Assembly: GCF_002243045.1 (NCBI RefSeq) | Contig: NZ_MBKP01000048.1 | Span: forward strand, 1-32,020 | Length of the DNA: 32,020 nt | Direction: 5' to 3' | Source: Methanolobus psychrotolerans | Lineage (GTDB): Archaea; Halobacteriota; Methanosarcinia; Methanosarcinales; Methanosarcinaceae | Part shown: one piece after another, positions 1 to 32,020 of the stretch | Numbering within the stretch: position 1 is the stretch's first letter | Layout of the letters: each line of letters begins with the position of its first letter | Notes under the pieces: model-generated | Told to the model about the DNA's origin: nothing | Seen by the model: the letters and a program-made list of their open reading frames with translations, nothing else | The model's database searches: none | Translations under genes and position numbers: made by a program

Positions 1-210
1 TTTGTAGCATTGATATACCTGTCCTATATCAAAAAACAGATGCAAATGAAAGGTCTTCTCAAGGATTACACGTTGCCGGGTCTATTGGATAAACTGGATG
101 TCATTGAATGTTTTGAACAGCCAGGCAAATCGCTTCGGGTAGGGGAGATGCTGGAGAAACAAAAAGAGCTGTATTATGACATGGGAGTGAACCCGCCAGG
201 CTCGTTATGA
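1..210 (+). CDS. IS1634-like transposase, C-terminal part (cut by window edge)
   Basis: The reading frame is open from base 1 and stops at 208-210, so only about 69 C-terminal residues are visible. The tail has the pattern LLDKLDVIECFEQPGK, then GEMLEKQKELY, then GVNPP. This resembles the C-terminus of IS1634/IS4-superfamily DDE transposases common in Methanosarcinales. No catalytic residue lies in the visible part, so the family call rests on the tail alone. Directly downstream, a histidine kinase gene on the opposite strand is broken, which fits the element having landed in it. Alternative: another IS4-type family. Confidence 0.6.
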   Translation, partial: FVALIYLSYIKKQMQMKGLLKDYTLPGLLDKLDVIECFEQPGKSLRVGEMLEKQKELYYDMGVNPPGSL

Positions 211-230
211 ATGAGCGGGAATATAGGATG
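1..230 (+). mobile_element. 3' end of an IS1634-like insertion sequence
   Basis: The transposase tail ends at 210. Kinase homology on the opposite strand stops near 225-236 (residues ...SLIDSLLY). The right end of the element therefore falls at about 215-232. The other end, the terminal inverted repeat partner and the target duplication lie left of the window, so the exact boundary cannot be fixed. Confidence 0.5.
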
Positions 231-1483
231 TACAGCAAAGAGTCTATTAGAGAACTCAATCTTTTAGAACTATAGTATACAGAACTTGCCACTCTTTTTT
301 GTTTTGAATCAGGTGGCGCACTTTCATCTTCCATAAGAAGTTCGCTGTATCCCATAACAGAATTAAGTGGTGTTCTAAGCTCATGACTGAGGTTTGATAT
401 GAACTCATCCTTCATTATTTCTATTTTTTTGAGTTCATTGTATGCCTTCTCCAGTTTCATATTGCGTTCATTGAGAGCATCTTGAATTTCTTTTTGTCCA
501 ATAGCACTACCAATTATGTTGGCAACCACTCCAAGAATAACAGCATCTTCCATGCTTCATTTAATCGCAGCTGTTACATTGTCAAGTCCTATGAAACCTG
601 CTATTTTCCCTGATATGTGTACTGGCAGGACAAGAAGAGAAGTGATATCCTGCATCTCAAGGATCTCTTTTTCTGCTGCAGCTTCGCCGGGCATTGATGA
701 AACGTCTTTTATGTATATTATTTCTTCCCGGTTGATCTTATCCATCCATCAGGGGAACATACCTACAGGGAGATCCTGATGATTTTCTGTTTGAGGTTCT
801 ACACCCACAGCACACCATTCATGAGTATTGCTCATGTTTTCGTTATTATCATGAAGGCGGAAAAGATATACACGGCTTGCACCGCAGATCTCTCCTGTCC
901 GTTCCAGGGATTTCACAAGGGCATTGTCCAGATCTTCAGGTGCAACAAGAGTTGAAGAAACATAAGATATAGCCCTTTCAATTTCCAGTTTTCTTTTGAA
1001 AAGAATTTGGGATTCATTCTCATCCGGCATCTGGCAAAATGTTTCCTTTATATCCACAGAAAAAGTAAGGTCTTCAATATACCAGGCTGTTCCGGTAAAA
1101 GATCCCTTTCCAAGAGTAAGATCCACTTTCTTGCACCTGATCTTCTTTTCAATTCCCATCTTTGTATTCCAGTTACATACGAAATCCATGGTAAAGGATT
1201 CATCTACCTGTTCTATGTTTTGATCAATGCTGTCCTGATCATGTGGTAAAGAGCAAAAAACATCTTTCATATCGTAACTGTATATTTCATCATTTTCAAA
1301 TCCAAGAATGGCTGAAAACGCAGGATTACAATACTCTACTCTTTGTTCTTTATTAGTCAGCAGGACTCCGAGTGGCATCTCTTTTAAAAAGTCTCTAAAT
1401 TCATGTTTACACGAAAAAAACTGATTTTCATGAAAAGTACGTGATTTTATACCCGATGTTGTAGTTTTACCATGTGGATGCAT
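225..1483 (-). pseudogene. Broken PAS-GAF sensor histidine kinase
   Basis: One minus-strand frame runs from the ATG at 1483 to about 225. It encodes a PAS domain (about residues 27-140, with MPLGVLLTNKEQRVEYCNPAF), a GAF domain (about 165-310, with SLLVLPVHISGKIAGFIGLDN) and a HisKA dimerisation helix with the phospho-acceptor histidine in NLSHELRTPLN. The frame is interrupted by two in-frame TGA codons, at 749-751 and 557-559. Homology stops near 225, where the IS1634-like element begins, so the HATPase domain is missing. The protein would have been a cytoplasmic sensor kinase. Both stops sit where relatives carry tryptophan. No frameshift is needed to join the three pieces. Confidence 0.8.
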
Positions 1484-1825
1484 GTTTTATCACAAAGTTC
1501 CATGGAAGGGTGAGATACTTATGCACAATATAAATCAAGTTTGAAACTCAAAGTATTAAAAGTGTTCTGAGTCTGGATGTATTCGATCAAAAATGCAAAC
1601 AAAACTAGTCTAATAACAGAGTAGGATTCCTTCCACTCCGTCTTCTAAGAACGTACCGTTCGATCTCTTTTGACATACCTTTGACAAGTTAGCACCCTTT
1701 CAGGTCAGGTCAGCAGTCCCTATATCAGATATTACACCCAAAACTTTGCTTAATTTCAAATCCTTTACCTGTTATACATTGGGTCAGGCCCTACCATCTA
1801 TAAAGTAGTTTGGAGCATATCCGGC
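1484..1825. other. Gene-free stretch in decayed region
   Basis: No convincing gene is seen. Short open stretches exist on the minus strand near 1610-1690 but have no recognisable family. The stretch lies between two kinase remnants and is probably the residue of decayed genes. Confidence 0.4.
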
Positions 1826-1972
1826 TTAGCGAACAGCAAGAAAATATACGGGAGAAGGACTGGGATTATCAATTGTCAAAAAAATGGTAGAGCTTCATAA
1901 AGGCACAATGATGTAGAAAATGAAACTGGAAAAGGTAGCACTTTCACATTCTCAATGCCTGCTGGAAAATAG
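1826..1972 (+). pseudogene. HATPase_c fragment of a second histidine kinase
   Basis: Plus-strand DNA reads LANSKKIY (1826-1849) and then, after one extra base, GEGLGLSIVKKMVELHKGT. After another frame slip it reads VENETGKGSTFTFSMPAGK and a TAG stop at 1970-1972. These are the G2 box and last strand of a histidine kinase ATP-binding domain. The fragment is on the opposite strand from the broken kinase at 225-1483, so it is not simply that gene's missing tail unless it was inverted. Confidence 0.75.
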
Positions 1973-1987
1973 ACTCCTGATAAATGG

Positions 1988-2845
1988 TCAGATAAAGCCA
2001 TCTATCAACTTATTTACCAATTCCGTCTTCGGGATATTTTTATAAAGAGGACCTGACTCCAGCACCTCTATATGTTCCTCAAAACTTGGCTTTTCATTCA
2101 CATAGAAAATACCCAATGGAATCCTGTCACCCCATTCGAGTGATTTTTCAAAAGCCTTCACACGGTCATTTAACTCATAGCCCGGTTCCTCGATATCATA
2201 AACCCTTTCAGAATACCACTTGAATGTATTCAGCTTATTGAAAGAAACACATGGCTGGAGTACGTCCACAAGAGAGAGACCTTTGTGCTGTATGGCTTTT
2301 TCGATGAGTTTGGTCAGATGAGGGATATTACCGGCATACCCACGGCTTACAAAAGAACAATCCAGGGATATGGCCAAAGACAATGGATTTAACGGCATAT
2401 TGAACACACCATGTGTCTGAACCTTTGTTTTCATGCCAATCTCGCTTGTTGGTGATGCCTGCCCTTTTGTGAGGCCGTATATCTGGTTGTCGTGTACTAT
2501 CATAGTAATATCCGGGTTCCTCCTGACAGTATGCAGGAAATGGTTGCCTCCTTCACCATAGCAGTCTCCATCCCCGGTAACTGCAAGAACGGTCAACTCA
2601 TGGTTGGCAACCTTGGCTCCTGTTGCCGGTGGTAATGAGCGGCCATGTAGCCCATTAAAAGTATTGCACCTGAGATAATGAGGAAGTTTACTTGACTGAC
2701 CAATCCCTGAAGCTATGAGCACTTCATCAGGCGAACGGTCAAGATCTACAAGAGCCTGTTTGATCGCCTTAAGGATACCAAAATTACCACATCCGGGACA
2801 CCATGCCGTTTCAAATTTTCCGTAATCATCCATAATGACCATCAT
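1988..2845 (-). CDS. 2-oxoacid:ferredoxin oxidoreductase, beta (TPP) subunit
   Basis: This 285-residue protein is the thiamine-diphosphate-binding subunit of a 2-oxoacid oxidoreductase, which decarboxylates a 2-oxoacid to an acyl-CoA and passes electrons to ferredoxin. Near the N-terminus it has WCPGCGNFGILKAI, the CxxC characteristic of this subunit. The TPP/Mg motif GDGDCYGEGGNHF follows at about 94-106, and then VHDNQIYGLTKGQ. Its start overlaps the stop of the upstream alpha-gamma subunit by 4 bases (ATGA), so the pair is translationally coupled. GAGGTGAT lies just before the ATG. Three nearby ATGs (2845, 2842, 2833) are possible. No delta ferredoxin-type subunit is present, as in the two-subunit KorAB-like forms. 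Substrate (2-oxoglutarate, pyruvate or branched) cannot be told from this. Confidence 0.9.
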   Translation of the reverse strand: MMVIMDDYGKFETAWCPGCGNFGILKAIKQALVDLDRSPDEVLIASGIGQSSKLPHYLRCNTFNGLHGRSLPPATGAKVANHELTVLAVTGDGDCYGEGGNHFLHTVRRNPDITMIVHDNQIYGLTKGQASPTSEIGMKTKVQTHGVFNMPLNPLSLAISLDCSFVSRGYAGNIPHLTKLIEKAIQHKGLSLVDVLQPCVSFNKLNTFKWYSERVYDIEEPGYELNDRVKAFEKSLEWGDRIPLGIFYVNEKPSFEEHIEVLESGPLYKNIPKTELVNKLIDGFI

Positions 2846-4569
2846 ATCACCTCTTTTTCCTTAAGAGCAGCAATTATAAATTCTGGACTGAAGGGTTTGC
2901 CATCATACCTGAGCACGTGTTCTGTGATTTGTATGTCTGCATCGACTTTCAGAAGGCGTGAAAATTGCCCGGAGGAATTGTTCTCTACACAGACTGTCTT
3001 TTTAGATTTTGTAAGTATTTTCCTTGTGTGTTCAACAGGTAACGGATGAATATGAGTAAAATGAACAAGATTTACAGACTTGCCCTTGTCGTTTAATATA
3101 TCCACAACTTCTGCAAGGGGACCATACGTAGAACCCCATCCAACCAACGTAAGGGATGCATCCGGGTTACCGTATACCTTTGGTGCAGGCATTTCCTCCC
3201 TGAGTACTTCAAGCTTCTTCATGCGCTTATCATTCATCTTTATGCGATTATCAGGAGTTTCATTTATGTGCCCGAACTCATCGTGCTCATCGCTGTCCGC
3301 AATAACAAGTACTCCTGCCTGTCCGGGAAGGGCACGCGGAGATATGCCATTGGGAGTGAGTTTGTAGCGCTTGTATTCTTCCTTGCTGGCACTGAGCTGT
3401 GAATTCGATAAAAGATGCCTTTCAATTGTCACTTTTGAAGCATCGAACCTTGGACATGTGAACAGTGAATCTGCAAGGTACTGGTCACTCATGACAAAAA
3501 CAGGTATCTGGTATTTGTCTGCAATGTTAAAGGCTTCTGCCATAAGATAGAAACATTCTTCCGGCGTTCCCGGTGCAAGTATACATCTTGGGAATTCGCC
3601 TTGTGCAGCATAGAGAGCAAACTGGAGATCTCCCTGTTCTGTCATTGTAGGCAGGCCAGTGGCAGGCCCCGGACGCTGGCAGAGGAAAATAACAGCAGGT
3701 GTTTCTGTGATGCTGGCAAGCCCAAGAGCCTCAGTCATAAGAGAAAACCCTCCTCCTGAAGTTGTTGTCATCGAGCGTGCACCTGCAAAAGAAGCACCAA
3801 GAATCATGTTCAATGCCGCAATCTCATCTTCTGCCTGTTCTACAACTACGTTGAACGTGTCGGCGTTTGCAGCCACGTAGTTCATGACACCGGTGGAAGG
3901 AGTCATTGGATAGGCTGCAAGGAATTGCACTCCAGCGGCAAGAGCACCGAGGCCTGCTGCCTCATTTCCACTCACAAGCATCATATTTTCTTTTTTATCA
4001 GGATCCTTGACAGCAAACTTGCATCCTCCCGGGTAATTATCTTTCACATAATTGTAACCCGCGCGTACTGCATCAATATTCTTTTGTATGATTTCCTCAC
4101 CCTTCTTTTTAAAGGCTGCCTTTAGTACAGATTCCAGGTCTGACCGCTCAAGACACAATAAACCAATAACAGCGCCCATGGAAACTGAATTGGAATATAT
4201 CTTATCACCACAAACATCTTTTGCAATCTTTAGCATCGGGATATGAAAAATGGAATCTGAGTTCTCTTTGACTTCGATAACATCTAAATCGACAACAATC
4301 ACGCCATCATTTAACTCAGACAGGTGCTGTTCAATTGACTCACCATCCAGAGCCAGTAACAGATCCACACTCTCGGTCATTGCAAAAATAGAAGAGTCGC
4401 TGATGCGTATCTGGAAAGTATTATGCCCTCCGCGCACCCTGGAAAGATAGTACTGTGTCGCAAAAACGTGAAAGCCGTTTTTTTTAAACGTTTTGGCTAA
4501 CGCCATGCCGGTGGTTTGCAGCCCCTGACCTGCCGCCCCACCTATTTTCAAGTTGAGATCAATGTTCAC
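2842..4569 (-). CDS. 2-oxoacid:ferredoxin oxidoreductase, fused gamma-alpha subunit
   Basis: This 575-residue protein has an N-terminal gamma domain (about 1-185, beginning KIGGAAGQGLQTTGMALAK, with YYLSRVRGGHNTF). The alpha (pyrimidine-binding) domain follows (about 200-575), with the substrate-loop motif AAYPMTPSTGVMNY, then VVEQAEDEIAALNM and TTTSGGGFSLM. This gamma-alpha fusion is typical of two-subunit oxidoreductases in archaea. It forms an enzyme with the coupled downstream beta subunit. Transcription is leftward from the AT-rich region at 4570-4880. In a methanogen such enzymes usually serve biosynthesis, for example making 2-oxoglutarate or acyl-CoA precursors, but the substrate is not resolved here. 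Confidence 0.9.
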   Translation of the reverse strand: MNIDLNLKIGGAAGQGLQTTGMALAKTFKKNGFHVFATQYYLSRVRGGHNTFQIRISDSSIFAMTESVDLLLALDGESIEQHLSELNDGVIVVDLDVIEVKENSDSIFHIPMLKIAKDVCGDKIYSNSVSMGAVIGLLCLERSDLESVLKAAFKKKGEEIIQKNIDAVRAGYNYVKDNYPGGCKFAVKDPDKKENMMLVSGNEAAGLGALAAGVQFLAAYPMTPSTGVMNYVAANADTFNVVVEQAEDEIAALNMILGASFAGARSMTTTSGGGFSLMTEALGLASITETPAVIFLCQRPGPATGLPTMTEQGDLQFALYAAQGEFPRCILAPGTPEECFYLMAEAFNIADKYQIPVFVMSDQYLADSLFTCPRFDASKVTIERHLLSNSQLSASKEEYKRYKLTPNGISPRALPGQAGVLVIADSDEHDEFGHINETPDNRIKMNDKRMKKLEVLREEMPAPKVYGNPDASLTLVGWGSTYGPLAEVVDILNDKGKSVNLVHFTHIHPLPVEHTRKILTKSKKTVCVENNSSGQFSRLLKVDADIQITEHVLRYDGKPFSPEFIIAALKEKEVI

Positions 4570-4880
4570 GATTATCCCCTTTTAAGCTTCATTTAAGAAA
4601 TGAGGTATGTCACAATCTTAAGACTTTATGATACAATTAAACCTTTACTTTTCCCATCTGATTTTGAATTAAACGTTAATACAACCCAAGCTGAATGAAT
4701 ATAAATAATCTATCCACTCCCAACCTTATTTTTTGACCAAAGCTATAAATAACATTCGTAAAGGGAACTCAAGTAGGGTGGATGTAGAACATATATACAT
4801 GAATATATTTATATAATATATTAACATTTAAATATATAAATTGTTGAAATCGATTATTACTCAGGCCTAACGTGATATAA
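4570..4880. promoter_or_regulatory. Divergent AT-rich promoter region
   Basis: This gene-free region separates the leftward oxidoreductase operon from the rightward KaiC-like gene. It is very AT-rich from about 4780 to 4850. Box A-like stretches such as AATATATAAATTG near 4829-4842 would place a start site about 15-25 bases before the KaiC-like gene. AACGTGAT just before the ATG at 4881 serves as its ribosome binding site. Confidence 0.45.
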
Positions 4881-5678
4881 ATGGAAAGAATGCCCACAGG
4901 AATAGCAAATCTGGATAAAAAAATCAGTGGTGGTTACCCTAAAGGAAAAGGAATTCTCATCACCGGAGTTCCCGGTGCCGGTAAAACCATTTTCGGATTA
5001 CATTTTCTGCATAAGTCATGCATGGACGGAAAAAAGTGCATAATGGTTGCAACTGAAGAAACGCCTGAAGACCTGCTGGAACAGGCTGCAATGCTTGGTC
5101 TTGGCCTTGGATCATTCATAGAGAAAGGCCTGCTGGAAATAAAGCAGGTAATCGAATTCAGAACCAGGGCTATTGCCAGAGAAGCTCATCTTGTGGATGA
5201 ATTTAATGATACTGAAATAGAGATCATCGAACAAACACATCTTGACAGGCACATCAGACCAGACAAAGAAGGTTTCAATATCGAAGAAATAGACATCATA
5301 GACCTTGTAAGGCTTATACCTGAAGGAACAGATGTGGCAGTGATTGACAATATAGGAGTACTTGCTTTTGGCCTGGGAATAAAGGAATTCAGGGATAAAT
5401 TCGATACTATAAATCGCTTACTTTCAAAACAAAAGACAACTACGCTATACGTTATGGATGAAGCTGCATATGAGATCACACACAAGATAGCAGATTATTC
5501 TACATATGGTGCTGTCAAATTGATGGTGAAAGAGAATCCATATACAGGCAATAATGAACGGTTCCTGAGCATACCAAAGATGCGTAGTACAAAGATATCT
5601 CTTGACATTAACGTTTTTGATATCACATCTGCAGGCATAAGCCTGAAAGGATCTAAAGCCAAACTTGTAGAGCTCTGA
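4881..5678 (+). CDS. KaiC-like RecA-superfamily ATPase
   Basis: This 265-residue single-domain protein of the KaiC/RadA-like group opens with the family signature PTGIANLDKKISGGYPKG. Walker A is GVPGAGKT (about 29-36). The region VATEETPEDLLEQAAMLG and a Walker B-like hydrophobic strand ending in D (VAVIDN, about residue 155) follow. Archaeal genomes hold many such stand-alone proteins, often beside signal transduction genes. The next gene here is a response regulator in the same direction. A signalling or regulatory ATPase role is inference; the target is unknown. It has one KaiC domain where cyanobacterial KaiC has two. Confidence 0.85.
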   Translation: MERMPTGIANLDKKISGGYPKGKGILITGVPGAGKTIFGLHFLHKSCMDGKKCIMVATEETPEDLLEQAAMLGLGLGSFIEKGLLEIKQVIEFRTRAIAREAHLVDEFNDTEIEIIEQTHLDRHIRPDKEGFNIEEIDIIDLVRLIPEGTDVAVIDNIGVLAFGLGIKEFRDKFDTINRLLSKQKTTTLYVMDEAAYEITHKIADYSTYGAVKLMVKENPYTGNNERFLSIPKMRSTKISLDINVFDITSAGISLKGSKAKLVEL

Positions 5679-5693
5679 TGAAAACAGAGATTC

Positions 5694-5722
5694 AAAACTG
5701 ATTCTGATCCAAAACTGATTCT
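5694..5722 (+). repeat. Two 12-bp direct repeats downstream of the KaiC-like gene
   Basis: AAAACTGATTCT occurs at 5694-5705 and again at 5711-5722, just past the KaiC-like stop. This looks like a small local duplication with no known role. Confidence 0.6.
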
Positions 5723-5898
5723 ATATGAATCCCACCAGAAACATATTAGTGACGACTTTATGTTTCCACTAGAATACGTAATTTATACAATATTGCCATT
5801 ATGTATATATAATAAAAAATAATTATATAATTAGGATATAATTTAACCATTTCCATCCATTAAAAAGGCATCAAAAGCGGCATCAAGGAGTTTTTATC

Positions 5899-6759
5899 AT
5901 TACATATCTTACCCCAAAACCAAAAATTCTCATTGTTGACGATGAGATTATGAATATAGAATTGCTTACAGCTTATCTTGAAGAGAAATACACTGTTATT
6001 ACAGCTACAAACGGAAAAAAAGCGCTGGATATTGTCTCTGAGGAGAAACCTGATGTTGTTCTCCTTGATGTCATGATGCCTGAGATGAACGGTTATCAGG
6101 TATGTGAAAACGTCAAAATGGATTCAAAAACCCAATTCACACCAGTGATAATGGTAACAGCTCTATCTGGAAGAGATGACTGGATAGCTGGTATAGAGGC
6201 AGGAGCTGATGAGTTTCTCACAAAGCCCGTCAATAAGATGGAGCTCCTCACACGTATCAATTCATTGCTCAAATTGAAGAATATGCATTATGATCTTCTG
6301 GCAGAGAGAGACAAACTAGACCTGCAGAACAAGATCCGTTCTGTACTTACACAAATTATTCCAATATTGCTTAAGACATTGCCCCCCGAACAAAAAAGTG
6401 TCATCATACACCAGATGATTGACATGGTTGTAGAGGCTATTATGGAGAATGTCGATTCTGAAAAAGATATTATGGGTTATGAGGGCATAGGTGATGTGTG
6501 CTGCCAGATCATAAACCAGTTGGGAGCTGACTTTAAGTCCGAAATGCTATCCGATGAACACACTATTTTCACAATACAGGGGAATGTTTGCCCATGGGGA
6601 AAAGAGGAAGCACAACTCAACCCCATATTGTGTACACTATCCAGGGGTATTTTTTCAAGGATTGTGGATATTTACGGACAGGATATGGAAGTTGATGTGC
6701 TTGAAACCATGGGAAATGGTGATGAGCAGTGTGTATTCCAGTTAAATAAAATAGATTAA
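5899..6759 (+). CDS. Response regulator receiver protein with non-ATG start
   Basis: The protein has an N-terminal CheY-like receiver domain and a C-terminal domain of about 150 residues that I do not recognise. The phosphorylation site is in [15 protein letters not shown], and the conserved Lys is in [12 protein letters not shown]. The acidic pocket ILIVDDE lies upstream of the first in-frame ATG (5950), so that ATG would remove strand 1 and the DD pair. The frame is open back to 5842 with no ATG, GTG or TTG. AAGGAG at 5885-5890 sits 8 bases before ATT (5899) and 5 before ATC (5896), so an AUU (or AUC) start is proposed, giving [16 protein letters not shown]. The C-terminal region includes [11 protein letters not shown] and GNVCPWG, and could be a ligand-binding or output domain. 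A kinase partner is not adjacent. Confidence 0.8.
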
Positions 6760-7145
6760 GGGATCAAATCCAGTATTCTTATTGCAAGATATGCTGCATT
6801 TGCCCCATTGTCAACACCCACACTTGCAACCGGTACGCCCGGAGGCATCTGGGCAGTTGATAGCAGGGCATCAAGACCCATCATTTTTGCACTTACAGGA
6901 ACTCCTATTACCGGTTTTTTTGTTTTGGAAGCGATAACACCTGGCAATGCAGCAGAAAGACCTGCTATGGCTATAAACACTTTTGCATCACTCTGTGCAA
7001 TATATACATCTAGTTTGTCAGGATTCCGGTGAGCCGATATGACCTGTACATCGTAAGAATAATTACTGTTGTCAAGAACACCGGTTGCCCTGTTTGCCAC
7101 AGACCGGTCAGATTCAGAACCCATTACTAATGCAATATCAACCAT
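6756..7145 (-). CDS. purE: PurE, 5-(carboxyamino)imidazole ribonucleotide mutase / AIR carboxylase
   Basis: This 129-residue protein has the PurE signatures GSESDRSVA (phosphate-binding loop, about 9-17), [10 protein letters not shown] (about 40-49), [14 protein letters not shown] (about 60-73) and [21 protein letters not shown]. It makes 4-carboxy-AIR in purine biosynthesis. It is somewhat shorter than bacterial PurE (about 160), as in archaeal stand-alone forms. It is the last gene of a leftward group with chorismate mutase and shikimate kinase. Its 3' end overlaps the convergent response regulator gene by 4 bases. The short-form AIR carboxylase and N5-CAIR mutase activities cannot be told apart from these motifs. 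Confidence 0.95.
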
Positions 7146-7154
7146 TTTATTCTC

Positions 7155-7442
7155 CTAAGGAAGGTTACCTTCGCCACTTAACTCTTGCTGACGTTCTATG
7201 TTCATTTTAATCAATATATTGAATATTTCTTTCACAGCAGAAGCATCAAGATTCAATTCAACTGCCGCATCTGCTGCCCGATCCAGAACTACGGAGTTCT
7301 GAGAGGGATCGTTGATGTTAATTGCTTCTTTTCTCTTGGCTTCAAGTACCTTTGCAGCCATACACACCCTTTTATGAATAAGCTGCATGATCTCGCTATC
7401 AATCTGTTCAATTTCATCACGTACTTCTTTGATAGTGGACAT
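7155..7442 (-). CDS. aroQ: Chorismate mutase, AroQ type
   Basis: This 95-residue all-helical protein converts chorismate to prephenate for Phe and Tyr synthesis. The pattern IKEVRDEIEQIDSEIMQLIHKRVCMAAKV matches helix 1 of AroQ mutases, with the catalytic Arg in VRDEIEQID and the Lys-Arg pair of KRVCMAAKVLEAKR. The C-terminus ends NIERQQELSG, the usual helix 3. The ATG at 7442, after GCGGAGAA, is preferred over the longer start at 7499, which adds 19 unrelated residues. It lies 41 bases after shikimate kinase and 9 bases before purE, so the three are likely co-transcribed. It is a stand-alone mutase with no dehydrogenase or dehydratase fused. Confidence 0.9.
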   Translation of the reverse strand: MSTIKEVRDEIEQIDSEIMQLIHKRVCMAAKVLEAKRKEAININDPSQNSVVLDRAADAAVELNLDASAVKEIFNILIKMNIERQQELSGEGNLP

Positions 7443-7482
7443 GTGTTCTCCGCGCAAATTTATACATATGCTTAAATGAAGA

Positions 7483-8346
7483 CTATATTTTATTCGCACC
7501 CTTATTATTTACCTTGGTCCTTATCACTTTTCCGCTGATACCACAGCCATTCCATGCATCTTCAAGCTCTCCTGCCTGGTGCTCATTGACCAGTGCCACA
7601 TAAGAGGGGCCGGTGCCTGAAAGTGTGACCCCCCGCACGCCGATCTCAAGTGCACGCATCAGGAACTCAGTTTCATATCCAAGGGCACTACAATATAAAA
7701 AGCCATTCTGTGTCATAGCTTTTTCATAATCACCTTTTATGGAAAGTTCATAGGCAATATCCACCCATGGAGCGATCAACCTGGAACGTGAGACATTAGT
7801 ACTGGAACTGAATGATTTTTCATCCGGTGCAAATATTAATACATCATACTCATGCTCTGTTCTTTTTAAAAGCCTCATTTCCCTGTTGTCCGTTACGACA
7901 AAACCTCCGTAAAATGAAGCACATGCATCATCAAGAGCTCCTGTGATGGTTACGTTAGCATCAAGCGCAGCCTTTACACCTATTTTTACTGCTTCAAAAG
8001 GGTCGAGTTCCTCACCTATAGCATCAAGTGTTGCAAGGACAGAAGCATTTGCTGCAGCACTACTGCTTTTAAGGCCACTTGCAAGAGGTACTTCCGATCT
8101 TGTTGTGACCGTACCTCCCATCCCAACACCAAAATGCTCAAGAACATAAGACACCGATTTTTCAATAAGTGTTGCGTCAGCATCGGGCATGCCTTCGACT
8201 GCTCCGCATATAACGGACGTGTCATCTGTAAGCTCCACATCTGCAAATGTTTTCAGATCTATGCCAAAAGCCGCACCTTTCCATGTAGCTATTGCGTTGA
8301 TAACCGTGCCAGCACCAAGTGCATAAGCACTTCCTTTTAAGATCAT
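7483..8346 (-). CDS. aroK: Archaeal shikimate kinase (GHMP family)
   Basis: This 287-residue protein of the GHMP kinase fold phosphorylates shikimate in the archaeal aromatic pathway, where the bacterial P-loop AroK is absent. It starts GSAYALGAGTVINAIATWKGAAFGIDL, the archaeal shikimate kinase N-terminus. The ATP-binding GHMP loop is PLASGLKSSSAAANA (about 84-98). The C-terminal loop is VRGVTLSGTGPSYVAL. I chose the ATG at 8346, preceded by AAAGGTATTGGA, because the frame back to 8418 adds 24 residues not typical of the family. Its neighbour chorismate mutase is in the same pathway. Confidence 0.93.
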   Translation of the reverse strand: MILKGSAYALGAGTVINAIATWKGAAFGIDLKTFADVELTDDTSVICGAVEGMPDADATLIEKSVSYVLEHFGVGMGGTVTTRSEVPLASGLKSSSAAANASVLATLDAIGEELDPFEAVKIGVKAALDANVTITGALDDACASFYGGFVVTDNREMRLLKRTEHEYDVLIFAPDEKSFSSSTNVSRSRLIAPWVDIAYELSIKGDYEKAMTQNGFLYCSALGYETEFLMRALEIGVRGVTLSGTGPSYVALVNEHQAGELEDAWNGCGISGKVIRTKVNNKGANKI

Positions 8347-8471
8347 TCCAATACCTTTATGTTTATAGATTGGCAAAGGCGTATCATTGCTTTCTGACGG
8401 TCCTTTGCATTTACCCATACCAGTACTATAAACTATTAAAGAATAATGTTCAAAAGAATGAGAACAGATAG

Positions 8472-8539
8472 TAGATTAATACAATAGATCAATAGATTAA
8501 TACAATAGATTAGTAAATTAGTAGATTAATACAATAGAT
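8472..8539. repeat. Three copies of an 18-bp AT-rich repeat
   Basis: TAGATTAATACAATAGAT occurs exactly at 8472-8489, 8493-8510 and 8522-8539, with gaps of 3 and 11 bases. It lies between the shikimate kinase start and the stop of the DUF1638-like gene, that is, in the likely promoter region of the aromatic/purE group. It could be slippage-derived or a repeated binding site. Confidence 0.9.
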
Positions 8540-8554
8540 CATAACTGAAATGTT

Positions 8555-9106
8555 TTAATTTGCCTTCGCAGAAAGTATCTGATCCTTAAGTCTATTATAG
8601 CAATTTCGGTATTTTTCTATGACTTCGCTGGAATGGGCATTTTTATTGTTAATACTTGAAAGGCAGCTCTCAACATTGTTCCCGATATATTTCCCATTTT
8701 CTGAAGATAATAGTTCAAGGAAGAAATTGCTATTATGGAAATCCTTAAGTGCATCCCCGAATATTTGTTCGCAGGAACCATAGAACATTAGGATACCATT
8801 GGACACAAGACCATAGAACTTTATTTTTTCATACGTTTCAACCTTCATGTGCTGTGGAGACCTGTAAGCATTAACTTCTTGCAGAGTTATAAGTACATTG
8901 AACCCTTTACTTTTCTTCAAGCCAGATGGCAATGTTTCCGGCAAAAGCACTTTTGGTTTCAAGCCAATTTGTTTGAGGTCTGACACTAATTTTGAAGACA
9001 TAGTATCTCCCACAACAAGCAGGTGTTCGATCATCCCATCCTCTGACAATATTTTCACAATTTCTTTTTCAAATTCCGTACAGGCGATTATACTCATCAG
9101 TGGCAT
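8555..9106 (-). CDS. DUF1638-like protein of unknown function
   Basis: This 183-residue soluble protein opens PLMSIIACTEFEKEIVKILSEDG and has ILMFYGSCEQIFG in its second half. That layout resembles DUF1638 proteins of methanogens and acetogens, which begin with a similar SIIAC strand and carry a YGxC loop. The similarity is partial: several of the family's cysteine and acidic positions are not evident. The C-terminal third is helical and charged. The ribosome binding site AAGGAGAT stands 8 bases before the ATG. It is transcribed away from the fmd operon and shares the region 9107-9659 with it. The function of DUF1638 is not established; a role near C1 metabolism would be only an inference. 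Confidence 0.55.
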   Translation of the reverse strand: MPLMSIIACTEFEKEIVKILSEDGMIEHLLVVGDTMSSKLVSDLKQIGLKPKVLLPETLPSGLKKSKGFNVLITLQEVNAYRSPQHMKVETYEKIKFYGLVSNGILMFYGSCEQIFGDALKDFHNSNFFLELLSSENGKYIGNNVESCLSSINNKNAHSSEVIEKYRNCYNRLKDQILSAKAN

Positions 9107-9203
9107 ATTCCCATCTCCTTATTAACAATCAAAATGGATTAATATTTGATGTATTTGATAGTATAAGATAACGAATGTTAATCTTCTGAAACCCTAACTA
9201 TAC

Positions 9204-9238
9204 CCCATAATATATGGGATAAGTAGTAGTATATAAAA
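9204..9238 (+). promoter_or_regulatory. Probable fmd operon promoter with upstream palindrome
   Basis: CCCATA-ATA-TATGGG (9204-9218) is a perfect interrupted palindrome. It is followed 11 bases later by the strong box A TATATAAAA (9230-9238). Transcription would start near 9258-9264, leaving a leader of about 400 bases before fmdF. A palindrome just upstream of box A suits an activator or repressor site. A second, weaker box A (TTTTATAA, 9342-9349) is present further down. Confidence 0.5.
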
Positions 9239-9355
9239 TCACCGAATAGTATGCAGATTGCAAAAATATTTTATCTGTCATCCATCATGAACAAATTCAC
9301 ATCCGGAAAGTACAAACAACAACAACGGGTACAAACGATACTTTTATAACAAATA

Positions 9356-9420
9356 CGTGTCACTATAATTACAATTCTCTGGTCCATCGGACCTGGAGAC
9401 CATTTGAGTATAGTGACACG
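9356..9420 (+). promoter_or_regulatory. Large nested hairpin in the fmd leader (candidate regulatory RNA or operator pair)
   Basis: CGTGTCACTATA (9356-9367) and TATAGTGACACG (9409-9420) are perfect 12-base inverted repeats. Between them a second stem forms: TCTC (9376-9379) with GAGA (9396-9399), and GGTCC (9381-9385) with GGACC (9389-9393), around loop ATC. An alternative pairing of TGGTC (9380-9384) with GACCA (9398-9402) excludes the inner stem. The structure is about 240 bases before fmdF. As RNA it could be a riboswitch or mRNA-stability element. As DNA the arms could be two operator half sites flanking the start of the weaker promoter at 9342. I do not recognise it as the known Moco riboswitch. 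Confidence 0.6.
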
Positions 9421-9659
9421 ATCATTAAATGTCAAGATTGTAAGCAGGCTACCCGGAATGGCTTTTTGCCTAAAAGGATAAGTTTGTTGAAAAAGGCGTA
9501 TTCATGCCCGCAGACACATTAAAGTGCTCGATTGAGAAATGTTCTTTAGTGGAAGTCAGTATCAATATCTGCAATCTTTTGCAGAACTGCTGTATATCAT
9601 TTACAGGACATCGACCTGGAAGCATTTGTATTCATAGGCAGGATTACGGAGAAGATCAG

Positions 9660-10679
9660 ATGAACGAAGTAGTGTTTGGAGTAAAAGACGACAAGCAACT
9701 TGAATACACTTCAGAGAAGTGTATCGGTTGCGGAACGTGCGTTATGGCATGTCCTAAAGGTTCATTAGTTCTCGGTTCAGTGGGAGCCGTGGCAAGAGGA
9801 CTTATAGACAAAGATTTCCTTGAGAACCAGACAGAACTCTGCATTGTATGTGGAATCTGTGCCAAGACATGCCCTACAGGTGCACTCGAACTGAAACAGG
9901 CCGGAAAGTCTGTAAATGACAATAGTTACATAAGTGTTGCACTTAAAGCCACAACTGTCAATGACAACTGTGTTCACTGTGGACTCTGCGAGCAGGTATG
10001 TCCGCAGGGCTGCATTGAAGTCAAACAGTGGCTTTCAAATGATGGAAGTGCAAGTGTTGACGGTGAAACTATAATTGACACCGACTGTTGTATACACTGT
10101 GGATGGTGTGAGGCTGTCTGTCCTGCAGATGCCATCAGTGTAGAAAAGCCATTTGAAGGGACATGGTCCAGGGATGAGAATACCTGTACTGCCTGCCGTA
10201 CTTGTGTAGACACATGCCCATGTAATGCTCTGTTCAATCCTGACTGGGAAGCCGGGGAGAGAGTTGACAAGATCGCACAGCGTGCTGATGCTTGTATCTA
10301 TTGTGGTGCATGTGACATGGCATGCCCTGTAAATGCCATCACAGTTACAAAGACGGCAATCGTCCCTGAAGTTGAAAAGAAGGCACTTCTTGAGAAGAAA
10401 TTGCTCAATGTTGCTATGAAGAGACCCATACTTACTTCCAGACTTATCACTGATGAAGATGCATGTCTTGGATGTGGAAACTGTGTTATCGTTTGCCCTG
10501 TCAATGCAACCGATGAAGAGGTAGGAGCAGGATACCTTAACGAGGTCGATGCCAAAAAGGTCATCGAAGTCAGGAACGGTGTTGTAAAGATCGTGAACCA
10601 AGAGATGTGTGGTTCAGACGGTGCATGTGTAATGATCTGCCCTGTAGGTGCGATAGCACTTGAGAGAAGGGAGGAATAA
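9660..10679 (+). CDS. fmdF: Formylmethanofuran dehydrogenase polyferredoxin subunit F
   Basis: This 339-residue polyferredoxin carries eight cysteine clusters. Seven are regular CxxCxxCxxxC motifs: CIGCGTCVMAC, CIVCGICAKTC, CVHCGLCEQVC, CIHCGWCEAVC, CTACRTCVDTC, CIYCGACDMAC and CLGCGNCVIVC. The last is looser (CGSDGACVMIC). It would carry electrons between ferredoxin or heterodisulfide reductase partners and the FmdB active site. I start at ATG 9660, after ACGGAGAAG, because the longer frame from 9504 adds 52 residues unlike the family and runs through the leader. It is the first gene of fmdF-A-C-D-B-fdhD, with 2 bases before fmdA. No fmdE precedes it, unlike operons described in some Methanosarcina. 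Confidence 0.93.
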   Translation: MNEVVFGVKDDKQLEYTSEKCIGCGTCVMACPKGSLVLGSVGAVARGLIDKDFLENQTELCIVCGICAKTCPTGALELKQAGKSVNDNSYISVALKATTVNDNCVHCGLCEQVCPQGCIEVKQWLSNDGSASVDGETIIDTDCCIHCGWCEAVCPADAISVEKPFEGTWSRDENTCTACRTCVDTCPCNALFNPDWEAGERVDKIAQRADACIYCGACDMACPVNAITVTKTAIVPEVEKKALLEKKLLNVAMKRPILTSRLITDEDACLGCGNCVIVCPVNATDEEVGAGYLNEVDAKKVIEVRNGVVKIVNQEMCGSDGACVMICPVGAIALERREE

Positions 10680-10681
10680 AA

Positions 10682-12436
10682 ATGGCAGGAACTATTGCAA
10701 TCAAGAACGGTTACGTTTACGATCCCCTCAATGAGATTAACGGGGAAATAATGGACATCTTCATAAAAGACGGAAAGGTCGTCACTGAACTTTCCGGCGC
10801 AGATATGAAAGATGTAAAGGAAATTGATGCAAAGGGAAAGACCGTTATGCCCGGTGGTGTTGACTCACACTCCCACGTTGCAGGAGCAAAGGTCAATGTC
10901 GGTAGGATGATGAGGCCTGAGGATCACTACAAGTTCTACCAGAAGAGAACACCCCTCACACACTCTGGTTGCGGATACAGTGTACCTTCTGTATACCTTG
11001 GAGGATACGAGTACTCCAAGATGGGGTACACAACTGTTTTTGAGGCAGCTGTCCCACCAATGGAAGCACGCCACACACATGAGGAAATGCGCTCAACACC
11101 AATGCTGGACATGGGTGGATACCTTGTACTGGGTAACAACTGGTTCCTTATGAGATATCTCAAGGAAGGGGATGTTGACAAGGCAGCAGCGTACATCTCA
11201 TGGATGATGAAGACTCACAAGACATATGGTATAAAATGTGTCAACCCCGGCGGTGTAGAGAACTGGGGATGGGGAGAGAACGTAAGTGCTCTTGATCAGG
11301 CCAACATTCATTTTGAGGTTACGCCAGAAGAAATGATAAAAAGCCTTGCCGAACTGAACGAAAAGCTCGGGATCCCAATGCCTGTGCATCTGCACGCAAA
11401 CAACCTTGGTCACCCGGGATGCTGGGAAATCACAAGGGACTCACTTAAAATACCAAAGAACGTCAAGACAAAGCCAAACACAGATGTTGAGTGGGCAGAG
11501 ACAAAGAGAAATGCAAAGAGGCATGAATCAGTTTACCTTACACACTGCCAGTTCAATGCTTTTGGCGGTACATCCTGGAGAGACTTTGAATCCGGTGTAA
11601 AAGGAATCACTGATTACGTCAACAGCAACGACCATGTTGTAATGGACAGTGGCTGTGTGCCTTTTGGTGACGCAACAGTAATGACCGGTGACGGTCCTGC
11701 AATCCATGACCTCTATGTACTAACAGGCCACAAATGGTCAAACACTGATGTAGAGTGTGAATGTGGCTCTGGTGTACTTCCATTCGAATACCTGAAGAGC
11801 AACCCTGTGCACAGTTCACAGTGGGCAATGGGTCTTGAGGTGCTTCTCTACGTCACAGATGCGTGGAAGAGTATTATGACAACCGACAGCCCGAACGGAG
11901 GACCATTCATAAAATACCCACAGGTCATTGCATGGCTTATGTCCAATAAAGCAAGACAGGACACATTTGCTGAATGTCACAAGTGGGCACAGGATAGAAC
12001 TGGCCTGGGTGGAGAAACAAGGGAAATGACACTTAATGAAATTGCCATTCTTACCCGTGCAAACCCTGCAAGGACAATTGGAATGTCATACAGGAAAGGT
12101 ACCCTTGGCATTGGCGCAGACGGTGACGTTGCTATTTACAACATTGATCCGAAAAAGCTTGAGGTCAACGATTACGAAAGCATCATCAGAGGCTTTGAGA
12201 ATGCTGCATACACCATCAAGGCCGGTGAGGTCGTATCCCAGATGGGTGAGATCGTTGCAATACCGGAGAAGAACACATTCTACACGGATATTGCAACAGA
12301 TGCGGATGATGAGAAGAGAATGCTTGAAGATGTCAAGAAGTGGTTCAAGTACTACACCCTCGGTTTCAACAACTACCCGACACCTGAGAAGTACCTGGCA
12401 AACCCAACACCAATTCAGGTCAATGCAGAGAAGTGA
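10682..12436 (+). CDS. fmdA: Formylmethanofuran dehydrogenase subunit A (amidohydrolase)
   Basis: This 584-residue metal-dependent amidohydrolase transfers formate, made at FmdB, onto methanofuran (or hydrolyses formyl-methanofuran in reverse). Metal ligands are visible: HSH in GGVDSHSHVAG (about 60), the lysine likely carboxylated in YGIKCVNPGG (about 183), HLH in PVHLHANNLGHPG (about 238), and the catalytic Asp in TTDSPNGGPF (about 401). Length and motif order match FwdA/FmdA of methanogens. It starts 2 bases after fmdF. Its TGA stop at 12434-12436 lies 5 bases before the preferred fmdC start. In methylotrophic growth it would work in the oxidative direction to release CO2. Confidence 0.97.
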   Translation: MAGTIAIKNGYVYDPLNEINGEIMDIFIKDGKVVTELSGADMKDVKEIDAKGKTVMPGGVDSHSHVAGAKVNVGRMMRPEDHYKFYQKRTPLTHSGCGYSVPSVYLGGYEYSKMGYTTVFEAAVPPMEARHTHEEMRSTPMLDMGGYLVLGNNWFLMRYLKEGDVDKAAAYISWMMKTHKTYGIKCVNPGGVENWGWGENVSALDQANIHFEVTPEEMIKSLAELNEKLGIPMPVHLHANNLGHPGCWEITRDSLKIPKNVKTKPNTDVEWAETKRNAKRHESVYLTHCQFNAFGGTSWRDFESGVKGITDYVNSNDHVVMDSGCVPFGDATVMTGDGPAIHDLYVLTGHKWSNTDVECECGSGVLPFEYLKSNPVHSSQWAMGLEVLLYVTDAWKSIMTTDSPNGGPFIKYPQVIAWLMSNKARQDTFAECHKWAQDRTGLGGETREMTLNEIAILTRANPARTIGMSYRKGTLGIGADGDVAIYNIDPKKLEVNDYESIIRGFENAAYTIKAGEVVSQMGEIVAIPEKNTFYTDIATDADDEKRMLEDVKKWFKYYTLGFNNYPTPEKYLANPTPIQVNAEK

Positions 12437-12441
12437 TTTCA

Positions 12442-13251
12442 ATGGCAGATGTAATTCTTAAACCAATAGGAAATTTCGACCTTACCGTAGAGGCAGAGGA
12501 TATCACACCTGATAACTTTGCCGGAAAAAGTGCCGATGAGATCAGAAAAATACTCATCTGGCAAGCACCTGCACAGTTCCCGATTTCTGACTTTTTCACA
12601 GTAGAAGGAAACGGTGGAAGTTCAGCAGAAGACACGACCATAATTGTAGATGGAAATGTCCCAAGGGTCAAGCGCATCGGAGAAAAGATGACAGCTGGCA
12701 AGATCGTGATCAAAGGCTCTGCAGGAATGCATGTCGGATCTGCAATGACAGGCGGAGAGATCATCGTTGAAGGCGATGCGGAGTCATGGGCAGGAATGGA
12801 AATGAAAGGCGGTTCAATCCACATCAAAGGTAATGCAAAGGACCACATCGGTTGTGCATACCGCGGTAGCTGGAAAGGCATGTCCGGAGGACGCATTACT
12901 ATTGAAGGAAATGCAGTAAACCAGATTGGGGGCGGTCTTATCGGTGGAGAGATCATTATTAACGGTAATGTAGAGAATTTCTGCGGAATCCGCATAAGTG
13001 GTGGCCTTATCGTTGTAAAAGGAAACGCTTTCAGAACCGTTGGAGCAGAGATGACCGGCGGTACTATTGTTGTCGGAGGTTGTATTGAGAGATTCAACCC
13101 CGGATTTGAGATGACTGCTATTGAGTCAGACCTCAAGTTCAATGACATCGAGTGCCCCGGAGAATACAAAAAATTTGCAGGTGATTATGCCATTCCACAG
13201 AAAGGAAAGGGTATACTGTATGTCTCCTGTGATAACAATGAATGTCTGTGA
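12442..13251 (+). CDS. fmdC: Formylmethanofuran dehydrogenase subunit C
   Basis: This 269-residue protein belongs to the GXGXG-repeat (glutamate synthase alpha C-terminal-like) beta-helix family and holds the A and B subunits together. Repeated GG-I/V-G-A units run from about residue 75 to 220: GKIVIKGSAGMHVGSAMTGGEIIVEGDA, then GGSIHIKGNAKDHIG, GGRITIEGNAVNQIGGGLIGGEIIINGN and so on. It starts MADVILKPIG at 12442, with AAGTGAT four bases upstream. A GTG at 12433 in the same frame overlaps the fmdA stop and is an alternative, adding 3 residues. It ends 10 bases before fmdD. Confidence 0.95.
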   Translation: MADVILKPIGNFDLTVEAEDITPDNFAGKSADEIRKILIWQAPAQFPISDFFTVEGNGGSSAEDTTIIVDGNVPRVKRIGEKMTAGKIVIKGSAGMHVGSAMTGGEIIVEGDAESWAGMEMKGGSIHIKGNAKDHIGCAYRGSWKGMSGGRITIEGNAVNQIGGGLIGGEIIINGNVENFCGIRISGGLIVVKGNAFRTVGAEMTGGTIVVGGCIERFNPGFEMTAIESDLKFNDIECPGEYKKFAGDYAIPQKGKGILYVSCDNNECL

Positions 13252-13261
13252 GGTGATATTC

Positions 13262-13651
13262 ATGGAAGCATTACTCAATACTGGTAGTACGATCGATGAA
13301 GGAAGACTTGCCAAAGGTGGCAACAAGTATTCCGAAGATTACAAATTAGAATGTGCAGTCTGCTGGATGTGTGCAGAAGACTATGCATCCCTTGGATGCC
13401 CTGACAAAGTGGCTGTAACATCCAGAGATGGCAGGTACACGATCGCAGTTTACTCAAAGGTAACCGAATCAGTAAGGTCCGGTCATGTGTTCATACCGAG
13501 GTCAATATGGGCTAACGTAGTTGTCGAACCTGACACATTCTCTACAGGCTCACCACGTTACAAGGGAAGCCCTGTAATGGTCGAACCTACCAACGAGGAG
13601 GTTCTCAGCGCCGAGGAAATAGTCCTGAAGCTGTATATGGGAGGTGAATAA
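13262..13651 (+). CDS. fmdD: Formylmethanofuran dehydrogenase subunit D
   Basis: This 129-residue protein matches the molybdopterin-dinucleotide-binding beta-barrel domain. In formate dehydrogenases that domain is the C-terminal part of the large subunit; here it is a separate gene. It contains VAVTSRDGRYTIAVYSKVTESVRSGHVFIPRS and a family-typical end. The start at 13262 follows GAGGTGAT with a 4-base spacer. The frame is open 141 bases further upstream but that part overlaps fmdC in another frame and is rejected. With FmdB it encloses the bis-pterin Mo or W cofactor. Confidence 0.95.
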   Translation: MEALLNTGSTIDEGRLAKGGNKYSEDYKLECAVCWMCAEDYASLGCPDKVAVTSRDGRYTIAVYSKVTESVRSGHVFIPRSIWANVVVEPDTFSTGSPRYKGSPVMVEPTNEEVLSAEEIVLKLYMGGE

Positions 13652-13652
13652 A

Positions 13653-14960
13653 ATGGTCTTCAAGAACATAATCTGTCCTGTTTGCGGAGGTTCATGTGAC
13701 GACATCCAGGTAGAACTGAAGGACGGCAAGATCGATGTCCAGAACGCATGTAAGATGGGCAATGCCAAGTTCCAGGAAGTTGTGAGTCATCACAGAATCT
13801 TGAAGCCAACCATCAGAGAGAATGGAAAGGTCAAAGATGTCAGCTGGGATGAAGCCCTTGAGATGGCAGCAGATATACTTGTTAATTCAAAGCGTCCACT
13901 TTTCTTCCTTGGAAGTGAGACATCATGCGAAGCACAGGAAGTAGGACTTCACATGGCTGAATACCTTGGAGGACTTGCAGACTCTAATGCAACTATCTGC
14001 CACGGACCAACTGTAATGGGAATACAGGAATCCGGTATGGTAGGAGCTACTGCCGGTCAGGCGAAGAACAGAGCTGATATGATCGTCTACTGGGGTGTCA
14101 ATGCACTGGAATCCATGCCAAGACACATGTCAAAGTACGGTGTTTTCCCAAGAGGTTACTGGACCAAAAGAGGAAGATTTGACAGAACCATGGTCACAGT
14201 GGACCCAAGAGTAACTCCAACAGCAGTTGCATCAGACCTGCACCTGCAGCTTAATCCGAACAGTGACTATGAGCTGCTCAGTGCTCTGTTCACCATCCTT
14301 AATGGCAGGGAACCACACCCATCCGTGGAGGAGATCACAGGAATTCCAATATCCGTGATGAAGCAGACTGTTGAAATGATGAAGGAATCAAACTACGTTT
14401 CAATCTATGTAGGACTTGGTGTTTCATCATCATACGGAAAACACAGGAACATTGAGATCGCACTGAACTTCGTCAAAGAGATGAACAACTATACTAAGTG
14501 CAATATCGGTGCTCTCAGAGGTCACTGTAACGTAGCAGGATTCAACCAGATTGCATCCTACCTGTACGGATATCCATTTGGTCTTGACTTTGGTAAGGGA
14601 TACCCAAGGTACAATCCCGGAGAGTATACAACAGTGGATGTTCTCAGGGAGAAGGATGTTGACGCTGCATTTGTCATGTCAGCAGACCTTGTTAACCACA
14701 TTCCTGCAGACAGTGCAAAGTACCTCGCAGAGATCCCAATGATCTGCCTGGATATTGCACCATGTCCATCAACCACTGCAGCAGATGTTGTTCTGCCTGG
14801 TGTGATTGATGCTATGGAATGTGACGGTACGTTCTACAGGCTTGACAACGTGCCTGTGTACTTCGAACCGTTCACAGACTCACCATTCCCTGAAACAAAG
14901 AGCAATGAGGATACCCTTAAGCAGCTCTTTGCAAAGATAAAGGCCAAAAAGGAAGCATGA
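13653..14960 (+). CDS. fmdB: Formylmethanofuran dehydrogenase subunit B (Mo/W catalytic)
   Basis: This 435-residue catalytic subunit is homologous to the core of formate dehydrogenase and reduces CO2 to formate at a Mo- or W-bispyranopterin centre. At the N-terminus, CPVCGGSCDD and NACKMG supply the [4Fe-4S] cysteines (8, 11, 15 and 33). The likely metal ligand is Cys116 in ATICHGPTVMG, a Cys and not selenocysteine. MDAMECDGTFYR-like C-terminal sequence is as in the family. ATG 13653 follows GGAGGTGA; GTG 13644 is an alternative. The stop overlaps the fdhD start by 4 bases. The sequence does not let me decide between molybdenum and tungsten isoforms. Confidence 0.96.
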   Translation: MVFKNIICPVCGGSCDDIQVELKDGKIDVQNACKMGNAKFQEVVSHHRILKPTIRENGKVKDVSWDEALEMAADILVNSKRPLFFLGSETSCEAQEVGLHMAEYLGGLADSNATICHGPTVMGIQESGMVGATAGQAKNRADMIVYWGVNALESMPRHMSKYGVFPRGYWTKRGRFDRTMVTVDPRVTPTAVASDLHLQLNPNSDYELLSALFTILNGREPHPSVEEITGIPISVMKQTVEMMKESNYVSIYVGLGVSSSYGKHRNIEIALNFVKEMNNYTKCNIGALRGHCNVAGFNQIASYLYGYPFGLDFGKGYPRYNPGEYTTVDVLREKDVDAAFVMSADLVNHIPADSAKYLAEIPMICLDIAPCPSTTAADVVLPGVIDAMECDGTFYRLDNVPVYFEPFTDSPFPETKSNEDTLKQLFAKIKAKKEA

Positions 14961-15778
14961 GTGAGAACTGGTACTCAGAAAGGAACGGGAAGACCGAGGT
15001 TTTCCGCATGGATGAGGAAGACATTTCCTCACCCTTTTATATCCCCATGAAGTGCCTGGAGATCACAGATAGCAATAAACAATACATCAATGTGGACGTT
15101 ATAATAGAGGAAAGGTTCGACCTTTTCGTGAATAACGTTCATATAACTACTTTTTTTGCAAGCCCGATGGAACTTGAAGAGCTTGCCCTGGGATTTCTTG
15201 TCTGCGAGGGATTCATTGAACCTGATACTAAAGTAGATTCTATCAGGATAGAAGACAAGTCTATTTATTGTGACATTGAAATTAACACTCCTGAACTGGA
15301 AGAATTAACACATCTTGAACGATGCGGAACCACAACATACTGCAAGGATGTTGTCAGACACAACAATTCCGATACTAAATTCACCACCGATGCCATCATC
15401 CGTGCAGTCGGCCAGTTAAAAGAGGTCGGAAGAATATGGCACAGGACCGGCGGAGCGCACACTTCCATGGTCTGTGATACTGCGGGAGAAGTACTCTTCT
15501 TCTGCGAGGATGTGGGAAGGGCATGTTCTGTGGACAAGGTCGTAGGTAAAGCCCTGATGAACGGCACAGACCTCTCACAGTGTATGCTGGTGACCACCGG
15601 CCGGCTTGCATCCACCATGGTCTCAAAGGCTGTGAATGCCGGCATCCCTCTTGTTGCGAGCAAGGGTGCCACAGTGCACGAGGCTGTGGAACTGGCAGAG
15701 AAAGCAGGGATCACTCTTGTGGCTTTTGTGAGGGGGAGGAATTTGTATGTGTATGCGGGGGAAGAGCGGATTCATTAA
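14957..15778 (+). CDS. fdhD: FdhD-like sulfurtransferase for Mo/W-bisPGD maturation
   Basis: This 273-residue FdhD-family protein begins inside the fmdB stop (ATGA overlap). In bacteria FdhD moves sulfur from a cysteine desulfurase to the bis-MGD cofactor of formate dehydrogenase. Family features seen are PMELEELALGFLVCEGFI (about 70-87), RTGGAHTSMVCD (about 163), EDVGRACSVDKVVGKAL and TGRLASTMVSKAVNAGIPLVASKGATVHEAVELA. The cysteine loop is unusual: ERCGTTTYCKD, with Cys123 and Cys129 spaced CX5C, where the bacterial loop is CX2C. No formate dehydrogenase gene is in the window, so the context says its client is FmdB, itself a formate-dehydrogenase homologue. That client assignment is inference. 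Confidence 0.92.
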   Translation: MSENWYSERNGKTEVFRMDEEDISSPFYIPMKCLEITDSNKQYINVDVIIEERFDLFVNNVHITTFFASPMELEELALGFLVCEGFIEPDTKVDSIRIEDKSIYCDIEINTPELEELTHLERCGTTTYCKDVVRHNNSDTKFTTDAIIRAVGQLKEVGRIWHRTGGAHTSMVCDTAGEVLFFCEDVGRACSVDKVVGKALMNGTDLSQCMLVTTGRLASTMVSKAVNAGIPLVASKGATVHEAVELAEKAGITLVAFVRGRNLYVYAGEERIH

Positions 15779-15913
15779 TGGTATATGAAACGTTATGAAC
15801 AATGATATGAGTTCAAACAAAAAACATTATATCCCATAACTGCCCTACTACCCCCGTTAAGTAACACAAATACCATACATAATAATACTATATTTAAAAA
15901 AGAAGGTTATATT

Positions 15914-16309
15914 ATGAGTGAAAAAATTGGAATTTTAGCTATTGGGCACGGCAGCAGATTACCATACAACAACCAGGTTGTCACCGAGATCGCTAACATG
16001 ATCTCAGAGAACCACCCTGAGTATATCGTCAAAGCCGGCTTTATGGAGAACAGCGAACCTACCGTAGAAGAAGCGCTCATGTCCTTTGCAGGCACTGGAG
16101 TAACAACAATAGCTGCTGCACCTGTATTCCTTGCATCAGGCATCCACATAACAGAGGATATTCCAGAGATCCTTAAACTTGACCCTGAGACAAACGAAGG
16201 TGAGATAGAGTTTGACGGACAGAAGGTCAGGATAGTCTACGCGAAGCCTCTTGGCAGTGACAAGCTCATTGCAGAGCTTATCTTCAAGAGAGCACAGGAA
16301 GTACTTTAA
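15914..16309 (+). CDS. cfbA: Sirohydrochlorin nickel/cobalt chelatase, short CbiX type (copy 1)
   Basis: This 131-residue single-domain chelatase of the CbiXS/CfbA family inserts Ni (for coenzyme F430) or Co into sirohydrochlorin. Both metal-handling histidines are present: His12 in AIGHGSRLP and His78 in [13 protein letters not shown]. Box A TATATTTAAA lies near 15889-15898 and AAGAAGGTT precedes the ATG. It is followed by a clear terminator overlapping its stop, so it is a single transcription unit. It is about 80% identical by eye to the second copy at 19856. The sequence cannot say which copy serves F430 and which another tetrapyrrole. Confidence 0.93.
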
Positions 16310-16338
16310 GCTGTGTATCAAACACAGCTTTTCTTTTT
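16308..16338 (+). terminator. Hairpin terminator after cfbA copy 1
   Basis: AAGCTGTGT (16308-16316) pairs perfectly with ACACAGCTT (16322-16330) around a 5-base loop, and is followed by a T-rich run to 16338. The stem includes part of the TAA stop. The same stem, slightly changed, follows the cfbA fragment at 19526-19585. Confidence 0.8.
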
Positions 16339-16346
16339 CAATATCT

Positions 16347-16442
16347 GTGAACTACCACCCTATAAATAGAGTGACTTCCTGCTTCATTCCTTGAAACTTT
16401 GTTCACAGGTCCACAGGATCTTCCCCTCGTTCTGAAGGTGCT
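16347..16442 (-). ncRNA. Remnant of TnpB-associated RNA (omega RNA-like) and right end
   Basis: In TnpB elements the 3' end of tnpB and the adjacent right end encode a guide RNA scaffold ending at the element boundary. Here, downstream of the remnant tnpB stop (16443-16445), the minus strand has the scaffold-like text described for the element, with hairpin CACCCTA-TAAA-TAGAGTG at 16356-16373. A guide would come from the flank beyond 16347. With TnpB destroyed it is unlikely to work here unless another TnpB supplies the protein. Confidence 0.45.
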
Positions 16443-16714
16443 CTAAATCCCTATCATGGTCTGCTTATCTAATGCAGATTTTTTGATATGAATAGCGGCA
16501 TTAATATCTCTAACGTGGTTGATATTACAGTTCGGCATATCCATTGACGGTCTGTTAACGTTACTCTCCGTTGTGGTAGCCACCGGCATTACAGATTTTT
16601 GTAGATGGGTCGAACTGTCCAATGTGGAGGATTGTTTTTCCGTACCATTCGGCTTTACATTTGAGCTTAGTTACGAAAGAACTTTATGTTGCATTGGCAA
16701 TATGTTGAGCTAGT
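16443..16714 (-). pseudogene. tnpB: TnpB (IS605 OrfB) C-terminal remnant
   Basis: Minus-strand reading gives LAQHIANAT, a stop, SSFVTKLKCKAEWYGKTILHIGQFDPSTKICNAGGYHNG, one frame slip, and NVNRPSMDMPNCNINHVRDINAAIHIKK up to a TAG stop. This is the end of TnpB: the zinc-finger region (with some cysteines lost) and the last RuvC motif with the catalytic Asp in RDINAAI. The N-terminal two thirds are absent. Confidence 0.85.
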
Positions 16715-16738
16715 TAGAGTATGCAACTAACTTGTTTT

Positions 16739-16795
16739 GTAGAAGGACGTAATTCATCCACCTGTTCCATTTCGAAGAAATTGAACTCACATTAA
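16739..16795 (+). pseudogene. tnpA: TnpA (IS200-type) last 18 codons, remnant
   Basis: Plus-strand reading VEGRNSSTCSISKKLNSH and stop matches the tail GGRNSSTCSSSENWNSH of the TnpA at 31664-32020. The catalytic parts are deleted. The stop lies inside the terminal hairpin ACTCACATTAA (16785-16795) / TTAATGTGAGT (16805-16815). Confidence 0.8.
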
Positions 16796-16815
16796 ATTTT
16801 CGAGTTAATGTGAGT
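16785..16815. repeat. Terminal hairpin of the deleted IS200/IS605 element
   Basis: ACTCACATTAA and TTAATGTGAGT form a perfect 11-base-pair stem with a 9-base loop near the right boundary (16841). TnpA of this family binds such subterminal hairpins as single strands. Its conservation means this end could in principle still be recognised by a TnpA acting in trans. Confidence 0.75.
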
Positions 16816-16893
16816 TTGAAAACGGTGGTCTTCTTACTCCATAGATCATAAACGTGAAAATAATAAAATACTATTTAAATGTACTGGATTAAG

Positions 16894-16919
16894 TATATAT
16901 ATTTACCCTCACATGTGAG
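16894..16919 (+). promoter_or_regulatory. Box A with 12-bp palindrome
   Basis: TATATATA (about 16894-16901) is followed at once by the perfect palindrome CTCACATGTGAG (16908-16919), placed where a repressor would block polymerase. It stands about 90 bases before the broken NifX-like gene and about 530 before fsr, so it may be the promoter of a former nifX-fsr unit. Confidence 0.4.
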
Positions 16920-17008
16920 ATATAGTATAGAACACATCCAGATTTGCAGATAGGAAAGGACTCTCATCCACAAATCCCACGTTTTTCTTGAGTAATAGGA
17001 GAATACAG

Positions 17009-17436
17009 ATGAAACTATATGTAACACCTACAGCAGATCATTTGGAAGCTTCTATTAATCCGTATTTTGAATATGTTTCGAGTTATCCTATGCATACCGA
17101 AACAAAAAATGTCTCAACTATTGGAAACAGCGATGAACAAGCAGGCTGCACAAGTATACCTATTGAACTGGTGTCTTGGCAAGGTGTTGACATAATGCTC
17201 TACGGGGTCTTGAAGGAAAGACTGTTACTATTTTCAAACAATTTGGAATCGAAGTCTCTATTAGGGACAGGGAGAGCTTGAAGGATAAACCGTTGTGTGG
17301 GATGCTGGACGGTTTGCCCGGGCAATAATGTTCAATGTCCGGGCTTTCTGTAGCCACCATCATGACGGAAAATCCTGTTATCGCGAAAATCATCACCAAA
17401 TTGTAAAGTTTGCTTCCAATAAAAAAGAGAAAATAT
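17009..17436 (+). pseudogene. Frameshifted NifX-like (dinitrogenase Fe-Mo cofactor family) gene
   Basis: ATG 17009 opens KLYVTPTADHLEASINPYFEYVSSY, the start pattern of NifX/NifB-tail proteins (compare MKICVTAMSARLDAPVDPHFGRC in the intact gene at 23545). After about residue 66 the frame must shift near 17205, giving GLEGKTVTIFKQFGIEV and a stop at 17326-17328. Beyond that, shifted frames give a Cys/His-rich tail (NNVQCPGF, then CSHHHDGKSCYRENHH) up to about 17436. The conserved DPxFGR has become NPYFEY. It is therefore broken by at least one or two indels. It lies just before fsr. Confidence 0.65.
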
Positions 17437-17449
17437 GAAGAGTGATTTC

Positions 17450-19360
17450 ATGTCAGATAGTTATAAATGGTTCTTAAAAGATGCAGTAGTAGACAAAGGC
17501 ATGTGCACATTTTGTGGTGCATGTGCTGCAGTTTGCCCGTATGACCTCATCGAGTTCAATGAGAATGGTGCCAGAATTAAGGATGAATGCTACAGGAATG
17601 GCGAAGGTGCATGTAAGGATGTTTGCCACAGAGTGATGACAGATGCTTCACGTATCTCTCTGAATGTGTTCGATTTTAAAGCAAAACCACCAACACTCAT
17701 CGGTCAATATGAAAAAATTGTTGCTGCACGTGCAAAGGATCCGAAGCTAGTTGAGAACGGGCAAGATGGTGGGGCTGTTACGGCTCTTCTTGCATATTGC
17801 TTTGATAATGGACTCATAGATGGCGCTGCAACCATTGCAGGCTTATCCAAGCCCAGCGTTCGGATCATAAACAACAAGGATGAACTTTTGCAGTCGCAGG
17901 GTGCCAAGTACGCAACAATACCTATCATGAGCGCTCTTCGTGATGTAGGGAACTATCATACTAATATTGCAATGGTGGGTCTTCCCTGCCAAACCTATGG
18001 TGCAAGAAGGACACAGTTCTTTGAGGGATTGAATGTTCATCCAATTGAAATTGGAAAGAATGGTGAACAAGCATCCCTGCCAAACATGACCTATATTATT
18101 GGTCTTTTCTGTATGGAGAACTTCAACTTCAATAAATTGTCTTCCTGTCTCACCGATGCGGACGTGGACATGAATAAAGTCAAAAAGTACACCATACATC
18201 TGGATGAGCTTGTAGTGACCACGGATGAAGGTGACATCAAATTCAACCTAAAGGACCTCCATGATTGCGTGTGGGAAGGATGCCGCATGTGTCGTGATGC
18301 TGTATCAAAGGTAGCGGATATCTCTGCAGGCTACGCAGGTAGTTCGCAGGGATGGACAACCCTTATCGCAAGAAACGCCAAGGGGCTGGAACTTCTTGAG
18401 AAAGCAGAAAATGCAGGATATATTGAAATCCTGGAAGATGTTGACATAGACCAGATCGAAGAATTTGCCAGTATTAAAATGGAACGTTTCAAGAAAGAAC
18501 TCAAAAAACGTATTGAGGCTGAAACTCCGGTAAACTGTTATTGGGTGCGTGATTACCCCGGTGTCCGACCTGAAGTCAATGGAACGAATTTTGTTAAGAT
18601 CAAAACAGATTCGGGCATCGTTGACCATTATTATTTGGAACTGGTTACAAAACTTGCCGAAAAATATGGTGACGGTACACTTGAACTTACCACTCGCAAA
18701 AATATCGAGATACAGGGTGTAAAGAGCGAAGATGTAGACAAGCTTATGGAAGAGATATACTCAAGCGGCCTGAAAACCATCGGAATGGGGTATGTAACAG
18801 CCTGTCCGGGCAATTCATATTGCCCTGAAGGCCTTGTAGATACCAAAAAACTGGCTAATGAGATTACAATGCAATTCGCCCAGAAGAACATGCCACACAA
18901 AATAAAGGTAGGTGTAGCAGGTTGCCCGAATAACTGTGTTCGTGCACAAAACAATGATATTGGGATAATAGGTCAGCTTTATCCTACTATTGATCTGGAT
19001 AAATGCACTGGTTGTGGAAGGTGTGCAGAACTCTGCAAGGTCAATGCTATTTCGATCAAAAGAGGTAAATCTGTAATTAACCGCGATCTCTGTATCAATT
19101 GTGGAACTTGTGTGCGAGGGTGCCCACATGAAGGAGCCATTGAAGGAAAACGTGGTTTCTCCGTCTGGATTGGTGGAAACGGTGCAAGAAGACCTACAGA
19201 AGGAATCCTTCTAAAATCATTCTGTACTCCCGAGGAAATACCTGCAATAATTAATAAAGTGAGTTCTCATTTTGCCAAACACAGAACACAACCAGGTAAA
19301 GAACGCCTAGGCAATATTATGGAAAAAGTAGGAAAAGGAGAATTTGTGAGCACGATGTGA
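17450..19360 (+). CDS. fsr: F420-dependent siroheme (sulfite/nitrite) reductase, Fsr type
   Basis: The protein has 636 residues. The N-terminal half is an F420H2-oxidising FrhB/FpoF-like domain: a ferredoxin cluster in MCTFCGACAAVCP (about 18-30), then NGQDGGAVTALLAY and MVGLPCQTYGARR. The C-terminal half (about 365-636) is a sulfite reductase domain. It has RPEVNGTNFVKIKT, TTRKNIEIQGV, siroheme-[4Fe-4S] ligands ACPGNSYC (CX5C) and GCPNNC (CX3C), and an inserted two-cluster ferredoxin part (CTGCGRCAELC, CINCGTCVRGC). This architecture is that of Fsr, which reduces sulfite with F420H2. Some Methanosarcinales/ANME forms are reported to prefer nitrite, so the substrate is open. ATG 17450 follows GAGTGAT; ATG 17435 is also possible. 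It lies among cfbA copies, which may supply its tetrapyrrole. Confidence 0.92.
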   Translation: MSDSYKWFLKDAVVDKGMCTFCGACAAVCPYDLIEFNENGARIKDECYRNGEGACKDVCHRVMTDASRISLNVFDFKAKPPTLIGQYEKIVAARAKDPKLVENGQDGGAVTALLAYCFDNGLIDGAATIAGLSKPSVRIINNKDELLQSQGAKYATIPIMSALRDVGNYHTNIAMVGLPCQTYGARRTQFFEGLNVHPIEIGKNGEQASLPNMTYIIGLFCMENFNFNKLSSCLTDADVDMNKVKKYTIHLDELVVTTDEGDIKFNLKDLHDCVWEGCRMCRDAVSKVADISAGYAGSSQGWTTLIARNAKGLELLEKAENAGYIEILEDVDIDQIEEFASIKMERFKKELKKRIEAETPVNCYWVRDYPGVRPEVNGTNFVKIKTDSGIVDHYYLELVTKLAEKYGDGTLELTTRKNIEIQGVKSEDVDKLMEEIYSSGLKTIGMGYVTACPGNSYCPEGLVDTKKLANEITMQFAQKNMPHKIKVGVAGCPNNCVRAQNNDIGIIGQLYPTIDLDKCTGCGRCAELCKVNAISIKRGKSVINRDLCINCGTCVRGCPHEGAIEGKRGFSVWIGGNGARRPTEGILLKSFCTPEEIPAIINKVSSHFAKHRTQPGKERLGNIMEKVGKGEFVSTM

Positions 19361-19525
19361 CCATATTCTCTTTTTTACCAAATATAATAGTGATAACTTT
19401 TAAAAAAGTAGAAGACAGTACCTGCTTGTTCTGTCACTTAACAATTGATGATGCAGTTGTTCTTTCCTAAACTGCAGCCATCTCTTTTTAACGACAGGAA
19501 TATCAGGACCGTCTGCTGCAAGTTC
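19361..19525. other. Gene-free spacer between fsr and cfbA fragment
   Basis: This holds a T-rich run just after fsr (TTCTCTTTTTT, 19367-19377) that could end transcription. No coding signal is seen before the cfbA fragment. Confidence 0.4.
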
Positions 19526-19585
19526 CTTGGCAGTGACAGACTCATTGCAAAACTTATTTTCAAGAGAGCACAGGAAGTGCTTTAA
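19526..19585 (+). pseudogene. cfbA: 3' fragment of a third cfbA copy
   Basis: The DNA reads [19 protein letters not shown] and stop, nearly the same as the last 19 residues of both intact CfbA proteins. Upstream of 19526 the similarity ends abruptly, and both active-site histidines are missing. It keeps a copy of the cfbA-1 terminator right after the stop. It is evidence of a tandem duplication in this locus. Confidence 0.85.
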
Positions 19586-19586
19586 G

Positions 19587-19614
19587 CTGTGTCGCTGACA
19601 CAGTCTTCTTTTTT
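19587..19614 (+). terminator. Terminator hairpin carried with the cfbA fragment
   Basis: CTGTGTC (19587-19593) pairs with GACACAG (19597-19603) around GCT, followed by a T-rich run. It is related to the terminator at 16308-16338, so the duplicated unit included the terminator. Confidence 0.65.
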
Positions 19615-19855
19615 CGAATATACCTTTTTTAATACCTCATTTTCACAGACTCTTTTTTGGCTTGTTAAGAGCAAAATGTTCTTTGTTCTTGCTTGAACTG
19701 GTAAAAATCCGATTCTTGCATTTATATTATAGTACAAAAGTACAAAAGCCATTTTTCAAAATCTAATAAGATATCATAAAAACTTATAAACCTATTCGAT
19801 TTAGCAATCAATATATACTTTATTGATAATGATGTTTTAGAAGGAAGGTTAAATT

Positions 19856-20251
19856 ATGAGTGATAAAATAGGTATTTTAGCTATAGGACACGGCAGCAGG
19901 TTACCATACAACAATCAGGTTGTTACCGAAATTGCAAACATGATAACAGAGAATCATCCTGAATATGTGGTAAAGATAGGATTCGTAGAGCACAGTGAAC
20001 CTATTGTTAAAGAAGCACTAATGTCATTTGAAGGCACAGGTGTAACAAAAATAGCTGCAACACCTATATTTCTTGCATCTGGGGTCCACCTCACAGAAGA
20101 CATTCCGGAATTCCTTAATCTGAAACCGGACACAAATGAAGGCGAGGTGGAGTTAGACGGAAAGAAAGTAAAGATCCTCTACGCCAAGCCTCTTGGTAGT
20201 CATAAGTTCATTGCAGAGCTTATCTTCAAGAGAGTACAGGAAGTGCTTTAA
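19856..20251 (+). CDS. cfbA: Sirohydrochlorin chelatase, short CbiX type (copy 2)
   Basis: This 131-residue paralogue of the protein at 15914 keeps both catalytic histidines (His12 in GHGSR, His78 in [11 protein letters not shown]). It is as long as copy 1 and aligned without gaps. Differences cluster in the middle ([16 protein letters not shown] against [15 protein letters not shown]), including an extra histidine near residue 46. AGAAGGAAGGTT precedes the ATG; the region 19680-19855 is AT-rich promoter-like DNA. It is downstream of fsr. It could be a dosage copy for F430, or be tuned to another metal such as iron for siroheme; that choice is inference. Confidence 0.93.
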
Positions 20252-20266
20252 ATGTTATTTATCTTT

Positions 20267-20295
20267 GTTGTAATATAAATTACAACACCTTTTTT
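20267..20295 (+). terminator. Hairpin terminator after cfbA copy 2
   Basis: GTTGTAAT (20267-20274) pairs with ATTACAAC (20279-20286) around ATAA, followed by ACCTTTTTTT. It is different in sequence from the terminators of the other two cfbA copies. Confidence 0.75.
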
Positions 20296-20297
20296 TA

Positions 20298-20627
20298 ATG
20301 ACTGCCCAGTTCAGCCCCAACATATCAGACCATAATTATCTGCGGAATATATATGTAGTCAGTTCATATAATAGTGGATCGATGATCACAAATGATGATG
20401 CATTTATTGGTGCTTTATTTGTTACGGAAGAACATCAGGGCAAGGGAATTGGTAAAAAACGGCTGGACCATTGTAAATCCTTATACCCGGATTTAGAATT
20501 AGGAATTTATAAGCAAAACATACGGGCAATCAGCTTTTACAAAAAATGTGGATTCATTATCATAAAAGAACGACTCAATGGAGATTCCGGTTTTACAGAG
20601 TATGTAATGTCATGGAAAGAAGAATAA
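20298..20627 (+). CDS. Short GNAT acetyltransferase, probably truncated
   Basis: At 109 residues it keeps the acetyl-CoA loop VTEEHQGKGIGKKRLDHCK and the C-terminal strand NIRAISFYKKCGFIIIKERL, both typical of GNAT N-acetyltransferases. Full proteins are near 140-160 residues. Here the N-terminal helices are missing, and the stretch NIYVVSSYNSGSMITNDDAFIGALFV looks compressed. There is no good ribosome binding site, and the ATG lies only 2 bases past the cfbA-2 terminator. It may be a decayed gene. The substrate is unknown. Confidence 0.6.
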   Translation: MTAQFSPNISDHNYLRNIYVVSSYNSGSMITNDDAFIGALFVTEEHQGKGIGKKRLDHCKSLYPDLELGIYKQNIRAISFYKKCGFIIIKERLNGDSGFTEYVMSWKEE

Positions 20628-20731
20628 GAAAAAGAATAAGAAAATCTCATCACTTCACTTACACTCAAAGAACAGGCCTGATAAGAATAAAAATGTGCAA
20701 ACATACCTGAAGCCATATTTGAACACCTTTA

Positions 20732-21793
20732 TTATACATTGATCCCTAGCTGGCCGGACCTGGAAAGAACTGCTTCTTCTATTATATCTGCAAGGCTGTC
20801 CCGTGCAACATCTGTAACCGCAGCAAAGACCGTGAACTTACCTGCGTCATCAGTCCCGGAACCGACAAACTCCAACTCTGGAATATCCCGATAAGAGGTT
20901 ACACTGACTCTCATAGCCACAGTTCCTGTGTGGAGGAACATCTTAAGGTGTCCCAGGAAACGGGGATTCAGGTCAAGTATATTTTCCCTGATCGATTGCA
21001 TTACATCTAGAATCAAGCTCATCGCTGCTTCTCTGCCAAGGAAGCTTTTTACCTCATAAGAATCTGCATAGCTACTTACATTAAAATGATTGAAATCATC
21101 CTCGCATGCAGTGGTACATTCAGCAGAGACGGCAATCGTTCCGGAACCCAACAACCCGGGACTATCCGTCACTGAAATACCTGAACCGAAACTCGATTCC
21201 AGCACATCCATCAGGCTTGTGAATGCTCCGTCTTCCTCTCCCTTCAGAGACAGTGCATATAATTGTGCATCAGGATTCAGATCTTCAATTGTGGCTTTTA
21301 TCCCTGCAAGTTGTTCCCGGTCCAGCAGGTCTTTTTTATTCAGGAGAACTATGTCTGCATTTTGTATCTGCCTGATGATAGCATCCCCTGAATGTTCCAT
21401 AAGCTCACCGAATCTACTGCCATCTATAAGTGTTATTATAGGACCCATACTTATTTCATGCCCAAAATCCATTTTTTTTATCTGCTCTTTTATCCGCAAG
21501 GGAAAAGCAACTCCAGTGGGTTCGATGAAAAGAATATCCGGATCATACTGAGCCTGTACTAAGGATATGTTAGCCTCAAGTGCATACTTCAGGGTACAGC
21601 AGATGCATCCCCTTGGCATTTCCTTTGACTCCAGCCCATTCTTATTGATGATCTGGCCGTCAACGCCCACATCGCCAATGTCATTGACAAGCACAGCTAC
21701 GCTATAGCCTTTACTTTTAAAGTTTTTCCCCATCCTTATGACCGAAGTAGTCTTCCCGCTACCTAAAAAACCACTGACAATGATTATTTGCAT
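20732..21793 (-). CDS. COG0523/G3E-family GTPase (CobW-like), no His tail
   Basis: This 353-residue G3E P-loop GTPase has Walker A GFLGSGKTTSV (about 8-15), the metal motif CICCTLK (about 65-71), the switch/Walker B region FIEPTGVAFP, and guanine specificity LLNKKDLLD. The family includes CobW, YeiR and ZNG1-type zinc chaperones and HypB/UreG relatives, which use GTP hydrolysis to load metal into client proteins. The C-terminal domain (about 230-353) is shared with its neighbour (SYADSYEVKSFLGREAA, NPRFLGHLKMFLHTG). It lacks a histidine-rich segment. It is 54 bases downstream of the second GTPase gene and probably co-transcribed. Metal and client are unknown. Confidence 0.85.
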   Translation of the reverse strand: MQIIIVSGFLGSGKTTSVIRMGKNFKSKGYSVAVLVNDIGDVGVDGQIINKNGLESKEMPRGCICCTLKYALEANISLVQAQYDPDILFIEPTGVAFPLRIKEQIKKMDFGHEISMGPIITLIDGSRFGELMEHSGDAIIRQIQNADIVLLNKKDLLDREQLAGIKATIEDLNPDAQLYALSLKGEEDGAFTSLMDVLESSFGSGISVTDSPGLLGSGTIAVSAECTTACEDDFNHFNVSSYADSYEVKSFLGREAAMSLILDVMQSIRENILDLNPRFLGHLKMFLHTGTVAMRVSVTSYRDIPELEFVGSGTDDAGKFTVFAAVTDVARDSLADIIEEAVLSRSGQLGINV

Positions 21794-21847
21794 TCAAACC
21801 CTCCGACTATAGTATGATCCGGCCCCAGCTCATTTGGAAACAGTATC

Positions 21848-23146
21848 TCATAGCTGGCAATCGTTGCTTCCCGTATCACAGGCTACCAGATCATGGTCGT
21901 AGATGTCTTCATCCATTTCGTCATGTCTGTGCTCATGTTTATGCTCATGTGAAGTTTTATGCACATGGCCATCATCATGGTCATCTTCATGGTCGTGATG
22001 GTGACCATTCTCATGGATATGCGGATCGTGCAGGCGTTGGGAAATCATGTCCCTCTTGCTGAAAGCGTTTTCAACATTCCCGTCCACCAGGCGGACAAGT
22101 TCATCTTCATCAATGCCTGATACTGCCGTAAGAATCTTAAACCTCGGGCCTGAGTGTGCTCTGGTATCTATTATAGTGATTGCAGGGCTTTCGGAATGTG
22201 ACGTTATACTTATTTTCACCGTCTCTGCAGGGGCTTCCAGGAACATTTTGATGTGTCCCACAAATTCCGGGCTTAACCCTACTATTTCAGATTTTACGCC
22301 TTCTGCAATCTCCAGGGTAATCTGTCGGGCAGTTTCGCAATCAATATCTGTTTCTAGTATCCTGTAATCATTGGCATATGATGCCAGCCCGGAAATTTCA
22401 CTATCGTAGTGTGTGTGTTGATGATGTTGATGAATGTCCACAGCATACTCCACAGGTTGAGCAGCTTCTGCACTTTCTACAGGATCATATGAATCTATAG
22501 AGGCAGCGGGAACAATTACTTCATTGTTTCTTTTCCCAACTACGATCTCCATCAGTTCTAAGAAGCCTGCATCCTCAACTTTTGAAGACATTTTGATAAT
22601 TTTGGCCGCTGGATTTAGCTGCTGCACTGATTCCTCAAGTATTGGAACCCTGATAGGGTCAACAAGGTCGGTCTTGTTTATAATCAGAATCTCCGCATCT
22701 TCTATCTGTCTTAATGCATAGACCTTTACTGACTTCATTATATCCTTGAAGCGACTTCCGTCTATTAAAGTCACCAGTGGGGCCACCCTTACATTATCTC
22801 CGAAGTTCATCAGTTCAAACTCCTTTTTAATAACATTCGGAAAAGCAATCCCCGAAGGTTCCACAATAACATAATCCGGATTGTAGGAATTGTAAAGCTC
22901 AGTAAGTGTGGCCTTCATGTTGAGTTTAAGAGTACAGCATATACACCCGTTAGTTATCTCCTTGGCATCTAGCCCATATTTTGATATCAGATCACCATCT
23001 ATGCCTACCTCTCCAATCTCGTTTACTATTATCGCTACTTTATGACCTCGCTTGGCAAGCTCTTTACCAACATTGATCACAGTTGTCGTCTTTCCGCTGC
23101 CTAAAAAACCTCCGATGATTATCGCATCCATCTTGCTTACCTCCAT
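21848..23146 (-). CDS. COG0523/G3E-family GTPase with histidine-rich C-terminal tail
   Basis: This 432-residue paralogue of the next gene has GGFLGSGKTTTVINVG (Walker A), CICCTLKLN (metal motif) and IINKTDLVD (guanine specificity). The region QHHQHTH near the middle and a long tail at about 378-420, with HIHENGHHHDHEDDHDDGH then HEHKHEHRHDEMDEDIYDHD, are rich in His and Asp. That is as expected for binding or storing Zn, Ni or Co. The ATG is at 23146 (an alternative at 23131 gives MDAIIIGGFLG). It is first of the two-gene leftward unit. Having one tailed and one untailed paralogue side by side suggests a division of labour. The client is not indicated by neighbours. Confidence 0.88.
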   Translation of the reverse strand: MEVSKMDAIIIGGFLGSGKTTTVINVGKELAKRGHKVAIIVNEIGEVGIDGDLISKYGLDAKEITNGCICCTLKLNMKATLTELYNSYNPDYVIVEPSGIAFPNVIKKEFELMNFGDNVRVAPLVTLIDGSRFKDIMKSVKVYALRQIEDAEILIINKTDLVDPIRVPILEESVQQLNPAAKIIKMSSKVEDAGFLELMEIVVGKRNNEVIVPAASIDSYDPVESAEAAQPVEYAVDIHQHHQHTHYDSEISGLASYANDYRILETDIDCETARQITLEIAEGVKSEIVGLSPEFVGHIKMFLEAPAETVKISITSHSESPAITIIDTRAHSGPRFKILTAVSGIDEDELVRLVDGNVENAFSKRDMISQRLHDPHIHENGHHHDHEDDHDDGHVHKTSHEHKHEHRHDEMDEDIYDHDLVACDTGSNDCQL

Positions 23147-23544
23147 AATAAGACTATTAAAAACACTACATTTCCAACATATATAAACTTATTTGCAAAG
23201 TTGGAGTATACTCAAAATATTATTAAAACATCACCCATGTAACTTTAAATATAAATCACTATCAATAACGATATTAATTATGAATCATAAACTAAATTCA
23301 AACAATTAAGATAAATACTAACTTTAAAGAATATAATTAAATGAATAGGTAATACTAATTTTTATGAATAAAAACACATTAATTAAAGCGTTTTTTATTA
23401 CATATAAAATAAAAGTATTATGTAACTATTTCTGTATCTATGCCAAATTATATTTAATACATCAACATACAAATGAGATTATGCAGCTTGAAAAAACTTC
23501 ACGAAAATATAGCAGAGTGGTTCAGGACCCCTGCGATCTACTCC
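23147..23544. other. AT-rich gene-free region
   Basis: This 398-base region contains no credible gene. The plus-strand frame at 23364-23552 is low-complexity AT-rich and partly antisense to the NifX-like gene. Rightward of 23147 lies the promoter of the GTPase pair, in very AT-rich DNA. No palindrome resembling a zinc- or nickel-repressor site stood out. Confidence 0.4.
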
Positions 23545-23970
23545 TTACATAAATTTGCTTTCAACTCCTTTCTTCCACCCAGTCCCTTTATAAATATGGT
23601 TCTGTCCTCCATATTCATGCTTTCCTGGAGAATTGGAAACCTCAAGTTTCCTAAGGATGTTGCTTTTGTAAGCCTGTACAGCATCTGCGACAGAACCTCC
23701 TTTGAAGGACATTACACAAACATTCTTTGATTTAAGCATTGAAAACGCTTTAGCCCCAACAGTTCCTGTTATAAGTGTATTTACGCTCCTGTTAAGGATT
23801 AACTGAGCCGCCTGAACACCTGCACCGCTGGAAGCAGAAGCTGTTGCGTTCTTGATAGCTTCAAATCCCATCGAGTCAACATCTACAATTACAAAGTACA
23901 GGCATCTTCCAAAATGAGGATCCACGGGAGCATCCAATCTAGCCGACATGGCTGTTACACATATTTTCAT
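23545..23970 (-). CDS. NifX-like dinitrogenase iron-molybdenum cofactor family protein
   Basis: This 141-residue small RNase H-like domain protein has MKICVTAMSARLDAPVDPHFGRCLYFVIVD at the start, SSGAGVQAAQLILNRSVNTLITGTVGAKAF in the middle and a basic tail. The family (NifX, NafY, NifB C-terminus and many stand-alone archaeal proteins) binds iron-sulfur or Fe-Mo cofactor intermediates, but most methanogen copies are unlinked to nitrogenase. No nif gene is in the window. A broken relative is at 17009. It is transcribed divergently from the DUF169 gene. Confidence 0.85.
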   Translation of the reverse strand: MKICVTAMSARLDAPVDPHFGRCLYFVIVDVDSMGFEAIKNATASASSGAGVQAAQLILNRSVNTLITGTVGAKAFSMLKSKNVCVMSFKGGSVADAVQAYKSNILRKLEVSNSPGKHEYGGQNHIYKGTGWKKGVESKFM

Positions 23971-24345
23971 TTAAATTCCTCATATCATAGAGTCTATTTC
24001 CGAAGATAGAGATCCATATCTCTTCTCCAAAGATTTAATATATTACTCATGCGAGACAAAATATAAAGCAGTAATCCAAAATGAATATATATTTAATCTC
24101 AAATGAGGATAAATAATATATAAACAGTACGACATAGGGTCCAAGACATAGACTTAGCCTAAAAACAATCACACTTATACAACAAGACCAAAAGACATTA
24201 TTTTTTGCATGGGACACTGGTGCATTTTTAATAAAAAGATTATGCTCAAGCCCGTTCAATGCATATTAATCAATAACATAGAACTCAGAAAGATAGATAT
24301 TCTACTAAATTAATTTTAGATATATATGTTCGGGAAGTTGATCAC
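23971..24345. promoter_or_regulatory. Divergent intergenic region between NifX-like and DUF169 genes
   Basis: This is 375 bases of AT-rich DNA. Box A-like TTAGATATATATG (about 24316-24328) stands shortly before the DUF169 ATG, with GAAGTTGATCAC as the probable ribosome binding region. The other end holds the promoter of the NifX-like gene. No other feature is seen. Confidence 0.4.
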
Positions 24346-25044
24346 ATGAACAATACCGAGATAGCACAAAAACTCGTAGAACTACTTGACCTTAGATATG
24401 AACCAGTGGCTGTAAAAATCATAAAGAAGGGAGAAACGATCCCGGATGGATTCCAAGTGCCAGAAGCCAATATAAGGCACTGTCAATCGATAATGATGGC
24501 AAGAAAAGGGGAATCTGTTTTCATTCCCGCCGAAAAACATGCATGTGTTGTAGGTGCTTCCAGTCTGGGACTGATTCCAACACCTCCTAAAGTCAAGGAA
24601 GGGGAGTTCCACGCCAACATAGGCATGTTCGACTGCGCCGATGCTGCTTCAAATATGATATCCCAGCGTTCTGCATTGGAAGAAGGAAGCACAATTGCCA
24701 CAGTTGTTTGTCCGCTGAAGGACTCTGAGCTTAAACCGGACGTAGTGGTTCTGGTGGATGTTCCAGAAACCCTTTACTGGCTTGTTCCAGCAGCAACTTT
24801 CTTTGAAGGAGGCAGGCAGGCATTCAGTACGGCAGCTTTTCAGGCTACATGTGTGGATTCTACAATCATTCCACTCCTCACAGGTAAAATGAACATGAGT
24901 CTGGGATGCTTCGGATGTCGCAGGGCAACAGATATCAAAAACGATGAAATGATAGCAGGAATTCCCTATGATAACCTGGGGAAAATGCTAGATGCTCTTG
25001 AGAAGATACATGGCGGACCCATGCAAAAAGCAAGGAAGCAGTGA
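24346..25044 (+). CDS. DUF169 family protein
   Basis: This 232-residue protein of the DUF169 family is frequent in methanogens and other anaerobes. It has RYEPVAVKIIKKGETIPDGF near the N-terminus, RHCQSIMMARKGESVFIPAEKHACVVGASSLGL (about 44-76), GMFDCADAASNMISQRSAL, and the C-terminal GCFGCRRATDIKNDEMIAGIPY. Conserved cysteines (in HCQS, HACVVGA and CFGCR) suggest metal or cluster binding, but no activity is established. It starts at ATG 24346. It has no close neighbour in the same direction, so it is probably monocistronic. Confidence 0.88.
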   Translation: MNNTEIAQKLVELLDLRYEPVAVKIIKKGETIPDGFQVPEANIRHCQSIMMARKGESVFIPAEKHACVVGASSLGLIPTPPKVKEGEFHANIGMFDCADAASNMISQRSALEEGSTIATVVCPLKDSELKPDVVVLVDVPETLYWLVPAATFFEGGRQAFSTAAFQATCVDSTIIPLLTGKMNMSLGCFGCRRATDIKNDEMIAGIPYDNLGKMLDALEKIHGGPMQKARKQ

Positions 25045-25122
25045 ACTTACAATTTTATTTAAGTTTACTTTTAATATATTTTTTTTATATTAACTCCATA
25101 AACTCCTCAATCCTGAATAATG

Positions 25123-25195
25123 AACCGCAGATACACACAGATACACGTAGATGATTGTTTTTGTAATAGGTTTTTATCTGAGTGCATCTACGGTT
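25123..25195. repeat. Hairpin repeat with 21-base imperfect inverted arms
   Basis: AACCGCAGATACACACAGATA (25123-25143) is complementary, with three mismatches, to 25175-25195 (TATCTGAGTG then CATCTACGGTT). The loop is about 31 bases. The text ACCGCAGATACACACAGATACACG resembles a dispersed intergenic repeat found in many prokaryotes, so it is probably a repeat or MITE-like unit. Confidence 0.65.
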
Positions 25196-25407
25196 TAGAT
25201 GTAATTTGAGAATATGACTGCCATATTTACTATATAGGGTTATATAGTAGCAGGGTGTAAAACCAACTTGGTAACTTTAAGTTGCCGAATAAATCATTCA
25301 TGCAAGGATGTACCACCCCTTGCTGAACGTGGGATGGGGTTACTTTCATGTTTTTTATTTTTAGAATGGGGAATAGTTTTTGTCCATTAATGGTGAATTA
25401 TCCGACT

Positions 25408-25577
25408 TTCCGCAGATGTCTAGAGAAAAACGGATATTTTCCTTTAGCGTACATTTACACATACTTATGTCAACTTGAAGTGATAATAAATGTTACTTCT
25501 CAATTGAATTGTGTTACTATTAATTGATAAATAATTGCAATCCAGATAATTGGCAAAATTCGAGGACATCTGCGGAA
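25408..25577. repeat. Possible MITE: 170 bases with 13-base terminal inverted repeats
   Basis: TTCCGCAGATGTC (25408-25420) and GACATCTGCGGAA (25565-25577) are perfect inverted repeats. The 144 bases between them are AT-rich and have no frame. GAATTAT occurs just outside on both sides (25395-25401 and 25583-25589) but not directly adjoining, so a target duplication is unproven. Confidence 0.5.
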
Positions 25578-25669
25578 TATAAGAATTATGATAGGACTGG
25601 TAATCTAAAAGTGATGGCCTTTATATATCTGATTTTAATTGTAATGGTAAAATAAGTAAAATATGTTTA

Positions 25670-25744
25670 TGGGGCCGGGATCGAGAATCGAACTCGAATC
25701 GTAGCCTCCACAGGGCTACAGGATAACCGCTACCCTACCCCGGC
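25670..25744 (-). tRNA. tRNA-His (anticodon GUG)
   Basis: The minus strand folds into a full cloverleaf. The acceptor GCCGGGG pairs with UCCCGGC (last pair G-U). The anticodon stem is UAGCC/GGCUA with loop CUGUGGA, anticodon GUG. The T stem is UCGAG/CUCGA with loop UUCGAUU. The discriminator is C73, as expected for tRNA-His, and CCA is encoded (25670-25672). The base before G1 is A, so the G-1 that histidyl-tRNA synthetase needs is not encoded and must be added after transcription. It lies downstream of thi4 on the same strand. Confidence 0.95.
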
Positions 25745-25752
25745 TCGAAGCA

Positions 25753-25773
25753 GGTGCTTTCCTTGAAAGCACC
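25753..25773. promoter_or_regulatory. Perfect 9-bp hairpin between thi4 and tRNA-His
   Basis: GGTGCTTTC (25753-25761) and GAAAGCACC (25765-25773) pair perfectly around CTT, 8 bases from the 5' end of the mature tRNA. It could end thi4 transcription (although no T-run follows on the minus strand), or be a structured 5' leader of the tRNA precursor. Confidence 0.6.
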
Positions 25774-25847
25774 CTATAGAGGTCCGTTTCTTAGATAAAT
25801 CTTTTCATTAGAAAATATTTTAAAACGGTACTATTTGCTTCTCTTGT

Positions 25848-26639
25848 TCAGATATCACCTGACTTTTTCAGCTTTTCAATCGCAATTTCAGCTGCCTTTT
25901 TACCTGACAACATCATTCCACCAAAGATCGGTCCCATTCGTGGTGCACCGGCAACAGCGTTTGCAGCCATTCCAGTAACTATAAGGCCGGGGTATACTTC
26001 TTTTGTCGTATCCATCAGTAGCCTCTCTCCTACGTCTGCCCACATGGGTTTTTCCCCGACAACTCTCAACTCTCCAAGTTCTGTGCCTGGTACTTTACGC
26101 TGGATGGTACTACATATTCCGGCATCATGTCCTGTTCCGTCAATAACTACCTTTGCGCGCACTGCGAGGGGGTCTACATGAAGGTGTGCCATAGACACCG
26201 GTCCCCAGTTAATCACAAGTCCGCATACGGTATCATTCTCACGGATCATTACGTCTTCCACATCAATCAAATTGAATATCTCCACACCTGCTCCGGTTGC
26301 ACCACAAATCAGCTTTGCAACGGATTCTATAGAACTTGCCACATAATATCCTTTTTCATATTCGTGGTAATTAATTCCAAAATCATCAAGAATATGTTTT
26401 GCGTCTTCTTGAACAACTATTCGAGGAAACATCATCCCTCCTCCCCACATTCCTCCGCCGATCGAGAGTTTCCTTTCAAAAAGAACAGTTTTCAGTCCTG
26501 CCTCACCAAGATATTTGGCAGCAACTAGATTTGAAGGCCCTCCTCCCACAAGTGCGACATCAACATCAGTATAATCAAGAAAAACTTTTGAAAATTCATC
26601 AACTATCGCCCTTGTAATTACAATCTCATCAAGTTCCAT
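25848..26639 (-). CDS. thi4: Thi4-family thiazole synthase / ribulose-1,5-bisphosphate synthase-like protein
   Basis: This 263-residue FAD/NAD-binding protein has the Rossmann loop [17 protein letters not shown] (about 29-45), then [35 protein letters not shown], and the C-terminal [38 protein letters not shown]. All are family hallmarks. Archaeal members make the thiazole part of thiamine from NAD and glycine. They are thought to use free sulfide and not to destroy their own cysteine. The position that should match yeast Cys205 does not appear to be Cys here (a Cys lies three residues earlier, in GICSTI), but my alignment is by eye. The ATG at 26639 gives the usual length. tRNA-His follows on the same strand. 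Confidence 0.92.
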
Positions 26640-26721
26640 TTTATTTCCTCATCATTATTGATTTCAAACGGTTCTGATAAGTGCTATCTTCCTTAAAGTT
26701 AATGGGGCAGAACAGGCAGAT

Positions 26722-29034
26722 CTAACATTTCATTTTAATCTTTGCATCATGTTCAACATCAATTTTCCCATTGACCCTGGAATTAATCTTATCGTTAAAC
26801 CCGGCATCATCAAAGTTCGTTTGACCTTTTTTTAGCCTTACCCAGAAAACACTGCCCTTTCCCCCAGGGTTATCTTCCACACCTGTTGAACCTCCATGAA
26901 GTTCAGCTATCTTTTTAACAATAGCTAGGCCAAGACCACTGCCTTTGACTCCGCTCTTATTAACTCTCTTGAAGCGGTCAAAAACAAGTGGTTTGGCCTC
27001 GTCTTTTATTCCCTCTCCAAAGTCAGTTACATTTACTTTCCATTCATAATTGTAGTCTTCCACATCCACAATTATCTTTGTATTTTCCGGACTGTACTTT
27101 ATAGCATTTGATATGTAGTTTGCAAAGATCTCTTCAACAATAGGATTGAGCATGGCAGAGCAACTGCTATTTGCTTTCAATTCGAGGGTCATGTTCTTTT
27201 CCTGCAGACGATGGTCGAATTGTTCGATTACATTCTTCAGGATTGTCAAGATATCTATTCTGACAACATCAAGTTCTTCCATAGATTCCAGTTTAGCAAA
27301 CTTGGCAGCAGTTTCGATCATATCGATAAGTTTATCGTTGCTCTTCTGCATAGTTTTTATGAAATGTACTTTAGTCGGATCTTCTTCCATTTCCATAAGT
27401 AATTCGGAGTATCCTTTGATGTTCCCTGCAGGATTGAGGAGGTCATGGCGCATTATGTCTGTGAAAAGGTCTTTTAGTTCATTGGAATGGCGAAGTTCTT
27501 CTTCTACCTTTTTCCTATCATTAAGGTCCATTGTTGTTCCTGTAAATCTGAACGGCTCCCCGTTTTTATCCCACTCTGTCAATTTGCCTCTTGCAAGTAT
27601 CCACTGCCATTTCTCCTTGCTGTTCTTCACTCTGAATTCAGCCTCAAAGAATGGTGTTTTTCCTGTAAGGTGCTCATTGATGGTCTCCTTCACAATTTTG
27701 AGGTCATCTGGATGTGTCAGGTGCTTCCAGCTTTCAATGCTTTTATCGACATCTTTCACGTTGTATCCTATCATTTCAGCCCAGCGTTCATCATACATAA
27801 CCTCATTTGTCCTGAGGTTCCAGTCCCACATCCCAAGGTTTGCCCCTTCAAGTGCAAGTTCCATAACTTCTTTTGTTTTTGCAAGTATGGTTTCTATGTC
27901 TTTTCGCTTTGTGATATCACGTACTACTGCAAGTGCATAATTATGATGGTCCATGGTTGAGAATGTGACATTTATTTCAGCATGTAAGGTGCTTTTGTCT
28001 TTTCTTGTCAGGATCTTGTTTGGTTCCAGATATCTGTCTCCAAAAATATCCTGGAGGTCATTCTCCCAGAAATTATCATTGAAAAGTAAATGGATATCCT
28101 GTTTTTTCATGCTGAGGAATTCCTTCCGGGTATATCCAAGTTCCTGGCATGCGGTTTCATTTACATCTATAATGTTATTCTTTTCCATGTCAATGACAAA
28201 AATAAAGTCGTTGGATCTGTTTATGAGGTTTTTAAAAAGAGCTATCTCTTTAAGGAACGATTTATGATTTAGGGCCATACTTGTCAGTTCAGATACTACT
28301 TTCAGTGTATGGAAATATTTCTGGCAGTGTTCAGTAGTAACTGTATCACATTCTATGCTGATAAAACCAATGAATTCGCCCTTTGATTCCACCGGTACAA
28401 TAATGAGTGACTGCAGTCCGTTTGAAATAATGATGTCTCTTTCCCTGTCAGCATTTTCAAGAAGTTTAACATCCCTGGAGATATGGATTGTTTGTTTTTT
28501 CGTCAGTTTTTCCCTGATCCACGGGAAGTTTGAAAAGCCGACTTTTTCAAAGATGCTTTTCTGATTTGGATCTTTACCATTTTTCCATTGATGGGATAGG
28601 TATGCATTGCCATTGTTCTCATACAAGAAAAGATAACTTTGTTCTGCGTTGCAAAGTCTGGCTGTTTTCTCAAGTGTTTCCTGTATTGTCCCGTCAATAT
28701 CTTTTGGTGCGATGAATGTTGATATGAGTGACGATATCATATTCTCTATCTTTGCATTGCGTTGGATAAGGTACTCAAGTTCTTTATGTTTATCATTCAG
28801 TTCGACTATCTTTGTTTCCAGTTCTTTGTTCTTCTTTTCAATATGGTTGCTGGCATAGATGATTACTATGAATGTGCCTCCTATCAAAGCTGAACTGATC
28901 ACGATTGAACTTGTGTCTTTTGCAATTATAAATGGTGCAAGTAATACAAACCCGAATATGCAGACTATTAACAGAAATGCAATATTGGCCACACTGGGTA
29001 TTTTCATATTTTGTATTGTATGTTCTTTTTCCAT
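26722..29034 (-). CDS. Membrane sensor histidine kinase (2 TM, GAF, PAS, PAS, HisKA, HATPase)
   Basis: The protein has 770 residues. Two membrane segments lie at about 13-38 and 41-61 with almost no loop outside. A coiled stretch (about 64-96) follows. The GAF domain is at about 105-260, with FPWIREKL and SLIIVPVESKGEFIGFISIE. PAS1 is at about 268-378 (RSNDFIFVIDMEKNNIIDVN) and PAS2 with PAC at about 388-512 (GMWDWNLRTNEVMYDERW). HisKA has the acceptor His in DIMRHDLLNPAGNIKGYSELL. HATPase has N box ANYISNAIKYS, G1 DFGEGI and G2 GSGLGLAIVKK. The short extracellular part suggests cytoplasmic sensing through GAF/PAS. No response regulator is adjacent; many methanogen kinases are orphans. The divergent gene is an AAA ATPase. 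Confidence 0.93.
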   Translation of the reverse strand: MEKEHTIQNMKIPSVANIAFLLIVCIFGFVLLAPFIIAKDTSSIVISSALIGGTFIVIIYASNHIEKKNKELETKIVELNDKHKELEYLIQRNAKIENMISSLISTFIAPKDIDGTIQETLEKTARLCNAEQSYLFLYENNGNAYLSHQWKNGKDPNQKSIFEKVGFSNFPWIREKLTKKQTIHISRDVKLLENADRERDIIISNGLQSLIIVPVESKGEFIGFISIECDTVTTEHCQKYFHTLKVVSELTSMALNHKSFLKEIALFKNLINRSNDFIFVIDMEKNNIIDVNETACQELGYTRKEFLSMKKQDIHLLFNDNFWENDLQDIFGDRYLEPNKILTRKDKSTLHAEINVTFSTMDHHNYALAVVRDITKRKDIETILAKTKEVMELALEGANLGMWDWNLRTNEVMYDERWAEMIGYNVKDVDKSIESWKHLTHPDDLKIVKETINEHLTGKTPFFEAEFRVKNSKEKWQWILARGKLTEWDKNGEPFRFTGTTMDLNDRKKVEEELRHSNELKDLFTDIMRHDLLNPAGNIKGYSELLMEMEEDPTKVHFIKTMQKSNDKLIDMIETAAKFAKLESMEELDVVRIDILTILKNVIEQFDHRLQEKNMTLELKANSSCSAMLNPIVEEIFANYISNAIKYSPENTKIIVDVEDYNYEWKVNVTDFGEGIKDEAKPLVFDRFKRVNKSGVKGSGLGLAIVKKIAELHGGSTGVEDNPGGKGSVFWVRLKKGQTNFDDAGFNDKINSRVNGKIDVEHDAKIKMKC

Positions 29035-29174
29035 ACCATTTTAATATATAGTAATAATTACTATATTTATTATTCGTTTGCATATTTTGTTCAATCCTCT
29101 GTACTCTGCGAAACCTTTAAGGGTTAGGTTTAATAATTCCCTTAATTCATTTAGATATGTAGAAGAAAAAAGAG

Positions 29175-30302
29175 ATGATAGATATAGTAAGGACTGCCCA
29201 GAAAACTAGCCCTAAATCTAACAGAGAGTCGAATTCAGAACCCTCGGAGTGTACTGCAGAGTTCCTTGTACTGGAGCCGGCAGGTTATCCTATGGCCAGC
29301 ATACTTGACGAGTATCCCGAGATCGCCGATCCTGGTGTTTTTGAACATTATGCCAGAGAGCAGTGGAATGGTTGCACTGCTCATAAGGGTGATTATCTTT
29401 TTGACGGCCGAATGTACCCTGATTTTGCCTATAAGGTTAGTGATGTTGAGCCTCCGGGGTCAATCATCGGGCTGGATACGCATATCATTGTCAGGGATAC
29501 GGTCGTAAGCAGTGCTCCTGCAATAGAGTTCAGAAGTGATGTCACTTTTGATGATGTCATAGGGCAGCAAAGCGCGCGCCGGAAATGTAAACTGATAGAA
29601 CGTTTTCTGGAGTCTCCGGAAAAGTTCGGTAAATGGGCGCCCCGAAATGTCCTCTTTTTTGGTCCCTCGGGGACTGGAAAAACAATGCTTGCAAAAGCAC
29701 TTGCAAACAAGGCTCATGTGCCTATCATCCCGGTAAAGGCTACTGAACTCATTGGTGAATTTGTAGGCGAAGGTGCCAGACAGATACACCAGTTGTATGA
29801 GCGGGCGCAGGAGATGGCACCATGCATCATTTTTATCGATGAGCTGGATGCTATTGCTCTTGATCGCAGGCATCAGGAATTGCGCGGGGATGTTGCAGAG
29901 ATTGTGAACTCATTGCTTACGGAAATGGATGGTATCGTGGAGCGTCCGGGCGTATGTACTATTGGAGCTACTAACCGCACCGACACGATTGATCCTGCTG
30001 TAAGGAGCAGATTTGAAGAAGAGATCGAGTTCACCCTCCCGGATGAGAAAGAGCGTCTTGCAATTCTGGAGTCTAATGTACAGACCTTCCCGATACCGGT
30101 AACAGATATTGATCTGAAGGCTATATCAAAAATGACTGAAGGGCTTTCCGGAAGGGATATTGTTGGAAAGGTGCTTAAAACCGCGCTTCACAATGTGATC
30201 ATAGAGGACCGGGAGAGCGTAACTCAGGATGACCTTCTTGCTTCGGTTAAAAAATTGAAGAATATCCAGCCACCATCAAATGCCGATAGGATGTACATCT
30301 AA
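29175..30302 (+). CDS. AAA+ ATPase with unrecognised N-terminal domain
   Basis: This 375-residue protein has one classical AAA module at about 115-345: FDDVIGQQSARRKCKLI, Walker A FFGPSGTGKTMLAKALA, pore loop ELIGEFVGEG, Walker B CIIFIDELDAIA, and SRH TIGATNRTDTIDPAVRSRFEEEIEF. It is close to PAN/Cdc48/FtsH-type modules. Residues 1-110 are unlike the coiled-coil and OB of PAN or the N-domain of Cdc48. They are acidic and aromatic-rich (EYPEIADPGVFEHYAREQWNG, then DYLFDGRMYPDFAYKV) and may choose substrates. There is no HbYX tail for the proteasome (C-terminus DRMYI). A remodelling or unfolding role is inference. The start ATG 29175 is chosen for length. Confidence 0.85.
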   Translation: MIDIVRTAQKTSPKSNRESNSEPSECTAEFLVLEPAGYPMASILDEYPEIADPGVFEHYAREQWNGCTAHKGDYLFDGRMYPDFAYKVSDVEPPGSIIGLDTHIIVRDTVVSSAPAIEFRSDVTFDDVIGQQSARRKCKLIERFLESPEKFGKWAPRNVLFFGPSGTGKTMLAKALANKAHVPIIPVKATELIGEFVGEGARQIHQLYERAQEMAPCIIFIDELDAIALDRRHQELRGDVAEIVNSLLTEMDGIVERPGVCTIGATNRTDTIDPAVRSRFEEEIEFTLPDEKERLAILESNVQTFPIPVTDIDLKAISKMTEGLSGRDIVGKVLKTALHNVIIEDRESVTQDDLLASVKKLKNIQPPSNADRMYI

Positions 30303-30356
30303 TGGAACATCTTTTAAGGAATATCTTTTTAAATCTGACAAATATATCGGTGGACT

Positions 30357-30623
30357 ATGTCTGAGGTAAATGAATCTGACCGGTTTGAGTGTGTTGTCAT
30401 CAATGTGATTGATTCTCTTGTATGGAAGGGTGTGGTTGTCCAGGAGATGGGGTCCGGAGGACGTGTTTATTTTGGAAAGGTAGTGTCTGAAGGCTTCAAC
30501 TATGGTCCGGGAGATATTTTGTATATTGGCGTGAAACCTCTTCCTTATGAGCTTGAAGAAATGAAAATGGAAGTTTCCCTTTACGATGCTGATGATCGGA
30601 AACTTGACTGGACATTCCTTTAA
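30357..30623 (+). CDS. Conserved hypothetical 88-residue protein
   Basis: This is a small beta-rich, acidic protein: FECVVINVIDSLVWKGVVVQEMGSGGRVYFGKVV, then GDILYIGVKPLPYELEEMKMEVSLYDADDRKLDW. I do not recognise a family. A box A-like TTTTTAAAT lies about 25-30 bases before the ATG, so the mRNA may be nearly leaderless; GGTGG is close to the ATG. It follows the AAA ATPase by 54 bases on the same strand and is convergent with rnz. There are no cysteines, membrane segments or signal peptide. Confidence 0.7.
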   Translation: MSEVNESDRFECVVINVIDSLVWKGVVVQEMGSGGRVYFGKVVSEGFNYGPGDILYIGVKPLPYELEEMKMEVSLYDADDRKLDWTFL

Positions 30624-30641
30624 ATCCATTTCATTTCGTTT

Positions 30642-31583
30642 TTATGATATTTCTTCTGGTTCTTTGTTTTTGTCCCTGTAGGGAATGTCAAGTTCCATCA
30701 GATCCTCGGCGGCGACTACATTTTCAAATACTTTTTTTGCTTCCTCAAGCAGTTGCGTGGCATCATCTGAGTATCTGGAACTTATATGCGTGAGGGCAAG
30801 TTTCAGAACATTTGCTTCCTTTGCCAGGGTGGCAGCTTCCTGTGCAGTTGAATGCATGGATTCGATTGCCCAGTCCTGCTGATCATTTGCAAGTGTGGAG
30901 TCGTGTATCAAAAGATCTGCATTCTTGCTTGCTTCCAGGATTGTTTTGCATGGGCGGGTGTCTCCTGTGTATACGATTTTTCTACCTGGGCGGCTTTCTC
31001 CGACCACGTCTTTAGAGTGTATTATTTTTCCATCCACTTCAACAGATTCTCCGTTGTGAAGTCTGGAAAAAAGTGGTCCGGGTGGAACTCCAAGGTCGAT
31101 GGCTTTCTGGCGGTTGAACTTTCCAATCCTTTCATTCTCTATGAGCGCATACCCCAGACTAGGTATACTATGTTCTGTTTTAATGGCCATGATTGAGTAA
31201 TCTTTCCTTTTGATCACATCTCCAGGGTTCATGTCTATGGCGTCTATCTCAAAACGCAGTTTATAATAACCCAGGGCGCTTAGTATCCTGGCAAACTCGT
31301 GTATCCAGTGAGGGCCGTATATCTTCAATGGCTCGGTTCTTCCGTGGAATGACATTGTCTGTATAAGTCCGGGAATTCCAAGTATGTGGTCTGCATGGAA
31401 GTGAGTTATGAATATGGATGATAATGCTTTCATCCCTGTCTTTGCCCGCATCATTTGTTGTTGAGTGCCCTCTCCACAATCAAAGAGTATAAGCTCACCT
31501 TCACGGTTAACCATGATGGCCGAAGGATTGCGTTCCGGGGTTGGAAGGGACCCCCCTGTTCCAAGAAAAGTTACACGAAGCAT
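30642..31583 (-). CDS. rnz: Ribonuclease Z (tRNA 3' processing endonuclease)
   Basis: This 313-residue metallo-beta-lactamase-fold nuclease of the short RNase Z type cuts tRNA precursors after the discriminator. It starts LRVTFLGTGGSLPTPERNPSAIMV. The metal motif is ITHFHADHILGIPGLIQTMSF (HxHxDH, about 63-68). The PPGPLFSRLHNGESV region is the family's substrate arm area. IVYTGDTRPCKTI holds the Asp ligand and LALTHISSRYSD the last His. Length and order fit archaeal RNase Z. The tRNA-His here has CCA encoded, so it would depend less on this route. An IS200-type element ends 35 bases upstream of the ATG, inside what should be the rnz promoter. Confidence 0.96.
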   Translation of the reverse strand: MLRVTFLGTGGSLPTPERNPSAIMVNREGELILFDCGEGTQQQMMRAKTGMKALSSIFITHFHADHILGIPGLIQTMSFHGRTEPLKIYGPHWIHEFARILSALGYYKLRFEIDAIDMNPGDVIKRKDYSIMAIKTEHSIPSLGYALIENERIGKFNRQKAIDLGVPPGPLFSRLHNGESVEVDGKIIHSKDVVGESRPGRKIVYTGDTRPCKTILEASKNADLLIHDSTLANDQQDWAIESMHSTAQEAATLAKEANVLKLALTHISSRYSDDATQLLEEAKKVFENVVAAEDLMELDIPYRDKNKEPEEIS

Positions 31584-31617
31584 AGTTCTATATAAGTCTT
31601 TGAATTATTTATGAATT

Positions 31618-32020
31618 TGGAGTAAGAAGACCACCGTTTTCAAACTCACATTAAATAGTAGATTTAATGGGAGTTCCAGTTCTCTGAACTGGAACAGGTG
31701 GATGAATTACGTCCCCCATTGGAACTACCATCTATGTATTTCTTAATTGTTTCAGCAGACACTTGACCATGAGTTCCAACATAATAACTTGGTGACCAAA
31801 GATGATTTCCCCAAAATTCTTTTTTTCGTAATTCAGGGAATTTCTGGAACACTCTCTTTGCAGTAACTCCTTTCATAATCTTAACAATATCAGTAGGTGC
31901 TATGAATGGTTGTGTAGATATGAAAAGATGGATATGTTCAGGCATGACTTCAAGTTCAAGAATTTCCCATTCCTTAGAATCAGCAATTGTTCTTATTTGG
32001 TCATCAAGAAATTCCTTTAA
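31618..32020 (-). mobile_element. IS200/IS605-type element, terminal part (runs off window)
   Basis: The element starts near 31618 (TGGAGTAAGAAG), where similarity to the reverse complement of 16739-16841 begins. It contains the subterminal hairpin (31643-31656 with 31662-31675, one mismatch) and a second perfect hairpin GTTCCAGTTC/GAACTGGAAC (31673-31682, 31686-31695). TnpA follows and continues past 32020, so it is unknown whether tnpB is present. Confidence 0.75.
31664..32020 (-). CDS. tnpA: TnpA, IS200/IS605 tyrosine (HUH) transposase, partial
   Basis: The minus-strand frame is open to the window edge, giving about 118 residues: LKEFLDDQIRTIADSKEWEI, then the HUH motif MPEHIHLFIS. APTDIVKIMKGVTAKRVFQKFPELR, WGNHLWSPSYYVGTHGQ with the catalytic-region tyrosines, and SAETIKKYID follow. 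The N-terminal part (usually VYxLNYHLVF) lies outside the window. The ATG at MPEH is internal, not the true start. The last 20 residues (GRNSSTCSSSENWNSH) are read through the terminal hairpins, so the coding end and the transposition end overlap. Confidence 0.9.
   Translation of the reverse strand, partial: LKEFLDDQIRTIADSKEWEILELEVMPEHIHLFISTQPFIAPTDIVKIMKGVTAKRVFQKFPELRKKEFWGNHLWSPSYYVGTHGQVSAETIKKYIDGSSNGGRNSSTCSSSENWNSH

Follow-up and report, generated by a model that had tools for sequence, protein, structure and literature searches.

Gene content of the locus

The window, that is, the whole stretch of 32,020 nucleotides analysed, is contig C72 of a 3.16-Mb Methanolobus psychrotolerans genome (the host genome below). 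Two intact cfbA genes and a third cfbA fragment surround fsr (Table 1), bearing out what the sequence-only reading had seen; both intact genes are open reading frames of 131 aa in which the metal ligands are kept. The same reading called fsr the only siroheme enzyme in the window. This is correct, but it does not extend to the genome, which encodes a second NIR_SIR protein (a 226-aa Dsr-like protein on contig C41) and AhbA/AhbB-type siroheme decarboxylases.

Table 1. Features of the cfbA-fsr region, in window positions
Feature	Position	Strand	Details and basis
cfbA1, sirohydrochlorin nickelochelatase, EN-type	15914-16309	+	G-F-M44-E45-N46-S; NF033198 161.6 bits, tree, synteny
Terminator-like hairpin and T-rich tail at cfbA1 end	16308-16330	+	9-bp stem, then TTCTTTTT
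fsr upstream element	16895-16930	+	TATATATTT, then palindrome CACATGTG
Decayed NifX-like frame (dinitrogenase cofactor family), between element and fsr	17008-17281	+	
fsr, F420-dependent siroheme sulfite/nitrite reductase, group II-like	17435-19360	+	Pfam, 7np8 match
cfbA 3'-end relic (codons ~100-131) with its own terminator-like hairpin	19487-19615	+	Coding part 19487-19585
cfbA2, EH-type CfbA paralog	19856-20251	+	G-F-V44-E45-H46; NF033198 151.7 bits, clade 100/99, AlphaFold2
Two COG0523/CobW-type GTPases	20732-21793, 21848-23146	-	Pfam cobW, NCBIfam, genus search
NifX-like gene, rest of NifX/DUF169 cluster	23545-23970	-	
DUF169 gene, rest of NifX/DUF169 cluster	24346-25044	+	

The 641-aa product of fsr carries F420-oxidase and sulfite/nitrite reductase domains in one chain, a combination common to Fsr groups I and II. 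Among solved structures it matches F420-dependent sulfite reductases (7np8, E 2e-131). It shares its domain order and a Halobacteriota host with the group II Fsr/F420-dependent nitrite reductase of ANME-2c (FsrII, PMC9295563). As in FsrII, the second sulfite-binding Arg is missing (a gap in a single pairwise alignment with 7np8), whereas the first Arg, in contrast to FsrII, appears to be retained.

Each of the four Methanolobus fsr loci carries a TATATTT box with CACATGTG behind it (CACTTGTG in its place in genome G058). This element lies 217-525 bp before the reading frame (525 bp in the host genome) and is kept also in G046, where fsr sits elsewhere in the genome. It was absent from the 1.5 kb examined upstream of fsr in other genera. 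The palindrome is a candidate binding site for a regulator. The 1.1-kb gap between cfbA1 and fsr contains a terminator-like hairpin; such matches are no commoner than in shuffled sequence, but the position of this one and its repetition in the relic copy fit a terminator. With a conserved element in front of fsr and this hairpin closing cfbA1, the genes do not look like a single cfbA-fsr operon, and a cfbA1-fsr-cfbA2 transcription unit is disfavoured.

Both copies encode CfbA-type chelatases

CfbA1 and CfbA2 share 80% identity and both exceed the 120-bit cut-off of the sirohydrochlorin nickelochelatase equivalog (NCBIfam NF033198, F430_CfbA; Table 1). His12, Glu45 and His78 are aligned in both copies and are assigned as metal ligands because they correspond to His9, Glu42 and His75, the Ni ligands of Methanocaldococcus jannaschii CfbA (numbering of PMC11301274). 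A model of CfbA2 (AlphaFold2, pLDDT 92.7) has the CfbA structure 6m2a as its best PDB match, and its top PDB matches are all CfbA.

Known CfbA is a homodimer that inserts Ni2+ into sirohydrochlorin, and its small single-domain subunit is matched by the 131-aa copies. Length, fold and the three ligand equivalents are common to both copies, M. jannaschii CfbA (PDB 6m25-6m2g) and the M. jannaschii/M. barkeri chimera (6m2a). The residues flanking the ligands differ, being M/F/T in M. jannaschii, M/N/I in CfbA1 and V44/H46/L79 in CfbA2. The Bacillus subtilis sirohydrochlorin ferrochelatase SirB (5zt7-5zta) belongs to the same superfamily and part of it aligns with CfbA2 (TM ~0.75 by query length). 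However, the SirB monomer has two domains in a chain of ~260 aa, of which the 131 aa of CfbA2 cover only about half, so CfbA2 is not of SirB type.

By sequence, cfbA1 is the ortholog of the single cfbA of other Methanolobus. Its matches at 92-97% identity are mostly records named Methanolobus, and it follows fwd-fdhD in most loci of the genus that extend that far. Clustering with cfbBCDE, a frequent though not obligatory trait of cfbA, is not seen for Methanolobus cfbA, and in the host genome cfbE-cfbD lie on contig C89. In Methanosarcina, Methanococcoides, Methanohalophilus and genus g5, in contrast, the same enzymes are encoded by a cfbA-cfbE-D-C-B operon, which in g5 is headed by a cfbA1-cfbA2 pair of the same kind as in Methanolobus. 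Known CfbA systems thus differ from the present one both in the tandem copies and in the location of cfbA relative to the cfb operon. Purifying selection acts on cfbA1 and cfbA2 alike, and cfbA2 evolves faster (median dN/dS 0.05 for cfbA1 and 0.09 for cfbA2).

Distribution of the cfbA pair and fsr in relatives

The sequence-only reading had raised a possible dedicated siroheme branch and named co-occurrence of a second cfbA with fsr in relatives as a check. Within the genus, cfbA1 is often accompanied: a tandem cfbA pair is present in 14 of 27 genomes, a phylogenetically non-independent sample in which drafts can hide copies. Full-length fsr is found in four, three of which also have the pair (the host genome, G050 and G058), while G046 combines fsr with a single cfbA. 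Eleven of the 14 pair genomes have no fsr, and the counts for both, fsr only, pair only and neither are 3, 1, 11 and 12 (Fisher p = 0.60). Across 112 genomes of the family, 23 carry full-length fsr and 18 an EH-type pair; the two coincide in three, compared with 3.7 expected from the margins. The proposal therefore fails this check in relatives: duplication and linkage are real, but the duplication does not appear to be tied to fsr.

Of the 23 family genomes with fsr, 19 belong to other genera, and almost every one of these has a single cfbA that is not linked to fsr. No fsr-cfbA proximity was seen in Methanococcoides, Methanohalophilus, g9, g14 or g2; in these and other fsr genera, cfbA is normally a single gene, located at a distance from fsr or on a different contig. 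Both genes are doubled in G106, which looks like a mixed assembly, and for G016, an incomplete genome with fsr, no cfbA match was obtained. As fsr lies within ~6 kb of cfbA in three of the four Methanolobus genomes that have it, some functional linkage may exist in this genus, but in two of these the position is a single inherited one.

Probable relocation of fsr in the host lineage

Gene order in the genus, conserved with gaps, is fwdFACDB-fdhD-cfbA1-(cfbA2)-(cobW, cobW)-(NifX)-DUF169-DUF1847-MBL-(radical SAM)-DUF169-(fsr). In G050 and G058, fsr is at the far end of the NifX/DUF169 cluster, beyond cfbA2 and divergent from DUF169. Only in the host genome is it between cfbA1 and cfbA2.

The conserved neighbours of fsr in relatives are NifX, DUF169 and DUF1847 genes. 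Methanococcoides has the DUF169-divergent-NifX-fsr topology of G050 and G058, and Methanohalophilus has NifX-NifX-fsr together with MinD-type ATPases, DUF1847 and MBL genes. As this arrangement recurs in both genera, the conserved partners of fsr are the NifX/DUF169 set and not cfbA. Recent acquisition of fsr as foreign DNA is disfavoured by these recurring neighbours and by the 84-89% identity of fsr within the genus. The NifX/DUF169/DUF1847/MBL/radical SAM/MinD-type set, which recurs around fsr in Methanosarcinaceae (L126:8416-13065, L194, L195), is possibly a metal-sulfur cluster system tied to group II Fsr.

The cfbA fragment behind fsr resembles the last ~33 codons and the terminator of cfbA1 (77-80% identity; 80% over 129 nt), and runs on into a hairpin like that of cfbA1. 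A degraded but once complete third cfbA is disfavoured, as a gapped alignment shows similarity over only ~129 nt. The stretch 19526-19851 of the window, which runs from the relic up to cfbA2, is collinear (79%) with the cfbA1 3' end, spacer and cfbA2 of G054, a genome with the order cfbA1-spacer-cfbA2 and no fsr. The relic is probably a scar of fsr relocation, the simplest reading being that a segment with fsr entered at the 3' end of cfbA1, which was duplicated in the process; we infer this direction and mechanism from four genomes. In Methanococcoides and Methanohalophilus an intact NifX-like gene immediately precedes fsr, and the dead NifX-like frame ahead of fsr in the window is a probable relic of an ancestral NifX-fsr arrangement. 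It may alternatively serve as a regulatory leader.

Other changes in cfbA copy number were encountered. G059 has another cfbA 3'-end relic (L137:16822-16962; 47% over the last 47 residues) adjoining cobW, indicating that cfbA copies have been lost or shuffled more than once in the genus. M. vulcani and M. bombayensis are among the carriers of the pair, and M. vulcani B1d (G063) has a third full-length cfbA, of EN type, away from the fwd locus (L134:7945-8337).

A CfbA subtype with altered neighbours of the metal ligands

Four changes from cfbA1 to cfbA2 (M44V, N46H, I77V and I86F) are fixed, occurring in each of the 14 Methanolobus pairs; I79L is present in 13. M44V and N46H flank the ligand Glu45, and I77V and I79L flank the ligand His78. 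Direct neighbours of these two ligands make up four of the ten diagnostic positions (p = 0.0002), a signature that was spotted before it was tested. Six identical changes have occurred in parallel in g5 (positions 39, 44, 46, 50, 79 and 81), where a crude null expects 1.9 (P = 0.004). V44 was observed in second copies alone; His46 occurs in the single cfbA of G051 as well. Weaker signature positions are E81 and V77, which outgroups also have. A class-wide scan of 238 genomes for GF[VIM]EHS.P gave matches in the cfbA2 genes of all 14 genomes with the pair, in the four g5 genomes and in G051, and also at two sites in Methanococcoides that are away from the cfbA locus. By sequence, the second copies form a distinct CfbA subtype.

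Methanolobus cfbA2 genes form one clade (100/99) and those of g5 a separate one (100/99), which groups with g5 and Methanosarcina cfbA. When all columns are included, the AU test does not reject a tree that unites them in a single clade (p = 0.157), which would allow for one origin of EH-type copies and their spread by transfer or gene conversion. When the signature columns, picked after the fact, are left out, the one-clade tree is rejected (p = 0.012), and for this reason two independent origins are favoured. Given also the different genomic contexts and the placement of g5 cfbA2 with g5/Methanosarcina sequences, a single origin seems doubtful. The g5 gene order is cfbA1-cfbA2-cfbE-cfbD-cfbC-cfbB, with the EH-type copy directly upstream of cfbE and thus placed within the F430 operon.

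Siroheme supply and metal handling

A search of the genome for a HemH-type ferrochelatase (PF00762) found none. Accordingly, one CfbA must insert iron unless this is done by SirC or a Mg-chelatase-like enzyme. SirC is encoded within an AhbA/B-SirC cluster and carries a Sirohm_synth_M piece; it may be a bifunctional Met8-type enzyme. Its orthologue in M. barkeri was shown to be a precorrin-2 dehydrogenase (PMC3004389). The check for another ferrochelatase in the genome that the sequence-only reading had called for is thus negative for the HemH type and leaves SirC as a candidate.

Two further CbiX domains are encoded in the genome (C80:3209-3895, in a 1075-aa protein, L003; C90:3357-3689, in a 649-aa protein, L004). 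Both retain the chelatase His of the first motif, and the 649-aa protein has an N-terminal signal-like segment. Large proteins such as these are an unusual location for a tetrapyrrole chelatase domain. As both are apparently at the cell surface, they are unlikely to supply the missing ferrochelatase.

The CobW pair (20732-23146) is convergent to cfbA in many Methanolobus genomes. Orthologues of the first CobW adjoin cfbA in ~11 of them, including G048, G049, G056 and G064, which have a single cfbA, suggesting that these GTPases are possible metallochaperones for the chelatase.

Origin and role of the second cfbA

We consider it likely that tandem duplication of cfbA took place at genus level, independently of fsr, and that fsr was moved into the pair later and only in the host lineage. 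In Methanolobus, cfbA stands behind the formylmethanofuran dehydrogenase operon, a second, faster-evolving CfbA2 is encoded in about half of the genomes, and the fsr/NifX/DUF169 cluster is found just beyond the pair. In this scheme, most genomes would have lost fsr and two kept it at the far end, while in the host genome its move between cfbA1 and cfbA2 would have left the duplicated cfbA1 3' end and the dead NifX-like frame. The linkage of fsr and cfbA is thus most likely a local rearrangement beside an inherited neighbourhood, and the cfbA copies were probably not made to serve fsr. CfbA1 would most likely be a general sirohydrochlorin chelatase, inserting Ni for F430 and probably Fe and Co, as in single-copy relatives.

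The original proposal, in which one copy, presumably CfbA2, is an iron chelatase feeding Fsr and the linkage reflects co-selection, now appears very improbable. It would account for the fixed changes beside the metal ligands and the proximity of most Methanolobus fsr genes to cfbA, and it is in keeping with the lack of a HemH-type enzyme and with the listing of the iron chelatase of the M. barkeri siroheme/heme pathway as a missing enzyme (PMC3942049). However, cfbA2 occurs mostly without fsr and fsr mostly without cfbA2, the g5 copy is in an F430 operon, and fsr has its own upstream element behind the hairpin of cfbA1. AhbA/B and the Dsr-like protein need siroheme anyway, and M. acetivorans, with a single cfbA and no Fsr of its own, produces siroheme, which it loads into recombinant FsrII (PMC9295563); Fsr is therefore neither the sole siroheme user nor an explanation for a second cfbA. 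A broader role for CfbA2, as the missing archaeal ferrochelatase for siroheme and heme and not bound to Fsr, is unlikely but deserves more weight. The signature beside the metal ligands, which probably evolved in two genera, and the presence of an AhbA/B-SirC cluster in a genome in which no known ferrochelatase was found are consistent with it, but one CfbA suffices in 13 Methanolobus genomes and most other genera, and the EH-type copy of g5 again points to F430. Equally unlikely is a plain dosage effect, with the second copy merely raising Ni-sirohydrochlorin supply and the residue differences due to drift. Purifying selection on both copies, the higher rate in cfbA2 and the same predicted fold would all fit, but drift explains poorly why V44 and H46 are fixed in every Methanolobus cfbA2 and recur in g5, or the excess of parallel and ligand-flanking changes.

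Since the fixed changes lie beside metal ligands, a functional split between the copies of the duplicated pair is plausible. CfbA2 is probably a specialised, and most likely sub-functionalised, sirohydrochlorin chelatase whose second shell around Glu45 and His78 would be altered. In our judgement it is more likely to serve F430 under different metal conditions than to serve Fsr, an argument made by analogy with the separate duplication in the F430 operon of g5; about half of the weight falls on F430/nickel and the remainder on iron, cobalt or plain dosage.

Implications for tetrapyrrole metallation in methanogens

Linkage to fsr is no evidence for a siroheme-specific chelatase, and the earlier interpretation is corrected in this respect. 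For M. barkeri, the enzyme that puts iron into sirohydrochlorin was reported to be the one missing from heme synthesis (PMC3942049). CfbA prefers cobalt in vitro (PMC7242693, PMC11301274), which makes it hard to see how a single enzyme would serve the nickel, cobalt and iron pathways. A less probable reading is that CfbA2 with V44-E45-H46 and H78-L79 is a metal-specialised subtype of class II chelatase that arose at least twice from the nickelochelatase CfbA in methanogens and that, in some lineages, is the long-missing iron (or cobalt) chelatase for sirohydrochlorin. The natural CfbA1/CfbA2 pairs of 14 Methanolobus genomes and another genus, differing beside the metal ligands, provide a ready comparison.
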